A DNA stretch of 64,000 bases from Candidatus Saccharimonadota bacterium. GTDB taxonomy: Bacteria > Patescibacteriota > Saccharimonadia > Saccharimonadales > Saccharimonadaceae. How positions within the stretch are numbered: position 1 is the stretch's first letter; the number at the start of each line of letters is the position of its first letter. The stretch lies in the NCBI GenBank assembly GCA_030528625.1, contig JAUMYN010000001.1:1-64000 (forward strand), written 5' to 3'. Made by a program: the position numbers and the translations under genes. The notes below the pieces were generated by a model. The model was not told the DNA's origin. It did no database searches and saw nothing but the letters and a program-made list of their open reading frames with translations. Positions 1 to 64,000 of the stretch are shown piece by piece.

Positions 1-2
1 AC

Positions 3-695
3 TCCCTCACCAACCTCCACGGCGACCTCATGGCCAACATTGACGCCGACGGCCACTTCGCCGTCAGCCCCACCCAGATGGGTGCTCGTGTCTACATAGC
101 TGAACTCGGCCGCTTCCTGAGTGTCGACCCAATCGAAGGTGGCACCCTCAACAACTACGTCTACGCCATGGATCCGGTGAACCAGGTGGATGTGAGCGGG
201 AAGGCAGTGCCAATCCTTAGCGTGGCATGGATGATAGTTAAAGCCACTCTGAGCGCGGGAGCTCGAGTGCTTATACCGGCCGCCCTAGGATTTGGCCCGA
301 TAAGAGGCCCTATAAGGTTTCCTAGGGTGCCATTTAGGTCCATTCCACGACCTTCACCGCTCCCAGGTAGGCACTTTGCCATACCAAATCATGCTCAAAG
401 TATGATAGGTCGAATACGAGCAAACAACTTCAGTCCGCCACCTGGGGTATCATCAAAGCCCTATCAAAATAATCCGCAGAAGTTTGGGACTGGGGAGAAG
501 CCGCCTGATTTTGACAGGCTCGGGCAGCCGATTAAGTATCGTGAGTACGATGTACATCCTCTGAAGCCAGGCGTAAATAGAGGCAGAGAGAGGATAGTTG
601 TGGGAAATGACTCATCGATTTACTACACCAATGATCACTACGAGACATTTACGATAGTAGAACAAGGAGGTATAGTAAATAAGCAACTATGGTGA
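3..695 (+). CDS. Rhs/YD-repeat toxin, C-terminal part, with barnase-like ribonuclease tip (partial)
   Basis: The gene runs in from the left edge of the window; the reading frame is open from base 3. The first ~60 codons match the end of an Rhs core: a TNLHGD-like stretch, a GRFLSVDP motif and a NNYVYAMDPVNQVDVSG ending, which normally marks the boundary between the conserved shell and the variable toxin. A linker of about 100 residues rich in Pro and Arg follows. The last ~60 residues carry the signature of guanyl-specific microbial RNases (barnase/RNase N1/T1 family): YREYDV (catalytic Glu), RGRERIV (Arg) and YYTNDHYETF (catalytic His). The inferred role is a secreted, contact-delivered RNase toxin. 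The stop overlaps the start of the next gene, as is usual for a toxin/immunity pair. Delivery route is not visible. Confidence 0.85.
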   Translation, partial: SLTNLHGDLMANIDADGHFAVSPTQMGARVYIAELGRFLSVDPIEGGTLNNYVYAMDPVNQVDVSGKAVPILSVAWMIVKATLSAGARVLIPAALGFGPIRGPIRFPRVPFRSIPRPSPLPGRHFAIPNHAQSMIGRIRANNFSPPPGVSSKPYQNNPQKFGTGEKPPDFDRLGQPIKYREYDVHPLKPGVNRGRERIVVGNDSSIYYTNDHYETFTIVEQGGIVNKQLW

Positions 696-1237
696 TTGAC
701 GATAGTATAAATACATGGAGTACTGTCTTGTTAGATACTAAAATGGAGCTGCTCTATGGTAGGGATATTCCATCTCGAGTAAGAGAGTACTTAGCCAATA
801 ATATTCATAAAAACGTGGCTGATGGTTTATCTTGGCGCTCCGATGCCGCACGTATTAAGCAAAGGCAAGATGAGCTATTCTACCAGACGCTCCGCTTTGA
901 TCTGGAAAACACTCCCGAATATTGGCCCCGCGTATTCGGTGATCGTCCACTAGAGTTTGAAGCGAGGGTCGAGAAGGCATTTGCACATATACAGCAACTA
1001 CCACCGCTCATCCCTATAGGCGGGCTAAAATTTTATGTCCCTACGGTCACGAGTGACATGAATCAGCCACTCCCCGTCATATCCTTCCATCAATTCGTTG
1101 ATTCGATACTATGGAGCCAGGACATTAATTCTTACGAGAAGGGCGTACCCGGTGATCTGTCTCAGGTGCCGGAGATTACTGGCTGGTGTGATGTTTTAGA
1201 CGGGCTAGGGGCTGATGAAGGGGCGCTTTATATATGA
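689..1237 (+). CDS. Probable immunity protein to the Rhs RNase toxin
   Basis: A 182-residue soluble, acidic protein with no signal peptide or membrane segment. I do not recognise the family, and it is not a barstar-type inhibitor, which would be about 90 residues. Its ATG lies inside the last codons of the toxin gene (7-base overlap), so translation is probably coupled. Position directly after a polymorphic toxin tip is the only argument for an immunity role. It ends in an ATGA overlap with the next ORF, so both belong to one transcript. A second possibility is that the real immunity function is carried by the following gene and this one is an accessory protein. Confidence 0.6.
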   Translation: MVIDDSINTWSTVLLDTKMELLYGRDIPSRVREYLANNIHKNVADGLSWRSDAARIKQRQDELFYQTLRFDLENTPEYWPRVFGDRPLEFEARVEKAFAHIQQLPPLIPIGGLKFYVPTVTSDMNQPLPVISFHQFVDSILWSQDINSYEKGVPGDLSQVPEITGWCDVLDGLGADEGALYI

Positions 1238-1707
1238 AAGTAATTGCACAAAAAACTCACAATGATTTTTATACTCTGCGAGAGGGAGCGGCGTACGAAG
1301 TCGTGGCGGTAATCCACTTCGTAACCCCTTTGTTCGAGACTGCATCAGCTGGCGAGTGTTGTCCAAGCCATTTTGTTAATCCACTCTATTCGCATGGGCA
1401 TCTTCCGCATCAGTCGGTGTATATTATCAAGACGAAAACGATGGCTGGTCGCACTGCTTTTGCTCGTTTTTTGACAAGCGATTTTATTATCGGCGACCCT
1501 ACGGTACCCGATGACTGGTCAGTTGGCGAAATCGATATCGCGGATGAACTTGAGCGCATACGTCAACATATCGTGGGCGATACTGTAGATGAAATAATTC
1601 GCCGCCACAGAAATGCTAACTCCAGAATTATTGTCTTTGGCCCAGGGTCGCTTCACGAGCCGCAGCGGCTATATGACATTTGCGAGGATAACGATGAAGC
1701 GGCTTGA
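1234..1707 (+). CDS. Hypothetical protein of the toxin/immunity island
   Basis: 157 residues, soluble, cytoplasmic by appearance, family not recognised. It starts in a 4-base ATGA overlap with the upstream ORF, which makes it the third gene of the toxin transcript. The second half is helical and charged (ADELERIRQHIVGD, DEIIRRHRN). A role as immunity protein or as immunity-associated partner is inferred only from position. No frameshift is evident. Confidence 0.55.
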   Translation: MKVIAQKTHNDFYTLREGAAYEVVAVIHFVTPLFETASAGECCPSHFVNPLYSHGHLPHQSVYIIKTKTMAGRTAFARFLTSDFIIGDPTVPDDWSVGEIDIADELERIRQHIVGDTVDEIIRRHRNANSRIIVFGPGSLHEPQRLYDICEDNDEAA

Positions 1708-1825
1708 CGCCGGCGTGAAGTGGTGTGTAAAGATACTTGGCTGGGTATAATATACGTTATGCAGCCCCGCCGCCCCTGCGTGTGGTCGTATTATGGGGTT
1801 ATTTAGTAAAGGGAAGGATTATCTT

Positions 1826-2014
1826 ATGTCGGTACATATCTCAAATATTAATCAAGAAAATAGTAAAGATATAAGCACTATGATTCGCCTGGCTGTTGAT
1901 AGTGTGGCGGGTAGAAATATCGAGACCATTTGCTTTGAACGAGAAGCTGAGGATGTGCTTGGCGGGATATGCTATGCGGCTACAGCAGTGTTGGAGGATG
2001 AGGATGAAGGATAG
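1826..2014 (+). CDS. Small hypothetical protein, possible immunity partner
   Basis: About 62 residues starting MSVHISNINQEN; an in-frame ATG at 1793 would add 11 residues, but the AAGGGAAGGA sequence about 10 bases before 1826 favours the shorter form. A TATAAT box at about 1747 suggests the unit has its own promoter, so this is the first gene of a second small operon in the island. The protein is acidic with a DEDEG tail and no recognised domain. Its end overlaps the start of the next ORF by 11 bases. Base composition is AT-richer than the core genome, in line with acquired immunity genes. Confidence 0.45.
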   Translation: MSVHISNINQENSKDISTMIRLAVDSVAGRNIETICFEREAEDVLGGICYAATAVLEDEDEG

Positions 2015-2492
2015 CGGATTCATTGCCCCAACTGAAGAGTCGTGGCGAGCTCACTGCTTGCGTGTCCGTGGTGAGTTTTTCGATCTTGAGGACTTATTTC
2101 AGTGGCAGCTAGCCCTGAATAATAACAGGAAGTTGTGCGCTAAAGATGAAAACTTTAGCATAGAAGACAGCCCTACGTCTGATAGCGAAATTTTTAAGAT
2201 AGAGTCACAAAAGTATGACCTACTGGAGCCGAGAGGCCGGACGCACATTGCGATTAGCTTGCCGCGTGAAACTGGAGCGGTAGACGATATGGCAAAACTG
2301 TATCTACATGCAGCTGATATGATTGAAAAACATCGTATCGAGAACGTCGCCACTATTACCAGCGGAACTTTTTTCGATAATCGTCCGGAAATTATCCCTA
2401 CTTGGTTTTGTGGTTTACGCGACCTATTTAGTATATATTTTGACAAATCAAGGAGACGTGACTCTCGATTGGTCCCTATGGTTTTTCAATAA
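2004..2492 (+). CDS. Hypothetical immunity-like protein, C-terminus probably frameshifted
   Basis: Starts MKDSGFIAP at 2004 (MRMKDSG at 1998 is equally possible) behind a TTGGAGGATGAGG Shine-Dalgarno that lies inside the previous ORF. 162 residues in the open frame. The last ~20 residues (KSRRRDSRLVPMVFQ) are unlike protein sequence, while the +1 frame over the same bases reads TNQGDVTLDWSLWFFNKP and continues cleanly to a stop at 2524-2526. An extra base near 2430-2440, in an ATATAT stretch, would explain this. I therefore regard the intact ancestral product as about 173 residues ending at 2526. Family not recognised; immunity role inferred from context. Confidence 0.5.
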   Translation: MKDSGFIAPTEESWRAHCLRVRGEFFDLEDLFQWQLALNNNRKLCAKDENFSIEDSPTSDSEIFKIESQKYDLLEPRGRTHIAISLPRETGAVDDMAKLYLHAADMIEKHRIENVATITSGTFFDNRPEIIPTWFCGLRDLFSIYFDKSRRRDSRLVPMVFQ

Positions 2493-2530
2493 GCCTATAC
2501 AGATAACACTATGGAAAAGAAAGTAGTTTT

Positions 2531-3613
2531 ATGCATACAGAGCGGTACAAAGAAGAATTCGATGATATTTACAAAACAATAACCGACTATATCAAGAAAG
2601 GGGGAGTTGATAGCGTAACGGTGGAGCACGATCGCAGCAAGGGCGATATTAGTGTTGTCTTGCGTGATATGGTACTTCATATCTATATCAACGAACAGCT
2701 AGCCGGCTACGAGCTATACCTCAGAAACAACAAGGGGAATCGTTTTCTCTCTGACACAGACTTATACAACTTAAAGCATAACGAGGGTCTATTTTTAGAG
2801 ATGATTCGCGAGATACGCCATGTAGTCAACCTCTTTCTCGGTAGTAAGGTGCGCATCGCCGAGACGCCTCATCGTCTTTTGGGTATCGGCAGTAAAAAAG
2901 TAACCACGCTATGCATTTTTGAATCCGACAATAGAGAGAAAAAGATTCAACTCCCTTGTGTCAATGAGCTTAGCTTACTGGAGTTCATTGAGCCATTTGA
3001 CCTAGATAAACTACTAAACAAAATGAAAGCGAATGTAAAGCTGGTAATGCAAACCGATGATTTGCCTGAATTTGATTTGAAGGAGCACAATCAGCTTAGA
3101 GAGTGGTATGAAGAACACAAGGATACTGTGTGGAAGTTGATTGGCTCGGCAGATGCAAGCAGTCTTGAGGAGGTGATACTGTCTTTCGAGTTGTATCTAT
3201 TAGCAACAAACCCACTGGAGGACGGGGATGATAAATATGCTGATAAAAATGTGCCAAAATTGCTGAGTAAACTAAAACATTTAGACAACGTTGATCTACT
3301 TTCGTATGCTTTGAGTTGTTTTACGTACGACACGAATGGCAAAGTAAAATACGAATTGGCTAAAAAATACTATAAGGACTGCAAAGACGAATACATGCAG
3401 GGAGTTGTCGTTCATTTAGCTGGAGGTGCGCTCTATGATATTGATACTATTGATGACACTATCTCGACTATTCTGAGGTACATTCTTCAGAATTATAATG
3501 AAGACGCTGTTGATTGGATGAAGTTTTATATAGGCAATCAGATGGAGGAATGGTGTCTTTCTAGCGAGAAAAAGAAAGCGAGCCTGAAGGAGATTTTAGG
3601 CTACAGAGATTGA
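2531..3613 (+). CDS. Hypothetical protein in toxin island
   Basis: 360 residues, soluble, no signal peptide. The N-terminal third has alternating beta-like segments (VDSVTVEHDRSKGDISVVLRD), and the C-terminal half is helical and rich in Lys/Asp/Glu. No family recognised. It begins four bases after the probable true end of the preceding frameshifted gene, so it was likely its operon partner. Its codon use is AT-rich relative to the genes after 4600. It could be a large immunity protein or a remnant of a mobile cassette; neither can be shown from the sequence. Confidence 0.6.
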   Translation: MHTERYKEEFDDIYKTITDYIKKGGVDSVTVEHDRSKGDISVVLRDMVLHIYINEQLAGYELYLRNNKGNRFLSDTDLYNLKHNEGLFLEMIREIRHVVNLFLGSKVRIAETPHRLLGIGSKKVTTLCIFESDNREKKIQLPCVNELSLLEFIEPFDLDKLLNKMKANVKLVMQTDDLPEFDLKEHNQLREWYEEHKDTVWKLIGSADASSLEEVILSFELYLLATNPLEDGDDKYADKNVPKLLSKLKHLDNVDLLSYALSCFTYDTNGKVKYELAKKYYKDCKDEYMQGVVVHLAGGALYDIDTIDDTISTILRYILQNYNEDAVDWMKFYIGNQMEEWCLSSEKKKASLKEILGYRD

Positions 3614-3642
3614 CCGGGGGATGCTTAAGACTTTAAGGTTAA

Positions 3643-3744
3643 TCCCCTGTGGAGATAACCTATAGGCACTATGATATAGTTAATGACATAACTGTTATTA
3701 CCAATAAAAAGGGAGATATTATTACATCATATTGGGGAGGCTGA
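3643..3744 (+). pseudogene. Orphan C-terminal fragment of a polymorphic toxin
   Basis: A 33-codon open stretch with no start codon, directly after stops at 3634 and 3640. It reads ITYRHYDIVNDITVITNKKG and then DIITSYWGG before a stop at 3742. A short strand pattern ending in TNKKGDIITSY is typical of the last strand of secreted toxin domains. It sits 6 bases before the next ORF, exactly where a toxin tip sits in front of its immunity gene. I read it as the leftover 3' end of a displaced Rhs toxin cassette. The toxin fold cannot be named from so short a piece. Confidence 0.5.
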
Positions 3745-3750
3745 TGATTC

Positions 3751-4197
3751 ATGATAAAACTACGCACTTACGATAAAATAAAATCAGCAGAAGCCATTAG
3801 TGGGATAATAGAAGACACACTCAATGGCAAAAGCTCCAAGTACTGGGCCAATGTGTATCTGCAAGAAATCATGTCAAGCGCGAATCTTGATTTTAAGGTT
3901 TTTATCGAGCTTATTCAGATACCCTTGGCCGAAGGGGATGCCGACAGTATGGCGATGTTAAAACAGTTAGTGGACAAATATAGGCACGAGCTAATGTTGC
4001 AACTTTCCCATAGCGAGGCCTTGTATGCTCAATTGGAGTCCGCGGTATGTGGCGATAGTGCAAAATTACTGGAATATAACATCTGGCGAGACGTTGAAGG
4101 TGATGATAGTAGAATAATGATAAAGTCAGACAAACTAGCAGTGGTGTTTGAGCTTGGTGAGAATGGTTATAGGTGCACTGAAAAGATAGAGCTATAG
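3751..4197 (+). CDS. Probable orphan immunity protein
   Basis: 148 residues, helical N-terminal two thirds and a beta-rich end (RIMIKSDKLAVVFELGENGY). Family not recognised. It starts behind a GGGGAGGCTGATG ribosome site and 6 bases after the orphan toxin tail at 3643-3744, reproducing the toxin/immunity spacing seen at 689. The inference is that it is an immunity gene kept after its toxin was displaced, giving protection against sister strains. Low GC content matches the rest of the island. Confidence 0.55.
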   Translation: MIKLRTYDKIKSAEAISGIIEDTLNGKSSKYWANVYLQEIMSSANLDFKVFIELIQIPLAEGDADSMAMLKQLVDKYRHELMLQLSHSEALYAQLESAVCGDSAKLLEYNIWRDVEGDDSRIMIKSDKLAVVFELGENGYRCTEKIEL

Positions 4198-4555
4198 CGC
4201 CGCCGCGTTAGCCCGAGCCTGTTCGTTGTCTTTTCTACAATAATAAGCTCTTGCTATCTGTTGGCGGCTCGGCTACAATGAGGAGGAACACTGCTTAAGC
4301 TATCGGTTTTTCTTGACTTGCCAAGTGCCATTTGATACCATGGTTCATGTGTCTCGCGCCGAAGCATTGAGTTGCGGTAAGTAATAAAGGTCGAAGCGCG
4401 TGAGGCTGCACATAAGTACGAGGAGTACGAAGCACATGCCAATCGCAATCAACTTTGTGTCGAGTCGACGCAAAAAGATCGCAGTGGATGTGGTGCCTGC
4501 CGAATGGCAAACATACATAGCACAGTAGTGCGCCGCCGCCCTTTATAGCGGCATC
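4198..4555. other. Gene-poor stretch with a weak 30-codon ORF
   Basis: No convincing gene. A short ORF at 4436-4528 (+) starts MPIAINFVSSRRKKIAVDVV and an overlapping frame without a start reads AREAAHKYEEYEAHANRNQL; both look somewhat protein-like, so the region may be decayed coding sequence from the toxin island. No promoter or RNA gene was recognised here. Confidence 0.3.
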
Positions 4556-4556
4556 A

Positions 4557-4592
4557 AAATCACCCCAAAGGCACCGGGGTGATTTGTTTTTT
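4557..4592. terminator. Bidirectional Rho-independent terminator
   Basis: A perfect 10-bp stem (AAATCACCCC / GGGGTGATTT) with a 9-base loop and a GTTTTTT tail on the plus strand. It closes the toxin island on the plus strand; the A-run before the stem also lets it act on the minus-strand dsbA-like gene that ends at 4604. Confidence 0.85.
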
Positions 4593-4603
4593 CTGCTGTT
4601 TGG

Positions 4604-5308
4604 CTATTCGGCTTTTGCCCCTGGAATAGCTACGCCGTTTTTCTTGAGGGCGGCTTCAATGGCTTCGGTGATAGAGTCGGTAGTAGTGAGCTTGACTAGC
4701 TCGCCGTTAACATAGAGCGTTGGCGTACCGCTGACGCCGACCGATCGGGCGAGGGCAGTGTCGAAGCCAATCTTTTTAGTGATAGCTGGCTGCATGACAT
4801 CTTCAGTAAAGCGTTTCGTATCAAGCCCGAGCTCCTCGATGTAGCGCTTAAAGGTGTCGCGGCGCTCATGCGGCTGCATATTGGCCCAGGCTTCTTGTCG
4901 CTCATAAAGCAAGTCATGCATCTCCCAGTACTTCCCCTGGAGGCCGGCAGCCTCAGCCACTGCCGAAGCGGAACGAGCATGGGCATGAATATTGGCGATT
5001 GGGAAATTACGGTAAACAAATGCCACGTGATCCTTATGCTTCGTGACTGCTGATTGCAGGGTCGCATGAGCCGACTTACACGGCCCGCACTGAAAGTCGC
5101 CGTACTCAATCACGACTACTTTGGCAGCTGGATTGCCCTTGACGTGATCGGCAATATTACCATTGCGTTCCTCGGCTGCCAAGATGCCCATCGATTTGTC
5201 ACGGCTAATGTCGCTGATGTCCAGTTGCTTCTGCATCGAAAGGTAGACCATGCCGCCGACCACGGCGAGCACGATGATGATAAAGACTGCCCAAGTTTTT
5301 CCGTTCAT
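4604..5308 (-). CDS. Membrane-anchored DsbA-family thioredoxin-like protein
   Basis: 234 residues. Residues 7-24 form one hydrophobic segment with no clear cleavage site, so the protein is probably tethered to the outer face of the membrane. A thioredoxin-like domain follows with the redox motif CGPC at residues 74-77 and the cis-Pro loop GVSGTPTLYVNG near the end. The helical insertion between them is typical of DsbA-type proteins. Likely role: forming or isomerising disulfides in exported proteins such as pilins and surface proteins. A GGAGG ribosome site lies 5 bases before the ATG. It is transcribed divergently from the CBS protein at 5365. No DsbB/VKOR partner is in the window. Confidence 0.9.
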   Translation of the reverse strand: MNGKTWAVFIIIVLAVVGGMVYLSMQKQLDISDISRDKSMGILAAEERNGNIADHVKGNPAAKVVVIEYGDFQCGPCKSAHATLQSAVTKHKDHVAFVYRNFPIANIHAHARSASAVAEAAGLQGKYWEMHDLLYERQEAWANMQPHERRDTFKRYIEELGLDTKRFTEDVMQPAITKKIGFDTALARSVGVSGTPTLYVNGELVKLTTTDSITEAIEAALKKNGVAIPGAKAE

Positions 5309-5364
5309 AACTCCTCCAAAAATTAACTCTATAATAATAGCATAAAATCAGGTAAAATGACATT

Positions 5365-6384
5365 ATGACGATAATGCTCGCGATAGGATATGTGATGGTA
5401 TTGGTTGGATTACTGGTGGTACTGGGCGTCCATCCGCAGTTGTCGTCGCACAGTCAGTTTGAGCTGCGGCGTCGGGCGCACGGCGGTGATACTGAAGCGC
5501 AGCTATTATTGCGGCGCCGAGCGGTGTTGCGCGATTTATTCTCGCTACAGCGGGTGCTGGCGGCGATGTTTTTGGTACTCCTCAGCTTGATCGGTGTCGA
5601 GCTGTTTCATTGGTCGATTGGTTTTGTGGTGGCGCTGGTGGTGGCCCTAGAATCGGGGGCGGTTGCGCGCTTGGCGCCAGTGCAGCGGTTATCGCAGGCG
5701 TTGTACGAAAAATATGAGGGCAAACTTCTCGCTATGATTGAGCGGCATCCGTTGGCCTTTCGGGCTATTCGTTCGGCGGCGCCGATTCCCAATAGCGAAT
5801 ACGACATTGAGTCAAAGGAGGAGCTGCTGGCCATGGTGGAACAGGCTGGCGAGGTGCTGACCAAGGATGAAAAGCAGCTGATTATTAATGGTCTAAAGAG
5901 TCGCTACACCACGGTTGATTCGGTGATGACACCCAAGAGCGTGATTGATGCGGTGGCGCACGACGAGCTGCTAGGGCCGCTGGTATTGGACAGTTTGCAC
6001 AAAACGGGTCACAGCCGCTTTCCAGTTATCAAGGGCGATATCGATCACGTAGTGGGGATGCTGTATACTCAGGATCTGCTGACAATCAGTCCAGGCAGCA
6101 AAACTCGTCGAGCTGAGACGGTGATGGAGAAAAAGGTATTTTATATTCGTCAGGATCAGTCATTACAGCAGGCGCTGGCGGCCTTTTTGCGAACACGGCA
6201 CCATCTGTTTGTGGTGATCAATGAATATCGCGAGACGGTGGGGCTGCTCAGTCTGGAAGACGTTATCGAGGCGCTGCTTGGCCGCAAAATTAACGATGAA
6301 TTCGACACCCACGAAGACCTGCGCAAAGTGGCAGCACGCAATCCGAAGAGGAATAATGCCTCCTCGGCCGGTCAGGAAGTCTAA
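5365..6384 (+). CDS. CBS-pair membrane protein of the CNNM/CorC type
   Basis: 339 residues. Two hydrophobic segments (about residues 3-21 and 66-95) precede a cytoplasmic CBS pair (about 185-310) with VDSVMTPKS and VGLLSLEDVIEALLG, the usual CorC/CNNM hallmarks. The membrane part is shorter than the four-helix DUF21 domain of typical CNNM proteins, and the CorC_HlyC C-terminal domain is absent. Ion or nucleotide sensing is the family role; transport activity is uncertain with so small a membrane part. A TAAAAT box ends 6 bases before the ATG, so the mRNA is probably leaderless. aspS follows 21 bases downstream with its own -10 box. Confidence 0.8.
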   Translation: MTIMLAIGYVMVLVGLLVVLGVHPQLSSHSQFELRRRAHGGDTEAQLLLRRRAVLRDLFSLQRVLAAMFLVLLSLIGVELFHWSIGFVVALVVALESGAVARLAPVQRLSQALYEKYEGKLLAMIERHPLAFRAIRSAAPIPNSEYDIESKEELLAMVEQAGEVLTKDEKQLIINGLKSRYTTVDSVMTPKSVIDAVAHDELLGPLVLDSLHKTGHSRFPVIKGDIDHVVGMLYTQDLLTISPGSKTRRAETVMEKKVFYIRQDQSLQQALAAFLRTRHHLFVVINEYRETVGLLSLEDVIEALLGRKINDEFDTHEDLRKVAARNPKRNNASSAGQEV

Positions 6385-6405
6385 AAATATGTTATACTAA
6401 CAGAT

Positions 6406-8163
6406 ATGAAACAGAGGATTTTAGCAGTAAAGACGCCTGACTGTACGGGTGAGCGAGTGACGGTTGCTGGTTGGGTGCACGCCCGCCGTGACCATGGTGG
6501 ACTGATTTTTATTGATGTACGCGATCATACTGGGTTGGTGCAGTTGGTGATTAATCCAGAGGCGGCGGAGGCGTTTGCAGCCGCTGAGGGCTTGCGTGAT
6601 GAGTTCGTGATTCGCGCCAGCGGTATGGTGGCGGAGCGCGGCGAAGGCTTAAAAAATCCGAATATCGCCAGCGGCGACATTGAGATTGTGGTCGATGAGC
6701 TAGTGATTTTGAACCGCGCGGACACCTTGCCGATTCAGCCACTTTCTGACAATCAAGCCAATGAAGAGCTGCGTTTGAAATACCGCTTCCTGGATCTGCG
6801 CCGTCCGAAAATGCAGACCATACTGAAAAAACGCGCTGAGATGTATCGCCTGATTCATGAGTATATGGATGCGCGCGATTTTATTGAGGTACAAACGCCA
6901 ATTTTGGCGAACTCCAGCCCTGAGGGCGCGCGCGATTTTATCATCCCGAGCCGGCTGCACGAAGGGCAGTATTATGCACTGCCACAGGCACCGCAGCAGT
7001 TCAAGCAGCTGTTGATGGTTGGCGGCGTGCCGCGCTACTACCAGCTGGCGGCCTGTTTCCGCGACGAAGATCCGCGTGCCGATCGTCTCTACGGCGAGTT
7101 TTATCAGCTGGACACGGAGATGAGCTTTGTGGAGGACGGCGAAGAGGTTCGCGAGATGTTCGATCCACTGGTGAAAAAACTGGCAACCGAGTTTGCTGGC
7201 AAGACGCTGCTGTCTAATGAGATTCCTCGCATTCCGTATCTTGAGGCGATGGAAAAATATGGTTCTGACAAGCCAGATTTGCGCTTTGGGATGGAGCTTG
7301 TCGAGCTGACTGATGCCTTTTCGGCAACGGAGTTTGGTGTCTTTAAGAATGCTGAATGTATCAAGGCGATTTGCGTCAAAAATGGCGCCTCATTGAGCCG
7401 CAAGCAAATCGACCAGTTCACTGATATCGCCAAAAGTGAAGGCGCGGGCGGGCTGGCCTATATCACATACACCGACGGCGAGGCAAAAAGCCCAATCGCC
7501 AAATTCCTGAACAGCGATGAGCTGGCGACGGTCAAGCAGCGGCTTGGTGCGGTTGATGGCGACGCGATTTTCTTCGGTGCTGATACTCGCGCCGTGGTCA
7601 ATAAAGTGCTCGGTCGTCTGCGCTCTGAGTTTGCCGATCATTTCAACCTGAAAGATCCAAATGTCATCGCTCTGGCGTGGATTGTCGATTTTCCATTCTA
7701 TGAGTGGGACGAGACGAATAAAAAACTTGACTTTGGCCACAATCCATTCACGATGCCACGGGGCGGTGCGGCAGCGCTTGACGCGGCGACCACTGACGCT
7801 GAGCGCCTGAAGATTGTCGCCGACCAATACGATATGGTGATGAATGGCTATGAAATTTGTTCTGGCGGTGTGCGCAATCACAACCCAGAGGTGCTCTACA
7901 AAGCCTTTGAGCTGCTGGGGCACAACCGGGCCTATGTTGATGAGAAGTTCGGTGCCATGCTGAGCGCGTTTAAGTACGGCGCGCCGCCGCATGCCGGCTG
8001 TGCGTTCGGGGTTGACCGTATCTTGATGGAGCTGATGAACGAGACGAATATTCGTGAGGTAATTGCCTTTCCAAAGAACGGTTCTGGTGTCGATGTGATG
8101 ATGAATAGTCCCGGCGCGGCCGATCCGAAGTCGCTTAGAGAGCTGGGGCTTATCACTGTATGA
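6406..8163 (+). CDS. aspS: Aspartyl-tRNA synthetase
   Basis: 585 residues, full length for the bacterial type. An N-terminal OB-fold anticodon-binding domain (VAGWVHARRDHGGLIFIDVR) is followed by the class II catalytic core with motif 2 (FRDEDPRADR, then EFYQLDTEMSF) and motif 3 (GCAFGVDRILMELM). The region at ~280-420 is the bacterial GAD insertion. It charges tRNA-Asp; whether it also charges tRNA-Asn cannot be judged here. A TATACT box ends 7 bases before the ATG with no Shine-Dalgarno, so translation is probably leaderless. The stop overlaps the next gene by ATGA. Confidence 0.97.
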   Translation: MKQRILAVKTPDCTGERVTVAGWVHARRDHGGLIFIDVRDHTGLVQLVINPEAAEAFAAAEGLRDEFVIRASGMVAERGEGLKNPNIASGDIEIVVDELVILNRADTLPIQPLSDNQANEELRLKYRFLDLRRPKMQTILKKRAEMYRLIHEYMDARDFIEVQTPILANSSPEGARDFIIPSRLHEGQYYALPQAPQQFKQLLMVGGVPRYYQLAACFRDEDPRADRLYGEFYQLDTEMSFVEDGEEVREMFDPLVKKLATEFAGKTLLSNEIPRIPYLEAMEKYGSDKPDLRFGMELVELTDAFSATEFGVFKNAECIKAICVKNGASLSRKQIDQFTDIAKSEGAGGLAYITYTDGEAKSPIAKFLNSDELATVKQRLGAVDGDAIFFGADTRAVVNKVLGRLRSEFADHFNLKDPNVIALAWIVDFPFYEWDETNKKLDFGHNPFTMPRGGAAALDAATTDAERLKIVADQYDMVMNGYEICSGGVRNHNPEVLYKAFELLGHNRAYVDEKFGAMLSAFKYGAPPHAGCAFGVDRILMELMNETNIREVIAFPKNGSGVDVMMNSPGAADPKSLRELGLITV

Positions 8164-8753
8164 CACATACGATAACCGTCCTCTTTGTACCAGGCTTTCA
8201 GGAGGGACTGGTTGATCGGGACTATACTGCGGTGATGACTGCTATAGAACGACTCGGCTACGAAGCGCGCTTTATTCCCATGCAGTGGCAGCGGACAACG
8301 CAAGTCGGCTGGCGACGACAGTTGCATGAGCAGTACAGTCTATGTGATCCAGCTCGCACGATTTTGGCTGGATTTTCTTTTGGGGCGTGTGTGGCGTTAA
8401 TGGTGGCTGTCGATAAAAATCCACGAGAGCTATGGCTTTGCTCCTTATCACCGCTCTTTGCCGAGTTTGAGACTGACTGGAGTCAAGAGGATTGGCGTAT
8501 CGTTGGGAAGCGTCGTTTGATGATGGCGCAGCACACCAGCCTTGAGCGATTCGCCAGTCGTATCAACTGTCCGACGACGCTGTTTCTTGGCTCACAGGAA
8601 GTGGAGCAGGATCCAGTAATGCGGCGTGTTGTCGATGTGGCGATGGGCCAACTAGCGGACGCCCGTGTTGTTATTGCGGATGGCGCTGGACACGCTATTG
8701 ATCATCCAGCTTATCTAGCAGCACTGAGTCATATGGGGTCCGAGACGACATAA
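8160..8753 (+). CDS. Small alpha/beta hydrolase (RBBP9/YdeN-like)
   Basis: 197 residues with an alpha/beta hydrolase core: an early VLFVPGFQ oxyanion loop, the nucleophile elbow GFSFGA, and a late GAGHAIDHP motif with the catalytic His. The size fits small serine hydrolases acting on esters or peptides; the substrate is unknown. It overlaps aspS by four bases (ATGA) and is probably translated from the aspS transcript by coupling. No signal peptide, so it acts in the cytoplasm. Confidence 0.8.
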   Translation: MTHTITVLFVPGFQEGLVDRDYTAVMTAIERLGYEARFIPMQWQRTTQVGWRRQLHEQYSLCDPARTILAGFSFGACVALMVAVDKNPRELWLCSLSPLFAEFETDWSQEDWRIVGKRRLMMAQHTSLERFASRINCPTTLFLGSQEVEQDPVMRRVVDVAMGQLADARVVIADGAGHAIDHPAYLAALSHMGSETT

Positions 8754-8782
8754 ATGTAGTATAATGCTATCAAGGAGGGGCT

Positions 8783-9193
8783 ATGAGACGACTTTATCAA
8801 GCATCACTTTTTTATCTTATCGTCGGATTGGTGGCGGGCGTCATCTACCGCGAGGTGACGCGTTGGCTGGCGTTTACCGGTACAACGAAGCTGTCGCTGC
8901 TGCATGCACACACGCTGGTGCTGGGCATGTTGTTTTTCCTCATCGCGTTGCTGCTGGAAAAGCAGTTCCAGCTCACCAAAAGCCGTCATTTTAAGCGCTT
9001 TTTCTGGACGTACAATGCGGGACTGGTCGTGACTATCGGGCTGATGGCCTTCATCGGCACGCAGCAGCTACTGGGCAATCCGCACATTTCTGGCATGGTG
9101 GCTGGCATTTCTGGTCTCGGCCACATTTTGCTGGCGGTCGGCCTTGGCTTTTTCTTTGCGGCACTGGGCGAGCGAGTGAAGAAAGCGAAATGA
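8783..9193 (+). CDS. DUF2871-like four-helix membrane protein
   Basis: 136 residues with four predicted membrane helices and a HAHTLVLGM motif at the start of helix 2 plus a GLGHILLAVG motif in helix 4. The His residues inside the membrane resemble the metal- or haem-binding pattern of NnrS/oxidase-like proteins, and the layout matches the DUF2871 family, whose function is not known to me. It has a TATAAT box and a strong AAGGAGGGG ribosome site, so unlike several neighbours it is a leadered transcript. Confidence 0.65.
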   Translation: MRRLYQASLFYLIVGLVAGVIYREVTRWLAFTGTTKLSLLHAHTLVLGMLFFLIALLLEKQFQLTKSRHFKRFFWTYNAGLVVTIGLMAFIGTQQLLGNPHISGMVAGISGLGHILLAVGLGFFFAALGERVKKAK

Positions 9194-9323
9194 TAACAGT
9201 GGAGCTAATCCGCGCTGCCACGATAAATTCTTATAAGCTGTCTTCGGCTCGTAAAAGGAGTAGATTTTCTCCCCTGGTATTTGGTAATATTAGGACAATA
9301 AAAAATAACGAGAGGGGGATGAA

Positions 9324-9656
9324 ATGGGCCTGTTCGGCACAAGCAAAAGGAAGAGGCGCAAGACCCACTATGTGCCGGACGGTGGGGTATATCTTGACGC
9401 TCCGGCGGGGTTGACTGAATGGGGTGATACGTGGGATCACTCCAAGGAAATGGGTTTGCCCGATGTTCTAGAGTTTGCTTTTACGGTACAGCCGGTAGTT
9501 GAGGAGGCTGTCAGGAATCCAAATGATCCAGCGGCTCAGGAGCGGATGCTTCGGGTAGCGCGAGGGGCTCTCGAGCGGCTGTTAGCTGGCTCAAAACGAT
9601 GGCAGGATGGCCTACCTAGTGAGACTGGCCAGGAACCCGGTCAGCTCGAGGGGTGA
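9324..9656 (+). CDS. Hypothetical protein
   Basis: 110 residues beginning MGLFGTSKRKRRKTHYVPDG, with a GAGAGGGGG ribosome site. The N-terminus is very basic, the rest is helical and acidic. No domain recognised and no membrane segment. It ends at 9656, one base before the stop of the convergent gene at 9657, so the two genes abut tail to tail without a terminator between them. Confidence 0.6.
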   Translation: MGLFGTSKRKRRKTHYVPDGGVYLDAPAGLTEWGDTWDHSKEMGLPDVLEFAFTVQPVVEEAVRNPNDPAAQERMLRVARGALERLLAGSKRWQDGLPSETGQEPGQLEG

Positions 9657-9830
9657 TTACTTCCTGCGGCGCTGTTCAATAAATGCCGTAATCATGCCAA
9701 TGATGACCACGATGGCCGCCACATACAGCAGACCGTTGATGAGCCATGCGGCGAACTTAAATACCAAGCCGAGCACCCATACGAACACGATGATGACGGC
9801 AATGCTAAAAATCAATTTCGTCAATTTCAT
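9657..9830 (-). CDS. Small membrane protein, 57 residues
   Basis: Reads MKLTKLIFSIAVIIVFVWVL at the start, two hydrophobic helices (about residues 5-25 and 30-50) and a basic tail IEQRRRK. It resembles the short two-helix proteins found beside many bacterial genes (DUF5670/lmo0937-like), but the assignment is loose. The ATG at 9830 lies 6 bases after a TATACT box that is the same palindrome used by mutY on the other strand, so it is probably leaderless. Confidence 0.6.
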   Translation of the reverse strand: MKLTKLIFSIAVIIVFVWVLGLVFKFAAWLINGLLYVAAIVVIIGMITAFIEQRRRK

Positions 9831-9834
9831 ACCT

Positions 9835-9846
9835 CTAGTATACTAG
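9835..9846. promoter_or_regulatory. Palindromic -10 box shared by two divergent leaderless genes
   Basis: CTAGTATACTAG is a perfect 12-base palindrome. It contains TATACT on the plus strand (9839-9844, 7 bases before the mutY ATG) and TATACT on the minus strand (9842-9837, 6 bases before the ATG at 9830). Both genes therefore seem to use the same bases as their -10 element. Confidence 0.65.
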
Positions 9847-9851
9847 AAGAC

Positions 9852-10610
9852 ATGGACGTAGCGCAATTTCAATCGCTGGTACGGGACAAAGGTCGCCAGC
9901 TGTATCGCTCGATGCCGTGGCGCGATGAACCAACGCTGTACTACGTGCTGGTCAGCGAACTGATGTTACAGCAGACGCAGGTGGCGCGGGTGTTGCCGAA
10001 ATTTGATGAGTTTATCCAGCGCTTTCCTGGCATCACCGCACTGGCAGCAGCTGATTTGGCCGAAGTATTACAGGCTTGGCAGGGCTTGGGGTATAATCGC
10101 CGCGCTAAATTCCTTCACCAAGCGGCTCGTGTCATCGCGGATGGTGCGCCGACCGCCACCCAGGCTGACCTAGTGCAGCTTCCTGGTATTGGCCCAAACA
10201 CCGCTGGCGCCATCATGAATTATGCGCACAATCACCCCACGCCATTCGTTGAAACGAATATTCGCTCCGTTTACTTTCATCATTTTTTCGCTGAGGCATC
10301 GGCAGTAGCTGATAAGCAGCTGCTGGAAATGGTTGCGGCGACCATGGATCGGGACCACCCCCGTCAGTGGTTTTGGGCGTTGATGGATTATGGCGCCGAG
10401 CTGAAGCGCCAGGGACAGGGTCGCCTCACTACCAGCCGGCATTATAAAAAGCAGTCGCGCTTTGACGGTAGTCTGCGCCAAATGCGCGGCGAGATTCTCA
10501 GGCGCCACACCCGTGGCCAACCGCTCAGCGACATCACTGCTGCACTGCGGCATGACCAGCGATTTGATGCGGCACTGGCGGGTCTGCGAAGCGACGGCCT
10601 GCTGGGGTGA
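9852..10610 (+). CDS. mutY: MutY-like HhH-GPD DNA glycosylase without iron-sulfur cluster
   Basis: 252 residues, about 100 fewer than typical MutY because the C-terminal Nudix-like domain is absent. SELMLQQTQV (catalytic Glu36) and the helix-hairpin-helix LPGIGPNTAGA are present and MutY-like, pointing to removal of adenine opposite 8-oxoguanine. Two things are odd. The catalytic Asp of the family is replaced by Glu134 (FVETNIRSV). The four cysteines that hold the 4Fe-4S cluster in most MutY/EndoIII proteins are missing after MDYGAELKRQ. The mRNA is probably leaderless. A related activity (other base lesions) cannot be excluded. Confidence 0.85.
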   Translation: MDVAQFQSLVRDKGRQLYRSMPWRDEPTLYYVLVSELMLQQTQVARVLPKFDEFIQRFPGITALAAADLAEVLQAWQGLGYNRRAKFLHQAARVIADGAPTATQADLVQLPGIGPNTAGAIMNYAHNHPTPFVETNIRSVYFHHFFAEASAVADKQLLEMVAATMDRDHPRQWFWALMDYGAELKRQGQGRLTTSRHYKKQSRFDGSLRQMRGEILRRHTRGQPLSDITAALRHDQRFDAALAGLRSDGLLG

Positions 10611-10644
10611 CAGTGCCGGGGTGGTTCGTTGCTAACGAGTTGAG

Positions 10645-10673
10645 TTGACTTTAGTTAAATATTTTGTTATAAT
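10645..10673 (+). promoter_or_regulatory. Near-consensus sigma70 promoter, leaderless
   Basis: TTGACT (10645-10650), a 17-base spacer and TATAAT (10668-10673). The ATG of the downstream gene is 6 bases after the -10 box, i.e. at the expected transcription start. Confidence 0.85.
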
Positions 10674-10679
10674 AAGATT

Positions 10680-10955
10680 ATGGCAATAGGAGAGCGTAGC
10701 GACTGGGGTAATCAACACGGCACTAGAGATGGACGTCCAGGCGACCCCAATAGGCACACCGACCAGGGGCTGGGCACAGTGGCGGACTTCTGTCGAGAGA
10801 ATGATATTCCCGTAGGTCTTCCCCCTCGCCAGGGTCGCTCGGGAGAGTGCACGCCGGGTGCCCATACGCAGAAAACCAGTGCTCAGCTAGCGCGAGAGGC
10901 GATAGAAAAGTACACAAGGCTAGTAGCGGATAAGCAGGCCGAGCGTCAGCCCTAG
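10680..10955 (+). CDS. Hypothetical 91-residue protein with strong promoter
   Basis: A Gly/Asp/Arg-rich, probably disordered N-terminal half (RDGRPGDPNRHTDQG) is followed by a helical C-terminus (AQLAREAIEKYTRLVADKQA). No family recognised. It is a single-gene unit: a near-consensus promoter directly before the ATG and a strong terminator 9 bases after the stop. Such a setup suggests abundant expression. It could be a small nucleic-acid-binding or stress protein, but there is no motif to prove it. Confidence 0.6.
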   Translation: MAIGERSDWGNQHGTRDGRPGDPNRHTDQGLGTVADFCRENDIPVGLPPRQGRSGECTPGAHTQKTSAQLAREAIEKYTRLVADKQAERQP

Positions 10956-10963
10956 ACCGCACG

Positions 10964-11072
<109 letters not shown>

Positions 11073-11097
11073 GCACATTACTCATGATAGCAGAAGC

Positions 11098-11535
11098 TCA
11101 TCTTTTTTGCAATGGTTCCGGTCGTTTTGCGCCGAACAGAAAATTCATCCACTGTTGGACATTGCTAGGTTGCGGCGGCGCCTCGGTGCGCGTCCTCCGT
11201 TCAGACTGAGGCTGGTCAGTTGACGGGACGATCAGGAGCTGCTCACCTGGATATGCCAGGCCCAGCCGCTGCCTAAGCGCCAGCTCCTGATATTCCCTCG
11301 TCGCGTAATATTTCCCTTCAAGCTCCAGTGTACTGACGCGCAGTGTTTCCAGCGCCGCCTGTTGGCGCTTGGTGTCAATCATCTGTTGCAGGCGATAATT
11401 ATACTGCATTGACTCCACCGAACCCCACGCCCAACTCAGCGCAACGCAAGCCGCCGCCGCGATAACGGCATTATTCAGCGTGACATAGTCGCGCCGTAGA
11501 CGGTACAAAAAGCGTTTGATAGTCAGACTGTTCAT
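11098..11535 (-). CDS. FtsB/DivIC-like septum-formation protein
   Basis: 145 residues: a short cytoplasmic N-terminus, one membrane helix (about residues 22-40) and a coiled coil (about 45-85, YRLQQMIDTKRQQAALETLR) ending in an ALRQRLGLAYPGEQLL segment. That last element is the conserved region of the FtsB/DivIC family, which bridges FtsL and FtsQ in the divisome. The C-terminal tail is Pro/Gln rich and variable. It lies between two CAU tRNA genes on the same strand and may share their transcript. Confidence 0.8.
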   Translation of the reverse strand: MNSLTIKRFLYRLRRDYVTLNNAVIAAAACVALSWAWGSVESMQYNYRLQQMIDTKRQQAALETLRVSTLELEGKYYATREYQELALRQRLGLAYPGEQLLIVPSTDQPQSERRTRTEAPPQPSNVQQWMNFLFGAKRPEPLQKR

Positions 11536-11563
11536 GGTGTTTGTCTTTTGCGTGATAAGCTCG

Positions 11564-11639
11564 TGGTGGGGGTAGCTGGGATCGAACCAGCGACCAACAG
11601 GTTATGAGCCCGCTGCTCTAACCGCTGAGCTATACCCCC
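11564..11639 (-). tRNA. tRNA with CAU anticodon, probably tRNA-Ile2 (lysidine type)
   Basis: 76 nt with encoded CCA, acceptor stem GGGGGTA/TACCCCC, anticodon loop CTCATAA. The D arm (TAGCTCAGCGGTTAGAGCAG) and variable/T arm start (TTGGTCGCTGGTTC) resemble E. coli tRNA-Ile2 more than elongator tRNA-Met. If so, its C34 is the substrate of TilS encoded at 17103. Elongator Met is the alternative. Confidence 0.85.
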
Positions 11640-11669
11640 GCGTTCCTTAGTATAGCGCATCGGGGGCAT

Positions 11670-13043
11670 TTAGAGAAGTTTGGCGGCGGCAATACGAATT
11701 GCCTCTGTCCAGGACACAAAGCAATTTGGGGTACTCACCAGCTGACTGGCGGTCAGGCCGTGCCGAATAGCGAGGCTGAGCTGAGTGATCATATCGCTGG
11801 CGTGAGGTGCCGCGATAACAGCGCCGAGCAGTGTCCCCTTGGGGCCGCTGATGAGCTTGACAAAGCCGACTTGCTCATCAGCAATATTGCTACGAGCTGT
11901 CAGAGTAACTGGCGCTACCGCCGTGCGGACTTTGAGGTCGCGGCGCAGGCAGTCGTCCTCGCTCAGGCCGGTTTGGGCAACTTCCGGTTCAGTAAACATC
12001 ACCCTCAAGCGAGGCAGGACGTCCAGCGCAATACTTTGGCGTCGTAGTAAATTGTGGGCAGCAGTGCGGCTGTGGGTTAATACATCGTGGGTTTGCGCCG
12101 TCGCGTCAACCACGCCGCCGGCAGCAAAGATATGGCGCGCTGAGGTTTGTAGGGTGGCGCTAACAGTGATACCGTCGTCGGTGTAGGCGACGCCAGCATT
12201 TTCCAGTCCCAGATCGGTGAACGGGTGGCGACCGACCGCCACCAGTGCCTCATCGACGCGAACGCTCTGCTCCCGCCCTTGCTGCATGTAGCCGACGCGC
12301 TTGGTGGGGCCGTCTTTTTTGACAAAAGTGACTTTACTGCGGGGCAAGATAGTCATACCGCGTCGCTCTCGGGCGTCGGTAGCAAGCAGGGCGCCGACAT
12401 CGGCATCATATGAGGGCAGGATGCGAGCTGCGGGCTCGGCGATATAGACTTTGGTGCCAAAGGCGGAAAACAGATAGGCTAGCTCCATAGCGGTTGGCCC
12501 CGAGCCGACGATAAATAGCGATTTGGGCGGACGCGTGAGCGACAGAATGGTTTTAGGGGTGTGATAGGGCGTATCGCTCAGGCCTGGAATCGTCGGTATC
12601 ATCCATTCCGAGCCAGTGGCGATAAGGAATTTCTTGGCCGAAAGGTGGCGGCGACTAACGGTGATTTCATTGGGGCTGAGAAAATGCGCGTTGCCGCTAA
12701 ACACGCTTATACCCTGTTTTTCGTAGTGGCTGCGGTTGCCGCTGACACCAGTACGTTTCACCGCAATGTCGCGCCAGCGCAGCAGAGAAGGATAGTTGTA
12801 GCCGATAGCGCCAGTGCGCAGGCCGAACTTGGCGGCAGTTTTGGCGTCGCGATACACCTGTGCGGCGTGCAGCAAGGCGCCAGTTGGGATGTCGCCCCAG
12901 TTGGGTGATTCGCCGCCGAAAGCAGCTTTTTCAATCAGCGCCACTTTCTTGCCGGCTCGCGCCAAAATACTGGCTGCCGGCGATCCAGCCGCCCCGCTGC
13001 CGATGATGATAATGTCGTAGTCAAATGTTGGTTTTTGCGCCAT
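11670..13043 (-). CDS. FAD/NAD(P)-dependent oxidoreductase of the disulfide-reductase fold, lacking the redox cysteines
   Basis: 457 residues with the layout of dihydrolipoyl dehydrogenase/mercuric reductase: FAD-binding IIIIGSGAAGSPAA at the N-terminus, NAD(P)-binding IVGSGPTAMELAYLF near 175, the second FAD motif IFAAGGVVDATAQ, and a dimerisation domain. The active-site CxxxxC, expected in GGTCLNVGC, reads GGESPNWGD (Ser46, Asp51), so disulfide chemistry is impossible. The C-terminal HPTxxE pair is also altered (STPNCFVSWTE). It may be a flavin oxidoreductase reducing quinones or small electrophiles. It is the last gene of a minus-strand operon with the two genes upstream. Confidence 0.85.
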   Translation of the reverse strand: MAQKPTFDYDIIIIGSGAAGSPAASILARAGKKVALIEKAAFGGESPNWGDIPTGALLHAAQVYRDAKTAAKFGLRTGAIGYNYPSLLRWRDIAVKRTGVSGNRSHYEKQGISVFSGNAHFLSPNEITVSRRHLSAKKFLIATGSEWMIPTIPGLSDTPYHTPKTILSLTRPPKSLFIVGSGPTAMELAYLFSAFGTKVYIAEPAARILPSYDADVGALLATDARERRGMTILPRSKVTFVKKDGPTKRVGYMQQGREQSVRVDEALVAVGRHPFTDLGLENAGVAYTDDGITVSATLQTSARHIFAAGGVVDATAQTHDVLTHSRTAAHNLLRRQSIALDVLPRLRVMFTEPEVAQTGLSEDDCLRRDLKVRTAVAPVTLTARSNIADEQVGFVKLISGPKGTLLGAVIAAPHASDMITQLSLAIRHGLTASQLVSTPNCFVSWTEAIRIAAAKLL

Positions 13044-13052
13044 AATACCCCC

Positions 13053-13346
13053 CTACAGCATCGTTTTGTGATGATTATACAAAAAAGCAGCGTCCGCGTG
13101 TAGCGCCCGCAAGCGCTTACCAGCTTGGCGGCGAATATCGTCAGAGGTGATTTCTGGTCGTTCGCGGCACCAGTCCATAACGGCCAGCGTGACGCTGCGA
13201 GCAATCTCCTCGGCTTGACCTTCGGGCGTACGCAGGCTAAGGCAGGTGAGAACGATGGAAGCGTGGAGCTTGTCGGGAGAAAAAGGCTCGCTGGGCCGCT
13301 TGCCTCGTTTGACGATAGCAATCGGTGCCGCTGGTTGCTCGGGCAT
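13053..13346 (-). CDS. Stand-alone ATP-cone domain protein
   Basis: 97 residues consisting almost only of an ATP-cone: VKRGKRPSEPFSPDKLHASI, then a helical segment, ITSDDIRRQAGKRLRALHADAAFLYNHHK. ATP-cones bind ATP/dATP and usually form the N-terminus of NrdR or ribonucleotide reductases. Here neither the zinc ribbon of NrdR nor a reductase is attached. Its ATG is immediately next to the stop of the membrane-protein gene at 13347, so the two are co-translated. A nucleotide-sensing role for the operon is inferred. Confidence 0.75.
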   Translation of the reverse strand: MPEQPAAPIAIVKRGKRPSEPFSPDKLHASIVLTCLSLRTPEGQAEEIARSVTLAVMDWCRERPEITSDDIRRQAGKRLRALHADAAFLYNHHKTML

Positions 13347-14078
13347 CTAAAACCCCCCGTAGGTCGTTATGCCAAGCACGCGATCGGCAAAGATAAAGCC
13401 AGCCAGGATGATCAAGCTGGCGCCAGCGGCGAATTGCATGAAGCGCTTGTGGCGCACCCGCCACTGCTGCAATTGGGCGATACTATGGCCGCTGCCGACG
13501 AGCGCTACGACGATAAGCAGCGGCATGAGCGACACCAATATATACAGTCCAATTCCCGCTAATTGCCAGGGCAGAGATGGCAGGGTGATGACGGCCAGGG
13601 CCGAGGCGAGCACTGGCCCGATGATGAACAACAATTCAGCGGCAACGCTGGTTAACCCCAGTCCGAAAGCCTCGGCGCTATTGCGAGTGGCGCGCGAGCG
13701 TCGGGACAACACTCCGGCGAAGTTTCGCGGCAGCCATAGTGCGGTACCGTCGCCCCGCCGATAATAAAACACCCAGGTGGCAACCCCCAGTCCTGCCATC
13801 AGGCCGCAGGTGATAGCGGCGATACACTGCTCGGTGTGGGCGGCGTGGTTGATGGCCAGCCCAAGATAATAGGTAGCACTGGAAACCAGCAGCGTTGTCA
13901 TGATGAATGCCCCGCCTACAAAACTATGCATCAGGCCCAGCAGTTTGCGGTGGGCGGTTTTTTTGCCCAGCGAGTGGCCGCTCAAAAGAGTGAGAACGCT
14001 AACACTCAACTGAAAACTGGCGTGTATTAACGCCGAAAAGCCGATAATGGCCAGAGATGAGATAACGAGCGGCGACAT
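13347..14078 (-). CDS. Polytopic membrane protein, family not recognised
   Basis: 243 residues with about six or seven hydrophobic segments and short loops. The first helix contains a HASFQLSVSVLTLLSGH motif. The loop around residues 105-130 is basic (YYRRGD, LSRRSRATRNS). The overall layout is similar to LysE/sulfite-exporter/DsbD-type transporters, but no signature motif allows a choice. First gene of the operon with the ATP-cone protein and the FAD oxidoreductase, which suggests a link to redox or small-molecule export. Confidence 0.6.
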   Translation of the reverse strand: MSPLVISSLAIIGFSALIHASFQLSVSVLTLLSGHSLGKKTAHRKLLGLMHSFVGGAFIMTTLLVSSATYYLGLAINHAAHTEQCIAAITCGLMAGLGVATWVFYYRRGDGTALWLPRNFAGVLSRRSRATRNSAEAFGLGLTSVAAELLFIIGPVLASALAVITLPSLPWQLAGIGLYILVSLMPLLIVVALVGSGHSIAQLQQWRVRHKRFMQFAAGASLIILAGFIFADRVLGITTYGGF

Positions 14079-14219
14079 GTTTGTGTGCTAATCCTTCCGT
14101 ACTAGTCTAGCACAAGCGGCATAAATGGGGAAATATGCGGCCAAAAAGCTATTGCTTTTTTGTCAACTTTGTGCTACTATACAGTCAGGTAACAACCATC
14201 ACACAAAAAGGAGCATCAC

Positions 14220-14363
14220 ATGGAAATCAGCGAGCGTGAACTGACGCAGTTTTTAGAGGCTGCCCAAACCGAGGAGTTGGCGACGTGGCAACGCCAGCGT
14301 ACGAGCGAGGAGCTGCATCGCTTTGTGGCGCGCAAACTAGAAGAAGCTGGCGGCGAGCTGTAG
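14220..14363 (+). CDS. Small helical protein, 47 residues
   Basis: Starts MEISERELTQFLEAAQ, ends KLEEAGGEL. It is highly charged and helical, with no membrane segment. A good AAAAAGGAG ribosome site 6 bases before the ATG and a TACTAT/TATACA box with a TTGTCA -35-like element upstream support expression. Its leader contains ACAACCATCACAC, a block also found before the surface-protein genes at 29368 and 38893. Codon use (GCG, CTG, GAG) is like the core genes. Function unknown. Confidence 0.6.
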   Translation: MEISERELTQFLEAAQTEELATWQRQRTSEELHRFVARKLEEAGGEL

Positions 14364-14474
14364 CTACCTCTTGTTACGGGCCCGAAGCGCTTTGCTCACG
14401 GCGGCACTAAGTCTCTTCTCGTCAAAAACGATGTAACAGTCGACTCAATGGTTGAAGCATGCTATCTTTAATTT

Positions 14475-15104
14475 ATGTCCAACTATAAAGGGCGTCATCT
14501 CAAAGAAGAGCTGGTGCAAAAGACGGTACGCCTCGGCGCTATCCTTTCTATCTACCTTGGGATTCCTTCGCTCATTCTTGCCGGTGTGATTCCCTGGGGT
14601 ATGAAGTTCGTGGCCCTAGTGGCGGGCACAGTGTTCATGTACTTGCTGGCCAGAATACTGGGAGAAGCAAACGCCGACCTAGGCTTGACCTGGTTGAAAG
14701 CGAGGGATTCTCTGCTCGCAGTCGCGCCATTAACGCTAGCGCTGATCGTAGCATCGATTATCTTTCTAGTAGCCAACGGAGCAAGATTTTACCCGACTGA
14801 GGGTCTAGGCTTCTTTGTTTTCTATATCTTTGTTTCGTGCCCCGCTCAAGAACTCCTTTTCAGAGGCGTCCTGGCGAACTTTCTAAGTACCTTCAAGTTT
14901 GGGCAGCACCTCGAAGCCGTCATCGCTTCGCTGCTATTTGGTTTTGTGCATATCATATACCGAGACGCATTGACAGTAGTTGTAATGACAATCGTTGGTC
15001 TTTTTTGGTATAGAGCCTATAAGAAAGCGCCCAGCTTGTTGGGCGTTACGGTTAGCCACATCATTCTTGGCGTACTGACGATAGCGGTGGGGCTTGTTGA
15101 CTAG
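14475..15104 (+). CDS. CPBP-family intramembrane protease
   Basis: 209 residues with about six membrane helices. Motif 1 reads CPAQELLFRGVLAN, motif 2 FGFVHIIYRD and motif 3 GVTVSHIILG, which is the order of CPBP (Abi/CAAX-like) proteases. The first Glu of the usual EExxxR motif is Gln here, a variation also seen in some bacterial members, so activity is likely but unproven. Possible roles are self-immunity to peptides or processing of membrane proteins. A TATCTT box lies 6 bases before the ATG. Confidence 0.85.
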   Translation: MSNYKGRHLKEELVQKTVRLGAILSIYLGIPSLILAGVIPWGMKFVALVAGTVFMYLLARILGEANADLGLTWLKARDSLLAVAPLTLALIVASIIFLVANGARFYPTEGLGFFVFYIFVSCPAQELLFRGVLANFLSTFKFGQHLEAVIASLLFGFVHIIYRDALTVVVMTIVGLFWYRAYKKAPSLLGVTVSHIILGVLTIAVGLVD

Positions 15105-15334
15105 CAAGAAATCTCAGCCTCTCCTGAATGAAAGAATTGCGCTCTGTTGGATATCGCGATACTACCGAGATAATATCGCATTTTATCGGGGTTTGCCTTG
15201 TGGGGGTTGGTTTTGTCCAGCGATATCCCGAAGTGAAGCTGGTGAAGCTGTTCCCTCCAGGCGACATCAATGGTAAGGGGAAAGTCGTTTGGATTGAAAA
15301 GGTGAGGTTTTTCTATCATGTTGATAGTTAGCAT
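15101..15334 (-). CDS. Doubtful 77-residue ORF
   Basis: Reads MLTINMIEKPHLFNPNDFPL and continues with EQLHQLHFGISLDKTN. It has no clear ribosome site and no recognised domain. The opposite strand is also open (15128-15331). It may be a decayed gene; I list it because the composition looks partly protein-like. Confidence 0.25.
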   Translation of the reverse strand: MLTINMIEKPHLFNPNDFPLTIDVAWREQLHQLHFGISLDKTNPHKANPDKMRYYLGSIAISNRAQFFHSGEAEISC

Positions 15335-15362
15335 TAGTTATGAGAAGGTTATTGGGCCTTTG

Positions 15363-15699
15363 TTAGCGCTTAGTTCTTTTTGTTCCTAGACGGACGGTGC
15401 CTATCTTTAGTCGTCCCCGAATGACCACGGAGCCGTCTGGTAGTATCCTTCGACTGGCGACCTTTACGAGAGGGACGCTATCGAGAGGGTCCTTTCCTAC
15501 TTGTCGGTCGTAGCTTGCTCGTCGGGTTGCTGTGTCGGGGTGCTCATCCCCCTTGCTTGAGAGTTTGATCTCAGTTTCGCTTAGGGCCTTGCTGCCCAGA
15601 ACCCTCGTCGAGGCAGACTGGCATCCTTCGCAAAGCACGTCCTGTGTTTGTGGCAGATTATCGCCTTGCCGTTCCGCCCCCCCCGTGTTGTTTGCCCAT
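15363..15699 (-). CDS. Basic hypothetical protein with an 8-G tract near its start (frameshifted)
   Basis: The natural start is the ATG at 15699 behind GGGGAGGTAGCC. It reads MGKQH and then meets a run of eight G (15684-15677 on the minus strand); in the present length the frame stops 8 codons later. With seven G the frame opens into QGDNLPQTQDVLCEGCQSAS and continues to the stop at 15363, giving 111 residues. The body is basic (RLKIGTVRLGTKRTKR at the end) and has one CEGC pair. Family not recognised. Either the gene is phase-variable through slippage in the G tract, or it is a recent pseudogene or an assembly error. Confidence 0.5.
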
Positions 15700-15721
15700 G
15701 GCTACCTCCCCGAGTTCAAAG

Positions 15722-15748
15722 AACCTGCAACGGTGTGCAGGTTTTTGT
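15722..15748. terminator. Hairpin terminator
   Basis: Stem AACCTGCA/TGCAGGTT with a 6-base loop and TTTTTGTT on the plus strand; on the minus strand it follows tRNA-Met and precedes the 15699 start. Confidence 0.6.
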
Positions 15749-15758
15749 TACATAATCT

Positions 15759-15835
15759 TGGTAGCACCGGGTGGGCCCGAACCACCGACCTCAGGCTTAT
15801 GAGTCCTGCGCTCTAACCAGCTGAGCTACGGTGCC
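15759..15835 (-). tRNA. tRNA-Met (CAU), elongator
   Basis: 77 nt with encoded CCA; acceptor GGCACCG/CGGTGCT with a G1:U72 pair, D arm GTAGCTCAGCTGGTTAGAGC, anticodon loop CTCATAA, T arm GGTGG/CCACC. The frame and GCTACCA end are like bacterial elongator tRNA-Met. Confidence 0.9.
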
Positions 15836-15871
15836 ACGTGAGTTGTATTGTATCAGATGAAAATAGATTTT

Positions 15872-16531
15872 TCAAATGCTTTTTGCGAGCGGCAGTGTTG
15901 TAATGAGTTTGGCAAGTTCAGCGGCGAAGACCTGGTGGCTCTCGGCAGTCCAGTGAAGTCCGTCTGCTCCTGGCGCGGCGCAGCTATTGGCATCAAAAAA
16001 GGTGATGTTGCGCTGGGCAGCTAATTCTGCGAGCACCGTGGGGAGCGCATTGAGGACGTCGACTGACTGGTCATTAAAATTCCACAGCTCGCGCGGCACA
16101 ATGGTTTCGTCGAATAGTCTCGCGGGGTTGGGGCGAACTGGTGCAACGACCAGTGGAGTGGCGCCATGTTCAAGGCAGTAATCGACATAGGTGAAGACTG
16201 CCGCCGCGATGTCGGCGGCGCTTCGGTGATAATATCGCTGCGCGTCATTGGTGCCAAGCATGATGATAGCAAGGTCGGGGTTGTGGCTCGCCAGGCATGG
16301 CGGGAAATACAGCCAGCCATTTTTTGACACCTTGAGCGGGTCGGGATGGTCGAGATTAGTGAGGCGACCGCCTAGACCTTCTTCAATGACATAGCTGTCA
16401 GGCAGGAGTTGTTGCAGGACGCGCGGCCAGCGGATAGCCTGGTCAAAGCGCGCCTTCATGTCAGGTTGTTGGCCGTAGGTGTTAGAGTCGCCGTAGCAGA
16501 GGATAGTGAGTGGCGTTACCGAGGTGTCCAT
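15872..16531 (-). CDS. SGNH/GDSL-family hydrolase
   Basis: 219 residues with the four SGNH blocks: ILCYGDSNTYG (nucleophile Ser), GLGGR (Gly), IIMLGTNDAQ (Asn) and PGADGLHWTAESH (Asp/His). No signal peptide, so it is a cytoplasmic esterase/lipase-like hydrolase; the arylesterase/TesA-like subgroup is the closest in layout. The substrate is unknown. Its ATG lies inside the last codons of the GNAT-like gene (16-base overlap), so the two are co-translated. Confidence 0.85.
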   Translation of the reverse strand: MDTSVTPLTILCYGDSNTYGQQPDMKARFDQAIRWPRVLQQLLPDSYVIEEGLGGRLTNLDHPDPLKVSKNGWLYFPPCLASHNPDLAIIMLGTNDAQRYYHRSAADIAAAVFTYVDYCLEHGATPLVVAPVRPNPARLFDETIVPRELWNFNDQSVDVLNALPTVLAELAAQRNITFFDANSCAAPGADGLHWTAESHQVFAAELAKLITTLPLAKSI

Positions 16532-17019
16532 ATATGTTGATTATACCCGTTTTTCTCGAGAATGACAGGGTCGCTACCGCCTGCTGTGATACGATATCGA
16601 CTAAGCTCGCCAGTACCATTGACGAGCGCGAGAGCCTGATGGCCATCATGCAATGGGGTAAAGCCAGCTTGTCGAGCTGCTTCCTGCATCCGGTCGTATT
16701 GAAGGCCAATAGAAATCCAAGTCGCGCATTCTTTGTCGCGAACCTCTTCTAAGAACGATACCATGCGGTTGAATCGGCTAACGATGTGGCCGGGTGCTGT
16801 TCCTATGGTGGTGATACGGCCACCGGCGCCTACGACACACCCCGCGTCCACTCGGTTTTCAGTGAGTCGGAGAATGCCGACTGATGCTTCGCCCAGTTTA
16901 CGCAAAAGCGCCGCATCGCCCCGGTATGTGTCACCGTAAGCCTCTTGAAATAGTTGACAGAAGATGTTGCTGATCTCATCGCGACTGAGGTCGTGTGGCT
17001 TGTATAGCTTTAGTGCCAT
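16516..17019 (-). CDS. GNAT-like N-acetyltransferase domain protein
   Basis: 167 residues. The order of segments fits a GNAT fold: helices at 12-30, a strand pair (SVGILRLTENRVDAGCVVGAG), a central helix near SRFNRMVSFLEEV, then WISIGLQYDRMQEAARQAGF, which resembles the acetyl-CoA part. The classical Q/RxxGxG/A motif is not obvious, so the assignment is tentative. It is the first gene of the pair with the SGNH hydrolase. A TATACA/TACAGT box lies within 10 bases of the ATG. Confidence 0.5.
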   Translation of the reverse strand: MALKLYKPHDLSRDEISNIFCQLFQEAYGDTYRGDAALLRKLGEASVGILRLTENRVDAGCVVGAGGRITTIGTAPGHIVSRFNRMVSFLEEVRDKECATWISIGLQYDRMQEAARQAGFTPLHDGHQALALVNGTGELSRYRITAGGSDPVILEKNGYNQHIWTPR

Positions 17020-17102
17020 AATGTATACTGTAGCAATATTTATTCAAAATGTCAACTATATTGTTACGCCACCAATCATGCAAAATGTGAGATAATACAC
17101 CC

Positions 17103-17939
17103 ATGAACTATATCCTCGCGGTGTCTGGCGGTATTGATAGCGTGGTACTGCTACACTACATGGTGCAGCGTGGCGGGCGGTTCGTGGTGGCGCATTTTGA
17201 TCATGGCATGCGGCCCAAATCCTCAGCCGATGCGCGCTTTGTGGCGGCGTTGGCGGCGCACTACGGATTACCATTCGTATCGCGGCGCGAGGAGCTGGCG
17301 GGCCAGGGCGAGGCGGCGGCGAGGCGGCGGCGCTATCGGTTTTTGCATGAGGTTGCTCAGGAGTACAACGGGCGAATAGTCACGGCGCATCATCGAGACG
17401 ACGCGGTGGAGACAATAGCACTGAATATTCAGCGGGGGACGCGTTGGCGGGGCGTGGCTGGCATGAGCGATCCGCGGCTGGAGCGACCGCTGAGTGCTTG
17501 GTCGAAGCGGGCGGTCTATGAGTATGCTGCGGCGCAGCGGTTGGAGTGGGTGGAGGATGCCACGAACCAGTCGCCTTGTTATACGCGCAATCGGCTGCGG
17601 CGGCGGCTGGGGCAATGCGGCGATGAACTACTGGCATCAAAACTGTATGAACTGTGGCAGAAGCAGCAGCGACTACGCGCGGCGATTGAACAGGAGGGTC
17701 GAGCGCTGCTGCCGCAACTCGATAGTCGTTATTTTGTGATCATGGCGCCAGAGTCAGCGGCGCAGGAGCTGCTGTACCAGCGAGTGCTGGAGGCCACAGG
17801 GGTGTCGCTGCTGAGTAGCCAGCTAGCGGCTTTGCTGATCGCTATCAAGACGGGACGGCCTGGCACTGTTTGGCAGCCAGCTGGTGGCGTGAGGGTGAAA
17901 TTATCACGCAAAAATGTTACAATAGAACGAGTTGATTAG
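17103..17939 (+). CDS. tilS: tRNA(Ile)-lysidine synthase
   Basis: 278 residues, shorter than E. coli TilS because the C-terminal domains are reduced. The PP-loop SGGIDS (residues 8-13), HFDHGMR and VTAHHRDDAVETIALN are diagnostic. TilS converts C34 of tRNA-Ile2 to lysidine so that it reads AUA instead of AUG. The likely substrate tRNA is encoded at 11564. A GATAAT box ends 6 bases before the ATG with no Shine-Dalgarno, so the mRNA is probably leaderless. ftsH begins 20 bases downstream. Confidence 0.95.
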   Translation: MNYILAVSGGIDSVVLLHYMVQRGGRFVVAHFDHGMRPKSSADARFVAALAAHYGLPFVSRREELAGQGEAAARRRRYRFLHEVAQEYNGRIVTAHHRDDAVETIALNIQRGTRWRGVAGMSDPRLERPLSAWSKRAVYEYAAAQRLEWVEDATNQSPCYTRNRLRRRLGQCGDELLASKLYELWQKQQRLRAAIEQEGRALLPQLDSRYFVIMAPESAAQELLYQRVLEATGVSLLSSQLAALLIAIKTGRPGTVWQPAGGVRVKLSRKNVTIERVD

Positions 17940-17958
17940 AAGAAAGGATACGCGGAAT

Positions 17959-19827
17959 ATGGCGGTGAAGATGCCGAAGAATAATAAGAAGGACGCTAAG
18001 CAGCTGGTGCGTTATAGTTTGTTTTGGGCAGTGTTGATTTTTGTTGGACTGGTGCTATATGCAGCGCTGGGACAGGGGGCGACGCTCAAGCAGGTGCCGT
18101 TGAGCGAGGTGGTACGTCGGGCGAATGCTGGCGAGATTAGCAAGCTGAATATCCAGGGTAATGACCTGACGATCACGTTAAAAAACCAGGACAAGCCGTC
18201 GGAGCGATCAGTCAAGGAGTCGGGAAGCACTATTTACGAGCAGGGGCTGAACAAGGACGCCAAGGTGGAAGTGATGGTGCTGCCGCCTTCCAGGACGGGC
18301 GAGGCGCTGTGGGGCCTGGCAGCAGTGGTAGTACCGGTGGTGATCGTTATTCTATTCTTTATGTTCATGATGCGTCAGGCTCAGGGGCAGAACAACCAAG
18401 CGATGGGCTTTGGCAAGTCAAAGGCGCGGCTGTACGGCGAGGATAAGGAAAAAGTGGTATTTGAGGACATTGCCGGCAATGACAATGCCAAGCAGGATCT
18501 GCAAGAGGTGGTGGACTTTCTGAAACATCCAAAGAAGTATCGCGAGCTGGGGGCCAAGATTCCAAAGGGTGTGCTGCTGGTCGGTAATCCGGGGACTGGT
18601 AAAACCATGCTGGCGCGCGCCGTAGCAGGCGAGGCTGGTGTGCCGTTCTTCTCAATTTCTGGTTCGGAGTTTGTCGAGATGTTTGTTGGTGTTGGTGCTT
18701 CGCGGGTGCGCGACTTGTTCACCAAGGCCAAGAAAAACGCGCCGTGTATTATTTTTATCGACGAGATCGATGCTGTGGGCCGCAAGCGCGGTTCGGGCAT
18801 GGGCGGCGGCCACGATGAGCGCGAGCAGACCTTGAACCAGATTTTGGTGGAGATGGACGGCTTTGATGGCGAGACGAATGTGATCGTGCTGGCGGCCACC
18901 AACCGCGCCGATGTGCTGGATCCTGCCCTGCTCCGCCCCGGCCGCTTTGATCGGCGGGTGACGATTACCTTGCCAGAGCGCAAAGATCGCGAGGCGATTC
19001 TCAAGGTGCATTTTAAGAATAAGCCGACTGACGAGACGGTCAACCTGGATAAATTGGCGGCCAAGACGGCTGGCTCAAGCGGCGCGGATCTGGCGAATAT
19101 CGCCAACGAAGCAGCTATTATCGCGGCGCGGCGCAATAAGAAAAAGATTACCAATGACGAGCTGACCGAGGCATTTGAGCGGGTGGCTATCGGCCCTGAG
19201 CGCAAGGCCAAGGTGATGAGCGAGCACGAAAAAGAGCTGACAGCCTACCACGAAGCCGGCCATGCCATCGTCGGTCACGTGCTGCCAGATTCCGATCCAG
19301 TGCACAAGGTGACGATTATTCCCCGCGGCGGCACCGGCGGCGTAACCTGGTTTTTGCCGCCAGAGGACAAGAGCTACACCAATGTGTACGAATTTAAGGA
19401 TATTCTGGCGCGAGCCATGGGTGGGCGCATTGCCGAGCAGCTTATCTATGGCGATGACGGCATCACGACTGGCGCTGGCTCGGATCTGCGCAAAGCAACC
19501 GAGATTGCCCGGGAGATGGTGATTGAGCAGGGCATGGGCCGAAGCCTACGCGACCAAGTGTTTCACGAGGACAATGGCGGGCTGATGTTTGATAAGATGA
19601 CGCGCGAGCGGCCGTACTCGGACGAAACTGCCAAGGTGATTGACAAAGAAGTAGCGGCGTTGATCACCGAGGCGAAGCAGCGGGCAATGCTGGTACTCAA
19701 GGCGAATCGCAAGCACCTAGACAAACTGGCCGAGGCGCTGCTGCAGGACGAGACGCTGGAAGAGGCAGCGGTGGCGGAAATTTTACAGGGAACAAAACTT
19801 CCGAAAGAGGCGGCGCTACACGACTAA
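17959..19827 (+). CDS. ftsH: ATP-dependent zinc metalloprotease FtsH
   Basis: 622 residues from the ATG at 17959, chosen because AGAAAGGAT lies about 10 bases upstream; a TTG at 17932 overlapping tilS is less likely. Two membrane helices (about 20-42 and 108-130) flank a small outside domain. The AAA module has Walker A GNPGTGKT near 209 and Walker [10 protein letters not shown], then the second region of homology with RPGRFDRRV. The zinc site is HEAGH near 430. It degrades unfolded and regulatory membrane proteins as a hexamer. It sits 6 bases before murJ. Confidence 0.97.
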
Positions 19828-19833
19828 AACGCT

Positions 19834-21483
19834 ATGGGGCGGGTTCGCAATACGGTCAATAAGATAAATCAGCGGCTGACAGTGCGTCTGGCCGCTTCAA
19901 TGTTGGCAGGCTCTATGCTGGTCGGCAGCCTGTTGGGATTTTGGCGCGACCGCTTGCTTAATGCTGCCTATATGCCGAATGAGGCGGCTGGTCTGGCGGG
20001 GTATCCAGTGGGGCTCGATGCCTACACGGCGGCCTTTATGGTGCCGGACTTTATGTTTGCCATTTTGGTGTCGGGTGCGCTGAGCGTGACGTTTATCCCG
20101 GTGTTTAATGAGCGCTGGGTGAAGGGAAATCGCCAGTCGGCCTGGCAGATTAGCTCTAGTATGATCAATTTTATGGCGGTGTCAGCCATGGTGGTGAGCA
20201 TCATCATCATTGTGTTTGCCGATCAGATCACCGCGCTGTTAGTGCCGGGCTTTGGCGAGTCGGGTAAGGCGCTGACCACTAGCATGATGCGAGTCATTGC
20301 GGTGAATCCATTTATTTTTGCCGTGGCTGCGGTGATTGCCAGTATCCAGCAGGCGGTCGGGCGCTTCTCGTTTTATGCGTTGGCGCCAGTGATGTACAAT
20401 ATCGGCATCATCATCGGTATCGTGTGGTTTACTGGCGGCATCAATATCTTTGGCTGGCAGGTGTTTGACGGCGGTATTATGGGTGTGGCGCTCGGGGTAG
20501 TGCTGGGCTCGGTATTGCAGTTGGTGGTGAGTACTATCGGGCTGATCGGGCTGGGCTTTGATTATGAATTCAAGCTGCACTGGCGCAACAAAGGGTTCCG
20601 TAAAGTGCTGCGATTATTGCCGGCGCGGTCGGTTGATCAGGGGATGGACTATGCGGTTGGTTTGGTGGAGATGAATTTGCTGTCCAAAATGGGCGAGGGA
20701 GTGACTCGTGCCTATCAACAGGCGCTGACGCTGCATATGATGCCAATCAACCTTATCGGCGTGGCGATTTCCAATGCGGTGTTTCCGCAGTTGACGGAAA
20801 GTTTGGGCGAAGGCAAGGAGTTGGCTTTTCAGCGGCAGTTGCGCGGCCTGCTCAGGGTGATTATCTGGCTAGTGTTGCCAGTGGCGACAATTACCTTTTT
20901 CACCCGCGGCTACATTGTGCACTTTATCCGCAATACTGGCGACCCAATGATGGCGGGTATTTTGGGTTGTCTGGTGATTGCTATTCTGTTTCGCTCAGTC
21001 TACCACCTAGCGGCACGGGCGTTTTATGCTAGGCAAGACACCAAGACACCACTCTATATATCAATTTTTGCCATTAGCCTCAACGTGATCCTAGCGGTGG
21101 TGCTGTCGACCGTCTTGCGCATGGGGCCGTACGGGTTAGCATGGGCGCAGTCAGTGGTGGCGGTGGTCGAAGTGGCGACACTGTTCGTACTGATGGGACG
21201 GCGCATGCCGACGCTTTTTGACTTGTCTTTCGTTCGGGCGGTGACCCGCATGGTAGTAGCGACTGGTGTGGTAGCGGTGGTTTGCTATGCCAGCGTGCAG
21301 CTGCTGCCGTTTCGCGACAGTGACGACAGCTTTTTCAGCGCCTTTCCGAAATTTGCCATGATCACGCTGGTGAGTTTTGCAGCGTATGGTGCGATGTCAA
21401 AACTGCTGCACCTCAGCGAAATCGATCCGATCATCGCTAAATTACGACGACTGTTATTTGCGCGCTTCGATACTAAAAAATAG
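19834..21483 (+). CDS. murJ: Lipid II flippase MurJ (MviN)
   Basis: 549 residues with about 14 membrane helices, as in MurJ. Early helix [16 protein letters not shown] contains the conserved Arg residues of the central cavity, and the [21 protein letters not shown] stretch is characteristic of the family. It flips lipid-linked peptidoglycan precursor across the membrane. It follows ftsH by 6 bases and is probably co-transcribed with tilS-ftsH. The C-terminal segment is basic ([14 protein letters not shown]). Confidence 0.93.
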
Positions 21484-21506
21484 CCGTATCTGCTATACTT
21501 ACAGAG

Positions 21507-22370
21507 ATGAAACGAATTCGGAATTTTTGTATTATCGCTCACATTGACCATGGCAAGTCGACGCTGGCTGACCGCATGATGGAGATGACCAGCACGGTTG
21601 AGAAGCGCGATATGAAGTCGCAGCTGCTGGATAGTATGGATTTGGAGCGCGAGAAGGGCATTACGATCAAGCTGGCGCCGGTGCGGATGCAGTACACGCC
21701 AGGGGTGACGCGAGGCGGGGCAGCGCCCGTGGCGTATGACCTGAACCTGATTGATACGCCGGGGCATGTTGACTTTAGCTATGAAGTTTCGCGCAGCCTG
21801 CAGGCCTGCGAGGGTGCGGTGCTGGTGGTGGATGCCAGTCAGGGGATTCAAGCACAGACGCTCGCTAATGTGTACCTGGCCATGGAACAAGATCTGGTGA
21901 TTATCCCGGTACTCAATAAGGTGGATTTGCCAGCGGCTGATGTGCCGCGAGTGTCGAAGCAGGTGGTGAATTTGCTGGGCTGTGATGAAGACGAGATTAT
22001 TCACATCTCGGCCAAAACCGGGCAGAATGTTGAAAAGGTGCTGGAGGCGATCGTCGAACGCATCCCTGTGCCAAAAGGCGAGGCAGATGATCCGACCCGC
22101 GCGCTGATCTTTGACAGTTATTATGATGATTACCGCGGGGTGATTTTGTATGTGCGCGTGGTGGATGGCCGGATTGCCAAAAATGATGCGATCCATATGA
22201 TGGCGACTGGTGCAAATGGCTTGGCCCTGGAAGTCGGCCATCTTAGTCCGACCATGAACCCCGATCCGTCGCTCGATACCGGTGAAATCGGCTACATCGT
22301 CACCAACCTAAAGACGACGCGCGAGGCGAAGGTAGGGGATACGGTGACGCTGAGAAAGTATATTGACTAA
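21507..22370 (+). CDS. lepA: Elongation factor 4 (LepA), N-terminal half: GTPase and domain II
   Basis: 287 residues carrying all GTPase motifs: AHIDHGKST (G1), GITIK (G2), DTPGH (G3), NKVDLP (G4) and SAKTG (G5), then domain II up to [15 protein letters not shown]. In intact LepA the next residues are the PGxKxVxPxVYAG segment; here a stop follows, and that segment begins a separate ORF at 25264. Together the halves (287 + 320) equal a normal LepA of about 600 residues, with nothing missing. LepA back-translocates or remodels ribosomes. A TATACT box ends 7 bases before the ATG, so this half is probably leaderless. Confidence 0.93.
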
Positions 22371-22372
22371 AA

Positions 22373-23026
22373 ATGAAGGGTGATCAGTATGGTAGTGGGA
22401 TAGCTATGGGTAGCGTACTGTGGGTTATTGGATGTGGAATGCTTGCGGCGGCATCAATCCTAGTGGCTATGTCATTGCCAATTGCCTCGCCTGATGGCAA
22501 TGGAGTATTGGCGTGGGTGCAACAGCACATAATGGTACTGCAGGCTGCAGATGAGCTGCTATCATTTAGTGCGCTAATCCTGGTGATGAGTATGCTGATG
22601 CTATATCGCCATCTAAGCAAAAAACATTCCGTGCTGGCTAATATTGCACTGGCTTTCGTTGCTATTGGTGCGGTAGCTATCGTATATGCGATGTTTGCAT
22701 TGGGTAGGCTGATCTATCCAGTTAATGGTTTGCCTATCACATCCGAAGCGTCGCTACTGTCTGCAAGTCAACTGTTTGCAGGGCTGCATATGGCAGCAAT
22801 TATGATAGCCTCGTGCATTATTGTGCTCTCGATTGTCGTAGGCTCACCGTGGTGTATCGTGGTGGGATTTTTTGCTGCTGCAGCACAATTGATCGGAACG
22901 TATTACGCGGGTCCCGTATCAACGTTGCTAGCTGTAGTGGCCGGGGTGCTATTATTCCTGTGGTCTGTAGTGTTCGGGTGGGTAGTGTTTATGAATAGGC
23001 CTGGCTGTGGTCAAAAAGAGGTATAG
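22373..23026 (+). CDS. Six-helix membrane protein (DUF4386-like) inside split lepA
   Basis: 217 residues with about six membrane helices; AMSLPIASPDGNGVLAW, a LYRHLSKKHSVLANIALAF segment and a long outside loop GRLIYPVNGLPITSEASLLS fit DUF4386-like proteins loosely. The start is 3 bases after the stop of the lepA N-half and there is no strong ribosome site, so it may be read by translational coupling. Codon use is more AT-rich than lepA, which suggests it arrived with the cassette. Function unknown. Confidence 0.7.
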   Translation: MKGDQYGSGIAMGSVLWVIGCGMLAAASILVAMSLPIASPDGNGVLAWVQQHIMVLQAADELLSFSALILVMSMLMLYRHLSKKHSVLANIALAFVAIGAVAIVYAMFALGRLIYPVNGLPITSEASLLSASQLFAGLHMAAIMIASCIIVLSIVVGSPWCIVVGFFAAAAQLIGTYYAGPVSTLLAVVAGVLLFLWSVVFGWVVFMNRPGCGQKEV

Positions 23027-23098
23027 ATAGTATCAACAGAGTGTGTCGCTTTTGTTTTGTAGCGAAGCACTATTTTACTACGCATGATAGCCGCTGCC

Positions 23099-23737
23099 TT
23101 ATATTTGTAGGGTCTTACGCAGCTCATCTTTGGCGAGATTCACCCCAAACCCTGGCTGGCCAGGTTCAAGCACGCGACCGGCGGCGAGATTTGGCAAAAG
23201 TAGCGGATCAAACCCTGCTTGGTCGATGAGTTGACTGACGGTCGCGGCGTCGTCTGGGTGGTCGCTGGCCACGGCGATGGCTTTACGGTCAGGCGCACCT
23301 GCTGGCCGGGCACTGTCGCGTAGGTGATGGTAGCCCATGTGGCTAAAACCTTTGACCACGCGGGCACCACTGAACCAGTCTTGCACTGCCTGGCTGCTGG
23401 ATTGGTCATCTGGCAAAATGTCCTCCCGCGGCCCGTCCACTTCCCACCAATAGTTCATGCCGTCAATTACCAATTTGCCGTCGAGTAGATCGGCTGGTAT
23501 CTGGCGAAACTTGCCCAGCGGCAACGCCAAGATGATAATATCGGCGTCTTTCGCCAGTTGCTCGGTATCTGCAGCGACGGCCCCGGGCACCAAAAAATTG
23601 ACGGTCAAACGGTTTTCGGCGGCTGGTCGCGAGCTTGATATTAGCACTGGCAAGCCGGCCTGGCGCAACAACTGCCCCAGGGTGATGCCGAGCTTGCCCG
23701 CACCGATAACGCCGATGGTCGGCTGCTTAGGCGTCAT
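23099..23737 (-). CDS. NADPH-dependent F420-reductase-like oxidoreductase
   Basis: 212 residues. An N-terminal Rossmann domain GVIGAGKLGITLGQLL with SSRPAAENR at the end of strand 2 (phosphate contact for NADP) and the motif VKGFSHMGYHHLRD, which matches the F420_oxidored/NADP-binding domain family. Cofactor F420 itself is not expected in a CPR organism, so the partner is more likely a flavin or a small substrate. It overlaps the upstream LLM monooxygenase gene by 11 bases, and the two are one operon inside the split lepA. Confidence 0.8.
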   Translation of the reverse strand: MTPKQPTIGVIGAGKLGITLGQLLRQAGLPVLISSSRPAAENRLTVNFLVPGAVAADTEQLAKDADIIILALPLGKFRQIPADLLDGKLVIDGMNYWWEVDGPREDILPDDQSSSQAVQDWFSGARVVKGFSHMGYHHLRDSARPAGAPDRKAIAVASDHPDDAATVSQLIDQAGFDPLLLPNLAAGRVLEPGQPGFGVNLAKDELRKTLQI

Positions 23738-24794
23738 GCTGCTTTTCCTTCAGCAATTCTTTCACGCGTGGAATAACCTTCTTGGCGTATAGCTCTACGG
23801 TATGCAAACGCTCGCTGGCTGGCACTGGGCCAAAGCCGTAGACGAGATCGAAGCGATTAGCGTCAACCGTGTGCATGGTGTTGGCAATTTTTTGTGCTAC
23901 CGTTTCAGGCGAGCCAACATACATCGAACCGTGTTTGACTTCCTGCAAAAAGTGCTCACGGCTCATTGGTGGCCAACCGCGTGTTTTGCCGATGGCATCA
24001 AAGGCGGTCTTAAAGTATGGGAATGATTTTTCAATCGCTTCTTCATCAGTGTCGGCGATAAAGCCTGGCGAATGCACACCGATTGGGTGAGCGGTTTTGC
24101 CCATTTCCTTGGCGGCTTCGCGGTACAGCTGGGTGAACGGGCGGAAGCGAGCAGGGTCGCCACCGATGATAGCCAGCATGACAGGGAAGTCATATTTGAC
24201 AGCACGGATGATGGATTGTGGCGAGCCGCCGACGCCAACCAACGTTTCTAGGCGCCCCGATTCGGTCTTCGGGAAGACATCGGCGTCGGTCAGTGAGGCA
24301 CGAGTGCTGCCGCTCCAGGTGACTGGTTTTTCATCAAGCAGCTTTGAAAACAGGTCGATTTTTTCTTCAAACAACACTTCGTAGTCGCGTAGGTCATAGC
24401 CAAACAGCGGGAATGATTCGGTGAATGAGCCGCGGCCTAAAATGACTTGTGCTCGTCCGTTCGACAGTGCGTCCAGTGTGGCAAAGCGTTCGAACACGCG
24501 TACTGGGTCGTCAGAACTCAGCACGGTTACGCCTGACGCCAGGCGAATGTTTTTGGTGACACTGGCGATGCCAGCCAAGACGGTTTCTGGGCTCGAGATG
24601 GAATATTCTTCGCGGTGATGCTCACCCAGGGCGATCACATCAACGCCGAGCTTGTCGGCTAGTACCGCCTCCTCGACGACCTGGCGAATAGCCGCAGCGT
24701 GGCTGGTTGGCTTGCCGTGCTCGTCTAGCGGCAGATCACCAAAGTTGTCTAGGCCAAATTGTAGTTCGGCAGTAGCTGGTTTCGTTTTGCTCAT
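23727..24794 (-). CDS. LLM-class flavin-dependent monooxygenase (luciferase-like)
   Basis: 355 residues, full length for the family. It starts with an ELQFGLDNFGD strand, has ALGEHHREEYSISSPETVLAG (flavin/substrate-binding His pair) and LGRGSFTESFPLFGYDL. A late VYGFGPVPASERLHTVELYAK completes the barrel. These enzymes use FMNH2 or F420H2; the neighbouring NADP oxidoreductase could supply electrons. An AAGGAGTGAT ribosome site precedes the ATG. It is divergent from the ArsR gene at 24933, which probably controls it. Confidence 0.88.
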   Translation of the reverse strand: MSKTKPATAELQFGLDNFGDLPLDEHGKPTSHAAAIRQVVEEAVLADKLGVDVIALGEHHREEYSISSPETVLAGIASVTKNIRLASGVTVLSSDDPVRVFERFATLDALSNGRAQVILGRGSFTESFPLFGYDLRDYEVLFEEKIDLFSKLLDEKPVTWSGSTRASLTDADVFPKTESGRLETLVGVGGSPQSIIRAVKYDFPVMLAIIGGDPARFRPFTQLYREAAKEMGKTAHPIGVHSPGFIADTDEEAIEKSFPYFKTAFDAIGKTRGWPPMSREHFLQEVKHGSMYVGSPETVAQKIANTMHTVDANRFDLVYGFGPVPASERLHTVELYAKKVIPRVKELLKEKQHDA

Positions 24795-24832
24795 ATCATC
24801 ACTCCTTTTCGTTATGTGCTGTGTGGCTAACT

Positions 24833-24932
24833 GTTATTTCTCATTATATCAAAATATTTTTATATTTCAATATATTTTTTATAAAAATATATAAATATTG
24901 TAATATTTTATATTTTGTAGTATACTTACTAT
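24833..24932. promoter_or_regulatory. AT-rich divergent control region with dyad symmetry
   Basis: About 100 bases, over 85% A+T, between the LLM monooxygenase and the ArsR gene. The left arm CAAAATATTTTTATA and the right arm TATTTTATATTTTG are imperfect inverted copies. TATACT at 24921-24926 lies 6 bases before the ArsR ATG. A binding site for the ArsR-type repressor is the natural reading. Confidence 0.6.
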
Positions 24933-25223
24933 ATGAATCATACCGACCAGCAACAAACTGTCCGCATCCTGAAGGCCTTGGCAGATGATATTCGCTTGAA
25001 TATCGTAAAGCATATTGCCCGCCAGCGTGGGCCAATTGCCAGTTGCGATGTGGTAACCTCGTGCGCGCGCTATACGCAGTTGTCGCAGCCAGCTATGAGT
25101 CATCATTTTAAAAAACTGGTTGATGCCGGCGTCCTACTAGTCCAAAAACAGGGCACCGAAAACCACTATTCACTCAACAAAAAACTGTGCAAGCAGTATG
25201 GGATTGATGTGACTAAGATGTAG
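24933..25223 (+). CDS. ArsR/HTH-type transcription regulator
   Basis: 96 residues with a winged helix: VRILKALADDIRLNIVKHI at the start, then YTQLSQPAMSHHFKKLVDAG as the recognition helix and TENHYSLNKKL as the wing. Three cysteines (SCDVVTSC and KLCKQ) could serve as a thiol or metal sensor, but the pattern is not the classical ELCVCD. It is divergent from the LLM operon across an AT-rich dyad and is likely its repressor. Leaderless -10/ATG spacing. Confidence 0.85.
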   Translation: MNHTDQQQTVRILKALADDIRLNIVKHIARQRGPIASCDVVTSCARYTQLSQPAMSHHFKKLVDAGVLLVQKQGTENHYSLNKKLCKQYGIDVTKM

Positions 25224-25263
25224 CGTCGTGTTTGCTGCGAAATTATAGTATAATAACAGATAT

Positions 25264-26226
25264 ATGTCAGAAAAAATCACCGTCCAGCCCCTGCCTGGCT
25301 ACAAAGATGTCCAGCCCTTTGTCTATGCGGGCTTTTTTCCGGTGAGCAACGAAGATTATAATGACCTGAAAGAGGCGATCGAAAAGCTTTCTTTGAGCGA
25401 TTCGGCATTGCAGTTTGAGCCGGAGAACTCGCCGGTGCTGGGCTTCGGCGTGCGGATTGGCTTTCTCGGTTTGCTGCATATGGATATTATCCGTGAGCGG
25501 CTGGAGCGTGAATACGACCTCGACCTGGTGGTGACCAACCCGAGTACCGACTATAAAATCAGCCTAGTAAACGGTGAAGAACTGGATATTAAGTCGGCGT
25601 CGGAGCTACCAGAAGTGACCAAAATTGCTGAGATTCGCGAGCCGTGGATTAACGGCGAAATCGTGGTGCCGCAAGAGTATATCGGGGCGGTGATTCAGCT
25701 CATCGTGGCCAAGCGCGGCCGCCAGAAAAATCTCAGTTACATCGACGAGCGTGCGTTGATCAGCTTTGAAGCACCGCTGGCCAACCTGCTAACTGATTTT
25801 TACGACCAGCTCAAAAGTGTAACTAGTGGCTATGGCTCATTCAACTACGAACTAGCGGACTACCGTGCCGAAGATTTGGTGCGAGTGGATTTTTATGTGG
25901 CAGGCGAGATGGTGGATGCACTCAGTGTGATGTGCCATCGCAGCGAGTCGCAAAGTTTGGGTCGTGAAATCGTCAAAAAGTTAAAAGAAGTCGTGCCGCG
26001 CCAGAGTTTTCAGGTGAGTTTACAGGCGGGTATCAACGGACGTTTTATCGCCCGCGAGGACATTTCGGCCTACCGCAAGGACGTGACGGCCAAGCTCTAC
26101 GGTGGTGATGTATCACGCCGCAAAAAGCTGCTGGCCAAACAGGCTAAGGGTAAAAAACGCATGAAAAAATTCGGCAACGTCGAAATCCCGAGCGAGGCGT
26201 TTACGGTGATGTTGAAGCGAGATTAA
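25264..26226 (+). CDS. lepA: Elongation factor 4 (LepA), C-terminal half: domains III, V and CTD
   Basis: 320 residues. After a short new N-terminus (MSEKITVQ) it continues with PLPGYKDVQPFVYAGFFPV exactly where the N-half stops. The hallmark LGFGVRIGFLGLLHMDIIRE, the domain V part SYGS, and the LepA-specific C-terminal domain (KKLLAKQAKGKKRMKKFGNV) are intact, with no internal stop. A TATAAT box (25249-25254) lies 9 bases before the ATG, so this half has its own promoter. The base pattern AACAGATAT around the start is like that of aspS. Both halves look conserved, so a two-subunit factor is plausible. Confidence 0.92.
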   Translation: MSEKITVQPLPGYKDVQPFVYAGFFPVSNEDYNDLKEAIEKLSLSDSALQFEPENSPVLGFGVRIGFLGLLHMDIIRERLEREYDLDLVVTNPSTDYKISLVNGEELDIKSASELPEVTKIAEIREPWINGEIVVPQEYIGAVIQLIVAKRGRQKNLSYIDERALISFEAPLANLLTDFYDQLKSVTSGYGSFNYELADYRAEDLVRVDFYVAGEMVDALSVMCHRSESQSLGREIVKKLKEVVPRQSFQVSLQAGINGRFIAREDISAYRKDVTAKLYGGDVSRRKKLLAKQAKGKKRMKKFGNVEIPSEAFTVMLKRD

Positions 26227-26249
26227 AAGTAAGCGAAGGAGGCTCTTAC

Positions 26250-26714
26250 ATGAAGGACTGTCATATCTGCCCACTATTGGTCAATCAAACAGCTGATAGC
26301 GATGGGGTGATTATGCAAACCGACCACTGGGTTGTGGTGCTTGACAAGAACCAGGGTTATCTTGGCAAGTCGTTTATCACCCTTCGGCGGCATAAAGCGA
26401 CCCTGTCGGATCTCGATCAGGCTGAGTGGCGGGATTTACACGAGATTATTCGTCGGATGGAGCGTGCCATAAAGTCAGCTTTTGGTGCCGATGTTTGCAA
26501 CTGGGAGTGTTTGATGAATAACGCCATCAAAGCAGGTCGGCCGACGCATGTTCACTGGCATTTGCATCCGCGGTATCTAAGCAGCGCCGTATTTGCTGGT
26601 CAGGAGTTTACCGATCCTAAATGGCCGCGAATCGTCGGAGAGCGTGAAAATATTGTGAGCGATGAAGTTTTCTCTACGATTGTAACGGCGCTGAGGAGTG
26701 AGATTAGGCGATGA
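26250..26714 (+). CDS. HIT-family nucleotide hydrolase
   Basis: 154 residues with the histidine triad HVHWHLHPRY near residue 98 and the preceding NNAIKAGRPT segment. CHICPLL at the N-terminus supplies two cysteines that may bind zinc with a later His. HIT proteins hydrolyse nucleoside phosphoramidates or dinucleotide polyphosphates. A GAAGGAGG ribosome site lies 8 bases before the ATG. It ends in an ATGA overlap with the nucleotidase gene, which supports a shared nucleotide-metabolism role. Confidence 0.9.
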   Translation: MKDCHICPLLVNQTADSDGVIMQTDHWVVVLDKNQGYLGKSFITLRRHKATLSDLDQAEWRDLHEIIRRMERAIKSAFGADVCNWECLMNNAIKAGRPTHVHWHLHPRYLSSAVFAGQEFTDPKWPRIVGERENIVSDEVFSTIVTALRSEIRR

Positions 26715-27169
26715 GCAAACCAATCTTTTACCTCGATATGGACGGCGTGCTGGTGGATTTTCTGTCGGCGCTGGATAAGGTGCCAGAGGCGGTCCGCCGT
26801 GAGTATGAAGGTCGACCAGATGATATTCCGGGTATTTTTGCTCTGATGGAGCCGATGCCAGGCGCGCTGGAGGCAGTGGAAGCATTGCGTGACAAATACG
26901 ACCTGTACATCTTGTCATCATCGCCATGGGAAAACCCCACCGCGCTGGGTGATAAGCTAGCCTGGGTGAAGCGCTATTTTGGCGGCGATGGCCCGGAGAA
27001 TATATTTTACCGAAAAGCGATTTTTTCCTCGGTCAAGCACCTGAGCCGCGGCGACATTCTCATTGATGACCGCATGGCGAACGGTGCTGGCGAGTTTTCG
27101 GGGCGGCACATTCATTTTGGCACGCCGGAATTCCCTGATTGGCAAGCAGTGCTGGACGAATTGCTATAG
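26711..27169 (+). CDS. 5'(3')-deoxyribonucleotidase-like HAD phosphatase (NT5C family)
   Basis: 152 residues with HAD motif I FYLDMDGVLVDF, motif II YILSSSPWENP and motif IV GDILIDDRMANGAGEF. The size and the LIDDR motif match the NT5C subfamily, which dephosphorylates deoxyribonucleotides. ATGA overlap with the HIT gene indicates one operon. The following guanylate kinase gene has its own -10 box inside the 3' end of this unit. Confidence 0.88.
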   Translation: MSKPIFYLDMDGVLVDFLSALDKVPEAVRREYEGRPDDIPGIFALMEPMPGALEAVEALRDKYDLYILSSSPWENPTALGDKLAWVKRYFGGDGPENIFYRKAIFSSVKHLSRGDILIDDRMANGAGEFSGRHIHFGTPEFPDWQAVLDELL

Positions 27170-27183
27170 GGTATAATAGAGCA

Positions 27184-27906
27184 ATGGATATGCTAGAACA
27201 ACTCATCGCGGACTATCAGCCGACCAACGAGACAATTCAGCTGGTACGCCAAACGAAGCTAGCTTTGCTGGCCGGTATTTCAGGTGCAGGTAAAGATACG
27301 ATTAAGCGCCAACTACTACAAGACCCGGCATTTCGTGATATCGTGTCGCACACAACTCGCCAACCGCGGCTGAATAATAATCGGCCAGAAGCTGACGGCA
27401 TTGACTATCATTTTATTGACTCAGCAACAGCCCAGACTATGTTGGAGCAGCATGAATTCATCGAGGCGAAATTTGTCCACGGCACAGTGTACGGCACCTC
27501 GGTGGCGGAGCTGCGGGCGGCACACGAGGAAGGCAGAATAGCGATTACTGATGTTGATGTTCAGGGCGTGGCGGAGTATAAGGCACTCAGTCCTGAAAGT
27601 ACGGCAATCTTTATCGTACCGCCTGATTACGAGACGTGGATGACACGGCTAAAAAGCCGCTATGCAACGGAAGCAGAGTTTATCGCCGAGTGGCCCAAGC
27701 GTCGTGCAAGCTCCATCAAAGAACTCACTCATGCCTTGGAAGTGCCGTATTATCACGTGATTATCAATGACGACCTGGAGCGGGCGGTGCGGGTGACGCG
27801 CGAGATCATAGAGCGCGGTGATTTATTTAACGCGCATGATGATGAAGCGCGTTTGGCGGCGCGTCAGCTGCTGAGAACGATCGCGCGTGAGGAGGGCGAT
27901 GCCTGA
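27184..27906 (+). CDS. gmk: Guanylate kinase-like protein
   Basis: 240 residues from the ATG at 27184. Walker A reads GISGAGKDTIKRQL, followed by VSHTTRQPRLNNN and EADGIDYHFI, which is the GMP-binding block of guanylate kinases, and EGRIAITDVDVQGVAEYKAL. The P-loop Lys-Thr/Ser is replaced by Lys-Asp-Thr, which is unusual for Gmk (GKST), and the protein has an extra ~25-residue N-terminal helix. GMP to GDP conversion is likely. A TATAAT box ends 6 bases before the ATG. It overlaps the next gene by 8 bases. Confidence 0.85.
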   Translation: MDMLEQLIADYQPTNETIQLVRQTKLALLAGISGAGKDTIKRQLLQDPAFRDIVSHTTRQPRLNNNRPEADGIDYHFIDSATAQTMLEQHEFIEAKFVHGTVYGTSVAELRAAHEEGRIAITDVDVQGVAEYKALSPESTAIFIVPPDYETWMTRLKSRYATEAEFIAEWPKRRASSIKELTHALEVPYYHVIINDDLERAVRVTREIIERGDLFNAHDDEARLAARQLLRTIAREEGDA

Positions 27907-29284
27907 GCACGAACGTCGACAAAAGACCGCGGCAGCCCTGCAGCGCGCATCATGGTCTCCGTCGGCACTTATCGATCATGGCTTTTTTATCTTTGCTGGC
28001 ATAGCATCATTTTGGCTGGCCTGGCTGGTGTGGCGCGAAGGGTGGGCGTCGGGAGGCTGGTGGCTGATCTGCTTGTTTACTGTGGCGTGGGCAATCACCG
28101 CTTATCTGGCGCTGCCTCGACTACATCGGATTCTCAGCAGCCTCTATGTCCCGAATTACTTTATTGGACGCACCCGCACGGGCAGCGGGCTGCTGGGCGA
28201 TCCAGTCAATATAGCATTCCGCGGCTCCGAGGCTGAGCTGCACCGGGCGATGCAGTCGGCTGGCTGGTCATTGGCTGACGAAATTACCGCTCGCTCGGCC
28301 TGGCGCATGGTGGTGGCAACCGTGTTGCGCCGCAGCTATCCGAGCGCGCCAGTCTCGCCGCTGTTCCTGTTTGGTCGACGACAGGATTTTTCGTACCAGC
28401 AGGAAATTGACGGTAGTCCCGAACGCCGCCATCATGTGCGTTTTTGGCGCTGCCCGAGCGGCTGGCTGCTGCCAGGAGGGCATAAGGTTGATTGGCTGGC
28501 AGCTGGTACCTATGACAAAAGCGTTGGCCTGTCGCTATTTACGCTGCAACTAACGCATAAGATTGATGAGAATACTGATATTGAGCGCGACTACATTGTC
28601 CAAGAGGTGACAAAGGCCCTTCCCTCCATAAAAGTGACCAATTTGCGTGATTTCTCGACGGGCTATCATGCCCGCAACGGCGGCGGCGATACTATCCAGA
28701 CAGACGGCAATCTGCCGGTTGTTGAGCTCGGCGGCACTTGTTCAGCTGAACATGACCCGCGAAGTCTCATTTTGGACAAGACGAAGTACGAGCGGCGTCC
28801 AGCTGCCCACGACACCCTGCTCCAGGCGCTGTGGAGCCGCCAGCCGCCGCAGATCTCATTTGCGGTAGTGCTCGCAACAGTAATTGCGGGGATGTTGGTG
28901 CTGGGCGCCGTGGTTGACATGATCTACATTGAACAGTATCGACAAGAAGTGATGCGGGATTTTATAGGCGGAGGCATGACTGAGGCGGCAGCGATGACGG
29001 CAGCCCACTGGACGATTGCCGCAAGCGTAGCGATAACCATCGGCTCGGCCTGCTTGATCGTGTGGCTCGCACAGCGCACCTCCCGCGGTAGTGATCGGGC
29101 GCGGCAGCTGCTCATGACGGTGGCAAGCGCGGCAGCGATGGTTGCGTCAATTAGCCTCACCGTCGGCAAGCTGACCTGGTTGACTGCCGGGCTGCTGGTG
29201 TTTATTGGTCTCAATATTATCAATATTGTCCTATTGTCGGCTGATGCCTCCCAGCGGTTTACGCAGGCACATCGCAAGGTATAG
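27899..29284 (+). CDS. Membrane protein with LssY C-terminal domain
   Basis: 461 residues from the ATG at 27899 with GAGGAGGG upstream. Two N-terminal membrane helices (about 28-75), then an outer or cytosolic domain of about 200 residues: TGSGLLGDPVNIAFRGSEAE, SAWRMVVATVLRRSYPSAPV and GTYDKSVGLS, which is the LssY_C pattern. Four more helices follow at the C-terminus. LssY_C proteins accompany PAP2-type phosphatases and secretion genes; function is unknown. Translationally coupled to gmk. Confidence 0.78.
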   Translation: MPEHERRQKTAAALQRASWSPSALIDHGFFIFAGIASFWLAWLVWREGWASGGWWLICLFTVAWAITAYLALPRLHRILSSLYVPNYFIGRTRTGSGLLGDPVNIAFRGSEAELHRAMQSAGWSLADEITARSAWRMVVATVLRRSYPSAPVSPLFLFGRRQDFSYQQEIDGSPERRHHVRFWRCPSGWLLPGGHKVDWLAAGTYDKSVGLSLFTLQLTHKIDENTDIERDYIVQEVTKALPSIKVTNLRDFSTGYHARNGGGDTIQTDGNLPVVELGGTCSAEHDPRSLILDKTKYERRPAAHDTLLQALWSRQPPQISFAVVLATVIAGMLVLGAVVDMIYIEQYRQEVMRDFIGGGMTEAAAMTAAHWTIAASVAITIGSACLIVWLAQRTSRGSDRARQLLMTVASAAAMVASISLTVGKLTWLTAGLLVFIGLNIINIVLLSADASQRFTQAHRKV

Positions 29285-29324
29285 TGATAATTACAACACT
29301 ACTTGCAAACTGCGGCTCGTTTGC

Positions 29325-29367
29325 TATAATCAAACTACAACCATAACCAACACAAAAAGGAGAAACA
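29325..29367 (+). promoter_or_regulatory. Promoter -10 and conserved leader of a surface-protein gene
   Basis: TATAAT (29325-29330) followed by CAAACTACAACCAT, then AAAAAGGAG before the ATG at 29368. The block TATAATCAAAC-ACAACCAT recurs before the other APNTG protein gene (38853-38871). Confidence 0.6.
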
Positions 29368-30969
29368 ATGGGACGAGGAATCACAACCAAAGTGGCGGCA
29401 CTGTCTGCCGTGGCGCTGACTTTGGGTATTGCCGGGTTTGTGCTGTCGCCAAGCGCGTCGGCTGCCGGCAAGACCTGTACTTGGACGGGTGCGGCTGCCG
29501 AAAAGAAGTTCAGCCTGGCTGAGAACTGGCGCGACTGCGGCGGCGCTGCGCCGCAGGCTGGCGACATCATTAAGTTTACCAAGGATGGTCTGGCCGATAA
29601 TGACGCTAATAAGCTGACCAATGACCTAAATGTGGCGTTAGGCGGGCTGATTAAAGACGAGGCTGGCCTGTCAAGCGGCTCTGGGAAAAGCGCCTTGATT
29701 TCCTCGCTGCGGCTGGCCGATGGGGCGTTGCTTTCTGAAGTTAGAACTAGTAGTGATGGCTATATAAACCTGGGTCTTGGTGTTAGTTGGCAGCAGATGG
29801 CTGATCTGGTAATTGAGGGCAATCTGTCTCTAGAAAAGAAGGTTGTTGAGTACCGCAACATAAAGGTGCAGGGTGTACTAACAGTCACTGGTAGTTATCA
29901 CTATAAGGATGGGGACAGCTTTGCACGGCTTGTTCTGGCGCCAGCACAGGCGCAAAATAATGACAGCATAGACTTTGTCTATCCAGACAAAACGGCGATC
30001 GCTGTAACTGCACCAATAGAGGTTACCAAAGAAGGGGCGACGCTGAATTTTGGATCGCATTGTGTAGACACAGGGGGGTTTGGCTGCATAAAAACCGCTC
30101 CGACTACCTGGACTATTCAGCAGCTAACCTTGCAAAAGCCAGTAACGATCAGTACCTGGAGCGAGGACACCACAGTGGTGCTGCCAGCCGCTCTGAAGGG
30201 AAGTCCGCTGATCAAGCTAGGTGATTTGAGTCGCGGCAAGGTGCAGTATAGCGGCGATGCACCTACCGAGACGCCAAAGGTGGTTGAGCTCAAGGATAAG
30301 AAGGCAGAGGGGTATTTCGTACCGAGCATCCAGACAGCAACTCTGACCGGCGAGCGCCGCGAGGTTGAGGTGAACGGTACTCTTAAAGGTACCGGCGCGA
30401 TTACCGACAACTTGTGGGTGAATGGTAGCGGTACGCTCTCGCCTGGCCTCAGTCCTGGCTGTTTGACAACTGGCTCATTGAACCTCTTTGGTACCTATAT
30501 CGTAGAAATTGGCGGCAAGGATGCCTGCACTGGCTATGATCAGCTAAAAGTCGCCACCTATGCCTCTATTGGCAGCGAGGCGACCCTAGAGTTGTACGGG
30601 TTTGGGAACTTCTCGGTACAGGCTGGTAGCCAGTACAAAATCATCGACATGACGGGCGCCAATCCAGTGCAGGGCACGTTCAAGGATCTGCCCGAAGGCG
30701 CGACCGTACGATCTGGGACAGCGGAATTCCGCATCAGCTACCGAGGCGGTGATGGTAATGACGTGGTGTTGACAGCGCTTGCTGATGCTCAGACCGGCAC
30801 GCTGCCAACCACTCCTGCGACGATCGAACAGAAGCGAGCAGCACTTAAGGCGCCGAACACCGGTATTGCGCAGCAGTTGGCGACGCAGCCGCTGCCGGCA
30901 GTCGTGGCCGGGCTGATTGCGGCGGTCGCAGCGGTGATGGCACTGCGCAAAAAATACAGTCATCGGTAA
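29368..30969 (+). CDS. Secreted beta-rich surface protein with APNTG sorting signal
   Basis: 533 residues. A signal peptide (about residues 1-32, ending SPSASA|AGK) is followed by a region that resembles autotransporter/adhesin beta-helix repeats: short strands such as INLGLGVSWQQMADLVIEGN and NVALGGLIKDEAGLSSGSGK. The GTGAITDNLWVNGSGTLSPG and YDQLKVA segments are typical of secreted beta-helix proteins. The end has APNTG, a hydrophobic helix and a RKKYSHR tail, i.e. a sortase substrate with Ala in place of Leu. Likely a wall- or surface-anchored adhesin. A hairpin terminator follows. Confidence 0.82.
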   Translation: MGRGITTKVAALSAVALTLGIAGFVLSPSASAAGKTCTWTGAAAEKKFSLAENWRDCGGAAPQAGDIIKFTKDGLADNDANKLTNDLNVALGGLIKDEAGLSSGSGKSALISSLRLADGALLSEVRTSSDGYINLGLGVSWQQMADLVIEGNLSLEKKVVEYRNIKVQGVLTVTGSYHYKDGDSFARLVLAPAQAQNNDSIDFVYPDKTAIAVTAPIEVTKEGATLNFGSHCVDTGGFGCIKTAPTTWTIQQLTLQKPVTISTWSEDTTVVLPAALKGSPLIKLGDLSRGKVQYSGDAPTETPKVVELKDKKAEGYFVPSIQTATLTGERREVEVNGTLKGTGAITDNLWVNGSGTLSPGLSPGCLTTGSLNLFGTYIVEIGGKDACTGYDQLKVATYASIGSEATLELYGFGNFSVQAGSQYKIIDMTGANPVQGTFKDLPEGATVRSGTAEFRISYRGGDGNDVVLTALADAQTGTLPTTPATIEQKRAALKAPNTGIAQQLATQPLPAVVAGLIAAVAAVMALRKKYSHR

Positions 30970-30989
30970 ACGCCGATTGAGCAAACGGA

Positions 30990-31025
30990 GCGCGGCTTGT
31001 CCTCCAGCGGCAAGCCGCGCGTTTA
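30990..31025 (+). terminator. Hairpin, probable terminator
   Basis: Ten-bp stem GCGCGGCTTG/CAAGCCGCGC with an 11-base loop; the T tract is weak (GTTTA), so efficiency is uncertain. It separates the surface-protein gene from the hrcA promoter. Confidence 0.6.
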
Positions 31026-31036
31026 CTGGCTAACGA

Positions 31037-31063
31037 TTGGCACTCGCTTGTCGAGAGTGCCAA
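31037..31063. promoter_or_regulatory. CIRCE operator of hrcA-grpE
   Basis: TTGGCACTC-N9-GAGTGCCAA, a perfect 9-bp inverted repeat. The spacer GCTTGTCGA contains TTGTCG, placed 18 bases before TATACT (31072-31077), so the operator covers the probable -35 element. Confidence 0.93.
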
Positions 31064-31083
31064 AGCTATGTTATACTGAGGGC

Positions 31084-31806
31084 ATGACCGAACGCCAAAT
31101 TGCTATTCTGATTGCCATCATTGAGCAATACGCCGAAGTAGCGGCACCGGTAGGGAGTGTGACGCTCGCCAAGCTGTTTGGTATATCGAGCGCCACGGTG
31201 CGCAGTGAAATGGCTAAGCTAGAGGAGTTGGGGCTGATCACCCACCCGCACACTAGCGCCGGGCGCATTCCAACTGATCGAGGCTATCGGTTCTATGTGA
31301 ATCAACTGACAGAGCGCGAGGAGCAGCGTCGGTTGGGCGGTGCCGAGTCGGGGATTGATCGCAGTGCGAGAGCGATTGATGCGCGGGTAAGCACCCACCG
31401 TGATCGGGCTGACCGGGCGATTCGCAGTGCGGTAGATAGCCTGGTGGAGTTGACTCATAACCTCGGCCTGGCGACGATCGGCGATGAGCTGTACCTTAGC
31501 GGTATGAGCAACCTGTTTTCGCATCCGGAATTTGCTCACGGTGATCACGTACAGGCAGTAGCGCGGCTGATTGACAATCTGGAGCCGTGGCTGCACGAAG
31601 CGGCACCGAACGAGCCGCTGAACGTGTATATTGGGGCGGAAAATCCCATCGGTAAGAGTTCAGGGGCAAGCCTGATTATTAGCCGGTTTCGCTCACCCTT
31701 TTCCGATCGCAGTTACATCGGCGTGCTGGGCCCGACCAGGCAGAGCTATGCTAAAGTAATGCGGCTGGTGCGCCACACCGGTGCGATGCTTGAGGAGGTA
31801 TTATGA
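31084..31806 (+). CDS. hrcA: Heat-inducible transcription repressor HrcA (shortened)
   Basis: 240 residues instead of about 340. The N-terminal winged helix (SVTLAKLFGISSATVRSEMA, then LITHPHTSAGRIPTDRGYRF) is fully typical, and the C-terminus YIGVLGPTRQSYAKVMRLV is also conserved. The missing ~100 residues lie in the middle, where the inserted dimerising domain normally sits. It represses its own operon, dnaK and the NYN-dnaJ unit through CIRCE. A TATACT box ends 6 bases before the ATG, so the mRNA is probably leaderless. Confidence 0.93.
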   Translation: MTERQIAILIAIIEQYAEVAAPVGSVTLAKLFGISSATVRSEMAKLEELGLITHPHTSAGRIPTDRGYRFYVNQLTEREEQRRLGGAESGIDRSARAIDARVSTHRDRADRAIRSAVDSLVELTHNLGLATIGDELYLSGMSNLFSHPEFAHGDHVQAVARLIDNLEPWLHEAAPNEPLNVYIGAENPIGKSSGASLIISRFRSPFSDRSYIGVLGPTRQSYAKVMRLVRHTGAMLEEVL

Positions 31807-31883
31807 TCGATTGGCTGTGGGATGTGGTAAGCGAAGTGATAGAATGGCGACAGCGAAGGAGGAAACAACGTGGCCAAAAGTAA
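31803..31883 (+). CDS. 26-residue microprotein linking hrcA and grpE
   Basis: Reads MIDWLWDVVSEVIEW followed by a basic tail RQRRRKQRGQK. It starts in an ATGA overlap with hrcA behind a very good AGGAGGT site and ends 14 bases inside grpE. The Trp-rich amphipathic front and Arg-rich end could contact a membrane or protein. It may only serve to couple hrcA and grpE translation. No homology known to me. Confidence 0.4.
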   Translation: MIDWLWDVVSEVIEWRQRRRKQRGQK

Positions 31884-32337
31884 GAAGATTGAGATACTCG
31901 AGCAGCAAGTGGCAGAGTTAACGGCAGATGTGCAGCGTACGCGAGCTGATTTTGAGAATTATCGCAAGCGGATGGACGAAGAAAAGCGCCGTGCTCGCGA
32001 GCTGGGCGAGATGAGTGCTGTCATGAAGCTGTTGCCAGCGCTGGATGTGATTGAACGGGCAATAGCTCAGTTGCCGGAGGAGCTGCGCGGACACGCCTGG
32101 GTGGAGGGAGTGGCTGGCCTCACTAAACAGTTGGCGAAACTGATGAATGAGCTGCATCTGGAGCGTATCAAGGTCGTGGTCGGTGAAACTGAGTTTGATC
32201 CTGAGCTGCACGAGGCGGTGTCGGCTGATGACGGCGAGGGCGAGCGCGAGGTGATTGCCGAGGAACTACAGGCTGGGTATTGCTATCAAGGAGTTGTGGT
32301 GCGTCCGACGATGGTGCGGGTGACGCATCAGAGCTAA
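31870..32337 (+). CDS. grpE: Nucleotide exchange factor GrpE
   Basis: 155 residues with a GTG start behind AAGGAGGAAACAAC. The long N-terminal helix (VAELTADVQRTRADFENYRKR) and the C-terminal beta domain with FDPELHEAVS and GYCYQGVVVRPTMVRV are typical. It exchanges ADP for ATP on DnaK. Co-transcribed with hrcA under CIRCE control. Its stop overlaps the stop of the convergent small surface-protein gene at 32334. Confidence 0.95.
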   Translation: MAKSKKIEILEQQVAELTADVQRTRADFENYRKRMDEEKRRARELGEMSAVMKLLPALDVIERAIAQLPEELRGHAWVEGVAGLTKQLAKLMNELHLERIKVVVGETEFDPELHEAVSADDGEGEREVIAEELQAGYCYQGVVVRPTMVRVTHQS

Positions 32338-32603
32338 GCCTTGCGTCGTCGCCAGAGCAGTACGCAGGCGATGACGATTAACAGCGCGCCAAAGACCAGG
32401 CCGCCAATGATCGGCATGCCAGTTGGCGAGAGCGGCGAGCCAGCGCTCGGCGGCGCCGGGCTGCTTGGCTGCTGGGTGGTGGTACATGGCGCGCCACCTT
32501 GATCGTAGGCTCCTGCGCCGTAGCTACTACAGGAGTAAGCATGAGCACCAAATGACAGCGGTGCCATGATGACGGGGAGCGGGGACATTGCTTTTATAAC
32601 CAT
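32334..32603 (-). CDS. Small secreted, membrane-anchored protein
   Basis: 89 residues starting MVIKAMSPLPVIMAPLSFGA, a signal peptide, then a short Cys-containing outside part (SCSSYGAGAYDQGGAPCTTT), a Pro/Ser linker, LSPTG, a membrane helix and a RRRKA tail. The LSPTG-helix-RRRK end resembles a sortase signal but is not canonical, so plain anchoring by the helix is equally possible. A TATTAT box lies 7 bases before the ATG; probably leaderless. Divergent from tatA. Confidence 0.65.
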   Translation of the reverse strand: MVIKAMSPLPVIMAPLSFGAHAYSCSSYGAGAYDQGGAPCTTTQQPSSPAPPSAGSPLSPTGMPIIGGLVFGALLIVIACVLLWRRRKA

Positions 32604-32649
32604 TATCAGTATAATACGTAAGAGATACCGATAAATCAAGGGGGATGAG

Positions 32650-32829
32650 ATGCCACATATTGGTCTACCAGAGTTAATTGTTATTCTAGTCGTGCTGTTG
32701 CTGCTATTTGGTGCCAAGCGGCTTCCTGAACTAGCGCGCAGTATCGGCAGTTCAGCCAAGGAGCTCAAGGGCGCGTTACGCGATGATGACAAGGCGGACA
32801 AATCTGACAGCAAAGACGCCCGACGCTAA
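32650..32829 (+). CDS. tatA: Twin-arginine translocase subunit TatA
   Basis: 59 residues: MPHIGLPELIVILVVLLLLF, the hinge GAKRLPELARSIGSS, then an amphipathic helix and an acidic tail. This is the full TatA/E pattern. TatA forms the pore of the Tat export system for folded proteins. It overlaps tatC by 47 bases. No TatB is seen, so this is a minimal TatAC system as in many Gram-positive bacteria. Confidence 0.93.
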   Translation: MPHIGLPELIVILVVLLLLFGAKRLPELARSIGSSAKELKGALRDDDKADKSDSKDARR

Positions 32830-33769
32830 AACCGAGCCAGTGCGCCAGCCATTTTTGGCACATGTGCGCGAGTTGCAATGGCGGCTGTCGGTGGTGGTGG
32901 TGATCGTCGTGCTGGCCAGCGGGGCGGCCTATTGGTGGTTTGATCAACTGGTGGCGCTCATTTTGCATCCGCTAGGCACTCAACAGCAGCTTGTCTATTT
33001 AACGCCGGGTGGCGCGTTTGGGTTTATGCTGCAAACCTGTCTGTATGTCGGGGTGGTTGCCGCGATGCCAGCGTTGCTCTACCAGATCTACCGCTTTGTG
33101 GCGCCTCAGCCGAGCGCCAACCGTTCGCTGCGGTTGCTGGGGTATGCCTTGTTGTCGACGATATTAGCTGCGATAGGTGTTGTGTTTGCCTATATGATTT
33201 TGCTCCCAGCAGCACTACAGTTTTTGGTCGGGTTTCAGCTGCAACAGATTACTCCAATGTTAACGATTGACGCCTACATGGCGTTCGTTATGGCCTATAT
33301 TATCGCTGGCGCCTTGTTGTTTCAGGTGCCGCTCATTGTACTGGCGATTGATCGGATAACACCTCTGCCGCCTGCCAAACTTATGCGGGCGCAATCAAGT
33401 GTTATTATTGGCTCGGTAGTGATGGCCGCCGTGCTCTCACCGACACCCGACGCGGTGAATCAGTTGTTTTTGGCTGTGCCGATCATTGTGATGTATCAAT
33501 GCGCTGTGGCGGTGGTGTGGTTGCGACACCGCCGCCGTCTGCGCGCCTCACCAACCGTTGAGCCTACGAGGCCTTTATCCGGACCGGCTGCTTCGCCTCC
33601 CGTCAAGGGTACGCCACCATTCCCCACTAAAGCCGTCTCTGTGCCGCCACGCCAGCCGGCTTCTTACGCCCCGCGCCCGGCACCGCCGCCACGCCCACGC
33701 TCGGTTGATGGTATAGTACTGCCTCGCCGTTCGGGTAGTTGCACTGAGGCGCGGCCTAGTGTACGATAG
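32783..33769 (+). CDS. tatC: Twin-arginine translocase subunit TatC with a long proline-rich tail
   Basis: 328 residues; residues ~20-250 form the six-helix TatC core with the N-terminal PFLAHVRELQWRLSVVVV motif and the conserved loops (AFGFMLQTCLYVG, ATPxxD seen as LSPTPDAVNQL). The last ~80 residues are rich in Pro and Arg (APRPAPPPRPRSVDG), which is not part of the family and may be cytosolic. TatC recognises twin-arginine signals. The start overlaps tatA, implying coupling. The next three genes lie close downstream and may be its clients. Confidence 0.92.
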   Translation: MMTRRTNLTAKTPDAKTEPVRQPFLAHVRELQWRLSVVVVIVVLASGAAYWWFDQLVALILHPLGTQQQLVYLTPGGAFGFMLQTCLYVGVVAAMPALLYQIYRFVAPQPSANRSLRLLGYALLSTILAAIGVVFAYMILLPAALQFLVGFQLQQITPMLTIDAYMAFVMAYIIAGALLFQVPLIVLAIDRITPLPPAKLMRAQSSVIIGSVVMAAVLSPTPDAVNQLFLAVPIIVMYQCAVAVVWLRHRRRLRASPTVEPTRPLSGPAASPPVKGTPPFPTKAVSVPPRQPASYAPRPAPPPRPRSVDGIVLPRRSGSCTEARPSVR

Positions 33770-33804
33770 AGAGGATAAACATAAACAATAAGGAGCGATG
33801 AATC

Positions 33805-34017
33805 ATGAAATCAGTTTCGCCGCTACAGACATTACTACAGAAACCGATGACTCGTCAGGAGTTTCTGACGCATATCGGTGTCGCCAGCCTGTTCTTACTG
33901 GGCGGCGGATTTATTATGCGTTCGTTGATGGAGCTATGGCGGCCAGGTGTCGCTGGGACGCAGTCGGCGCAGAGCACGTCGTTTGCTTACGGACTGCGTT
34001 CATATGGTGGAAAATAA
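33805..34017 (+). CDS. Small protein with a Tat-like signal, 70 residues
   Basis: Starts MKSVSPLQTLLQKPMTRQEF after AAGGAGCG; an out-of-frame ATG at 33798 is ignored. TRQEFL followed by the hydrophobic stretch IGVASLFLLGGGFIM resembles a twin-arginine signal in which the second Arg is Gln. The rest is a short tail of about 30 residues without a domain. Position right after tatC supports a Tat link. It could be a membrane-anchored accessory or a small exported peptide. Confidence 0.6.
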   Translation: MKSVSPLQTLLQKPMTRQEFLTHIGVASLFLLGGGFIMRSLMELWRPGVAGTQSAQSTSFAYGLRSYGGK

Positions 34018-34035
34018 ATCATAGAGGGAGGTGCT

Positions 34036-34410
34036 ATGGCGCGATTACCACAGCCGGGAGGAGACGACGGCAACTGGGGAACGATATTAAATGATTATTT
34101 GTTGCAGGCGCATGGGACGGATGGCGCCCTGCGTGCTGGTGCGGTGACGGCGGCAACCATTCAGGCCGATGCGGTGACCGAAGATAAATTGGCGCCAGCA
34201 GTGCGCGCTAAGCTCCAGGCGGCTGGCGGATCGTCTGGCGGCGCGGCGTGGTCGCCTGAAGCTCAGGCGCGAGCCCAAGGGTACTGGATTGTCTACAGCG
34301 ACACGCCGCCCACCGAGACCGAGATGTATGGCGTACCAGTGATATGGGGCCGTCGCGCTGGCATGTCGCAACCAATACCGGTTGTGCCGTCGCCACCGTC
34401 TTTTCCCTAG
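34036..34410 (+). CDS. Tail-fibre-like surface protein, first part (probably frameshifted)
   Basis: 124 residues behind GGGAGGTGCT. It begins MARLPQPGGDDGNWGTILND, a start that I associate with Saccharibacterial surface or tail-like proteins, and has ADAVTEDKLAPAVRAKL, a block seen in phage tail fibres and similar trimeric proteins. It stops at 34408-34410 after VVPSPPSFP. One more T in the run at 34401-34404 would join it to the ORF ending at 35204, giving 389 residues. Whether this is a true mutation or a sequence error cannot be decided here. Confidence 0.6.
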   Translation: MARLPQPGGDDGNWGTILNDYLLQAHGTDGALRAGAVTAATIQADAVTEDKLAPAVRAKLQAAGGSSGGAAWSPEAQARAQGYWIVYSDTPPTETEMYGVPVIWGRRAGMSQPIPVVPSPPSFP

Positions 34411-35204
34411 CCGACAATACCGTTACAGTCCCTGGTATGGTCGGTCTGGTGTACAAGCTGGGACAACAAGTGATAACGGGCACTGTGCCGGTGCCTGGTC
34501 AGGGGGAGCGGTTGGTGACCGTGACCGCCGAGGCGCTGCCAGGTTATATGACAGTTGGCGTTGCCTCGTGGCAGCAATTATATGGTCGTCCAGCCACTAT
34601 GGAACTACTGGCTGCCGACGTGTTTCAGGGTGCGGCAGGCGAGCTATTGGTGCCGCTCGATGGCCCGCAGATTGGAGCGCTACGGGGCGGCCGCAGTTTT
34701 TCCAATCCTGGTCGTCGACCGCTGCGATGGTACGCGGCGTGGTCAAATACTCAGGAAATTTCCGCCCTGGACGGCGCTGGTCATTTGGTTTCAAAGAGCG
34801 GTCGGCCGGGTATTCACTATTTTATGCCCGAGACCGATGATGTGCAGTTGGAAATTGAAGTTGCCGAGTGGCCGACGTCGCATGGATCCGGCTTGGCGGT
34901 AAACCTTTCGCAGACTTCGTCGCGCACTGGCGGGCAAGAGCTGTCATTTGTCGTATCAAATAACACGATCAGCATTCGGCAACTGCCAGGCGCGGTCTAT
35001 CCGCTGGATGCTGCGGCTTTAGGGATATGGACGATTCGCCGCACCGGCACAACACTAGCGGTGACCTCGCCGACTGGTCGGCAGGCAACCAAGGATTTTG
35101 CGGGCCACGCTCAGCCGTGGGGTAAGGTTGGCCAGCTCATCATCGCGCCAGCCAGCCAGGGTGTGCTGCGGCTCAAGCAATGCCGCGTGTCGGGGGTGGT
35201 GTAA
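34344..35204 (+). CDS. Tail-fibre-like surface protein, second part
   Basis: The frame open from 34344 becomes protein-like only after the frameshift point, at SLADNTVTVPGMVGLVYKLG; an independent start there is unlikely. It contains an Ig-like/beta module (VYKLGQQVITGTVPVPG, LVTVTAEALPGYM) and a C-terminal lectin- or laminin-G-like stretch (VQLEIEVAEWPTSHGSGLAV). It ends one base before the next gene. No membrane anchor. It is most likely the C-terminal two thirds of the protein that starts at 34036. Confidence 0.6.
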   Translation: MGPSRWHVATNTGCAVATVFSLADNTVTVPGMVGLVYKLGQQVITGTVPVPGQGERLVTVTAEALPGYMTVGVASWQQLYGRPATMELLAADVFQGAAGELLVPLDGPQIGALRGGRSFSNPGRRPLRWYAAWSNTQEISALDGAGHLVSKSGRPGIHYFMPETDDVQLEIEVAEWPTSHGSGLAVNLSQTSSRTGGQELSFVVSNNTISIRQLPGAVYPLDAAALGIWTIRRTGTTLAVTSPTGRQATKDFAGHAQPWGKVGQLIIAPASQGVLRLKQCRVSGVV

Positions 35205-36395
35205 ATGACTTCGCGCATGTGGCAGGCAACGCCAGGGCGCTGGCTAGCGGTTGAGCCGTGCGTGCATCGGCAGGGGCAATGGGTGACGATGGATGCCGAT
35301 CGCCATCCTGGCGCGGTGTTTGAGTCGATGTTCGAGCCGGACTACCTTGGCAAGGGAACCATCTGGCAGCGTGACGTGAGCGCTATGCCGCTGGCGGCTA
35401 ATTCGGCCCAGATGGCGCAGTGGATGTGGGACAAGACGCCGACGCCGTGGGGTAGCGGTGCGTTTGGCGCCAAGACTAGCTTGAACACCAGCAGCTTCGG
35501 CACCCAGCCGATTGCGGCCTATCTGGTTGATTCGTCGCATCCGCGCTGCCACTATCAGGTAATGGAGGCCTCGGCTGGCGTCGGCGTGACGCAGGATGAG
35601 GTGCGGGCCTTCTTGACAGGGCCAATTCCTTGGCCGTCATTTGCACTGCCAGCGCAAAATGGCGATCGCGGCCTGGCGCTGTACGACATAGCGACCGGTA
35701 TTATGCGGGAATATTTTATGGTGCAGCCGGTGAGCGGCAAGCCGGGTCATTGGCGCTCCAGCGCTGGCGGTTATTCGGTGACGACGCCTGGGCTGCGCCA
35801 GTTGGCAACGACGAACTACGCTACCCAGCTACAAAAAGGCTCCTCGGCGGTGGCCTGTATGCACAACCCCTTGGGCTTTATTGGTATCGCTGAGGTGCGG
35901 CGGGGCCATATTGATCATGCACTAGCCTTTACTACGGCGAATTTTGCAGCGGCCATGCCGCCCTCTTGGCCAGCCAAGCTATCAGACGGCAAGGCGCCAC
36001 GCGATCAGCAACCATTTTCACCAACCCACGGCCAATGGGCTCGTCTGTCGGCCAGCGTCGATCCGTCGTACAATCCGCGCACCGGACTGTCGTATAATCC
36101 ACTGACGCAGCTGCTTATCCGGGCGGCCAAAACCTATGGGTTGGTTGCTACTGATACCAACGCCTGGTGTCATGCCTTTAATGCCGAGTCGGGCATCCAA
36201 GAAAAGGCGTTGTTTGGCCGCGATCCATGGCAGCCAGGCGGCGAATTGGCGCGCCTTTTGCGGCCAGATGATCCAGGAAGGGCTTTTGATGTCAGTGATT
36301 TTCCATGGGATCAAACAGAATGGGCGCCGGTTGACTGGGGCCGGCCGCGACCAGACTTTTCATTGCGTCCAGGCGAATATTGGCCGCACGTCTAG
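35205..36395 (+). CDS. Large hypothetical protein of the Tat/surface cluster
   Basis: 396 residues, rich in Trp, Pro and Gly, no signal peptide. Motifs that stand out are GVGVTQDEVRAFLTGPIPWP, HNPLGFIGIAEVRRGHIDHA and the last YNPLTQLLIRAAKTYGLV part with TDTNAWCHAFN. His/Asp/Trp residues in those blocks suggest an enzyme, perhaps carbohydrate-active, but I do not recognise the family. It starts directly after the stop of the tail-fibre-like ORF and is probably its operon partner. The dnaK CIRCE site begins 18 bases after its stop. Confidence 0.65.
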   Translation: MTSRMWQATPGRWLAVEPCVHRQGQWVTMDADRHPGAVFESMFEPDYLGKGTIWQRDVSAMPLAANSAQMAQWMWDKTPTPWGSGAFGAKTSLNTSSFGTQPIAAYLVDSSHPRCHYQVMEASAGVGVTQDEVRAFLTGPIPWPSFALPAQNGDRGLALYDIATGIMREYFMVQPVSGKPGHWRSSAGGYSVTTPGLRQLATTNYATQLQKGSSAVACMHNPLGFIGIAEVRRGHIDHALAFTTANFAAAMPPSWPAKLSDGKAPRDQQPFSPTHGQWARLSASVDPSYNPRTGLSYNPLTQLLIRAAKTYGLVATDTNAWCHAFNAESGIQEKALFGRDPWQPGGELARLLRPDDPGRAFDVSDFPWDQTEWAPVDWGRPRPDFSLRPGEYWPHV

Positions 36396-36413
36396 GGATA
36401 GTAAGAACCAGAA

Positions 36414-36440
36414 TTAGCACTCTTGACATGGGAGTGCTAA
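36414..36440. promoter_or_regulatory. CIRCE operator 1 of dnaK
   Basis: TTAGCACTC-N9-GAGTGCTAA, exact consensus. The spacer begins TTGACA (36423-36428), which is 17 bases before TATACT (36446-36451); the dnaK -35 box therefore lies in the operator loop. Confidence 0.97.
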
Positions 36441-36458
36441 TTTTCTATACTGAAATAG

Positions 36459-36485
36459 TTGGCACTCGTCAGCAAAGAGTGCTAA
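36459..36485. promoter_or_regulatory. CIRCE operator 2 of dnaK
   Basis: TTGGCACTC-N9-GAGTGCTAA, located just downstream of the -10 box, i.e. over the start of the transcript. Two tandem sites should give tight HrcA control. Confidence 0.93.
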
Positions 36486-36523
36486 AATAGGAATAGATAA
36501 GTTTGTAATGAAAGGGGAAAACA

Positions 36524-38434
36524 ATGGGAAAGATTATCGGCATCGACCTTGGTACCACTAACTCGGCATTTGCCTACATGGTGGCAGGCAAGCCAGAGGT
36601 GATTGCCAACGCCGAGGGTAACCGCACCACTCCAAGTGTTGTGGCGACCAATAAATCGGGCGATCGTCTGGTTGGCCAGGTGGCGCAGCGCCAGCGCGTA
36701 ACTAATCCAAAAAACACCATTTACGGCGTGAAGCGATTCATCGGGCGAAAGTGGACTGATGATGAGGTACAAAACGACCGCGGTATTCTGCCGTTTGAGT
36801 TGGTGAAGAAGGGCGATGGCGTGGCGGTCAAGATGGGCGACAAGGAGTATACCCCAGAAGAAGTATCGGCGATGATTCTCAGCAAGATTAAAGCTGACGC
36901 CGAAGCGTTCTTGGGTGAAAAAGTCACCGAAGCGGTCATTACCGTGCCAGCCTACTTTGATGACAGCCAGCGTCAGGCGACGAAAGATGCGGGTAAAATT
37001 GCCGGCCTTGAGGTGAAGCGCATCATCAATGAGCCAACCGCAGCTGCTCTGGCCTATGGCCTTGAGGGCAAGAAAGACGAGCAGATCGCTGTCTTTGACC
37101 TCGGTGGCGGTACCTTTGATGTGTCGATTCTTGAGCTGGGCGACGGCGTGTTTGAAGTTCGCTCAACCAATGGCGATACCCACCTTGGCGGTGAAGACTT
37201 TGACAACCGTATCGTCAACCACTTCCTTGAGGTGTTCAAAAAGGAAGAGGGCGTTGATCTGAAGGGTGACAAGGCGGCCATGCAACGCCTGAAGGATGAA
37301 GCTGAAAAGGCCAAGAAGGAGCTATCGAGCACTAATGAATATGAGGTCAACCTGCCATTTATTACGGCGGATGCTGACGGTCCAAAGCACTTTGAGCACA
37401 AATTGACCCGCGCCAAGCTGGAAGAGCTGGTGAAGGATTTGATTGAGCGACTTGCCGAGCCAGTAGAAAAAGCCCTCAAGGATGCCGACATGAAGCCGAG
37501 CGACATTGACGAAATCGTGCTGGTGGGTGGTATGACCCGCATGCCGGCTGTCGTGGAGAAAGTAAAGGCGATTTTTGGGAAAGAACCACTCAAGGGCGTG
37601 AATCCAGACGAGGTGGTGGCAGTTGGTGCGGCCATCCAGGGCGGCGTGCTGGCTGGTGATGTCAAGGATGTGCTGCTGCTCGATGTGACGCCGCTGACGC
37701 TGGGTATTGAAACGGCTGGCGGCGTGCGTACAGCGATGATCGACCGCAACACGACTGTGCCAACCTCAAAGAGCCAAGTATTCTCAACCTACGCGGATAA
37801 CCAGCCGCAGGTGGAGATTCACGTATTGCAGGGTGAGCGCGAAATGGCGGCCGACAACAAGAGCCTGGGAACCTTCCTGCTTGACGGCATTGCGCCAGCG
37901 CCGCGCGGTGTGCCGCAGATTGAGGTGACCTTTAGCTTGGACGCCAACGGTATTCTGAACGTGACCGCCAAGGACAAGGGTACGGGCAAGGAGCAGTCAA
38001 TTACCATCCAAGATTCTGGCAACATGTCAAAGGAAGACATCGAAAAGGCGCAAAAAGAGGCCGAACTGCACGCGGAAGAAGATAAGAAAAAGCGTGAAGC
38101 GGTGGATGCGCGTAATCAGTTGGAGAATGCCATCTATCAGGCAGAAAAAATGCCAGATGAGTTCAAGGATAAGATTACCGATGAAGACAAAAAGGTGATC
38201 ACCGACGCGGCCGATGCGGCCAAGAAGGTCAAGGACGACGAGTCGGCTGACAAGGATGCGCTGGAAAAGGCAGCTAAGGAATTGCAAGATGCGATCATGC
38301 CGATTGGCGCCAAGCTGTATCAGGCGGCAGCCGAAGATGATAAGGCTGAGGACGCAAAGAAATCTGACGGCAAAAAAGCCAAAAAGTCAGACAAGGACGA
38401 GCCGGTCGAAGGTGAAGTAGTGGACAAGGAGTAA
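36524..38434 (+). CDS. dnaK: Chaperone DnaK (Hsp70)
   Basis: 636 residues: N-terminal ATPase with [28 protein letters not shown] and [12 protein letters not shown], then the substrate-binding domain ([30 protein letters not shown]) and an acidic/Lys-rich tail. It folds proteins with GrpE (31870) and DnaJ (41419). It is a single-gene unit between a double CIRCE promoter and a strong terminator. Start behind AAAGGGGAAAACA. Confidence 0.98.
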
Positions 38435-38453
38435 TTACCTACGCAACCCAAAG

Positions 38454-38486
38454 AACCACCGCCTTTTGAAAAGGGGCGGTGGTTTC
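38454..38486 (+). terminator. Rho-independent terminator of dnaK
   Basis: Stem AACCACCGCC/GGCGGTGGTT with a loop of TTTTGAAAAGG and TTTC after it. Confidence 0.8.
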
Positions 38487-38530
38487 ATATAGCGGGCGCA
38501 GTCAGGTTGTCATGTCCTGGAGCGGCTTGG

Positions 38531-38831
38531 CTACAGATATGGGTTTGTGTTATTGGCTGGCGTCACGATAACGTCAAAATGCTGTAACTGTTTGGCCAAT
38601 AATCTAGTCGGTAGTCCGAGGGCGGTGTGGATGGAGCAGGACTTCCCTGATAAGCGCTGCTTCGGACACCTTGCCCCGCGCTAACTCAATGACAAGTTCC
38701 CCCGCGCTGAGCGAGGTGTCGAGATATTCCTCGAAGTGACTTGGTACGACCCGAAACTCTTTAAGCCCCATCTTTCGCAGAAGCTCCTGGCGTCGGGGCG
38801 ACTGGCTGGCGAGTATAATGCGATAGTTCAT
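38531..38831 (-). pseudogene. Remnant of a Maf-family nucleotide pyrophosphatase with internal deletion
   Basis: The N-terminal part (start 38831) reads MNYRIILASQSPRRQELLRK with FEEYLDTSLSAGELVIELAR, a clear Maf start. After SEAALI the frame leaves the family and stops at 38604. In another frame, bases ~38640-38531 read LGLPTRLLAKQLQHFDVIV, the usual C-terminal end of Maf, followed by a stop. Roughly 100 central residues with the catalytic Asp are gone, so the gene is dead. It is divergent from the Spherulin-4-like gene. Confidence 0.75.
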
Positions 38832-38892
38832 GCTGATGTCTCATTTTTGTGCTATAATCAAACACAACCATCATAGCAAGAGGGGAAATAAC

Positions 38893-39933
38893 ATGCAACA
38901 CAAACGAGGAATGATCATCACCGCAATCGTTATCGCCATCACTATGGCTGTGCCGGCTTCGGCTGCGGTACCCTCGCAGTCCATCATGATACCGGCATAC
39001 AAATATCCGACAACCTGGCAGCCTGATGCCTATTGGGATACGCTGGTGGCGGCTGGCGGCGCAAAGGTGCCGCTGGTGATTATCAACCCCGACAGTGGTC
39101 CAGGTGCCGCGCAGAACGGCGATTACCAGGAACGGATGCGGCGCAATAAGGCTGCCGGCATTCAGCAGATTGGCTATGTCCATACACTGTATCAACAGCG
39201 GCCGATTGCCGAGGTAAAGCAGGAGATCGACGACTGGTATCGACTGTATCCCGATGTACAGGGAATTTTTCTAGATGAGATCGCTATCGACTCCGACCGC
39301 TTGTGCTACTTGTCGCAGCTGTATAATTACATCAAGCAGCGTTCGCCGCAGCAGCTGGTGGTGATCAATCCAGGCCGGCATATTCCTGATGCCATGGCAA
39401 ACTACGCCGACATTATGGTCACCTATGAAACAAATGGCAACAAATACATCAATGACTATGTGCCAGCAACTTCTACCTTCGAGACAACCGAGGCAAACCA
39501 TGGGCGTATTGCGCATATCGTGCATGATGTGACGCCTGGCGATTATGCTCAGGTCTTGGCTCTCAGCCGCGACCGCAATGTTGGCTGGCTGTTTATCACC
39601 GACGATGTTATGCCAAACCCGTATGATGTATTGCCGACCAATTTTAATCAGTTTGCGCAAGATGTGACAGCGTTGCCAGCGGTGCAAGTAGTGCCGCGCG
39701 ATCGTCAGCCGGCGCTACCGGGGTGTGCTGATCCTCATGCCCTAGCGGCGACAACGCCAGGCCCAGCTGTACCAACCCCGCCTACTGCGCCGGCACGGCC
39801 AACTCAGCCGTCCACTACTGCTCCTTCGGCGCCAAACACTGGGCAGCAACAGCAGCTTGCCTCAATGATATTGCCGCTACTGAGCGGCACGGCCGTTGTA
39901 GCGGCGGCGCTGTGGGTAGCACGCCGAAAGTAG
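38893..39933 (+). CDS. Secreted Spherulin-4/GH135-like protein with APNTG sorting signal
   Basis: 346 residues from the ATG at 38893 (AGAGGGGAAATAAC upstream). Signal peptide 1-24 (MAVPASA|AVP). The catalytic-type TIM barrel matches the Spherulin-4 family: IPAYKYPTTWQPDAYWDTL, VPLVIINPDSGPG, GIQQIGYVHT and the acidic end of a strand GIFLDEIAID. Relatives hydrolyse galactosamine-containing polysaccharides (Sph3/Ega3). A Pro/Thr linker, APNTG, a helix and RRK close the protein, so it is presumably cell-surface anchored. Possible role: cutting host or biofilm polysaccharide. Confidence 0.83.
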   Translation: MQHKRGMIITAIVIAITMAVPASAAVPSQSIMIPAYKYPTTWQPDAYWDTLVAAGGAKVPLVIINPDSGPGAAQNGDYQERMRRNKAAGIQQIGYVHTLYQQRPIAEVKQEIDDWYRLYPDVQGIFLDEIAIDSDRLCYLSQLYNYIKQRSPQQLVVINPGRHIPDAMANYADIMVTYETNGNKYINDYVPATSTFETTEANHGRIAHIVHDVTPGDYAQVLALSRDRNVGWLFITDDVMPNPYDVLPTNFNQFAQDVTALPAVQVVPRDRQPALPGCADPHALAATTPGPAVPTPPTAPARPTQPSTTAPSAPNTGQQQQLASMILPLLSGTAVVAAALWVARRK

Positions 39934-39938
39934 GACGG

Positions 39939-40589
39939 TTACTTATTGCGCAGCTGCTCGACATTGCTCCAATCCACCACCGACCACCAGGCGTCGATGT
40001 ATTCAGTGCGGCGGTTTTGGTAGTGCAGGTAGTAGGCATGTTCCCAAAGGTCAAGGCCGAGCAGCGGCTCAAGACCCAGGGTGATCGGGCTGTCTTGATT
40101 GGCGGTTGTCATGATGGATAATTGCTCATCCGCGTTACGCACCAACCACGCCCAGCCCGAGCCAAAACGCCCCATGGCTGCCTCTTTGAATTGTGCCTTG
40201 AAATTGTCAAATGAGCCAAACTGCGCCGAAAGAACAGTTTCGAGCTCGGTGGATGGCCAATTGTCCTCACCGAATGGCCGCATCGCTCGCCAGAAAAAGC
40301 TATGATTCAGGTGGCCGCCAGCATTATTTACCACCGCTGCCTGCACCGCGCCAAAATCATGCTGCCCACTCAGGATAAAGCGCAGGGCCGTCTCTTCGCC
40401 TTCGCGCGCAAACACCTCGGTGATGGCCGCGTGCAGTTCTGGCTGCTCAGCCCGCACGGTTTCTAGCGCCGCGTTCAATTTATCGACATAGCCTTGATGA
40501 TGAGCGCTATGATGCAGGCGCATAGTCGCTGCGTCGATGGCTGGTTCTAGTGCATGGTAGTCATAGGGTAAATCGGGCAAATGAAACAT
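39939..40589 (-). CDS. sodA: Superoxide dismutase, Fe/Mn type
   Basis: 216 residues. Metal ligands are visible: MRLHHSAHHQGYV (first His), GGHLNHSFFW (second His) and LDLWEHAYYLHY (Asp and His). QHDFGAVQAA in the middle is unusual but the rest follows the family. It detoxifies superoxide in the cytoplasm. A TATAAT box ends 6 bases before the ATG on the minus strand; probably leaderless. It is convergent with the Spherulin-4-like gene, stops 5 bases apart. Confidence 0.95.
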   Translation of the reverse strand: MFHLPDLPYDYHALEPAIDAATMRLHHSAHHQGYVDKLNAALETVRAEQPELHAAITEVFAREGEETALRFILSGQHDFGAVQAAVVNNAGGHLNHSFFWRAMRPFGEDNWPSTELETVLSAQFGSFDNFKAQFKEAAMGRFGSGWAWLVRNADEQLSIMTTANQDSPITLGLEPLLGLDLWEHAYYLHYQNRRTEYIDAWWSVVDWSNVEQLRNK

Positions 40590-40632
40590 AGGGCTATTAT
40601 ATCATTTTGGCCCATACAGCGTCATTATCGGG

Positions 40633-40659
40633 TTAGCACTCTTGCACGTCGAGTGCTAA
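40633..40659. promoter_or_regulatory. CIRCE operator of the NYN-dnaJ unit
   Basis: TTAGCACTC-N9-GAGTGCTAA, exact consensus. The spacer begins TTGCAC (40642-40647), 18 bases before TACAAT (40666-40671), so the -35 element again lies in the loop. Confidence 0.95.
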
Positions 40660-40719
40660 AAATGGTACAATGAGACAGTATGATACCTGATGTAAATACG
40701 CAACAATATAAGCCGATTC

Positions 40720-40793
40720 TTGACTCGAGGCCTTTTTCTTGCTATACTAGCAGCGCATCACCTCGCTTGGGCGCCTGCTCTCGCGAGGTTTTT
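40720..40793 (+). promoter_or_regulatory. Second promoter plus terminator-like hairpin in the leader of NYN-dnaJ
   Basis: TTGACT (40720-40725), 17-base spacer, TATACT (40743-40748). Twelve bases later a hairpin CCTCGC/GCGAGG (40761-40788) is followed by TTTTT (40789-40793), which looks like an intrinsic terminator 20 bases before the NYN ATG. The CIRCE transcript also crosses it, together with a 48-codon ORF (40680-40826). This could be an attenuator or a short RNA gene. Confidence 0.55.
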
Positions 40794-40813
40794 ACGTGTG
40801 ACGGAGATAACAT

Positions 40814-41416
40814 ATGCGCCGCATAGTCTTGATTGATGGTGAAAATTTGACACACGCGCTCCGAGAGCTGCTCGGAGATCAGGAGGCCGCGCTGCGCAGT
40901 GAGCTTGAGGCGTATGATTTTAGGGGATTGATTGATGAGCTGTTAAGCGATCAGGCCCCAAGTGAACTGCTATGGTTTGGCGCTCGTCTCAGAAAGTACG
41001 ACCAGTCTGATGAGCTGCGCCAGAAAACAGAAGCCGCGATTGCCTGGCAGGCAAGATTTATCAATCATATGCAGCGCCAAAAAATTACGTTTATCAAAGT
41101 AGGCTACTTGCGAGCGCGACAGCCAGACCCCTGTATTCAGTGCGGCTGCAGCAAGTGGTCGCTGGCGGAAAAAGGCGTTGATGTCGGCTTAGCAGTAAGG
41201 CTACTGCGTGAGGCGTCGGACGATATTGAGCTCGTGGTAATAAGCGCGGACACTGATCTGCTGCCAGCTATCAAAGAAGCGAGGCGTCAAGGGGCGAAAA
41301 TTATGCATATCGGCTATGAACATCGTCCAATTGCTGCACTGTCTCAAGCGGCTGATCGAACGAGGCTCATCACGGGGCCGCTGGCGAAGAAATATAGCAA
41401 ACAAGGAGATCTATAA
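40814..41416 (+). CDS. NYN-domain (LabA/DUF88) putative RNase
   Basis: 200 residues with the PIN-like NYN acidic residues: [10 protein letters not shown] at the N-terminus, [13 protein letters not shown] in the middle and [20 protein letters not shown] near 140. A CIQCGC pair near residue 100 may bind zinc. NYN proteins are usually metal-dependent RNases. The gene is 2 bases from dnaJ and shares its CIRCE-controlled transcript, which links it to protein-stress conditions. An attenuator-like hairpin lies in its leader. Confidence 0.85.
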
Positions 41417-41418
41417 CG

Positions 41419-42522
41419 ATGACCAAGCGCGATTATTATGAAGTGTTGGGCGTGTCGAAAAGCGCCTCTGAGGATGAGATTAAGAAGGCGTTTCGCAAGG
41501 CGGCGGTGAAGTATCATCCAGATAAAGAGGGCGGCGATGAGACTAAATTCAAAGAGGTGAACGAAGCCTACGAAGTGCTGAAGGACAAGCAAAAACGCCA
41601 GCGCTACGACCAATTCGGCCATGCTGGCGTCGGCGGTGGCGCGGGCGGCTTCAGTGGCAATCCATTTGAAGGGTTTGGCGGGTTTGGCGGTCAGGGCGTA
41701 CATTTTGACTTCGGCGACGGCGGCCTGGGCGATATTTTCAGCCAATTTTTTGGCGGTGGCGCAGGTGCTCAGCGCGGACCGCGGCGCGGCCGTGATCTTG
41801 AGACCAGCGTAACGCTTTCTTTTGAGGAAGCGGTGTTTGGCGCGGAAAAGACTATCAGCCTGACGCTGGACGATGAGTGCGAACATTGCCATGGCAGTGG
41901 CGTTGAACCAGGTCACAGCCTGAAAACGTGCGACACCTGCCAGGGCGCTGGCCAGCAAACCCGAGTGATGAATTCGATTTTTGGCCAGATTCAGCAGGCG
42001 GTTACTTGCGAAACTTGTCATGGCCGCGGCAAGGTGCCGGAGCAGGATTGTTCAGTGTGTCGTGGTCGCGGCACTACCCGCCAGGCGCACGAAATGACAG
42101 TGAAAATCCCGGCCGGCATTGATGATGGCGCGACGATTCGGCTACGCGAGCGCGGCGAGGCGGTGCAGGGCGGCGCGAAGGGGGATCTGTACGTCCATAT
42201 CCGGGTGAAAGCGCACAAAAAATTTACTCGTGAGGGCAATATTATCCTGTCGGAAGAGCATATTTCCATGGTGGACGCGGCGCTGGGCACAGAGATTGAC
42301 GTCGAGACGGTGGACGGCACGGTGCGTATGAAGATTCCAGCTGGCACCCAGTCGGGGACGGATTTCAAGCTATCGGGCCACGGCGTGCCGAGCCTCCGCA
42401 GCGACCAACGCGGCCCGCACATCGTCGGTATTATCGTTGATACGCCAACCAAGCTCAGTAAGAAACAGCGGGAGCTGCTGGAGCAGTTTAAGGGCGCGAA
42501 GAAGCGCGGGTTGTTTTCGTAG
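41419..42522 (+). CDS. dnaJ: Chaperone DnaJ (Hsp40)
   Basis: 367 residues: J domain with YHPDKEGG, a Gly/Phe-rich region ([15 protein letters not shown]), four zinc-finger repeats ([32 protein letters not shown]) and the C-terminal substrate domain. It stimulates DnaK. The ribosome site AAGGAGATC is inside the end of the NYN gene, so both are translated from one mRNA. Confidence 0.97.
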
Positions 42523-42571
42523 AGCGTGTGGCAGCAGAGCGCCATGATGAAATGAGCGCAGCAGAAGAATA

Positions 42572-42600
42572 TTGACATTAACACATTTTTAATGTATAAT
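42572..42600 (+). promoter_or_regulatory. Perfect sigma70 promoter of the amidoligase cluster
   Basis: TTGACA (42572-42577), exactly 17 bases, TATAAT (42595-42600). The ATG at 42610 is 9 bases after the -10 box, so the leader has about 3 bases. Confidence 0.9.
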
Positions 42601-42609
42601 CACATTGTG

Positions 42610-43992
42610 ATGAATCAGCAAACAGAAATATTACGTAGTAAATCTTCGGCACATGATTGCATACTGAATGAGGCTATTGGGTTGACACCGAAGGTGACTG
42701 GTTATTTACTCCCTGAGAATATCGCAGAGGTGCGGCAGGGTATCAAAGATGGTAGTATGACTGCACCTGTCTGTCCTGGGCTGAGCAAAGCTGATTTTGC
42801 CGCTCCGCTTAGCAAACTGGAGCGGCTTGCCAGTAGTGTCAAGGACAAGAGTGATCGCCTTTCTGTATATTTTTGTGGGGCTATTGGCGAAAATGCCCTG
42901 AAATATCTCCTTCTTCAGGCAATGCAAGAGCGCCTGGAGGAGACAGATGTTGCGCGACGGAACGAATTGGCGGCGGTAATTAATGATTTAAATGAGAAGA
43001 TCTATGGATCACCGGACGAAGAGGTGTATCATTCACTTGTGTCCGACATCAAGCAGTTAGAGTTAGGCGGGGCTAATGATCACGGCCGACGTTTATACGA
43101 GGAACTTGTTCAGCAGTTGCCTTCGATTGAAGCTGAGGTGAGTCGGTTTCGTCCAAGTCAGGAGACGATTGAATGGATGAATGGCGTGGTTAATGGACTC
43201 TATGGTGGACTATTGAGACAGGTCCCAGAACGGGACGAGCCGTTTACCCCGCAAGAGATAGCCGAAGTATTCGAGAACATCATACGTCAAGAGTTTGGCG
43301 AAGCGGCGGACGACTGGTCTGTCGTGGTACGACCAGCCGGCTCTATTGAAGTCGACCGTATTACAAAAACCATAGTCATTCCAGAAGATCGCCCCCCAGT
43401 GTCTTACCAGAAATTATGTGAGCTCGTAGTGCACGAAATCGGTGTGCATATGCTGCGTGGTGTGATGGGATATGAACTAAATTCACCACTTGCTGCGCTT
43501 GGCTTTGCTTCTTATCGTGACCTCGAAGAGGGTACTGGTAAGGTTGCCGAACAGGCTCTGGGGAAACAGTATCAGGAGGCGGGCATAGCATACTATTTGA
43601 TCGCTTCCATGATGCGATTTGATCAAAAGAATAGTCATGAGGTGTATGAAGCATTATGGAGATACCATGCACTCAAGAAAGACGTAAAGGTAACAGATGA
43701 ATCAATCACAAAGGCGCAAGATCTTGCCGCGCGACAGGTAGCTCGTATGACCCAGGGGACGGGAGATATCCCGCTCATGATGGATTTGGCTTATTTCAAT
43801 GGAGCATACAATGCCTGGAAGTATTTTGAGGAAAATAGAGGAGACGACACGGCGGTCGCTTTATTCTTTATGGGTCGTGGCGACCCGACAGACCCTGGGC
43901 AACGAGCGGTCATGATGGAGTTCTATAATCCACAGGATGTTCGTCAGGTTGTCGAAGAAGACTTTACGTGGGCGAATAAAAAAGAGCAGTAG
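42610..43992 (+). CDS. DUF1704/MATCAP-like zinc metallopeptidase
   Basis: 460 residues from the ATG at 42610; an upstream ATG at 42592 lies before the -10 box and is discarded. The zinc motif is VHEIGVHMLRGVMGYE near 285, followed after ~30 residues by SYRDLEEGTGKVAEQ, which fits the HExxxH ... EEG pattern of the DUF1704 family (the eukaryotic members remove C-terminal tyrosine from tubulin). Bacterial members occur beside ATP-grasp ligases, as here. The role would be trimming or releasing residues added by the ligases encoded downstream. First gene of the operon. Confidence 0.8.
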   Translation: MNQQTEILRSKSSAHDCILNEAIGLTPKVTGYLLPENIAEVRQGIKDGSMTAPVCPGLSKADFAAPLSKLERLASSVKDKSDRLSVYFCGAIGENALKYLLLQAMQERLEETDVARRNELAAVINDLNEKIYGSPDEEVYHSLVSDIKQLELGGANDHGRRLYEELVQQLPSIEAEVSRFRPSQETIEWMNGVVNGLYGGLLRQVPERDEPFTPQEIAEVFENIIRQEFGEAADDWSVVVRPAGSIEVDRITKTIVIPEDRPPVSYQKLCELVVHEIGVHMLRGVMGYELNSPLAALGFASYRDLEEGTGKVAEQALGKQYQEAGIAYYLIASMMRFDQKNSHEVYEALWRYHALKKDVKVTDESITKAQDLAARQVARMTQGTGDIPLMMDLAYFNGAYNAWKYFEENRGDDTAVALFFMGRGDPTDPGQRAVMMEFYNPQDVRQVVEEDFTWANKKEQ

Positions 43993-44000
43993 GTGATTAG

Positions 44001-45251
44001 ATGAATTCGCTATATGCAGTAACAGGAACAAAAGGTAAGACGACAATCGTGCGCCTGCTCGACCATGCTTTTCAGCAACAGGGGCGCCAGGTGCTGCGCG
44101 TTGATACATCGGGTGTGTACCTTAATGGCGTTTTGCAGGTGAGCGACCAAAAGAGCCGTCAGAAATGGGGATTTGTGGCTACAAATGCACCAGGGCGTTT
44201 TCTATATCTCTTAGACGATGCTGACGGTGTCGGTATTTTGGAATGTACATTGTTTTGTGCAAATCGTGGCGTAGGTCTCGGCTATAAGTATCATAATATT
44301 GGCATCTTTACGAATGTCTTTGAGGATCACCTGGGTTGCATTCGGGGGCTGGAGACGAAGCAGGATATTGCCAATAAAAAGAGTCTTGTATTTGAGAAAA
44401 TCGCCCCCGGCGGCTCGGCAATTTATAACATGGATGATCCTCTGGTGGTGGACCAATTGCAAAAAGTGCCATCGCACAACGTACGACGTATGGGCGTAAC
44501 ACTGGATGACACAGCGGGCGATCGGCGACGCTGTGTTGTGACGGATTCTGAAGTGTTGCTGTATGACAATGAACTAACGTGTCGCTATTCGTTGAGCGAC
44601 TTTCAGTGGCTTGCAGCGGCACATCGTCCGTCGCGGTATGCAATCGGCTTTACTGTAGCGGCATTATATGAAGGGCTTGACACGGCACGATTTGATGAAG
44701 CTATCCAGGCGCTGAAAACCTATACCTTCGACGAAGATGGCGGACGAATGGTGCGCATTGATACTGAGGGTCCGGTGGTGCTATTAGACTTTGCCCACGA
44801 GAAATACTCACTGCACGAGCTTGCTATGTACGCACGGTCACTCGTATCGTCAGCAGGCAGGGTAATCGGTGTGGTGCGTCTGGCACCAAGCCGTACTAAA
44901 GAACTTATTGAGGACACGGCGCAATTTATCGCCAAAGACTTTGATACATTTATCGTCTATGATAAGGTTGATGGATATTGGCGCCAGCCTGCTCTCGTGA
45001 AAGGTTTTACTGATAAATACGAAGAGGTTGGTAAGGTAGCAGGTATTTTGGGCGATGCCTTGCGAGCGCAATGCGCAGACGCGCTTGTCGTACTGCGCGA
45101 GGATCAGGCAATTCGGGCGGCCGTAAAAAAAGCTGGACCTGATGATGCTATAGTCTATATCGTGAATGATGACGGTCATCGCTCAAGAAAGTTTCTTTTG
45201 CAGGCATTGCAGGGTTATCAAAACACGAAAGAAAAGGGAATGGTAGAATAA
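44001..45251 (+). CDS. Mur-ligase-family enzyme similar to the C-terminal half of cyanophycin synthetase
   Basis: 416 residues. P-loop VTGTKGKTTIVRLLDHAF, then DTSGVYLNGVLQ, GILECTLFCANRGVG and TNVFEDHLG, which follow the order and spacing of the Mur-ligase domain of CphA. The C-terminal ligase domain (VVLLDFAHEKYSLHELAMYA, VVRLAPSRT) is complete. The family joins amino acids to a carboxylate using ATP. Unlike CphA the ATP-grasp domain is not fused; a fitting one is encoded at 47113. It is 8 bases after the DUF1704 gene. Confidence 0.85.
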   Translation: MNSLYAVTGTKGKTTIVRLLDHAFQQQGRQVLRVDTSGVYLNGVLQVSDQKSRQKWGFVATNAPGRFLYLLDDADGVGILECTLFCANRGVGLGYKYHNIGIFTNVFEDHLGCIRGLETKQDIANKKSLVFEKIAPGGSAIYNMDDPLVVDQLQKVPSHNVRRMGVTLDDTAGDRRRCVVTDSEVLLYDNELTCRYSLSDFQWLAAAHRPSRYAIGFTVAALYEGLDTARFDEAIQALKTYTFDEDGGRMVRIDTEGPVVLLDFAHEKYSLHELAMYARSLVSSAGRVIGVVRLAPSRTKELIEDTAQFIAKDFDTFIVYDKVDGYWRQPALVKGFTDKYEEVGKVAGILGDALRAQCADALVVLREDQAIRAAVKKAGPDDAIVYIVNDDGHRSRKFLLQALQGYQNTKEKGMVE

Positions 45252-45256
45252 AAGAC

Positions 45257-45469
45257 ATGAAATTGCGATTATTGGTATGGACATACATCCAGATGGCAAG
45301 GAGACGGCGGCGCAGATTGCTGACTCGCTTCGCCCATGGGTTCGACAGCAGCTACGAGGTGAAATTCATTAATTTTGACGACATTTTGTTTGATATGGCG
45401 CCCCAAAAAGTTGACGTCTTTGATAACAGGAAGGGAGTCTCATTGCGGGATTGCTCGGTAGTGCGGTGA
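45257..45469 (+). pseudogene. Broken N-terminus of another RimK-like ATP-grasp gene
   Basis: The sequence changes frame at least twice. In one frame it reads IAIIGMDIHPDGKETAAQIA and DSLRPWVRQQL, in the next YEVKFINFDDILFD followed by KVDVFDNRKGVSLRDCSVV. Joined, these are the pre-ATP-grasp domain of a RimK-type ligase; the catalytic part is absent. The remnant starts 5 bases after the Mur ligase stop, in operon position, so an ancestral cluster had one more ligase. Confidence 0.6.
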
Positions 45470-45523
45470 ACAACCTTCAAGCAGCTAAGGCGGTAACTAG
45501 GCTATCCGAGGGTAGACTAAAGA

Positions 45524-46018
45524 CTACTTCGCAACAGTCAAGCCGATAATAGCAACCGACGCGAGTAACCCGGTCCATACGGTAATGGCGGTATAAGCGA
45601 CTTTTCTCTTTGTGATATCAGTGAGCTTATGGTTATATCGATACATCAGAAAAACGCCCAGCGGAGCCAAGAAAAAGATCATGGCGTAGCCAAAATACTC
45701 ATTTTGCCAGAATTTGCTCGCCACTATTTTTTCAATAGCCTTTTCACGGCGCCCTTTCGCCTTAAGGCGCTTTAATTCCTTTTTCTGTCTAGCCAAGTCC
45801 TTGCGAGGATTGGGAGTCCATGAATTACCGCAGTTATTGCATATTGCCATAGTCTTATTTTTTATTCTTGGGGTTTTGATCAACAGCGACACGAGCCATA
45901 CGATAAAAATTATAATAAGCAGCGCCAACCGCACTAGTAGTGTCAAGAAACTACCATATTTATGTTCCTGTACTATCTGCACTTGCACATTGTCACTACC
46001 ACACCGTGGACAGATCAT
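45524..46018 (-). CDS. Zinc-ribbon membrane protein
   Basis: 164 residues. MICPRCGSDN and ICNNCGNSW form a zinc ribbon whose halves are separated by a membrane helix (about residues 25-47). A basic coiled-coil stretch (RQKKELKRLKAKGRREKAIE) and two more helices follow. The pattern is like many bacterial zinc-ribbon membrane proteins of unknown role. It is inserted on the opposite strand within the ligase cluster, which splits the cluster into two transcripts. Confidence 0.7.
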   Translation of the reverse strand: MICPRCGSDNVQVQIVQEHKYGSFLTLLVRLALLIIIFIVWLVSLLIKTPRIKNKTMAICNNCGNSWTPNPRKDLARQKKELKRLKAKGRREKAIEKIVASKFWQNEYFGYAMIFFLAPLGVFLMYRYNHKLTDITKRKVAYTAITVWTGLLASVAIIGLTVAK

Positions 46019-46139
46019 AATATTCTATCTCCTATTGCTTATTGATATAGAGGCTAAATAAGATTGCACTTGATAAGAATATGATATTATATGTATTGAA
46101 TACCAAAATAGCGTGGTCGTTACTGGTAACGAGTATACT

Positions 46140-47120
46140 ATGAACATTGCCATATGTCTTAGTCTATCTTTTGATAAAAAAGGTCCCTATAAATACTTAG
46201 GTGATCAGTATAGGCAATTTCGTGAGGCACTGTCTTGTTTAGCGGCAGAAGTGTTGCAAAAAACTGGCAAGGGCCTGCATTTCGTACAAATCGACGACCT
46301 GCAAGCTGACGGCTCGTTTGGTTTATGCTATACGCTGCGAGACACAATTGCCGATTGCCTACGCTTTGAAGTGGCGCATGAGTGCTGCATGCCAGATGTG
46401 GTAATTAATCGTAGAAAAGATGAGCTATATAATCACCCATATTTTGCAAATGCCTCTTGGCTTGCCTATAATGCCAAAGAGATAGCAGAACTGGGCAATA
46501 AAGCTGTTTCGTTGAGAGAATTTTCGCACTATATGCCCAAGGGCACTTGCTTCAATAGCGATGTTGACATTGAAAAGATTAAGGACGTGATTAATCAGAA
46601 TCCTAAAATAGCGAACTGGGTTGTAAAGCCGTTACGGGAGAATGGTGGCCGGGGAATTTTCTTACTGAAGCGTGATAGTGCTGTCGAGACTATAGTAGGA
46701 TATGGCGAGCCGGTTTTATTACAGGAGTTTTGCGAAACAAGATCGGTGTCAAAACTTCAGGTTACTGGCAGGCATGATATAAGAGCGTATGTTATAGATG
46801 GGGAGCCACTTCTTCTAGCTATTCGTCAGCCGAAAGAAGGTGGATTTCTAGCTAATACGGCAGCCGGTGGGTCTATTCGATTTCTTGACATAGCGCTGCT
46901 GCCCGTCGAGGCTAGGAATATGCTGGACGATGTTGTATCGGATATTAATACTATCAAGAATAGATATTTCGTTAGCGTAGACATATTTTATGCTGATGGT
47001 GGATGGCGGCTGATAGAAATTAATGATCAGCCAGGGTTGCCAGCTCCCTATCAAACACCGCTAGCAAGGATTATTATACAAAAATTGATAGAATCATTGG
47101 AGGGGGTACGGAATGATTGA
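46140..47120 (+). CDS. ATP-grasp ligase (glutathione-synthetase-like)
   Basis: 326 residues starting MNIAICLSLSFDKKGPYKYL. The ATP-grasp is clear: NWVVKPLRENGGRGIFLLK, DIRAYVIDGEPLL, and the metal-binding end SVDIFYADGGWRLIEINDQPG. The EINDQPG form resembles glutathione synthetase rather than RimK (EVNASPG). The N-terminal ~120 residues form a pre-ATP-grasp domain with Cys-rich HECCMPDVVIN. It overlaps the next ligase gene by 8 bases. It probably joins an amino acid to a carboxylate of a peptide or protein; substrate unknown. Confidence 0.83.
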   Translation: MNIAICLSLSFDKKGPYKYLGDQYRQFREALSCLAAEVLQKTGKGLHFVQIDDLQADGSFGLCYTLRDTIADCLRFEVAHECCMPDVVINRRKDELYNHPYFANASWLAYNAKEIAELGNKAVSLREFSHYMPKGTCFNSDVDIEKIKDVINQNPKIANWVVKPLRENGGRGIFLLKRDSAVETIVGYGEPVLLQEFCETRSVSKLQVTGRHDIRAYVIDGEPLLLAIRQPKEGGFLANTAAGGSIRFLDIALLPVEARNMLDDVVSDINTIKNRYFVSVDIFYADGGWRLIEINDQPGLPAPYQTPLARIIIQKLIESLEGVRND

Positions 47121-48126
47121 TACGTCGAAGTTTATGATAACCACTAGGTTACTTGTGGAGGAGGCGATTCGAAAGGGGTATAGTATATCAACAATGGTGA
47201 GTCGTCCATCTGCGAAGTCGTATGCGATTCGTTGCGAGAAGGGCGGCAAGGTATTTTACTTCAAGGGTTTATGTACTGCGCTATCGCCGTCGTACGCCGT
47301 ATTTATGGCAAATGATAAGGTGCTAACGCGAGATGTGCTGGGCTGCCATGGGGTACCTATGCCTGCCACGACGGTCGTCTCCTTGAGTGACTCGGCATAT
47401 GAAGCGACAGATAAGATCGTATCTTTCTTGCGGGAGCACGGCCGCTTAGTTGTGAAACCCGCAATGGCAAACCATGGTCGTGGCATTACGGTGGATGTGC
47501 GTGATGAGGACGATCTGCGGAAGGCGATTGACATGGCCTATCGCGAAGATAATAGCCCTGACATCGTTGTGCAGCAAATGGTTTTTGGTCGTGAGTATCG
47601 GTTTCTCGTTTTGAATGGTGAAGTATTGGCAGTAGCCTACCGGCGCCCAGCGTTTGTAGCTGGCAATGGTAAGTCAACTATTCGAGAACTAATTGAGGAG
47701 AAAAATCTTGACCCGCGTCGTGGAGAGGGACATAGTGCGGCATTGACAAAAATTAATATAGAGCATGTCGTGAACAGCAACCCAAGGGGGTTTTTGGACG
47801 ATATTCCCGATGCCGGTGTTGAAGTTGATGTTTTGCAGACTTCTAATTTGAGCCGCGGCGGTGAGTCGATCGATGTTACGGACCAGGTATCGATCGGCCT
47901 CAAGGATATCGCTATTCGTGCTGCGCAAGCGTGTTCACTCGGTATTGCTGGTGTGGATATTATTACGGAAGATATAACAACGGGCGATGATAGCAATAGT
48001 TATGTATTGGAGGTCAACGCATCACCCGGTATACGAATGCATCAGTTTCCTTCGGTCGGCACTCCTCGGGATGTTGCGAGAGAGCTTTTCGCTGCCATTG
48101 AAAAGACAGCTCAGCCGCTTGAATGA
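47113..48126 (+). CDS. ATP-grasp ligase similar to the N-terminal half of cyanophycin synthetase
   Basis: 337 residues with RLVVKPAMANHGRGITVDV, GREYRFLVLNGEVLAVAYRR, GNGKSTIRELIEEKNLDPRR followed by GEGHSAALTKI, and the metal end YVLEVNASPGIRMH. The STIRELIE...DPRRGEGH segment is characteristic of CphA/GshAB-type ATP-grasp domains. Together with the Mur ligase at 44001 it makes the two catalytic halves of a cyanophycin-synthetase-like enzyme on separate chains. Overlap with 46140 shows tight coupling. Confidence 0.85.
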   Translation: MIDTSKFMITTRLLVEEAIRKGYSISTMVSRPSAKSYAIRCEKGGKVFYFKGLCTALSPSYAVFMANDKVLTRDVLGCHGVPMPATTVVSLSDSAYEATDKIVSFLREHGRLVVKPAMANHGRGITVDVRDEDDLRKAIDMAYREDNSPDIVVQQMVFGREYRFLVLNGEVLAVAYRRPAFVAGNGKSTIRELIEEKNLDPRRGEGHSAALTKINIEHVVNSNPRGFLDDIPDAGVEVDVLQTSNLSRGGESIDVTDQVSIGLKDIAIRAAQACSLGIAGVDIITEDITTGDDSNSYVLEVNASPGIRMHQFPSVGTPRDVARELFAAIEKTAQPLE

Positions 48127-48267
48127 TACCAGTAAGCAGAATTGCCCTAGGAACTTCAGGGGGATTGAGTCTATACGGCCGACAGCTGGTTGAGTAGCAG
48201 TGGGTGAAGTTGCCATCGCTGAGATATTTTGATTTTAGCTATGAAATATGTTATAATTAAAACGAGT

Positions 48268-48777
48268 ATGCATAAAACTAGCAAGACTATTATTGGCCGG
48301 AATGTGAAGGTTGACTTTGGTCGGCGGGCGGTTGGCGTACCGGCAAAAGTTGACACGGGAGCTGATGGCTCATCGGTGTGGGCGAGTAATATTCGTGTGG
48401 ATAAGGACGGTGTGCTGAAGTTCTGCTTATTTGGTCAAGGGTCGCCGTACTATAATGGCAAAGTGTTTAAGCGAACTGGCTATTCTGTGGCGATGGTGCG
48501 AAGCGCTTCGGGGCATCAGATTATGAAATTTCGAACCCATTTCACCATACGCCTCGGGGGGCGCCGCATGAAAGTACTGTTTGGGCTGTCGGATCGATCA
48601 ACTCACGAATACCCGGTGTTGATTGGGCGGCGAACGTTGGCAGGTAAGTTTTTGGTTGATGTGGCACAGTCTGAGGTGCCACTGCGTAAGCCAACCAGCA
48701 GACGGTATAATCAAGAGTTTAAAAAGGATCCGTACGCTTTCTATAAAAAATATCACCAGAAAGGAGTAGATAGCTAA
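48268..48777 (+). CDS. rimB: RimB-like retropepsin-type protease (ATP-dependent zinc protease family)
   Basis: 169 residues from the ATG at 48268, behind TTGATT-17-TATAAT (48252-48257). KVDTGADGSSVWASN is the retropepsin-like DTGA motif of the family annotated as ATP-dependent zinc protease (RimB/RloA3), and HEYPVLIGRRTLAGKFLVDV is the second conserved block. In Pseudomonas RimB removes glutamates added by RimK to ribosomal protein S6. It is directly followed by rimK with no gap, matching a rimBK operon. Confidence 0.82.
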   Translation: MHKTSKTIIGRNVKVDFGRRAVGVPAKVDTGADGSSVWASNIRVDKDGVLKFCLFGQGSPYYNGKVFKRTGYSVAMVRSASGHQIMKFRTHFTIRLGGRRMKVLFGLSDRSTHEYPVLIGRRTLAGKFLVDVAQSEVPLRKPTSRRYNQEFKKDPYAFYKKYHQKGVDS

Positions 48778-49695
48778 ATGAATATCGCAATTCTCTCAAA
48801 CGGAAATATCAACTACTCCACCCTGCGGCTAAAGGAAGAGGCGGAGGCGCGCGGTCACATCGTGAAGGTGATTAAATATAAAAACTGCTACGTCGCGATT
48901 GATGAAAAGAATCCGAAAGTGATGTATCGCGGTAAGGAGCTGGCTGGGTTTGATGTGATTATTCCGCGTATCGCCAGCCACATGACACGCTATGGCACGG
49001 CGGTGCTGCGTCAGCTGGAAATGGCAAACCCAGATGCGTTATTTCTCAATCGCTCTATTGCTATCAACCGGTCACGTGACAAATTGCGTTCAACTCAGCT
49101 ACTGGCGCGGGCGGGCGTGGCTATTCCAAAGACCGTCTTTTCGCGCAACGAAACCGACATTGAAGCGCTGCTGGAGGAAATTGGCGGCACGCCAGCGATT
49201 ATTAAGCTGGCGCGCGGCACGCACGGCAATGGTGTGGTATTAGCAGAAACGAAAAAGGCGGCAAAATCGGTGCTGCAGGCATTTTACCTTACCAATGCCG
49301 ATGGCACGAACGTGCTGCTTCAGGAGTTTATTAAGGAATCGGCTGGCACCGACATTCGTGCTTTTGTGGTCGGGTCGCAGGTGGTAGCCAGCATGAAACG
49401 CCAGAGCTTGGATGATGATTTTCGTTCCAATTTACACAAGGGCGGCGAGGGGACGGCTGTCAAATTGACTGACGAAGAGCGCAAGATGTGTATCAAGGCG
49501 GCTAAGGCCATGGGCTTGACAGTGGCGGGCGTGGACTTTATGCGTTCGGATCGAGGCGCGCTGGTGCTGGAGGTCAATGCTAGTCCAGGATTTGGTATCG
49601 AAAAGGTAACGGGCCGTGATGTTGCTAGCAAAATTATCGACTACGTTGAGCGCAATGCCAAGCGCCAGCTGAAAAAAGACCGCATTGGTGCCTAG
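48778..49695 (+). CDS. rimK: RimK-like alpha-L-glutamate ligase
   Basis: 305 residues, normal for RimK. MNIAILSNGNINYSTLRLKE starts the N-terminal domain; the ATP-grasp shows PAIIKLARGTHGNGVVLAE, GTDIRAFVVGSQVVASMKRQ, NLHKGGEG and the metal end ALVLEVNASPGFGIEK. RimK adds glutamates to the C-terminus of ribosomal protein S6. The ribosome site AAAGGAG sits inside rimB. Other alpha-glutamate ligations are possible since two more ATP-grasp genes lie upstream. Confidence 0.9.
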   Translation: MNIAILSNGNINYSTLRLKEEAEARGHIVKVIKYKNCYVAIDEKNPKVMYRGKELAGFDVIIPRIASHMTRYGTAVLRQLEMANPDALFLNRSIAINRSRDKLRSTQLLARAGVAIPKTVFSRNETDIEALLEEIGGTPAIIKLARGTHGNGVVLAETKKAAKSVLQAFYLTNADGTNVLLQEFIKESAGTDIRAFVVGSQVVASMKRQSLDDDFRSNLHKGGEGTAVKLTDEERKMCIKAAKAMGLTVAGVDFMRSDRGALVLEVNASPGFGIEKVTGRDVASKIIDYVERNAKRQLKKDRIGA

Positions 49696-49740
49696 AGCTT
49701 GGGCCGCCAGCGCGGCACACCAGTGTGATACAATAGTCGC

Positions 49741-50232
49741 ATGGATGTATCGCAAAGGGCGTCAGGGCTACAGCGAACGATATGCTGGATCATCATCGGC
49801 GGGGTACTCCTGGGGGCGGCCTATGGGACCAAGTTGGCTTTTGACGGAATGACCAAACCTCGCCCGCTGGTGCAGCTTGGTCAAGCGACGTTCCGGGCAG
49901 AGGTGGCCAAGACGTCGGCCGAACGCGAGCAGGGACTAGCGGGCCGCACTGAACTGGCGGGCGATCAGGCGCTGCTGCTGGTGTTTGAGACGAATGATCA
50001 TTGGGGAGTATGGATGAAGGGGATGCGTATACCGATTGATATTGTGTGGCTGGATGAGCACAAAAAAGTGGTGCATGTGCAGCAGCAGGTGTGGCCTGAC
50101 GCCGAGCCGCACGAAACCTATCGTCCGCCGAAGCCGGCGCGCTATGTGTTGGAGCTGGCGGCTGGCAGCGCCAAGCAGCATGCCATTCGCGTTGGGGCGC
50201 AGGCGCGGTTTTCGCTGGAGGATAAGACGTGA
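49741..50232 (+). CDS. DUF192 protein with N-terminal membrane anchor
   Basis: 163 residues: a membrane helix (about 12-32) and a DUF192 domain outside (RAEVAKTSAEREQGLAGRTE, HWGVWMKGMRIPIDIVWLD, PPKPARYVLELAAGSAKQHA). Function of the family is not established. A TACAAT box ends 6 bases before the ATG, so leaderless. The stop overlaps the GTG start of the next gene (GTGA). Confidence 0.88.
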   Translation: MDVSQRASGLQRTICWIIIGGVLLGAAYGTKLAFDGMTKPRPLVQLGQATFRAEVAKTSAEREQGLAGRTELAGDQALLLVFETNDHWGVWMKGMRIPIDIVWLDEHKKVVHVQQQVWPDAEPHETYRPPKPARYVLELAAGSAKQHAIRVGAQARFSLEDKT

Positions 50233-50714
50233 GCGTAGCAGTGGTGTTTGGCGGTATTGCGCTAGTGGTGTTCGGACTGGTGCTGCTGTCGGGCCGGCGG
50301 CTTGGCCCTTTGGTGCTGGCACTGGCAGCCGGAGCGATGCTGGCGGAGTTTTGGGCCAGCTGGTTGGCGGTTTTTATTGGCGGCCTAGGCATTGCTATCC
50401 CGGGAGTACCGAGCGGCGTATTGGCGAGCTTGATCATCACTATCCTGCCGCTGTGCCTGCTGCTGTTTGGCGGGCCGCGCTATAGTAAAAAGCGCGAGAA
50501 AATAATTGCTGCGCTGGTGGTGGCGCTGGTGACGGCGGCGTTATTGGTGAAGCCGTTGGGACAGTTTTTGGTGCCTGACGCGACTGGGCTTGCTGTCTAT
50601 AAAGTACTGCATGAATGGTGGCGCGTAGTGGCGACAGCGGGGCTGGCGACTGGGTTGGCGGATATGTTCCTGCTACACACCGTCAAGCTGTCTGATGCTA
50701 AAAAGAAACATTGA
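50229..50714 (+). CDS. Four-helix membrane protein, unrecognised
   Basis: 161 residues with a GTG start in a 4-base overlap with the DUF192 gene. About four or five hydrophobic segments and basic loops (GPRYSKKREKI) with a KLSDAKKKH tail. No motif allows a family call. The coupling suggests that it works with the DUF192 protein. It is followed by tRNA-Lys after 35 bases. Confidence 0.6.
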   Translation: MSVAVVFGGIALVVFGLVLLSGRRLGPLVLALAAGAMLAEFWASWLAVFIGGLGIAIPGVPSGVLASLIITILPLCLLLFGGPRYSKKREKIIAALVVALVTAALLVKPLGQFLVPDATGLAVYKVLHEWWRVVATAGLATGLADMFLLHTVKLSDAKKKH

Positions 50715-50749
50715 AATCAAGCTGCCTCTGTGGTAGAATACCCTAGGAT

Positions 50750-50826
50750 GGGTCCATAGCTCAGTCGGTTAGAGCACCTGCCTTTTAAGCAGGGTGTCCC
50801 GGGTTCAAGCCCCGGTGGACCCTCCA
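50750..50826 (+). tRNA. tRNA-Lys (UUU)
   Basis: 77 nt with encoded CCA: acceptor GGGTCCA/TGGACCC, anticodon loop CTTTTAA (anticodon TTT), T arm CCGGG/CCCGG. A TAGAAT box lies about 11 bases upstream. Confidence 0.95.
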
Positions 50827-50897
50827 TTTCGTGGTTGTATCGCCTCTGCAATGATGGGGCGATTTTTATTTTTTGGCGCGTGGTATACACTAGCTAT

Positions 50898-52349
50898 ATG
50901 ATGCGCCAGATGCTAAGCCAGCGGCTCCATGTTTCGTGGTTGATTGCGGTGGTAAGTGTCGGGCTGGTAATTGGCGTGGTGGCGGTGCAGTGGGCGCCGT
51001 ATGGCTATTGCGCACATTGGCCATGGTTGGTATCGGGTCTTGTGTTGCTGCCGTTTTTGGTAAAACAGCAACGTTGGGTAATCGTGCCAGCGCTGATGGC
51101 GGGTTTGTTGCTGGGGCTGTGGCGCGGCAGTGTGGGGCAGGTGGGCTTGGAGCAATATCAACAGTTGATGGGGCAGACGGTGCAAGTGACGGGTCGAGTG
51201 TTGGAAGATCCGGATGTCGATAAGCGCGGCCAGACGTTGCTGCGGCTGGCGAATATTCAGGTGCAAGGACGCAACCTCCCCGGCAAACTATGGGTGGTGA
51301 CGGCCAAAAATCAAGCCATTAAACGCAGTGATATCGTCACGGTGCAGGGAAAAATGAGTGAGGGCTTTGTGGCGTTTGCGGGGCGGATGAGTCGGGCGAA
51401 AGTGGTGAAGGTAGAGCGGCCGACGCCAGGGGACGTGGCAGTGGCTGTGCGCGATTGGTTTGCCGAGCGGGTACGTGGACATTCGTCGGAGTCGACAGCG
51501 GCGCTGGGTATGGGCTTTTTGACGGGCCTGCGGCGGGCGCTGCCAGCGGAACTGAACGAGGCGCTGCAAATCGCTGGACTGACACATGTTATTGTAGCCA
51601 GTGGCTACAACTTGACGATTTTGGTTCGCCTCAGCCGACGCCTGTTCGTGAAGGTATCGAAATATCTAGCGACACTCAGCGCTACGGCTATGATTCTCAG
51701 TTTTATGGCGCTGACCGGCATGAGCCCCAGCATGTCGCGCGCTGGGTTGGTGGCGGGCCTTTCCTTGGCGGTGTGGTATTATGGCCGCCAGATTCATCCG
51801 CTAGTACTGCTGCCGTTTGCCGCCGCCATAACCTTGCTCATCAATCCGTCCTACGCCTGGGGCGACCTGGGTTGGCAGCTCAGTTTTGCGGCCTTTGCCG
51901 GCGTGATGCTGCTGGCCCCGCTACTACAACGCTACTTCTTTGGTAAAAAGCCGCCAGGCACGCTGCGGCAGATTTTTGGCGAAACCTTGTCGGCGCAAAT
52001 CATGACTCTGCCGCTATTAATGTTAGCGTTCGGTACGGTGAGTAATGTGGCGCTCCTCGCTAACATGCTGATTTTGCCGCTTATCCCGCTGGCCATGCTG
52101 CTGACCTTTGTGGTCGGTGTGGTGAGCGGCGTACCGCTGATCGCGCCTCTGATCGCGGCGCCGACTGAGTGGCTGTTGCAATATATGATCGCGGTGGCGC
52201 AGTGGCTGGCAGCGCAGAGCTGGGCGCAGACAGAAGTAGCGGTGATATGGTGGCAGGTGGTGCTGCTATACGGAATGATTGCCCTGGCGATGCATTGGAT
52301 GCGGCGGCGCACCGGGTTTGATTATCGTACTACTAATATCGTTGCGTGA
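50898..52349 (+). CDS. comEC: ComEC/Rec2-family DNA-uptake channel
   Basis: 483 residues from the ATG at 50898 (TACACT box 6 bases before). Two to three N-terminal helices, an OB-like outside domain (VQVTGRVLEDPDVDKRGQTL) and the competence domain with LTHVIVASGYNLTILVRL, GMSPSMSRAG and WGDLGWQLSFAAFAGVML. The C-terminal metallo-beta-lactamase-like domain found in full-length ComEC is absent. It imports single-stranded DNA across the membrane; the pilus operon that follows could capture DNA. Confidence 0.92.
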   Translation: MMRQMLSQRLHVSWLIAVVSVGLVIGVVAVQWAPYGYCAHWPWLVSGLVLLPFLVKQQRWVIVPALMAGLLLGLWRGSVGQVGLEQYQQLMGQTVQVTGRVLEDPDVDKRGQTLLRLANIQVQGRNLPGKLWVVTAKNQAIKRSDIVTVQGKMSEGFVAFAGRMSRAKVVKVERPTPGDVAVAVRDWFAERVRGHSSESTAALGMGFLTGLRRALPAELNEALQIAGLTHVIVASGYNLTILVRLSRRLFVKVSKYLATLSATAMILSFMALTGMSPSMSRAGLVAGLSLAVWYYGRQIHPLVLLPFAAAITLLINPSYAWGDLGWQLSFAAFAGVMLLAPLLQRYFFGKKPPGTLRQIFGETLSAQIMTLPLLMLAFGTVSNVALLANMLILPLIPLAMLLTFVVGVVSGVPLIAPLIAAPTEWLLQYMIAVAQWLAAQSWAQTEVAVIWWQVVLLYGMIALAMHWMRRRTGFDYRTTNIVA

Positions 52350-52394
52350 TGGTTGGCAACCAGCGCCGAATAGGCTATACTGAGCATAAGAAGT

Positions 52395-54173
52395 ATGCGC
52401 GTTTCTGACAGTACAATCGAAAAACTGTTGCAGGCGAGTGGGACGGTAAATGAGTCGCAACTGGCCGATTTGAAAGTGAGCGCTGAACGGTCGCATCAGT
52501 CGTTGCAAGCTACGGTACTGAGCAGCAAATTACTCACCGAGCCGCAGCTGGCAGAGCTGATCTCGCAACACATCGGCGTACCGTTCGTACAGATTGAACC
52601 GAAGGATATTCCCGATGAGGTGCTGAAAAAGATTCCCGAACATATCGCCCGGCAGTATAATGTGGTGCTGTTTGCGGTTGATGACGAGGGAGTGCTTAGC
52701 TTGGCCATGGAAGATCCTGACGATGTGCAGGCGTTGAACTTTATCCAAAAAGAGATTGGCTATAACATCAAAGTATTCTTGGCCACCAAGGCGAATATTT
52801 TGGACTGTTTGGAAAACTATCGTGGCGATATGGATCAAGAGCTGGACGAGGTGATCTCGATTCAAAAGGGTGACGATAGTGAGGCGCAGGTGCGTGAGGA
52901 CGAGTTTGCTGAAGACTCGCCGATTGCACAGACGGTGAATCTGCTGCTGGAATATGCTATCAAGTCGGGTGCCTCGGATATTCATATCGAGCCGCGCGAG
53001 GAATTTGTTCAGGTGCGGTATCGCATCGATGGCGTGCTGCGCGAGGTGAATAAGCTGCCGCGCAATGTCCAGGGGGCCCTGGTTAGTCGGGTAAAAATTC
53101 TGTCCAACCTGAAAATTGACGAACGCCGCGTGCCGCAGGACGGCCGCTTCAAAATTCGCGTGTCGGGCAAGCAGTATGCCCTGCGCGTTTCCACCTTGCC
53201 GATTGCCGATGGCGAAAAAATCGTCATGCGCGTGCTAGACGAGTCAAACCAGGCGATTGCGCTAGATAGTCTGGGCTATTGGGGGCTGTCGCTGACGACG
53301 CTCAAAGATGCTATGGCGCAGCCAAACGGCATGATCTTGGTGACGGGGCCGACTGGTTCTGGTAAATCAACATCGCTGTTTAGCGTGCTGTCCGAACTGA
53401 ATACGCCAGATGTCAATATTTCCACCATCGAGGATCCGGTGGAGTATAAGATTCCTGGCGTCAATCAGACCCAGACCAACACCAAGGCAGGCATGACCTT
53501 TGCGTCAGGTTTGCGTGCGCTGTTGCGCCAGGATCCGAATATTATCATGGTGGGGGAGATTCGTGATGGCGAAACAGCTAACCTGGGCGTTCAGGCGGCC
53601 CTGACTGGGCACTTGGTATTTTCGACGCTCCACACCAACAATGCCGCGACGACTCTGCCGCGCCTGCTGGACATGGGTATTGAGCCGTTTTTGATTGCGT
53701 CAACGGTCAAGGCGGTGATTGGCCAGCGCCTAGTGCGGCGGCTGTGTATGCACTGCCGCCAGCAGTATACGCCAGATGCTGAGGAATTACAGTATATCGC
53801 CGAGATGTTCAATCTGAAACAAGGTGCTATGCAGCGGCTGCATGCCCTGGAGGAGCAGGCGGCCTCGGAGCATATTGGCGGTGAGACGCCGCTGGGCTCT
53901 ACCGATCAGACCATCCAATTCCTGTGGCGGCCAGCTCCTGAGGGCTGCGATGAGTGCGGACACAACGGGTTTAAGGGGCGAGTCGGTATTTACGAGGTTT
54001 TGGGTATTTCCATTCCTATTCAAAAGATGATTACTGCCAACGCCACCAGCAACGACATTCAGGAGCAGGCAATTTCCGAGGGCATGGTTACCATGCAGAC
54101 TGATGGCTTTATTAAATCATTACGCGGCATTACGACCATGGAAGAAGTGCTGCGTGCAACGAGGGAGCAATAA
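52395..54173 (+). CDS. pilB: Type IV pilus assembly ATPase PilB
   Basis: 592 residues: N-terminal domain (TEPQLAELISQHIGVPFV), then the secretion ATPase with Walker A GPTGSGKSTS near 318, Asp box TIEDPVEYK, Walker B LRQDPNIIMVGEIRDGET and His box FSTLHTNNA. Cysteines CMHC and CDEC bind zinc as in PilB/GspE. It drives pilus extension. First gene of a run pilB-C-M-N-O; its stop and the pilC start overlap in TAATG. Confidence 0.95.
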   Translation: MRVSDSTIEKLLQASGTVNESQLADLKVSAERSHQSLQATVLSSKLLTEPQLAELISQHIGVPFVQIEPKDIPDEVLKKIPEHIARQYNVVLFAVDDEGVLSLAMEDPDDVQALNFIQKEIGYNIKVFLATKANILDCLENYRGDMDQELDEVISIQKGDDSEAQVREDEFAEDSPIAQTVNLLLEYAIKSGASDIHIEPREEFVQVRYRIDGVLREVNKLPRNVQGALVSRVKILSNLKIDERRVPQDGRFKIRVSGKQYALRVSTLPIADGEKIVMRVLDESNQAIALDSLGYWGLSLTTLKDAMAQPNGMILVTGPTGSGKSTSLFSVLSELNTPDVNISTIEDPVEYKIPGVNQTQTNTKAGMTFASGLRALLRQDPNIIMVGEIRDGETANLGVQAALTGHLVFSTLHTNNAATTLPRLLDMGIEPFLIASTVKAVIGQRLVRRLCMHCRQQYTPDAEELQYIAEMFNLKQGAMQRLHALEEQAASEHIGGETPLGSTDQTIQFLWRPAPEGCDECGHNGFKGRVGIYEVLGISIPIQKMITANATSNDIQEQAISEGMVTMQTDGFIKSLRGITTMEEVLRATREQ

Positions 54174-55399
54174 TGGCGACATTCAAGCTCATTGCTATCA
54201 AAAAGAACGGCGAGACCGTTGCCACCGAGATCGAGGCGCTGAGTCGCGCCTCGGCCATGCAGATGGTGCGCGAGCAGAATATGAAGCTGGTTGATCTGCG
54301 CGAAGTCAAAGAAGAGAAAAAAGGCCTATCATTTGGCGGGCGCAAAAAGAACGTTAAGTCGGAGGAGCTGGTTGGCTTTACGCGTCAGCTTAGCACCATG
54401 GTCTCGGCCGGCGTGCCGATTTTGCGTTCGCTCAACTCCATGGCGCAGCACGCGGAGAGCCCGACGTTTCGTAACGTATTGACAGGCGTCTCCAAGGAGA
54501 TTGAGGGCGGTATGGCCTTTGCCGATGCGCTGGCCAAATATCCCGAAGTATTTAGCGACGTTTATATCAACATGGTGCGGGCGGGCGAAGCTGGCGGTAT
54601 TTTGGATGATATTCTCAAGCGCCTGGCGATGCAGCAGGAAAAAAACGCCTCGATCAAGAAAAAAGTGAAGTCGGCTATGACCTATCCGATGGTGTTGATT
54701 TTTATCACGATTGGCGCCTTTTTCGGCCTGATGATTTTTGTGCTGCCGGCTATCGGCAAGACCATCAAAGACTTGGGCGGCGAAGACGCGGAACTGCCGG
54801 CTATCACGCAGATTATGCTCGGTATCAGCGGCTTTATGGTGAGCTATTGGTATCTGCTATTGCCAGTGCTGATTGGCGCAGTTTGGGGTATTATCCGCTT
54901 TATCAAGACGCCGCAGGGCAAACAAAAATTTCATCGCTTTATTCTCAAGGCGCCAATTGTCGGAAAGATTGTCAAAAAGGTGGCAGTGGCGCGGTTTACT
55001 CGTACTTTCTCGGCGCTAATCGGCGCTGGCGTGTCGGTGCTGGAGGCGCTGGAGGTGACTGCCCGGGCGGTGGGCAATACGGTGTATGAGGAGTCGTTGC
55101 TGGAGGCATCGCGGCGCATCAAAAATGGCGAGGTGTTATCAAAGATTATTAACGAGAACGAGACGCTCTATCCGCCTATCGTCGGGCAGATGCTGTCGGT
55201 TGGCGAGGAGACTGGCCAAACCGATCAGGTGTTGGTGAAGGTGGCTGATTTTTATGAGGAAGAGGTCGATACGGCAATTAGCGGACTAAGTTCGGCCATT
55301 GAGCCGATTATGATTGTGTTTATGGGCGGTATGGTCGGTTTGATTGCGGCCAGCGTGATGATGCCAATTACTGGACTGGCAAATCAAATAAAGGGCTAG
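54173..55399 (+). CDS. pilC: Type IV pilus inner-membrane platform protein PilC
   Basis: 408 residues with two T2SSF domains: LVGFTRQLSTMVSAGVPILR and later ARFTRTFSALIGAGVSVLEA, each followed by membrane helices. It couples PilB to pilin insertion. It overlaps pilB by one base. The N-terminal 65 residues are cytoplasmic, typical of PilC. Confidence 0.95.
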   Translation: MATFKLIAIKKNGETVATEIEALSRASAMQMVREQNMKLVDLREVKEEKKGLSFGGRKKNVKSEELVGFTRQLSTMVSAGVPILRSLNSMAQHAESPTFRNVLTGVSKEIEGGMAFADALAKYPEVFSDVYINMVRAGEAGGILDDILKRLAMQQEKNASIKKKVKSAMTYPMVLIFITIGAFFGLMIFVLPAIGKTIKDLGGEDAELPAITQIMLGISGFMVSYWYLLLPVLIGAVWGIIRFIKTPQGKQKFHRFILKAPIVGKIVKKVAVARFTRTFSALIGAGVSVLEALEVTARAVGNTVYEESLLEASRRIKNGEVLSKIINENETLYPPIVGQMLSVGEETGQTDQVLVKVADFYEEEVDTAISGLSSAIEPIMIVFMGGMVGLIAASVMMPITGLANQIKG

Positions 55400-55451
55400 C
55401 GTCAGTGATGATGGTTATGCTATACTTGCAGATAAGGAGTGTGGGCCTACT

Positions 55452-56504
55452 GTGACAAAGCTGTTTTATAAGGACAAGCCGATTATAGGATTCGATATCA
55501 GTAAGACGAGCATCAAACTGATGTCAGTTGATATGTCGAAGATGTTGGTGCATGGTTACGGTTCGATCGATCTTGATCCAGAAAAAATTTCTGACTCGCT
55601 GGAGCAGAGCGAGGCTTACTTATCGGGCAGGCTGCGCGAACTGTTTGAGCGGCATATTGTCGGGAAGCTAAGTAGTAATCGAGCGGTGCTTGGCGTGCCG
55701 ACAGCCCGGACGTTTGTTCGTTCGTTTAGTTTGCCGGCTGAGCAGGAGTCGAATATCAGGCAGGCGGTTAGCCTAGAGGCTGAGCAGTACATTCCGATGC
55801 CGCTAGATTCGTTATATATTGATCATCAGATCATCAAGCGCGATAAGAAAGAGATTATGGTGCTGATGTGTGCGGTGCCTCGACAGTTTGTTAATTCGGT
55901 GTTGACGGTGACGCGCGAGGCTGGTGTTGAAGTGGCGCTGATTGAGCCAAGTATCACCGCCGTGGCGCGTCTCTTGGAGCGTACGGAGGAGGGTAATTTG
56001 CCAACAGTAATCATTGATATTGGGCCGGCTAGTACCGATATCGCCATTCTGGATGGCGCGGTGCGGGTGACGGGCGGCTTGAATATTGGCGGCAATACCT
56101 TGACGCTGGATATGGCTAAGAAGATGAATATACCGCTGGAGACGGCGCATCAGCTAAAGGTGCTGAGCGGCCTCAGCGCCGGGCCGCGCCAGGAAAAAAT
56201 CACCGCCGCGCTGCGGCCGACACTGATGCGCATCATCGATGAGGCCAAAAAAGTGATCCGCTACTACACCGACCGCTTCCCTGATGAAAAGGCTTTGGAG
56301 CAGGTGCTGATCGTCGGTAGCGGCAGCAATGTGCCTGGCTTAGGGGAGTTTTTCACCAATGAGCTTGTAATGCCAGTCCGTGTCGCTAGTCCGTGGCAGG
56401 CGCTGAATTTCGGTGATTTGGCGCAGCCTGCCAAACAGCTGCGGCCGCGCTTTATGACGGCAGCCGGTCTAGCACTGGTACGCCCGGAGGATATTTGGTT
56501 ATGA
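55452..56504 (+). CDS. pilM: Type IV pilus assembly protein PilM
   Basis: 350 residues with an actin-like fold: IIGFDISKTSIKLMSV (phosphate 1), TVIIDIGPASTDIAILDG (phosphate 2) and VLIVGSGSNVPGLGEFF (adenosine). PilM sits on the cytoplasmic side and binds the N-terminus of PilN. Start codon GTG with AAGGAGTGTGGG upstream. ATGA overlap with pilN. Confidence 0.94.
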   Translation: MTKLFYKDKPIIGFDISKTSIKLMSVDMSKMLVHGYGSIDLDPEKISDSLEQSEAYLSGRLRELFERHIVGKLSSNRAVLGVPTARTFVRSFSLPAEQESNIRQAVSLEAEQYIPMPLDSLYIDHQIIKRDKKEIMVLMCAVPRQFVNSVLTVTREAGVEVALIEPSITAVARLLERTEEGNLPTVIIDIGPASTDIAILDGAVRVTGGLNIGGNTLTLDMAKKMNIPLETAHQLKVLSGLSAGPRQEKITAALRPTLMRIIDEAKKVIRYYTDRFPDEKALEQVLIVGSGSNVPGLGEFFTNELVMPVRVASPWQALNFGDLAQPAKQLRPRFMTAAGLALVRPEDIWL

Positions 56505-57067
56505 TCAACCTATTGCCGCCTGAGGAAAAAAGGCAGATTTTAGCAGCTCGTTCGAATACGCTGTTGTGGCGTTATTGTGTAGTGTCACTCCTGTTGGCGG
56601 TGTTGCTGCTGGCCTTTGTGGTTACCATATACTTCTTATTAGTGAGCGCTAAGTCAACCGCTGAGCAGAAAATTGCCGATAATGAGCGCCGTATGGCTGA
56701 ATACGCGCCAGTTGAAAAGCAGGCTGCGGAGTTTAAGAGCAATCTGGCCACTGCCAAAACGATTTTGGGCAAGGAGGGGCGATATGGTAAAGCAGCGGTG
56801 GCGATTGCTAGCGTGGTGCCGTCTGGTATCGTTCTTCAATCATTGCAGCTTGACGCCACAACCATCGCTAAGCCGATGCGGCTGACTGCTATGGCCAAGA
56901 CCGAACATGACGCGCTTCGCCTCAAGACCAGTTTTGAGCAGTCCAAGCTATTCAAAGATGTATATCTTGAGAGTATTCAGCTGCCCACGCCGAACCAGAC
57001 GAGCGGCAGCTACCCAGTCACGATTAACTTTAATGCCACTTTGGTGCCAGGAGAGTTGCCGAAATGA
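56501..57067 (+). CDS. pilN: Type IV pilus assembly protein PilN
   Basis: 188 residues starting MINLLPPEEKRQ, the PilM-binding motif of PilN, so the ATG at 56501 is preferred to the TTG two codons upstream. One membrane helix (about 26-50) and an outside ferredoxin-like domain with a coiled coil. It starts in an ATGA overlap with pilM and ends in one with pilO. Confidence 0.9.
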   Translation: MINLLPPEEKRQILAARSNTLLWRYCVVSLLLAVLLLAFVVTIYFLLVSAKSTAEQKIADNERRMAEYAPVEKQAAEFKSNLATAKTILGKEGRYGKAAVAIASVVPSGIVLQSLQLDATTIAKPMRLTAMAKTEHDALRLKTSFEQSKLFKDVYLESIQLPTPNQTSGSYPVTINFNATLVPGELPK

Positions 57068-57720
57068 GTAGTGACGCGTCCAAAAAATCCCTCAAACTCA
57101 ATGCCGTGATGATGCGATGGCTGCTGTCGGTGCTGCTCCTGCTTCTTTTGACGGGCGCTGGAGCCGGCTTTTATTTCTCGTATCAGTATTTAGTACAAAT
57201 AGCCAAGGAGACCTCCGATGCCCGGGCGAGTGCTGACTCGGCGGATAGCAAGCTGCAACAGCTGCGTCTCTTGGGGGCTGCCCTGAAAAAGCACGAGGCT
57301 GATGTCAAGAAGGCCGAGCAGGTGGTGGCCAGCGCCAAGAGCTATCAGTATCAAAACCAAATAGTTGAAGACCTTACCCGCTATGCGGCGATGGCAGGGG
57401 TGTCTATTCAGAGCTTTACCTTTCAGAACGAAACTGCGGGCAAGAAGACTACTGGCTCGAACACTAGCCCAAGCACGGGTGATGCAGCCCAGAATTCATC
57501 AGCCGATCAGTCGCAATCAGCTGCGCCAGCGCTGAAGAGTGTACACGTCACAGTGCAGTTGGGCGCCGAAGTTGAGTATCGCCGCTTGTTGCACTTGATT
57601 CATCTCATTGAGCAAAACCTGACGCGTATGCAATTACAGGGCTTGCAGCTAGCGCGCGATGATAAGAACCCGCAGGCTGTCAGCAGCCAAGCGCTTAATC
57701 TGGAGGTGTATATTCGATGA
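57064..57720 (+). CDS. pilO: Type IV pilus assembly protein PilO
   Basis: 218 residues: a short cytoplasmic part, one membrane helix (about 17-40), a coiled coil (DARASADSADSKLQQLRLLG), a Ser/Thr-rich linker near 130-155 and an outside ferredoxin-like domain. The layout and position after pilN identify it; sequence signatures in this family are weak. It pairs with PilN in the alignment complex. Confidence 0.82.
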   Translation: MSSDASKKSLKLNAVMMRWLLSVLLLLLLTGAGAGFYFSYQYLVQIAKETSDARASADSADSKLQQLRLLGAALKKHEADVKKAEQVVASAKSYQYQNQIVEDLTRYAAMAGVSIQSFTFQNETAGKKTTGSNTSPSTGDAAQNSSADQSQSAAPALKSVHVTVQLGAEVEYRRLLHLIHLIEQNLTRMQLQGLQLARDDKNPQAVSSQALNLEVYIR

Positions 57721-57995
57721 AACTAGATGCCGATCAGCTCGCCAAGCTGTTTAGTCGCTTTCTCCATCGCTATCATGTAGTGCTATACTCGCTCACTATC
57801 GTGATCGGCGTGGCGATTGCGGTGTGGATGGTGAGCGGCGTGATGGGGATGTCGCAACAGTACGATGCTATCACCATGCCTCCAGCGACCTTTGATCAGG
57901 CGACAATTGACCGGCTAGATACACTCAGCACCTCGACTAATCCAGTGAATAACTTTTCTCTGCCGGCTGGTCGCACGAACCCATTTGCTGAATAA
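57717..57995 (+). CDS. Small single-helix protein of the pilus operon
   Basis: 92 residues: a cytoplasmic N-terminus, a membrane helix (about 20-43) and an outside tail ending in RTNPFAE. The tail ending in a NPF motif is reminiscent of the N-terminal part of PilP, which is a short Pro/NPF-rich linker before the HR domain, but that domain is missing. It starts in an ATGA overlap with pilO, so it very likely belongs to the PilMNO complex. Confidence 0.65.
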   Translation: MKLDADQLAKLFSRFLHRYHVVLYSLTIVIGVAIAVWMVSGVMGMSQQYDAITMPPATFDQATIDRLDTLSTSTNPVNNFSLPAGRTNPFAE

Positions 57996-58019
57996 GGACT
58001 AGGAACGTATAATAAAAGC

Positions 58020-58616
58020 ATGTTACTAGCCGCTGATCGATTTATCGATATGCCGGTGATGAGCCTCCAGACAGGCTCGGAGCTGGCCCGCACCGTGCGC
58101 GAGATTATTGATCCGCGCGACTTGACCATTGTGGCCTATGAGCTAGAGGGTCCGCTGCTTGATATGCAGCCGAGCCTGTTGAGGGTAGCGGATATTCGCG
58201 AAATCGGCCAATTGGGGATGATTATTGATTCGGCGGATGAGCTGATTAGCCCAAGCGACGTTATAAAAATTAAGGAGATCTACGAGTTCGCCTTTGAATT
58301 GACGGGCAAGCCGGTGCTTGACGAGCAGCGCCACAAGATTGGTCGCGTTATCGGTTACACCTTGCGGGCGGGTGATTTTGTGGTGCAGCAACTACGGGTG
58401 CGACGGCCGCTCCTCAAGAGTTTTGGTGATATTGAGCTGCTGATTCATCGCTCGCAAATCATTCAGGTAAGCGACGATCATATTATTGTCAAGACGCCAG
58501 CCATTCGGCACAAAGAGCCAATTGCACCGACAGCGGCTGGTTTTGAAAATCCGTTTCGCCAATCGCGATCGGCGACTGAATCAATGGAGTTGGGACATGA
58601 GACGCACGGTCGCTAG
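58020..58616 (+). CDS. PRC-barrel domain protein
   Basis: 198 residues with two PRC-barrel-like repeats: MPVMSLQTGSELARTVREII and the second at GKPVLDEQRHKIGRVIGYTL. The tail FENPFRQSRSATESM is disordered. PRC barrels bind proteins or RNA (RimM, photosynthetic H subunit). A TATAAT box ends 6 bases before the ATG; leaderless. The stop lies beyond the start of tsaE (20-base overlap). Confidence 0.8.
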   Translation: MLLAADRFIDMPVMSLQTGSELARTVREIIDPRDLTIVAYELEGPLLDMQPSLLRVADIREIGQLGMIIDSADELISPSDVIKIKEIYEFAFELTGKPVLDEQRHKIGRVIGYTLRAGDFVVQQLRVRRPLLKSFGDIELLIHRSQIIQVSDDHIIVKTPAIRHKEPIAPTAAGFENPFRQSRSATESMELGHETHGR

Positions 58617-59070
58617 CGATAGGGCGATGCACCGTTTGGGATATCAGCTTGGCCGGGCTTTGCGCGGCGGCGAGGTACTGGAGCTGATCGGCGATGTCGG
58701 TGCTGGCAAGACGACACTCACCAAGGGGCTGGCAGAGGCGCTGGGTATAGCCGAGCCAGTGCAGAGTCCGACGTTTACGATCAGTCGCTTATATCATGCA
58801 TCAAGCGGCCTCACGTTGGCGCACTATGATTTTTATCGATTGGGCGAGGCAGGCATTATGAGTCAGGATATTGCCGAAATGATACAAACGCCAGATAGCG
58901 TAGTGGTAATTGAATGGGCTGATGCGGTGCAGGGAGTGCTGCCGGCAGATCGGCTGATAGTGCGCATTACAGCAATCAGCGAGACCGCACGCCAGGTGGA
59001 GTTGACGGCTGGTGGTCGCCGGGCAGCTGCGCTCCTGGCAGGCCTGGGCAACGAGGAGGCTGAGGGATGA
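58597..59070 (+). CDS. tsaE: tRNA threonylcarbamoyladenosine biosynthesis ATPase TsaE
   Basis: 157 residues starting at 58597 behind TGGAG. Walker A GDVGAGKTTLTKGLAEAL, SPTFTISRLY and LAHYDFYRL are the TsaE signature, followed by VVVIEWAD. TsaE works with TsaB and TsaD to make t6A37 in ANN-reading tRNAs. Coupled to tsaB by ATGA. Confidence 0.94.
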   Translation: MRRTVASDRAMHRLGYQLGRALRGGEVLELIGDVGAGKTTLTKGLAEALGIAEPVQSPTFTISRLYHASSGLTLAHYDFYRLGEAGIMSQDIAEMIQTPDSVVVIEWADAVQGVLPADRLIVRITAISETARQVELTAGGRRAAALLAGLGNEEAEG

Positions 59071-59453
59071 TTGTACTGCTGGATACCTCGACGTCAGTGT
59101 GCTATGTGAGTCTCGTGGAAGGGGCCCACGTCACGGAGCACCAGTGGCAGGCTGATCGGACTCTGGCGCGCCATCTGCTAGCGTTTTTACGCGATACGCT
59201 GGCCCAGCGCGGCGCATCGTTTGGAGACCTAAGCGGTATCGGGGCGATGAAGGGCCCCGGAAGTTTTACAGGTCTACGCATCGGACTGAGCGTGGCAAAT
59301 ACGCTGGCTGACGGCTTGGCAATACCCATTGTTGGTACAGCGGGCGACGCCTGGCAAGTTGAGGCCCAGGCGCGATTGGCTCGGGGCGAGAATGATCAGA
59401 TCGTGCGGCCTATGTATAGCAGCGAGGCGCATATTACCCAGCCGCGCAAATAA
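59067..59453 (+). CDS. tsaB: TsaB, shortened
   Basis: 128 residues against about 220 in typical bacteria. MIVLLDTSTSVCYVSLVEG and GIGAMKGPGSFTGLRIGLSV are the clear TsaB blocks of the N-terminal ASKHA lobe; the second lobe is missing and the end is a short tail SSEAHITQPRK. It may still dimerise with TsaD, since the contact surface is in the first lobe. Follows tsaE by overlap. Confidence 0.88.
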   Translation: MIVLLDTSTSVCYVSLVEGAHVTEHQWQADRTLARHLLAFLRDTLAQRGASFGDLSGIGAMKGPGSFTGLRIGLSVANTLADGLAIPIVGTAGDAWQVEAQARLARGENDQIVRPMYSSEAHITQPRK

Positions 59454-59633
59454 CTATCGTTGCCCACGCCAGCGTTGGACTGCATTGTTCGAATGCGGCG
59501 CGAGGGTGTATAATGAATGCAGGGCAGTGTTCGTACTGAAACGTGCCTGACAATGAATCAATGAATCCGTCAACTGTTGATACTATACCCGAGGTGAAGA
59601 CTCGGGGCAGTTGGCATAGAGAAAGGAACAGTT

Positions 59634-61124
59634 ATGATAGAAATTATCATCGCCGTCGCGATCGGAGCGACTGCCGGCGCTGGCGGTTTTGTGGCGTATC
59701 AACGTACGCGGCAAGTGAACGGCAAAAATCAGATTGAGCGCGACCTCGCTGCTGCCAAAAGCAAGGCCAGCGATATTGTCCTCAAAGCCAAAGACGAGGC
59801 GATGCGGATTGAGCAGGAACGGCGCAAGGAGCTGCAAAAGACCGAGAATCGCTTGGCGGATCGCGAGCGGACGCTGGATAACAAACTGGAGGAGCTAGAT
59901 CGCCGAGCGGAAAAGTTGCGCGTTCAAGAAGACGAAGTTGAGGCGCTCAAGCAGGAAATTCGCGACATTCGCACTCGCCAGCAGGAGAAGCTGGAGAAAA
60001 TCGCTGGCCTGAAGAAAAAAGATGCCGCCGACAAACTGATGCAGATGACCGAACGCGATGTCAGTAACGATTTGGTTGGTTTGGTGTCAAAATTACAACA
60101 GGAAGCAATGGATGATGCCGAAGAGCGGGCCCAGACGATTCTGCTGACCGCCATGGAGCGGATGAGCAGCGAAGTGACGGCCGAGCGTACCGTGACGGCG
60201 GTCAAGTTGACCGACGACGAGATGAAGGGCCGCATCATCGGTAAAGAGGGCCGCAATATCCAAGCTTTGCAGCGGGCGACTGGCGTTGACATTTTGGTGG
60301 ATGACACGCCGGGCATGATCATTCTTTCGAGCTTTGATCCAATTCGCCGCCAGGTGGCGCGCCTTGCCCTGGAAATGCTGATGAAGGACGGCCGCATCCA
60401 TCCCGCCCGCATCGAAGAGGTGGTGGCCAAGGCTCAGAAGCAGATTGATAAGGAAGTGAAGCAGGCCGGTGAAGACGCCATGCGTGAAACGGGCGTGGTC
60501 GGTATTCCGAAGGAAATGCTGCGCCTGCTGGGCGAGCTGAAATTCCGCACCAGCTACGGCCAGAACGTGCTGAAGCATTCGACCGAGATGGCGCAGATGG
60601 CGGGGATGATCGCTGAAGAAATTGGCGCTGATGTGCGCATCACCAAGATCGCCACACTACTACACGATGTCGGCAAGGCGGTGACGCATAAGATTGAGGG
60701 CAAACACCACCATATCGGCGCCGAGCTGGCGCGCAAGTACGGCATGGATGAGCGCATTGTCCACGCTATCGAGGCGCATCACGATGATATCGAGGCGACG
60801 ACACCAGAGGCGTTGATTGTCCGTGTGGTGGACGCAGCGTCGGCGGCTCGTCCGGGGGCGCGTAACATCTCGGCGGAGAACTTTGCTGAGCGGATGCGTG
60901 ATCTAGAAAATGTTGCCACTAGCTTCAAGGGTGTTGACAAGGCCTATGCTATTTCAGCGGGTCGTGAAGTACGGATTATCGTCAATAATCAAGATGTCGA
61001 CGACCTGAGTGCTATCAAATTGTCACGCGACATCGCCACAAAAATTGAAAGCACTATGCAGTATCCTGGCACCATCAAAGTGAATGTCATCCGCGAAACG
61101 CGGGCGATCGAGTACGCAAAATAA
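59634..61124 (+). CDS. rny: Ribonuclease Y
   Basis: 496 residues: N-terminal membrane helix (1-22), a long charged coiled coil (about 30-190), a KH domain with GRIIGKEGRNIQALQRATG and an HD domain with TLLHDVGKAVTHK. It starts mRNA decay at the membrane. A promoter-like TATAAT (about 59510) and a leader of roughly 110 bases precede it, with an imperfect hairpin ACCCGAG/CTCGGGG; AAAGGAACAG is the ribosome site. Confidence 0.96.
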   Translation: MIEIIIAVAIGATAGAGGFVAYQRTRQVNGKNQIERDLAAAKSKASDIVLKAKDEAMRIEQERRKELQKTENRLADRERTLDNKLEELDRRAEKLRVQEDEVEALKQEIRDIRTRQQEKLEKIAGLKKKDAADKLMQMTERDVSNDLVGLVSKLQQEAMDDAEERAQTILLTAMERMSSEVTAERTVTAVKLTDDEMKGRIIGKEGRNIQALQRATGVDILVDDTPGMIILSSFDPIRRQVARLALEMLMKDGRIHPARIEEVVAKAQKQIDKEVKQAGEDAMRETGVVGIPKEMLRLLGELKFRTSYGQNVLKHSTEMAQMAGMIAEEIGADVRITKIATLLHDVGKAVTHKIEGKHHHIGAELARKYGMDERIVHAIEAHHDDIEATTPEALIVRVVDAASAARPGARNISAENFAERMRDLENVATSFKGVDKAYAISAGREVRIIVNNQDVDDLSAIKLSRDIATKIESTMQYPGTIKVNVIRETRAIEYAK

Positions 61125-61669
61125 TGAAAGACGGATGGTTGCCGCGTGAGGAGTGGCTAAAGATGCTGGAGGCACGGCCGGCCAGCGCCGCGGTACTGAT
61201 AGAGAATTCGGCCGGCGAACTGTTGATCGTTAAGGCGCATTATAAGCCGCACTGGGGCGTACCGGGCGGCGTGATTGATGCTGGCGAAACGCCGCTGCAA
61301 GCAGCCCTCCGTGAGGTGGCTGAGGAAGTCGGACTGACGCTACGGCCAGCAGATCTGACTTTTTATGCGGTTGCCTCACGTCATAGCTCAGAGGCTATGC
61401 TGTATCAGTTCGTCTTTCGGGCACGCCTTGATAACGAGCGGCTTGCTGCGATTGTGTTGGCCGATGGTGAGATCGAGACGTATGAGTTTGTCAGTCGGCA
61501 GGCGGTGCTTGCGTCGGATCAGCAGTTTGTATGGTCGATTCAGCACTGGGCCGAGGGTAAACTTGGCGGATATGTCGAAACGAATATGAAACGCGATGGC
61601 AACCAACGTCATGAGACGGTGACGCAATATATCGCGATAACCAAGAAGGAGGAAACATGGGAACATTAG
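61124..61669 (+). CDS. Nudix hydrolase
   Basis: 181 residues with the Nudix box GGVIDAGETPLQAALREVAEEVG and strands PASAAVLIENSAGELLIVK before it. The enzyme cleaves nucleoside diphosphates linked to another group; the substrate is unknown. It overlaps rny in TAATG and gpmA by 13 bases, so the three genes are one operon. Confidence 0.9.
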   Translation: MKDGWLPREEWLKMLEARPASAAVLIENSAGELLIVKAHYKPHWGVPGGVIDAGETPLQAALREVAEEVGLTLRPADLTFYAVASRHSSEAMLYQFVFRARLDNERLAAIVLADGEIETYEFVSRQAVLASDQQFVWSIQHWAEGKLGGYVETNMKRDGNQRHETVTQYIAITKKEETWEH

Positions 61670-62292
61670 TCATTAGTCGGCACGGCGAAAGCGAGTGGAA
61701 TTTGCTGGGCAAGTGGACGGGCTGGACGGATGTCAGTCTGACGGAAAAGGGCGTGTCCGACACGGTGCGGCTGGGCGCGCTGCTAAAGGACATTACTTTT
61801 GACGCGGCCTACACTTCCAGCCTGAAGCGCACCCACCAGACCCTGGATGCACTGCTGGAGGGGGCGGGCATTGAAGGCCTGCCGACCACGCACGCTAAGG
61901 AGCTGGACGAGCGGGATTATGGCGACCTGACTGGCAAAAACAAGTGGGAGGTGAAGGAAGAAATTGGCGAAGAGGCGTTTAACGGCATTCGGCGCGGTTG
62001 GGATTATCCCGTGCCAGGCGGCGAGACGCTGAAGGATGTTTACGAGCGCGCCCTTCCCTGCTTCGAAAGGGAAGTGCTGCCTAGGCTCCAGGCGGGTGAA
62101 AATATCCTCTTGGTGGCGCATGGCAATTCCATCCGCGCCCTGATGAAGCACCTCGACCAAATCCCAGAGGCTGACATGGCGCATGTCGAAATGCCATTTG
62201 GCCAAGTCTTGGTGTATACTTTTGAGGCGGGTAAGGACCTGCCGGTGAAGAAAGAAGTGCGCTCGGTGGAGATTGCGCCGGTGAATGCGTAG
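61657..62292 (+). CDS. gpmA: 2,3-bisphosphoglycerate-dependent phosphoglycerate mutase
   Basis: 211 residues with the phospho-His motif SRHGESEWN, the partner TSSLKRTHQT and ELDERDYGDLTGKNK, the second His in LLVAHGNSIRALMKHL and GGETLKDVYERA. It interconverts 3- and 2-phosphoglycerate in glycolysis. The Shine-Dalgarno AAGGAGG is inside the Nudix gene. It ends before a strong terminator. Confidence 0.95.
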   Translation: MGTLVISRHGESEWNLLGKWTGWTDVSLTEKGVSDTVRLGALLKDITFDAAYTSSLKRTHQTLDALLEGAGIEGLPTTHAKELDERDYGDLTGKNKWEVKEEIGEEAFNGIRRGWDYPVPGGETLKDVYERALPCFEREVLPRLQAGENILLVAHGNSIRALMKHLDQIPEADMAHVEMPFGQVLVYTFEAGKDLPVKKEVRSVEIAPVNA

Positions 62293-62308
62293 ACTTTTGC
62301 GTACGGAT

Positions 62309-62346
62309 AATCCAGCACTGCCATGGTTGGTGGTGCTGGATTTTTT
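62309..62346 (+). terminator. Rho-independent terminator of rny-nudix-gpmA
   Basis: Stem AATCCAGCAC/GTGCTGGATT with a 14-base loop and a TTTTTC tail. Confidence 0.85.
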
Positions 62347-62394
62347 CTGCCGACTGTGCTATGCTGTAAGTAGGTGAGCGATTGCCCTCAGTTT

Positions 62395-62471
62395 CGGGGT
62401 GTGGCGCAGTTGGCTAGCGCGCGCGGTTTGGGACCGTGAGGTCGAAGGTTCGAGTCCTTTCACCCCGACCA
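62395..62471 (+). tRNA. tRNA-Pro (UGG)
   Basis: 77 nt with encoded CCA: C1:G72 pair typical of Pro, acceptor CGGGGTG/CACCCCG, anticodon loop TTTGGGA (anticodon TGG), T arm AAAGG/CCTTT. Confidence 0.94.
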
Positions 62472-62486
62472 CATATGAAACGTGAG

Positions 62487-62515
62487 AACCTCCGTCCTCA
62501 GGGCGGAGGTTTTTC
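62487..62515 (+). terminator. Rho-independent terminator after tRNA-Pro
   Basis: Stem AACCTCCG/CGGAGGTT with a 9-base loop and TTTTTC. Confidence 0.85.
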
Positions 62516-62597
62516 GTGGCTTCGAGGGCATGAAGCCGCCAGACCTTTCCCAGAGACAGCGATCATAAGGAAATAGATCAATATCCTCCTGGCTGCT

Positions 62598-63128
62598 TTG
62601 CTTATGTATGCTCAGGAGCGGCTAGTCGTGTATAATTTTATCTTAAAAGGAGGACGTATACGACGAGTCAATGTGCGCGGTGTTATTGTGAACGACAAGG
62701 GCGAGCTGTTTTGCCAGCGGCTGACGGCGCGTGACCGGGATGGGCGTGATTTTTGGTGCACGCCGGGTGGCGGGCTTGATATGGGCGAGAGCTTGCTTGA
62801 TGGTCTGCGTCGGGAGATGATTGAAGAGACTGGCGTTGCGCCGGAAATCGGGCGGCTAGTGTTGGTGCAGCAATTTACGGAGGGCGGCGAGCAGTCGGCG
62901 CATGGGCCGAGTGAGCAGCTTGAGTTTTTCTTTCACATTACCAATTGGCAGGACTATCAGCAGATTGACTTGGCGGCGACAACGCACGGTGTGGCGGAAG
63001 TTGCACAATGCGGCTTTGTTGATCCAAGTACGACAGAGATTTTGCCATCCCTGCTGACTGAGATTGACACGACAGCACTAGTTAATGAGCTGGCGCCAGT
63101 GATAATACATAGCGAGCTGCGTCCATGA
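62598..63128 (+). CDS. Nudix hydrolase, start uncertain
   Basis: The Nudix box reads GGGLDMGESLLDGLRREMIE with ETGV following, and VRGVIVNDKGELFCQRL is the first strand pair. The frame opens with an ATG at 62598, but a TATAAT box (62631-62636) and a very strong AAAAGGAGG (62645-62653) lie inside that reading. The nearest in-frame codon after this site is ATA at 62658, then GTG at 62673. The functional start is therefore probably 62658 or 62673, giving a protein of about 151-156 residues. It overlaps the next gene by ATGA. Confidence 0.8.
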   Translation: MLMYAQERLVVYNFILKGGRIRRVNVRGVIVNDKGELFCQRLTARDRDGRDFWCTPGGGLDMGESLLDGLRREMIEETGVAPEIGRLVLVQQFTEGGEQSAHGPSEQLEFFFHITNWQDYQQIDLAATTHGVAEVAQCGFVDPSTTEILPSLLTEIDTTALVNELAPVIIHSELRP

Positions 63129-63898
63129 TAGATGATCAGCAGACAATCAAGCACTACATGGTCGCTGCGGCCGCTACGATAGGTGTCGGGCTAGGATTGG
63201 TGCTGTTGGCGGCCATTGGTAGCGAGCTGTGGTCTAGCCTGCCCCAAGCTACCTGCCTCGTTCACGGCCCAGGCTGTTTTTGTGAAGCAGCCAGCGGCGG
63301 TTTGTTTAAGCAGCCGATGAATACGCTCAGTTCTCTGGCTTTTGTGTATGTTGGCGTCCTTGCCCTGCTACGTCAGCCAAGAGGCTGGCTATCGCTCCTC
63401 GCCTGGTCGCTGATAGTGACGGGAATCGGCAGTGCATTTTATCACATGAGCCTTAGTTTTGCGGGGCAGACCGCCGACGTGTTCGGGATGTATATGCTAG
63501 GGGTATTCATGGTAGTATATGCCTGGCGGCGGCGGAGTCGCTGGTTAAATTATGCACCGTGGCTGTACCTAGCGCTACTGGCTGGGTTGTCGACGTTATT
63601 GCTCATTGTGCCAGAAACCAGGCGGTCGGTATTTGCTCTGGTGATTGTGCTCGGTGCGGCGCTGGAGTATGCACTTGGCTGGCGGACGCACACAAGCTGG
63701 CGTTATATCACGAGCGGGCTAATCATCCTAGCGCTTGCGTACGGCGTATGGCTTATTGATACTCATCGGCTGCTCTGTGACCCTGGTGGTCTGCTACAAG
63801 GTCATGCGCTATGGCATGTATTGTGTGCGGTGATCGGGTGGTTATTGTATCAGCATTACGCCGTTAATGCGAAAGCTGACTCCGCTGTACGACAGTAG
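63125..63898 (+). CDS. CREST/ceramidase-like seven-helix membrane hydrolase
   Basis: 257 residues with about seven membrane helices. CFCEAASGGLFKQPMNTLSS near 55, GSAFYHMSLSFAGQTADVFG near 105 and QGHALWHVLCAV near 225 are the three CREST blocks that hold a zinc (His, Asp, two His). Relatives are alkaline ceramidases and PAQR-type hydrolases. In a bacterium without sphingolipid synthesis it might act on host lipids. Coupled to the Nudix gene by ATGA. Confidence 0.85.
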   Translation: MIDDQQTIKHYMVAAAATIGVGLGLVLLAAIGSELWSSLPQATCLVHGPGCFCEAASGGLFKQPMNTLSSLAFVYVGVLALLRQPRGWLSLLAWSLIVTGIGSAFYHMSLSFAGQTADVFGMYMLGVFMVVYAWRRRSRWLNYAPWLYLALLAGLSTLLLIVPETRRSVFALVIVLGAALEYALGWRTHTSWRYITSGLIILALAYGVWLIDTHRLLCDPGGLLQGHALWHVLCAVIGWLLYQHYAVNAKADSAVRQ

Positions 63899-63941
63899 GG
63901 GTTGGGTGGCCCCGCTGTTAATAATTTGCTATGATAGTGAT

Positions 63942-64000
63942 ATGTTACAAAAGGTGACACGTTGGTTTCGTGATGCGCCGCAGCAATTGAGCATTGGCGA
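63942..64000 (+). CDS. Start of an unknown gene (partial)
   Basis: The reading MLQKVTRWFRDAPQQLSIG continues beyond the window. A TATGAT box ends 6 bases before the ATG, matching the leaderless pattern seen elsewhere here. Too short to name. Confidence 0.5.
   Translation, partial: MLQKVTRWFRDAPQQLSIG

Follow-up and report, generated by a model that had tools for sequence, protein, structure and literature searches.

RimK adds glutamates to RpsF, and RimB both strips them from the polyglutamylated protein and stimulates RimK; RimB-RimK hybrids are also known (PMC11957791). TMCP1 and TMCP2 are tail carboxypeptidases of the HExxxH/EEG type, named from their processing and deglutamylation of tubulin tails; the two motifs bind metal in TMCP1/MATCAP, and residues of the tubulin tail are removed by TMCP enzymes (PMC10499314). 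The Rlo system of Pseudomonas combines a retropepsin (RloA), a membrane transglutaminase (RloB) and an ATP-grasp protein (RloC), and rlo mutants exhibit envelope phenotypes (PMC12239564). Cyanophycin synthetase (CphA1) carries an N-terminal domain, an ATP-grasp domain and a Mur ligase (M) domain in a single chain. Amidoligase gene neighbourhoods in which ATP-grasp proteins are linked with DUF1704-type peptidases were reportedly described by Iyer et al. in 2009. The locus presented here resembles the neighbourhoods said to have been described there in pairing an ATP-grasp with a DUF1704-type peptidase, and differs in being anchored on RimBK, in its variability, in its stand-alone Mur ligase and in the fusions found in other Patescibacteria. 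A search of the literature found no paper joining Saccharibacteria with either RimK or cyanophycin synthetase.

The window is a stretch of 64,000 nucleotides from a Candidatus Saccharimonadota bacterium whose genome amounts to 788 kb in six contigs. A sequence-only reading of this DNA had described, within 7 kb, a DUF1704 metallopeptidase, a Mur ligase, two ATP-grasp proteins with a broken third, and RimB-RimK. All of these genes were found on the + strand between 42572 and 49695 (Table 1). The run is interrupted by an antisense ORF of 164 residues (GC 0.43), which has zinc-ribbon cysteines and hydrophobic stretches. GC contents of the cassette genes ahead of RimK lie between 0.43 and 0.49, compared with 0.52-0.60 in the flanks, for which the DnaK, DnaJ, RimK, DUF192 and 161-aa genes were used. 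As in the RimK/RimB (RimABK) S6 polyglutamylation system, RimB adjoins RimK and the catalytic motifs are kept; unlike that system, the locus has additional ligases as well as a Mur ligase and a DUF1704 peptidase in the interval from dnaJ to rimB.

Table 1. Features of the RimBK locus and its borders (positions are those of the window).
Feature	Position	Strand	Remarks
dnaJ	41419-42522		Upstream border of cassette
Perfect sigma-70-type promoter TTGACA-17-TATAAT	42572-42600	+	Ahead of first unit
DUF1704/MATCAP-family zinc metallopeptidase (HExxxH + EEG)	42610-43992	+	Likely start ATG 42610, not 42592
Stand-alone Mur ligase related to CphA M domain	44001-45251	+	TGTKGKTT, E81, K127, R249, H266 conserved
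Frameshifted remnant, N-terminal part of third ATP-grasp (pseudogene)	45257-45470	+	Weak match, E=0.002
Zinc-ribbon ORF, antisense	45524-46018	-	Between ATP-grasp remnant and GRASP_A
GRASP_A, RimK/glutathione-synthetase-like ATP-grasp amidoligase	46140-47120	+	
GRASP_C, CphA/GshAB-type ATP-grasp amidoligase	47113-48126	+	8-base overlap with GRASP_A
Promoter-like TTGATT-17-TATAAT, TG before -10 box	48229-48257	+	Ahead of RimB; consensus match only
RimB-like retropepsin (DTGA)	48268-48777	+	ATG 48268 proposed
RimK, alpha-L-glutamate ligase	48778-49695	+	
DUF192 gene	from 49741		Downstream of RimK

The proposed RimB-RimK pair was recovered as two adjacent genes. RimK is full length (E=1e-98; PF18030 E=4e-31, PF08443 E=2e-59) and scores 330.4 bits against the S6-ligase model NF007764, the cut-off of which is 331. 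RimB matches PF05618 (E=4e-10) with its DTGA motif kept, and yields 37.1 bits against the NCBIfam RimB model, short of the cut-off of 200, and 47.5 bits against RloA3. Two further points set the locus apart from RimABK: relatives fuse RimB to other ATP-grasps, and the S6 protein of the window's genome ends in VEGDA, without a terminal glutamate. Among 57 family genomes, nearly all have an acidic S6 tail, whether RimK is present or not, and tails ending in EE, DE or ED were found in 26 of 46 genomes with RimK and 4 of 11 without (p=0.32). In these genomes tail composition showed no association with the presence of RimK, and S6 is at most a candidate substrate.

The perfect promoter reported for the first unit is exact, where 0.21 sites with no more than one mismatch would be expected by chance. 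It overlaps the first ATG (42592) of the DUF1704 ORF; since the -10 box ends at 42600, this start is unusable from the promoter and translation is assigned to the ATG at 42610, approximately 9 nt past the box and nearly leaderless. The near-consensus site ahead of RimB agrees with the consensus at 10 of 12 positions and is overlapped by a longer RimB ORF beginning at 48229, in place of which the later ATG is proposed. At both strong promoter-like sites (42572-42610 and 48229-48268) the likely ATG stands about 9-11 bases past the -10 box. The arrangement suggests that the transcripts of the DUF1704 and RimB units may be nearly leaderless.

The DUF1704 protein of the window scores 23.4 bits against PF08014 (E=3.4e-5), and because this lies under the curated cut-off of 27 it was filed as a divergent relative with a presumed activity. 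PF08014 is matched by 21 of the 22 members of its alignment, in all of which H281, E282 and H286 (HExxxH) and E313 (EEG) are invariant. The best PDB match of its AlphaFold model (pLDDT 88) is microtubule-bound MATCAP (7z6s), a modest match (E=0.0095, probability 1.00, TM-score only 0.34/0.46); a phmmer search against PDB sequences returned no relative. On the strength of these relatives, the fold match and the invariant motifs, the metallopeptidase named in the sequence-only reading is retained as a divergent one. It shares both motifs and the fold match with MATCAP/TMCP (KIAA0895L) and the bacterial QEGLA/DUF1704 proteins, whereas, unlike MATCAP/TMCP, it is bacterial, very divergent in sequence and located inside a ligase cassette. 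Matches to PF08014 above the cut-off were obtained in 76 of 245 family genomes. At three loci (L032, L155 and L156) the position of DUF1704 in the cassette is occupied by U584, a protein of approximately 590 residues with an invariant HExxH, a downstream glutamate and no Pfam family, which is possibly an unnamed metallopeptidase. U584 was considered as a distant relative of DUF1704; since hhalign gave a probability of only 41% and an alignment missing the zinc motif, it is described simply as HExxH-bearing.

GRASP_A corresponds to the second, glutathione-synthetase-like ATP-grasp of the earlier reading (GSH-S_ATP/RimK, E=6e-9). Its invariant residues K163, E293 and N295 are read as ATP-grasp metal and nucleotide ligands, and its model finds structural matches in RimK (the closest), GshB and LysX/ArgX. 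The broken third ATP-grasp is indeed a frameshifted remnant, with about 70 residues and no catalytic core, and weakly resembles (E=0.002) the N-terminal portion of an ATP-grasp that is intact at L117. GRASP_C matches TIGR02068 (CphA) with E=2e-77, GshAB with E=3.5e-62 and N-acetylglutaminylglutamine (NAGGN) synthetase with E=3.5e-48, and aligns with the CphA1 and GshAB structures, EVNASPG motif included. The Mur ligase matches the C-terminal part only of TIGR02068 (E=2e-38) and bears the marks of its superfamily, namely the P-loop TGTxGKT, the metal/carbamate lysine and DH/R/H; in 12 sequences T8-T14 (P-loop TGTKGKT), E81, D109, H110, K127, R249, D263 and H266 are invariant. The protein begins at the P-loop and therefore has no N-terminal substrate domain. 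Catalytic motifs were thus kept in the DUF1704, Mur ligase and GRASP_A alignments.

The best family match of GRASP_C is CphA1, as is that of the Mur ligase, and the two had been taken for the halves of a split cyanophycin synthetase, a claim that found no support. Unlike CphA1, the window genes are separate, the N-terminal domain is absent and joint inheritance was not seen: both genes occur together in 3 of 245 genomes, against 2.9 expected. The Mur ligase shares 48% identity with the one found between RimB and RimK at L032, compared with only 24% with the M domain of a true CphA in another Patescibacterium (L187), and a search of the window's genome for cyanophycinase found none. Owing to this independent assortment, the two identities and the absence of cyanophycinase, the Mur ligase and GRASP_C are considered to have been joined within the cassette, where they probably met rather than derived from a single gene. 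Should the Mur ligase decorate a backbone that another ligase has made, RimK would be its more constant partner. The contig of the true CphA (L187:46-2721) encodes a complete cyanophycin synthetase of 891 residues, after which come an unknown ORF and another ATP-grasp.

Each cassette gene was searched in 245 family genomes and 72 wide loci were compared. RimK occurs in 201 of these genomes, and most examined loci display a recurrent frame, DnaK-DnaJ-cassette-RimB-RimK-(DUF192)-161-aa protein. The cassette may hold DUF1704, GRASP_A, GRASP_B, GRASP_C, GRASP_D, the Mur ligase, a GNAT, further ATP-grasps (U428, U440 and U455, recognised by Pfam, and U354, recognised by eye), a 1017-residue membrane-type protein or U584. 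There are 31 gene combinations among the 63 loci with RimK, and on the RimK tree, a quick tree with many weak forks, DUF1704 undergoes no fewer than 15 changes of state against 23 presences. Seven loci of the window's genus carry differing sets of zero to four recognised accessory genes. The gene order nearest to that of the window, DnaJ-DUF1704-GRASP_A-GRASP_C-RimB-RimK without the Mur ligase, was found at L122 (genome G113), with identities of 61% for GRASP_A and 71% for GRASP_C. Loci L032-L043 and L122-L141 were selected for having a Mur ligase or GRASP_C, and only L151-L183 (33 loci) were taken by hand down the RimK ranking, among the matches listed; of these 33, an extra ligase is present in 13, a peptidase in 12 and both in 7, with no recognised accessory gene in 13. 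Low GC content, the many combinations and the turnover are read as the result of repeated exchange of cassettes between lineages at a fixed site.

In the window's genus, L145 and L146 have near-identical RimK proteins; one cassette holds a membrane protein of the 1017-aa type and the other is empty, and dnaJ is split in two at L146. In another family of Patescibacteria (L186:1477-4027) a Mur ligase adjoins an L-amino-acid-ligase-like ATP-grasp (U440). A single-protein scan of the genome contig collection gave no match, and a profile scan returned mostly ordinary Mur ligases plus the Saccharibacterial locus L243. Comparison of the cassette with PADLOC defence families yielded no match of note, and a defence system was rejected as a reading.

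Of the 68 genomes in which both genes were placed, 37 have DUF1704 no more than 7 kb from RimK, approximately one being expected at random if kinship is ignored. The other 31, in which it was not found near RimK, come largely from g12 and g2, two genera with many sampled genomes; a few of these cases may be due to contig breaks. Of 13 genomes, 10 have the Mur ligase at the RimBK locus, and the three exceptions belong to one genus. GRASP_A and GRASP_C occur together in 9 genomes against 4.0 expected (p=0.007, kinship ignored); the Fisher tests of association treat genomes as independent. In eight loci (L123-L129 and L136) GRASP_C is fused to RimB. Among the best 30 DUF1704 loci beyond the family, 24 carry ATP-grasp-DUF1704 fusions of approximately 670-840 residues, all in other Patescibacteria (most in L284-L306, with L309, L310 and L312; split versions occur in L290 and L307). 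All 24 consist of ATPgrasp_ST with a C-terminal MATCAP/QEGLA domain, and HExxxH and the ATP-grasp residues are invariant. The three fusions tested match TIGR02291 in the ATP-grasp part, with E-values down to 5e-89, and TIGR02421 (QEGLA) in the peptidase part. A profile search revealed a RimB-like stretch between the two domains of some fusions, which may be inactive and without cutting, because it has no invariant aspartate motif.

These fusions provide strong evidence that ligase and peptidase would act in one pathway. The functional link of DUF1704 with ATP-grasp ligases and RimB/RimK implied by the sequence-only reading is upheld by the proximity to RimK and by both kinds of fusion, and the same observations support, as an idea, its suggestion that residues are attached to a protein or peptide and taken off again. 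Co-occurrence in relatives was seen for DUF1704, the ATP-grasps and RimB/RimK, but not for the pair of Mur ligase and GRASP_C.

Taken together, these data tip the balance slightly towards a locus composed of a RimBK core for the modification of protein tails, accompanied by exchangeable ligases that write tails of amino acids and a carboxypeptidase that trims them. RimK would add glutamates to the C terminus of a protein and RimB would cut them off, as has been shown for homologues. GRASP_A, GRASP_C and the Mur ligase would each attach more amino acids to the growing tail at the expense of ATP; alternatively, the Mur ligase might attach them to the side-chain carboxylates of the chain that RimK has made, in the manner of the CphA M domain on its own backbone. 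The DUF1704 zinc peptidase would trim C-terminal residues, as MATCAP/TMCP enzymes do on tubulin. Lineages would swap sets of ligases and peptidases in the form of low-GC cassettes placed between dnaJ and rimB, and with a constant RimBK core the chemistry of the tail would consequently vary.

The ligases might instead produce a small peptide or an osmolyte resembling glutathione or NAGGN, which the peptidase recycles, and no protein tag. GRASP_C is nearly as close to GshAB and NAGGN synthetase as to CphA, and a GNAT accompanies DUF1704 in L124, L131, L132, L139 and L163; this explanation is nonetheless unlikely, since the coupling to RimB, which in its known form cuts polyglutamate as an endopeptidase, persists and includes fusions, and a MATCAP-family peptidase is coupled and fused as well. 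Modification of the envelope, with the ligases acting on peptidoglycan or surface peptides as in Rlo, is judged quite unlikely. The window shares a retropepsin and an ATP-grasp with that system, its RimB scores better with RloA3 than with RimB, rlo mutants have the envelope phenotypes mentioned above, and the ATP-grasp parts of the fusions in other Patescibacteria match TIGR02291 (alpha-L-glutamate ligase-like), which is presumably an RloC-like family. Unlike Rlo, however, the cassette has no RloB-like membrane partner and does contain DUF1704, and its RimB directly precedes a RimK that comes close to the cut-off of the S6-ligase model.

An insertion hotspot alone, at which unrelated ligase genes arrive and vanish without joint function, would agree with the low GC content, the remnant ATP-grasp, the high turnover and the different cassettes beside the near-identical RimK proteins of L145 and L146, but it is very improbable, as what the cassettes carry is almost always drawn from a small set of types (amide ligases and peptidases), these activities are found as fusions elsewhere and defence families gave no notable match. 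Least credible of all is a CphA-like storage polymer made by the Mur ligase with GRASP_C and degraded by DUF1704, to which the shared best NCBIfam match and the real CphA of L187 lend some colour, but against which stand the chance-level co-occurrence, a Mur ligase far from the real M domain and close to those beside RimK, and the absence of both cyanophycinase and the CphA N-terminal domain.

Tail polyglutamylation in bacteria has so far been known mainly as an on-off system of RimK and RimB. If the locus is a RimBK core with exchangeable writers and trimmers of tails, the ligase set would be exchanged among close relatives, and a peptidase of the tubulin-trimming family would be coupled or fused to it, a bacterial parallel to the tubulin code. 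In a more specific form, which is put forward tentatively and with some doubt, Saccharibacteria would possess a diversifying version of such a code, in which a RimK-made glutamate tail would be branched or capped with different amino acids by exchangeable ATP-grasp and Mur ligases, the latter decorating the RimK backbone as the CphA M domain does, and erased by RimB together with the MATCAP-family carboxypeptidase. Host-associated Saccharibacteria have been cultured. If true, the proposed tail modification would give DUF1704, stand-alone Mur ligases and several unnamed ATP-grasps a function that can be tested.
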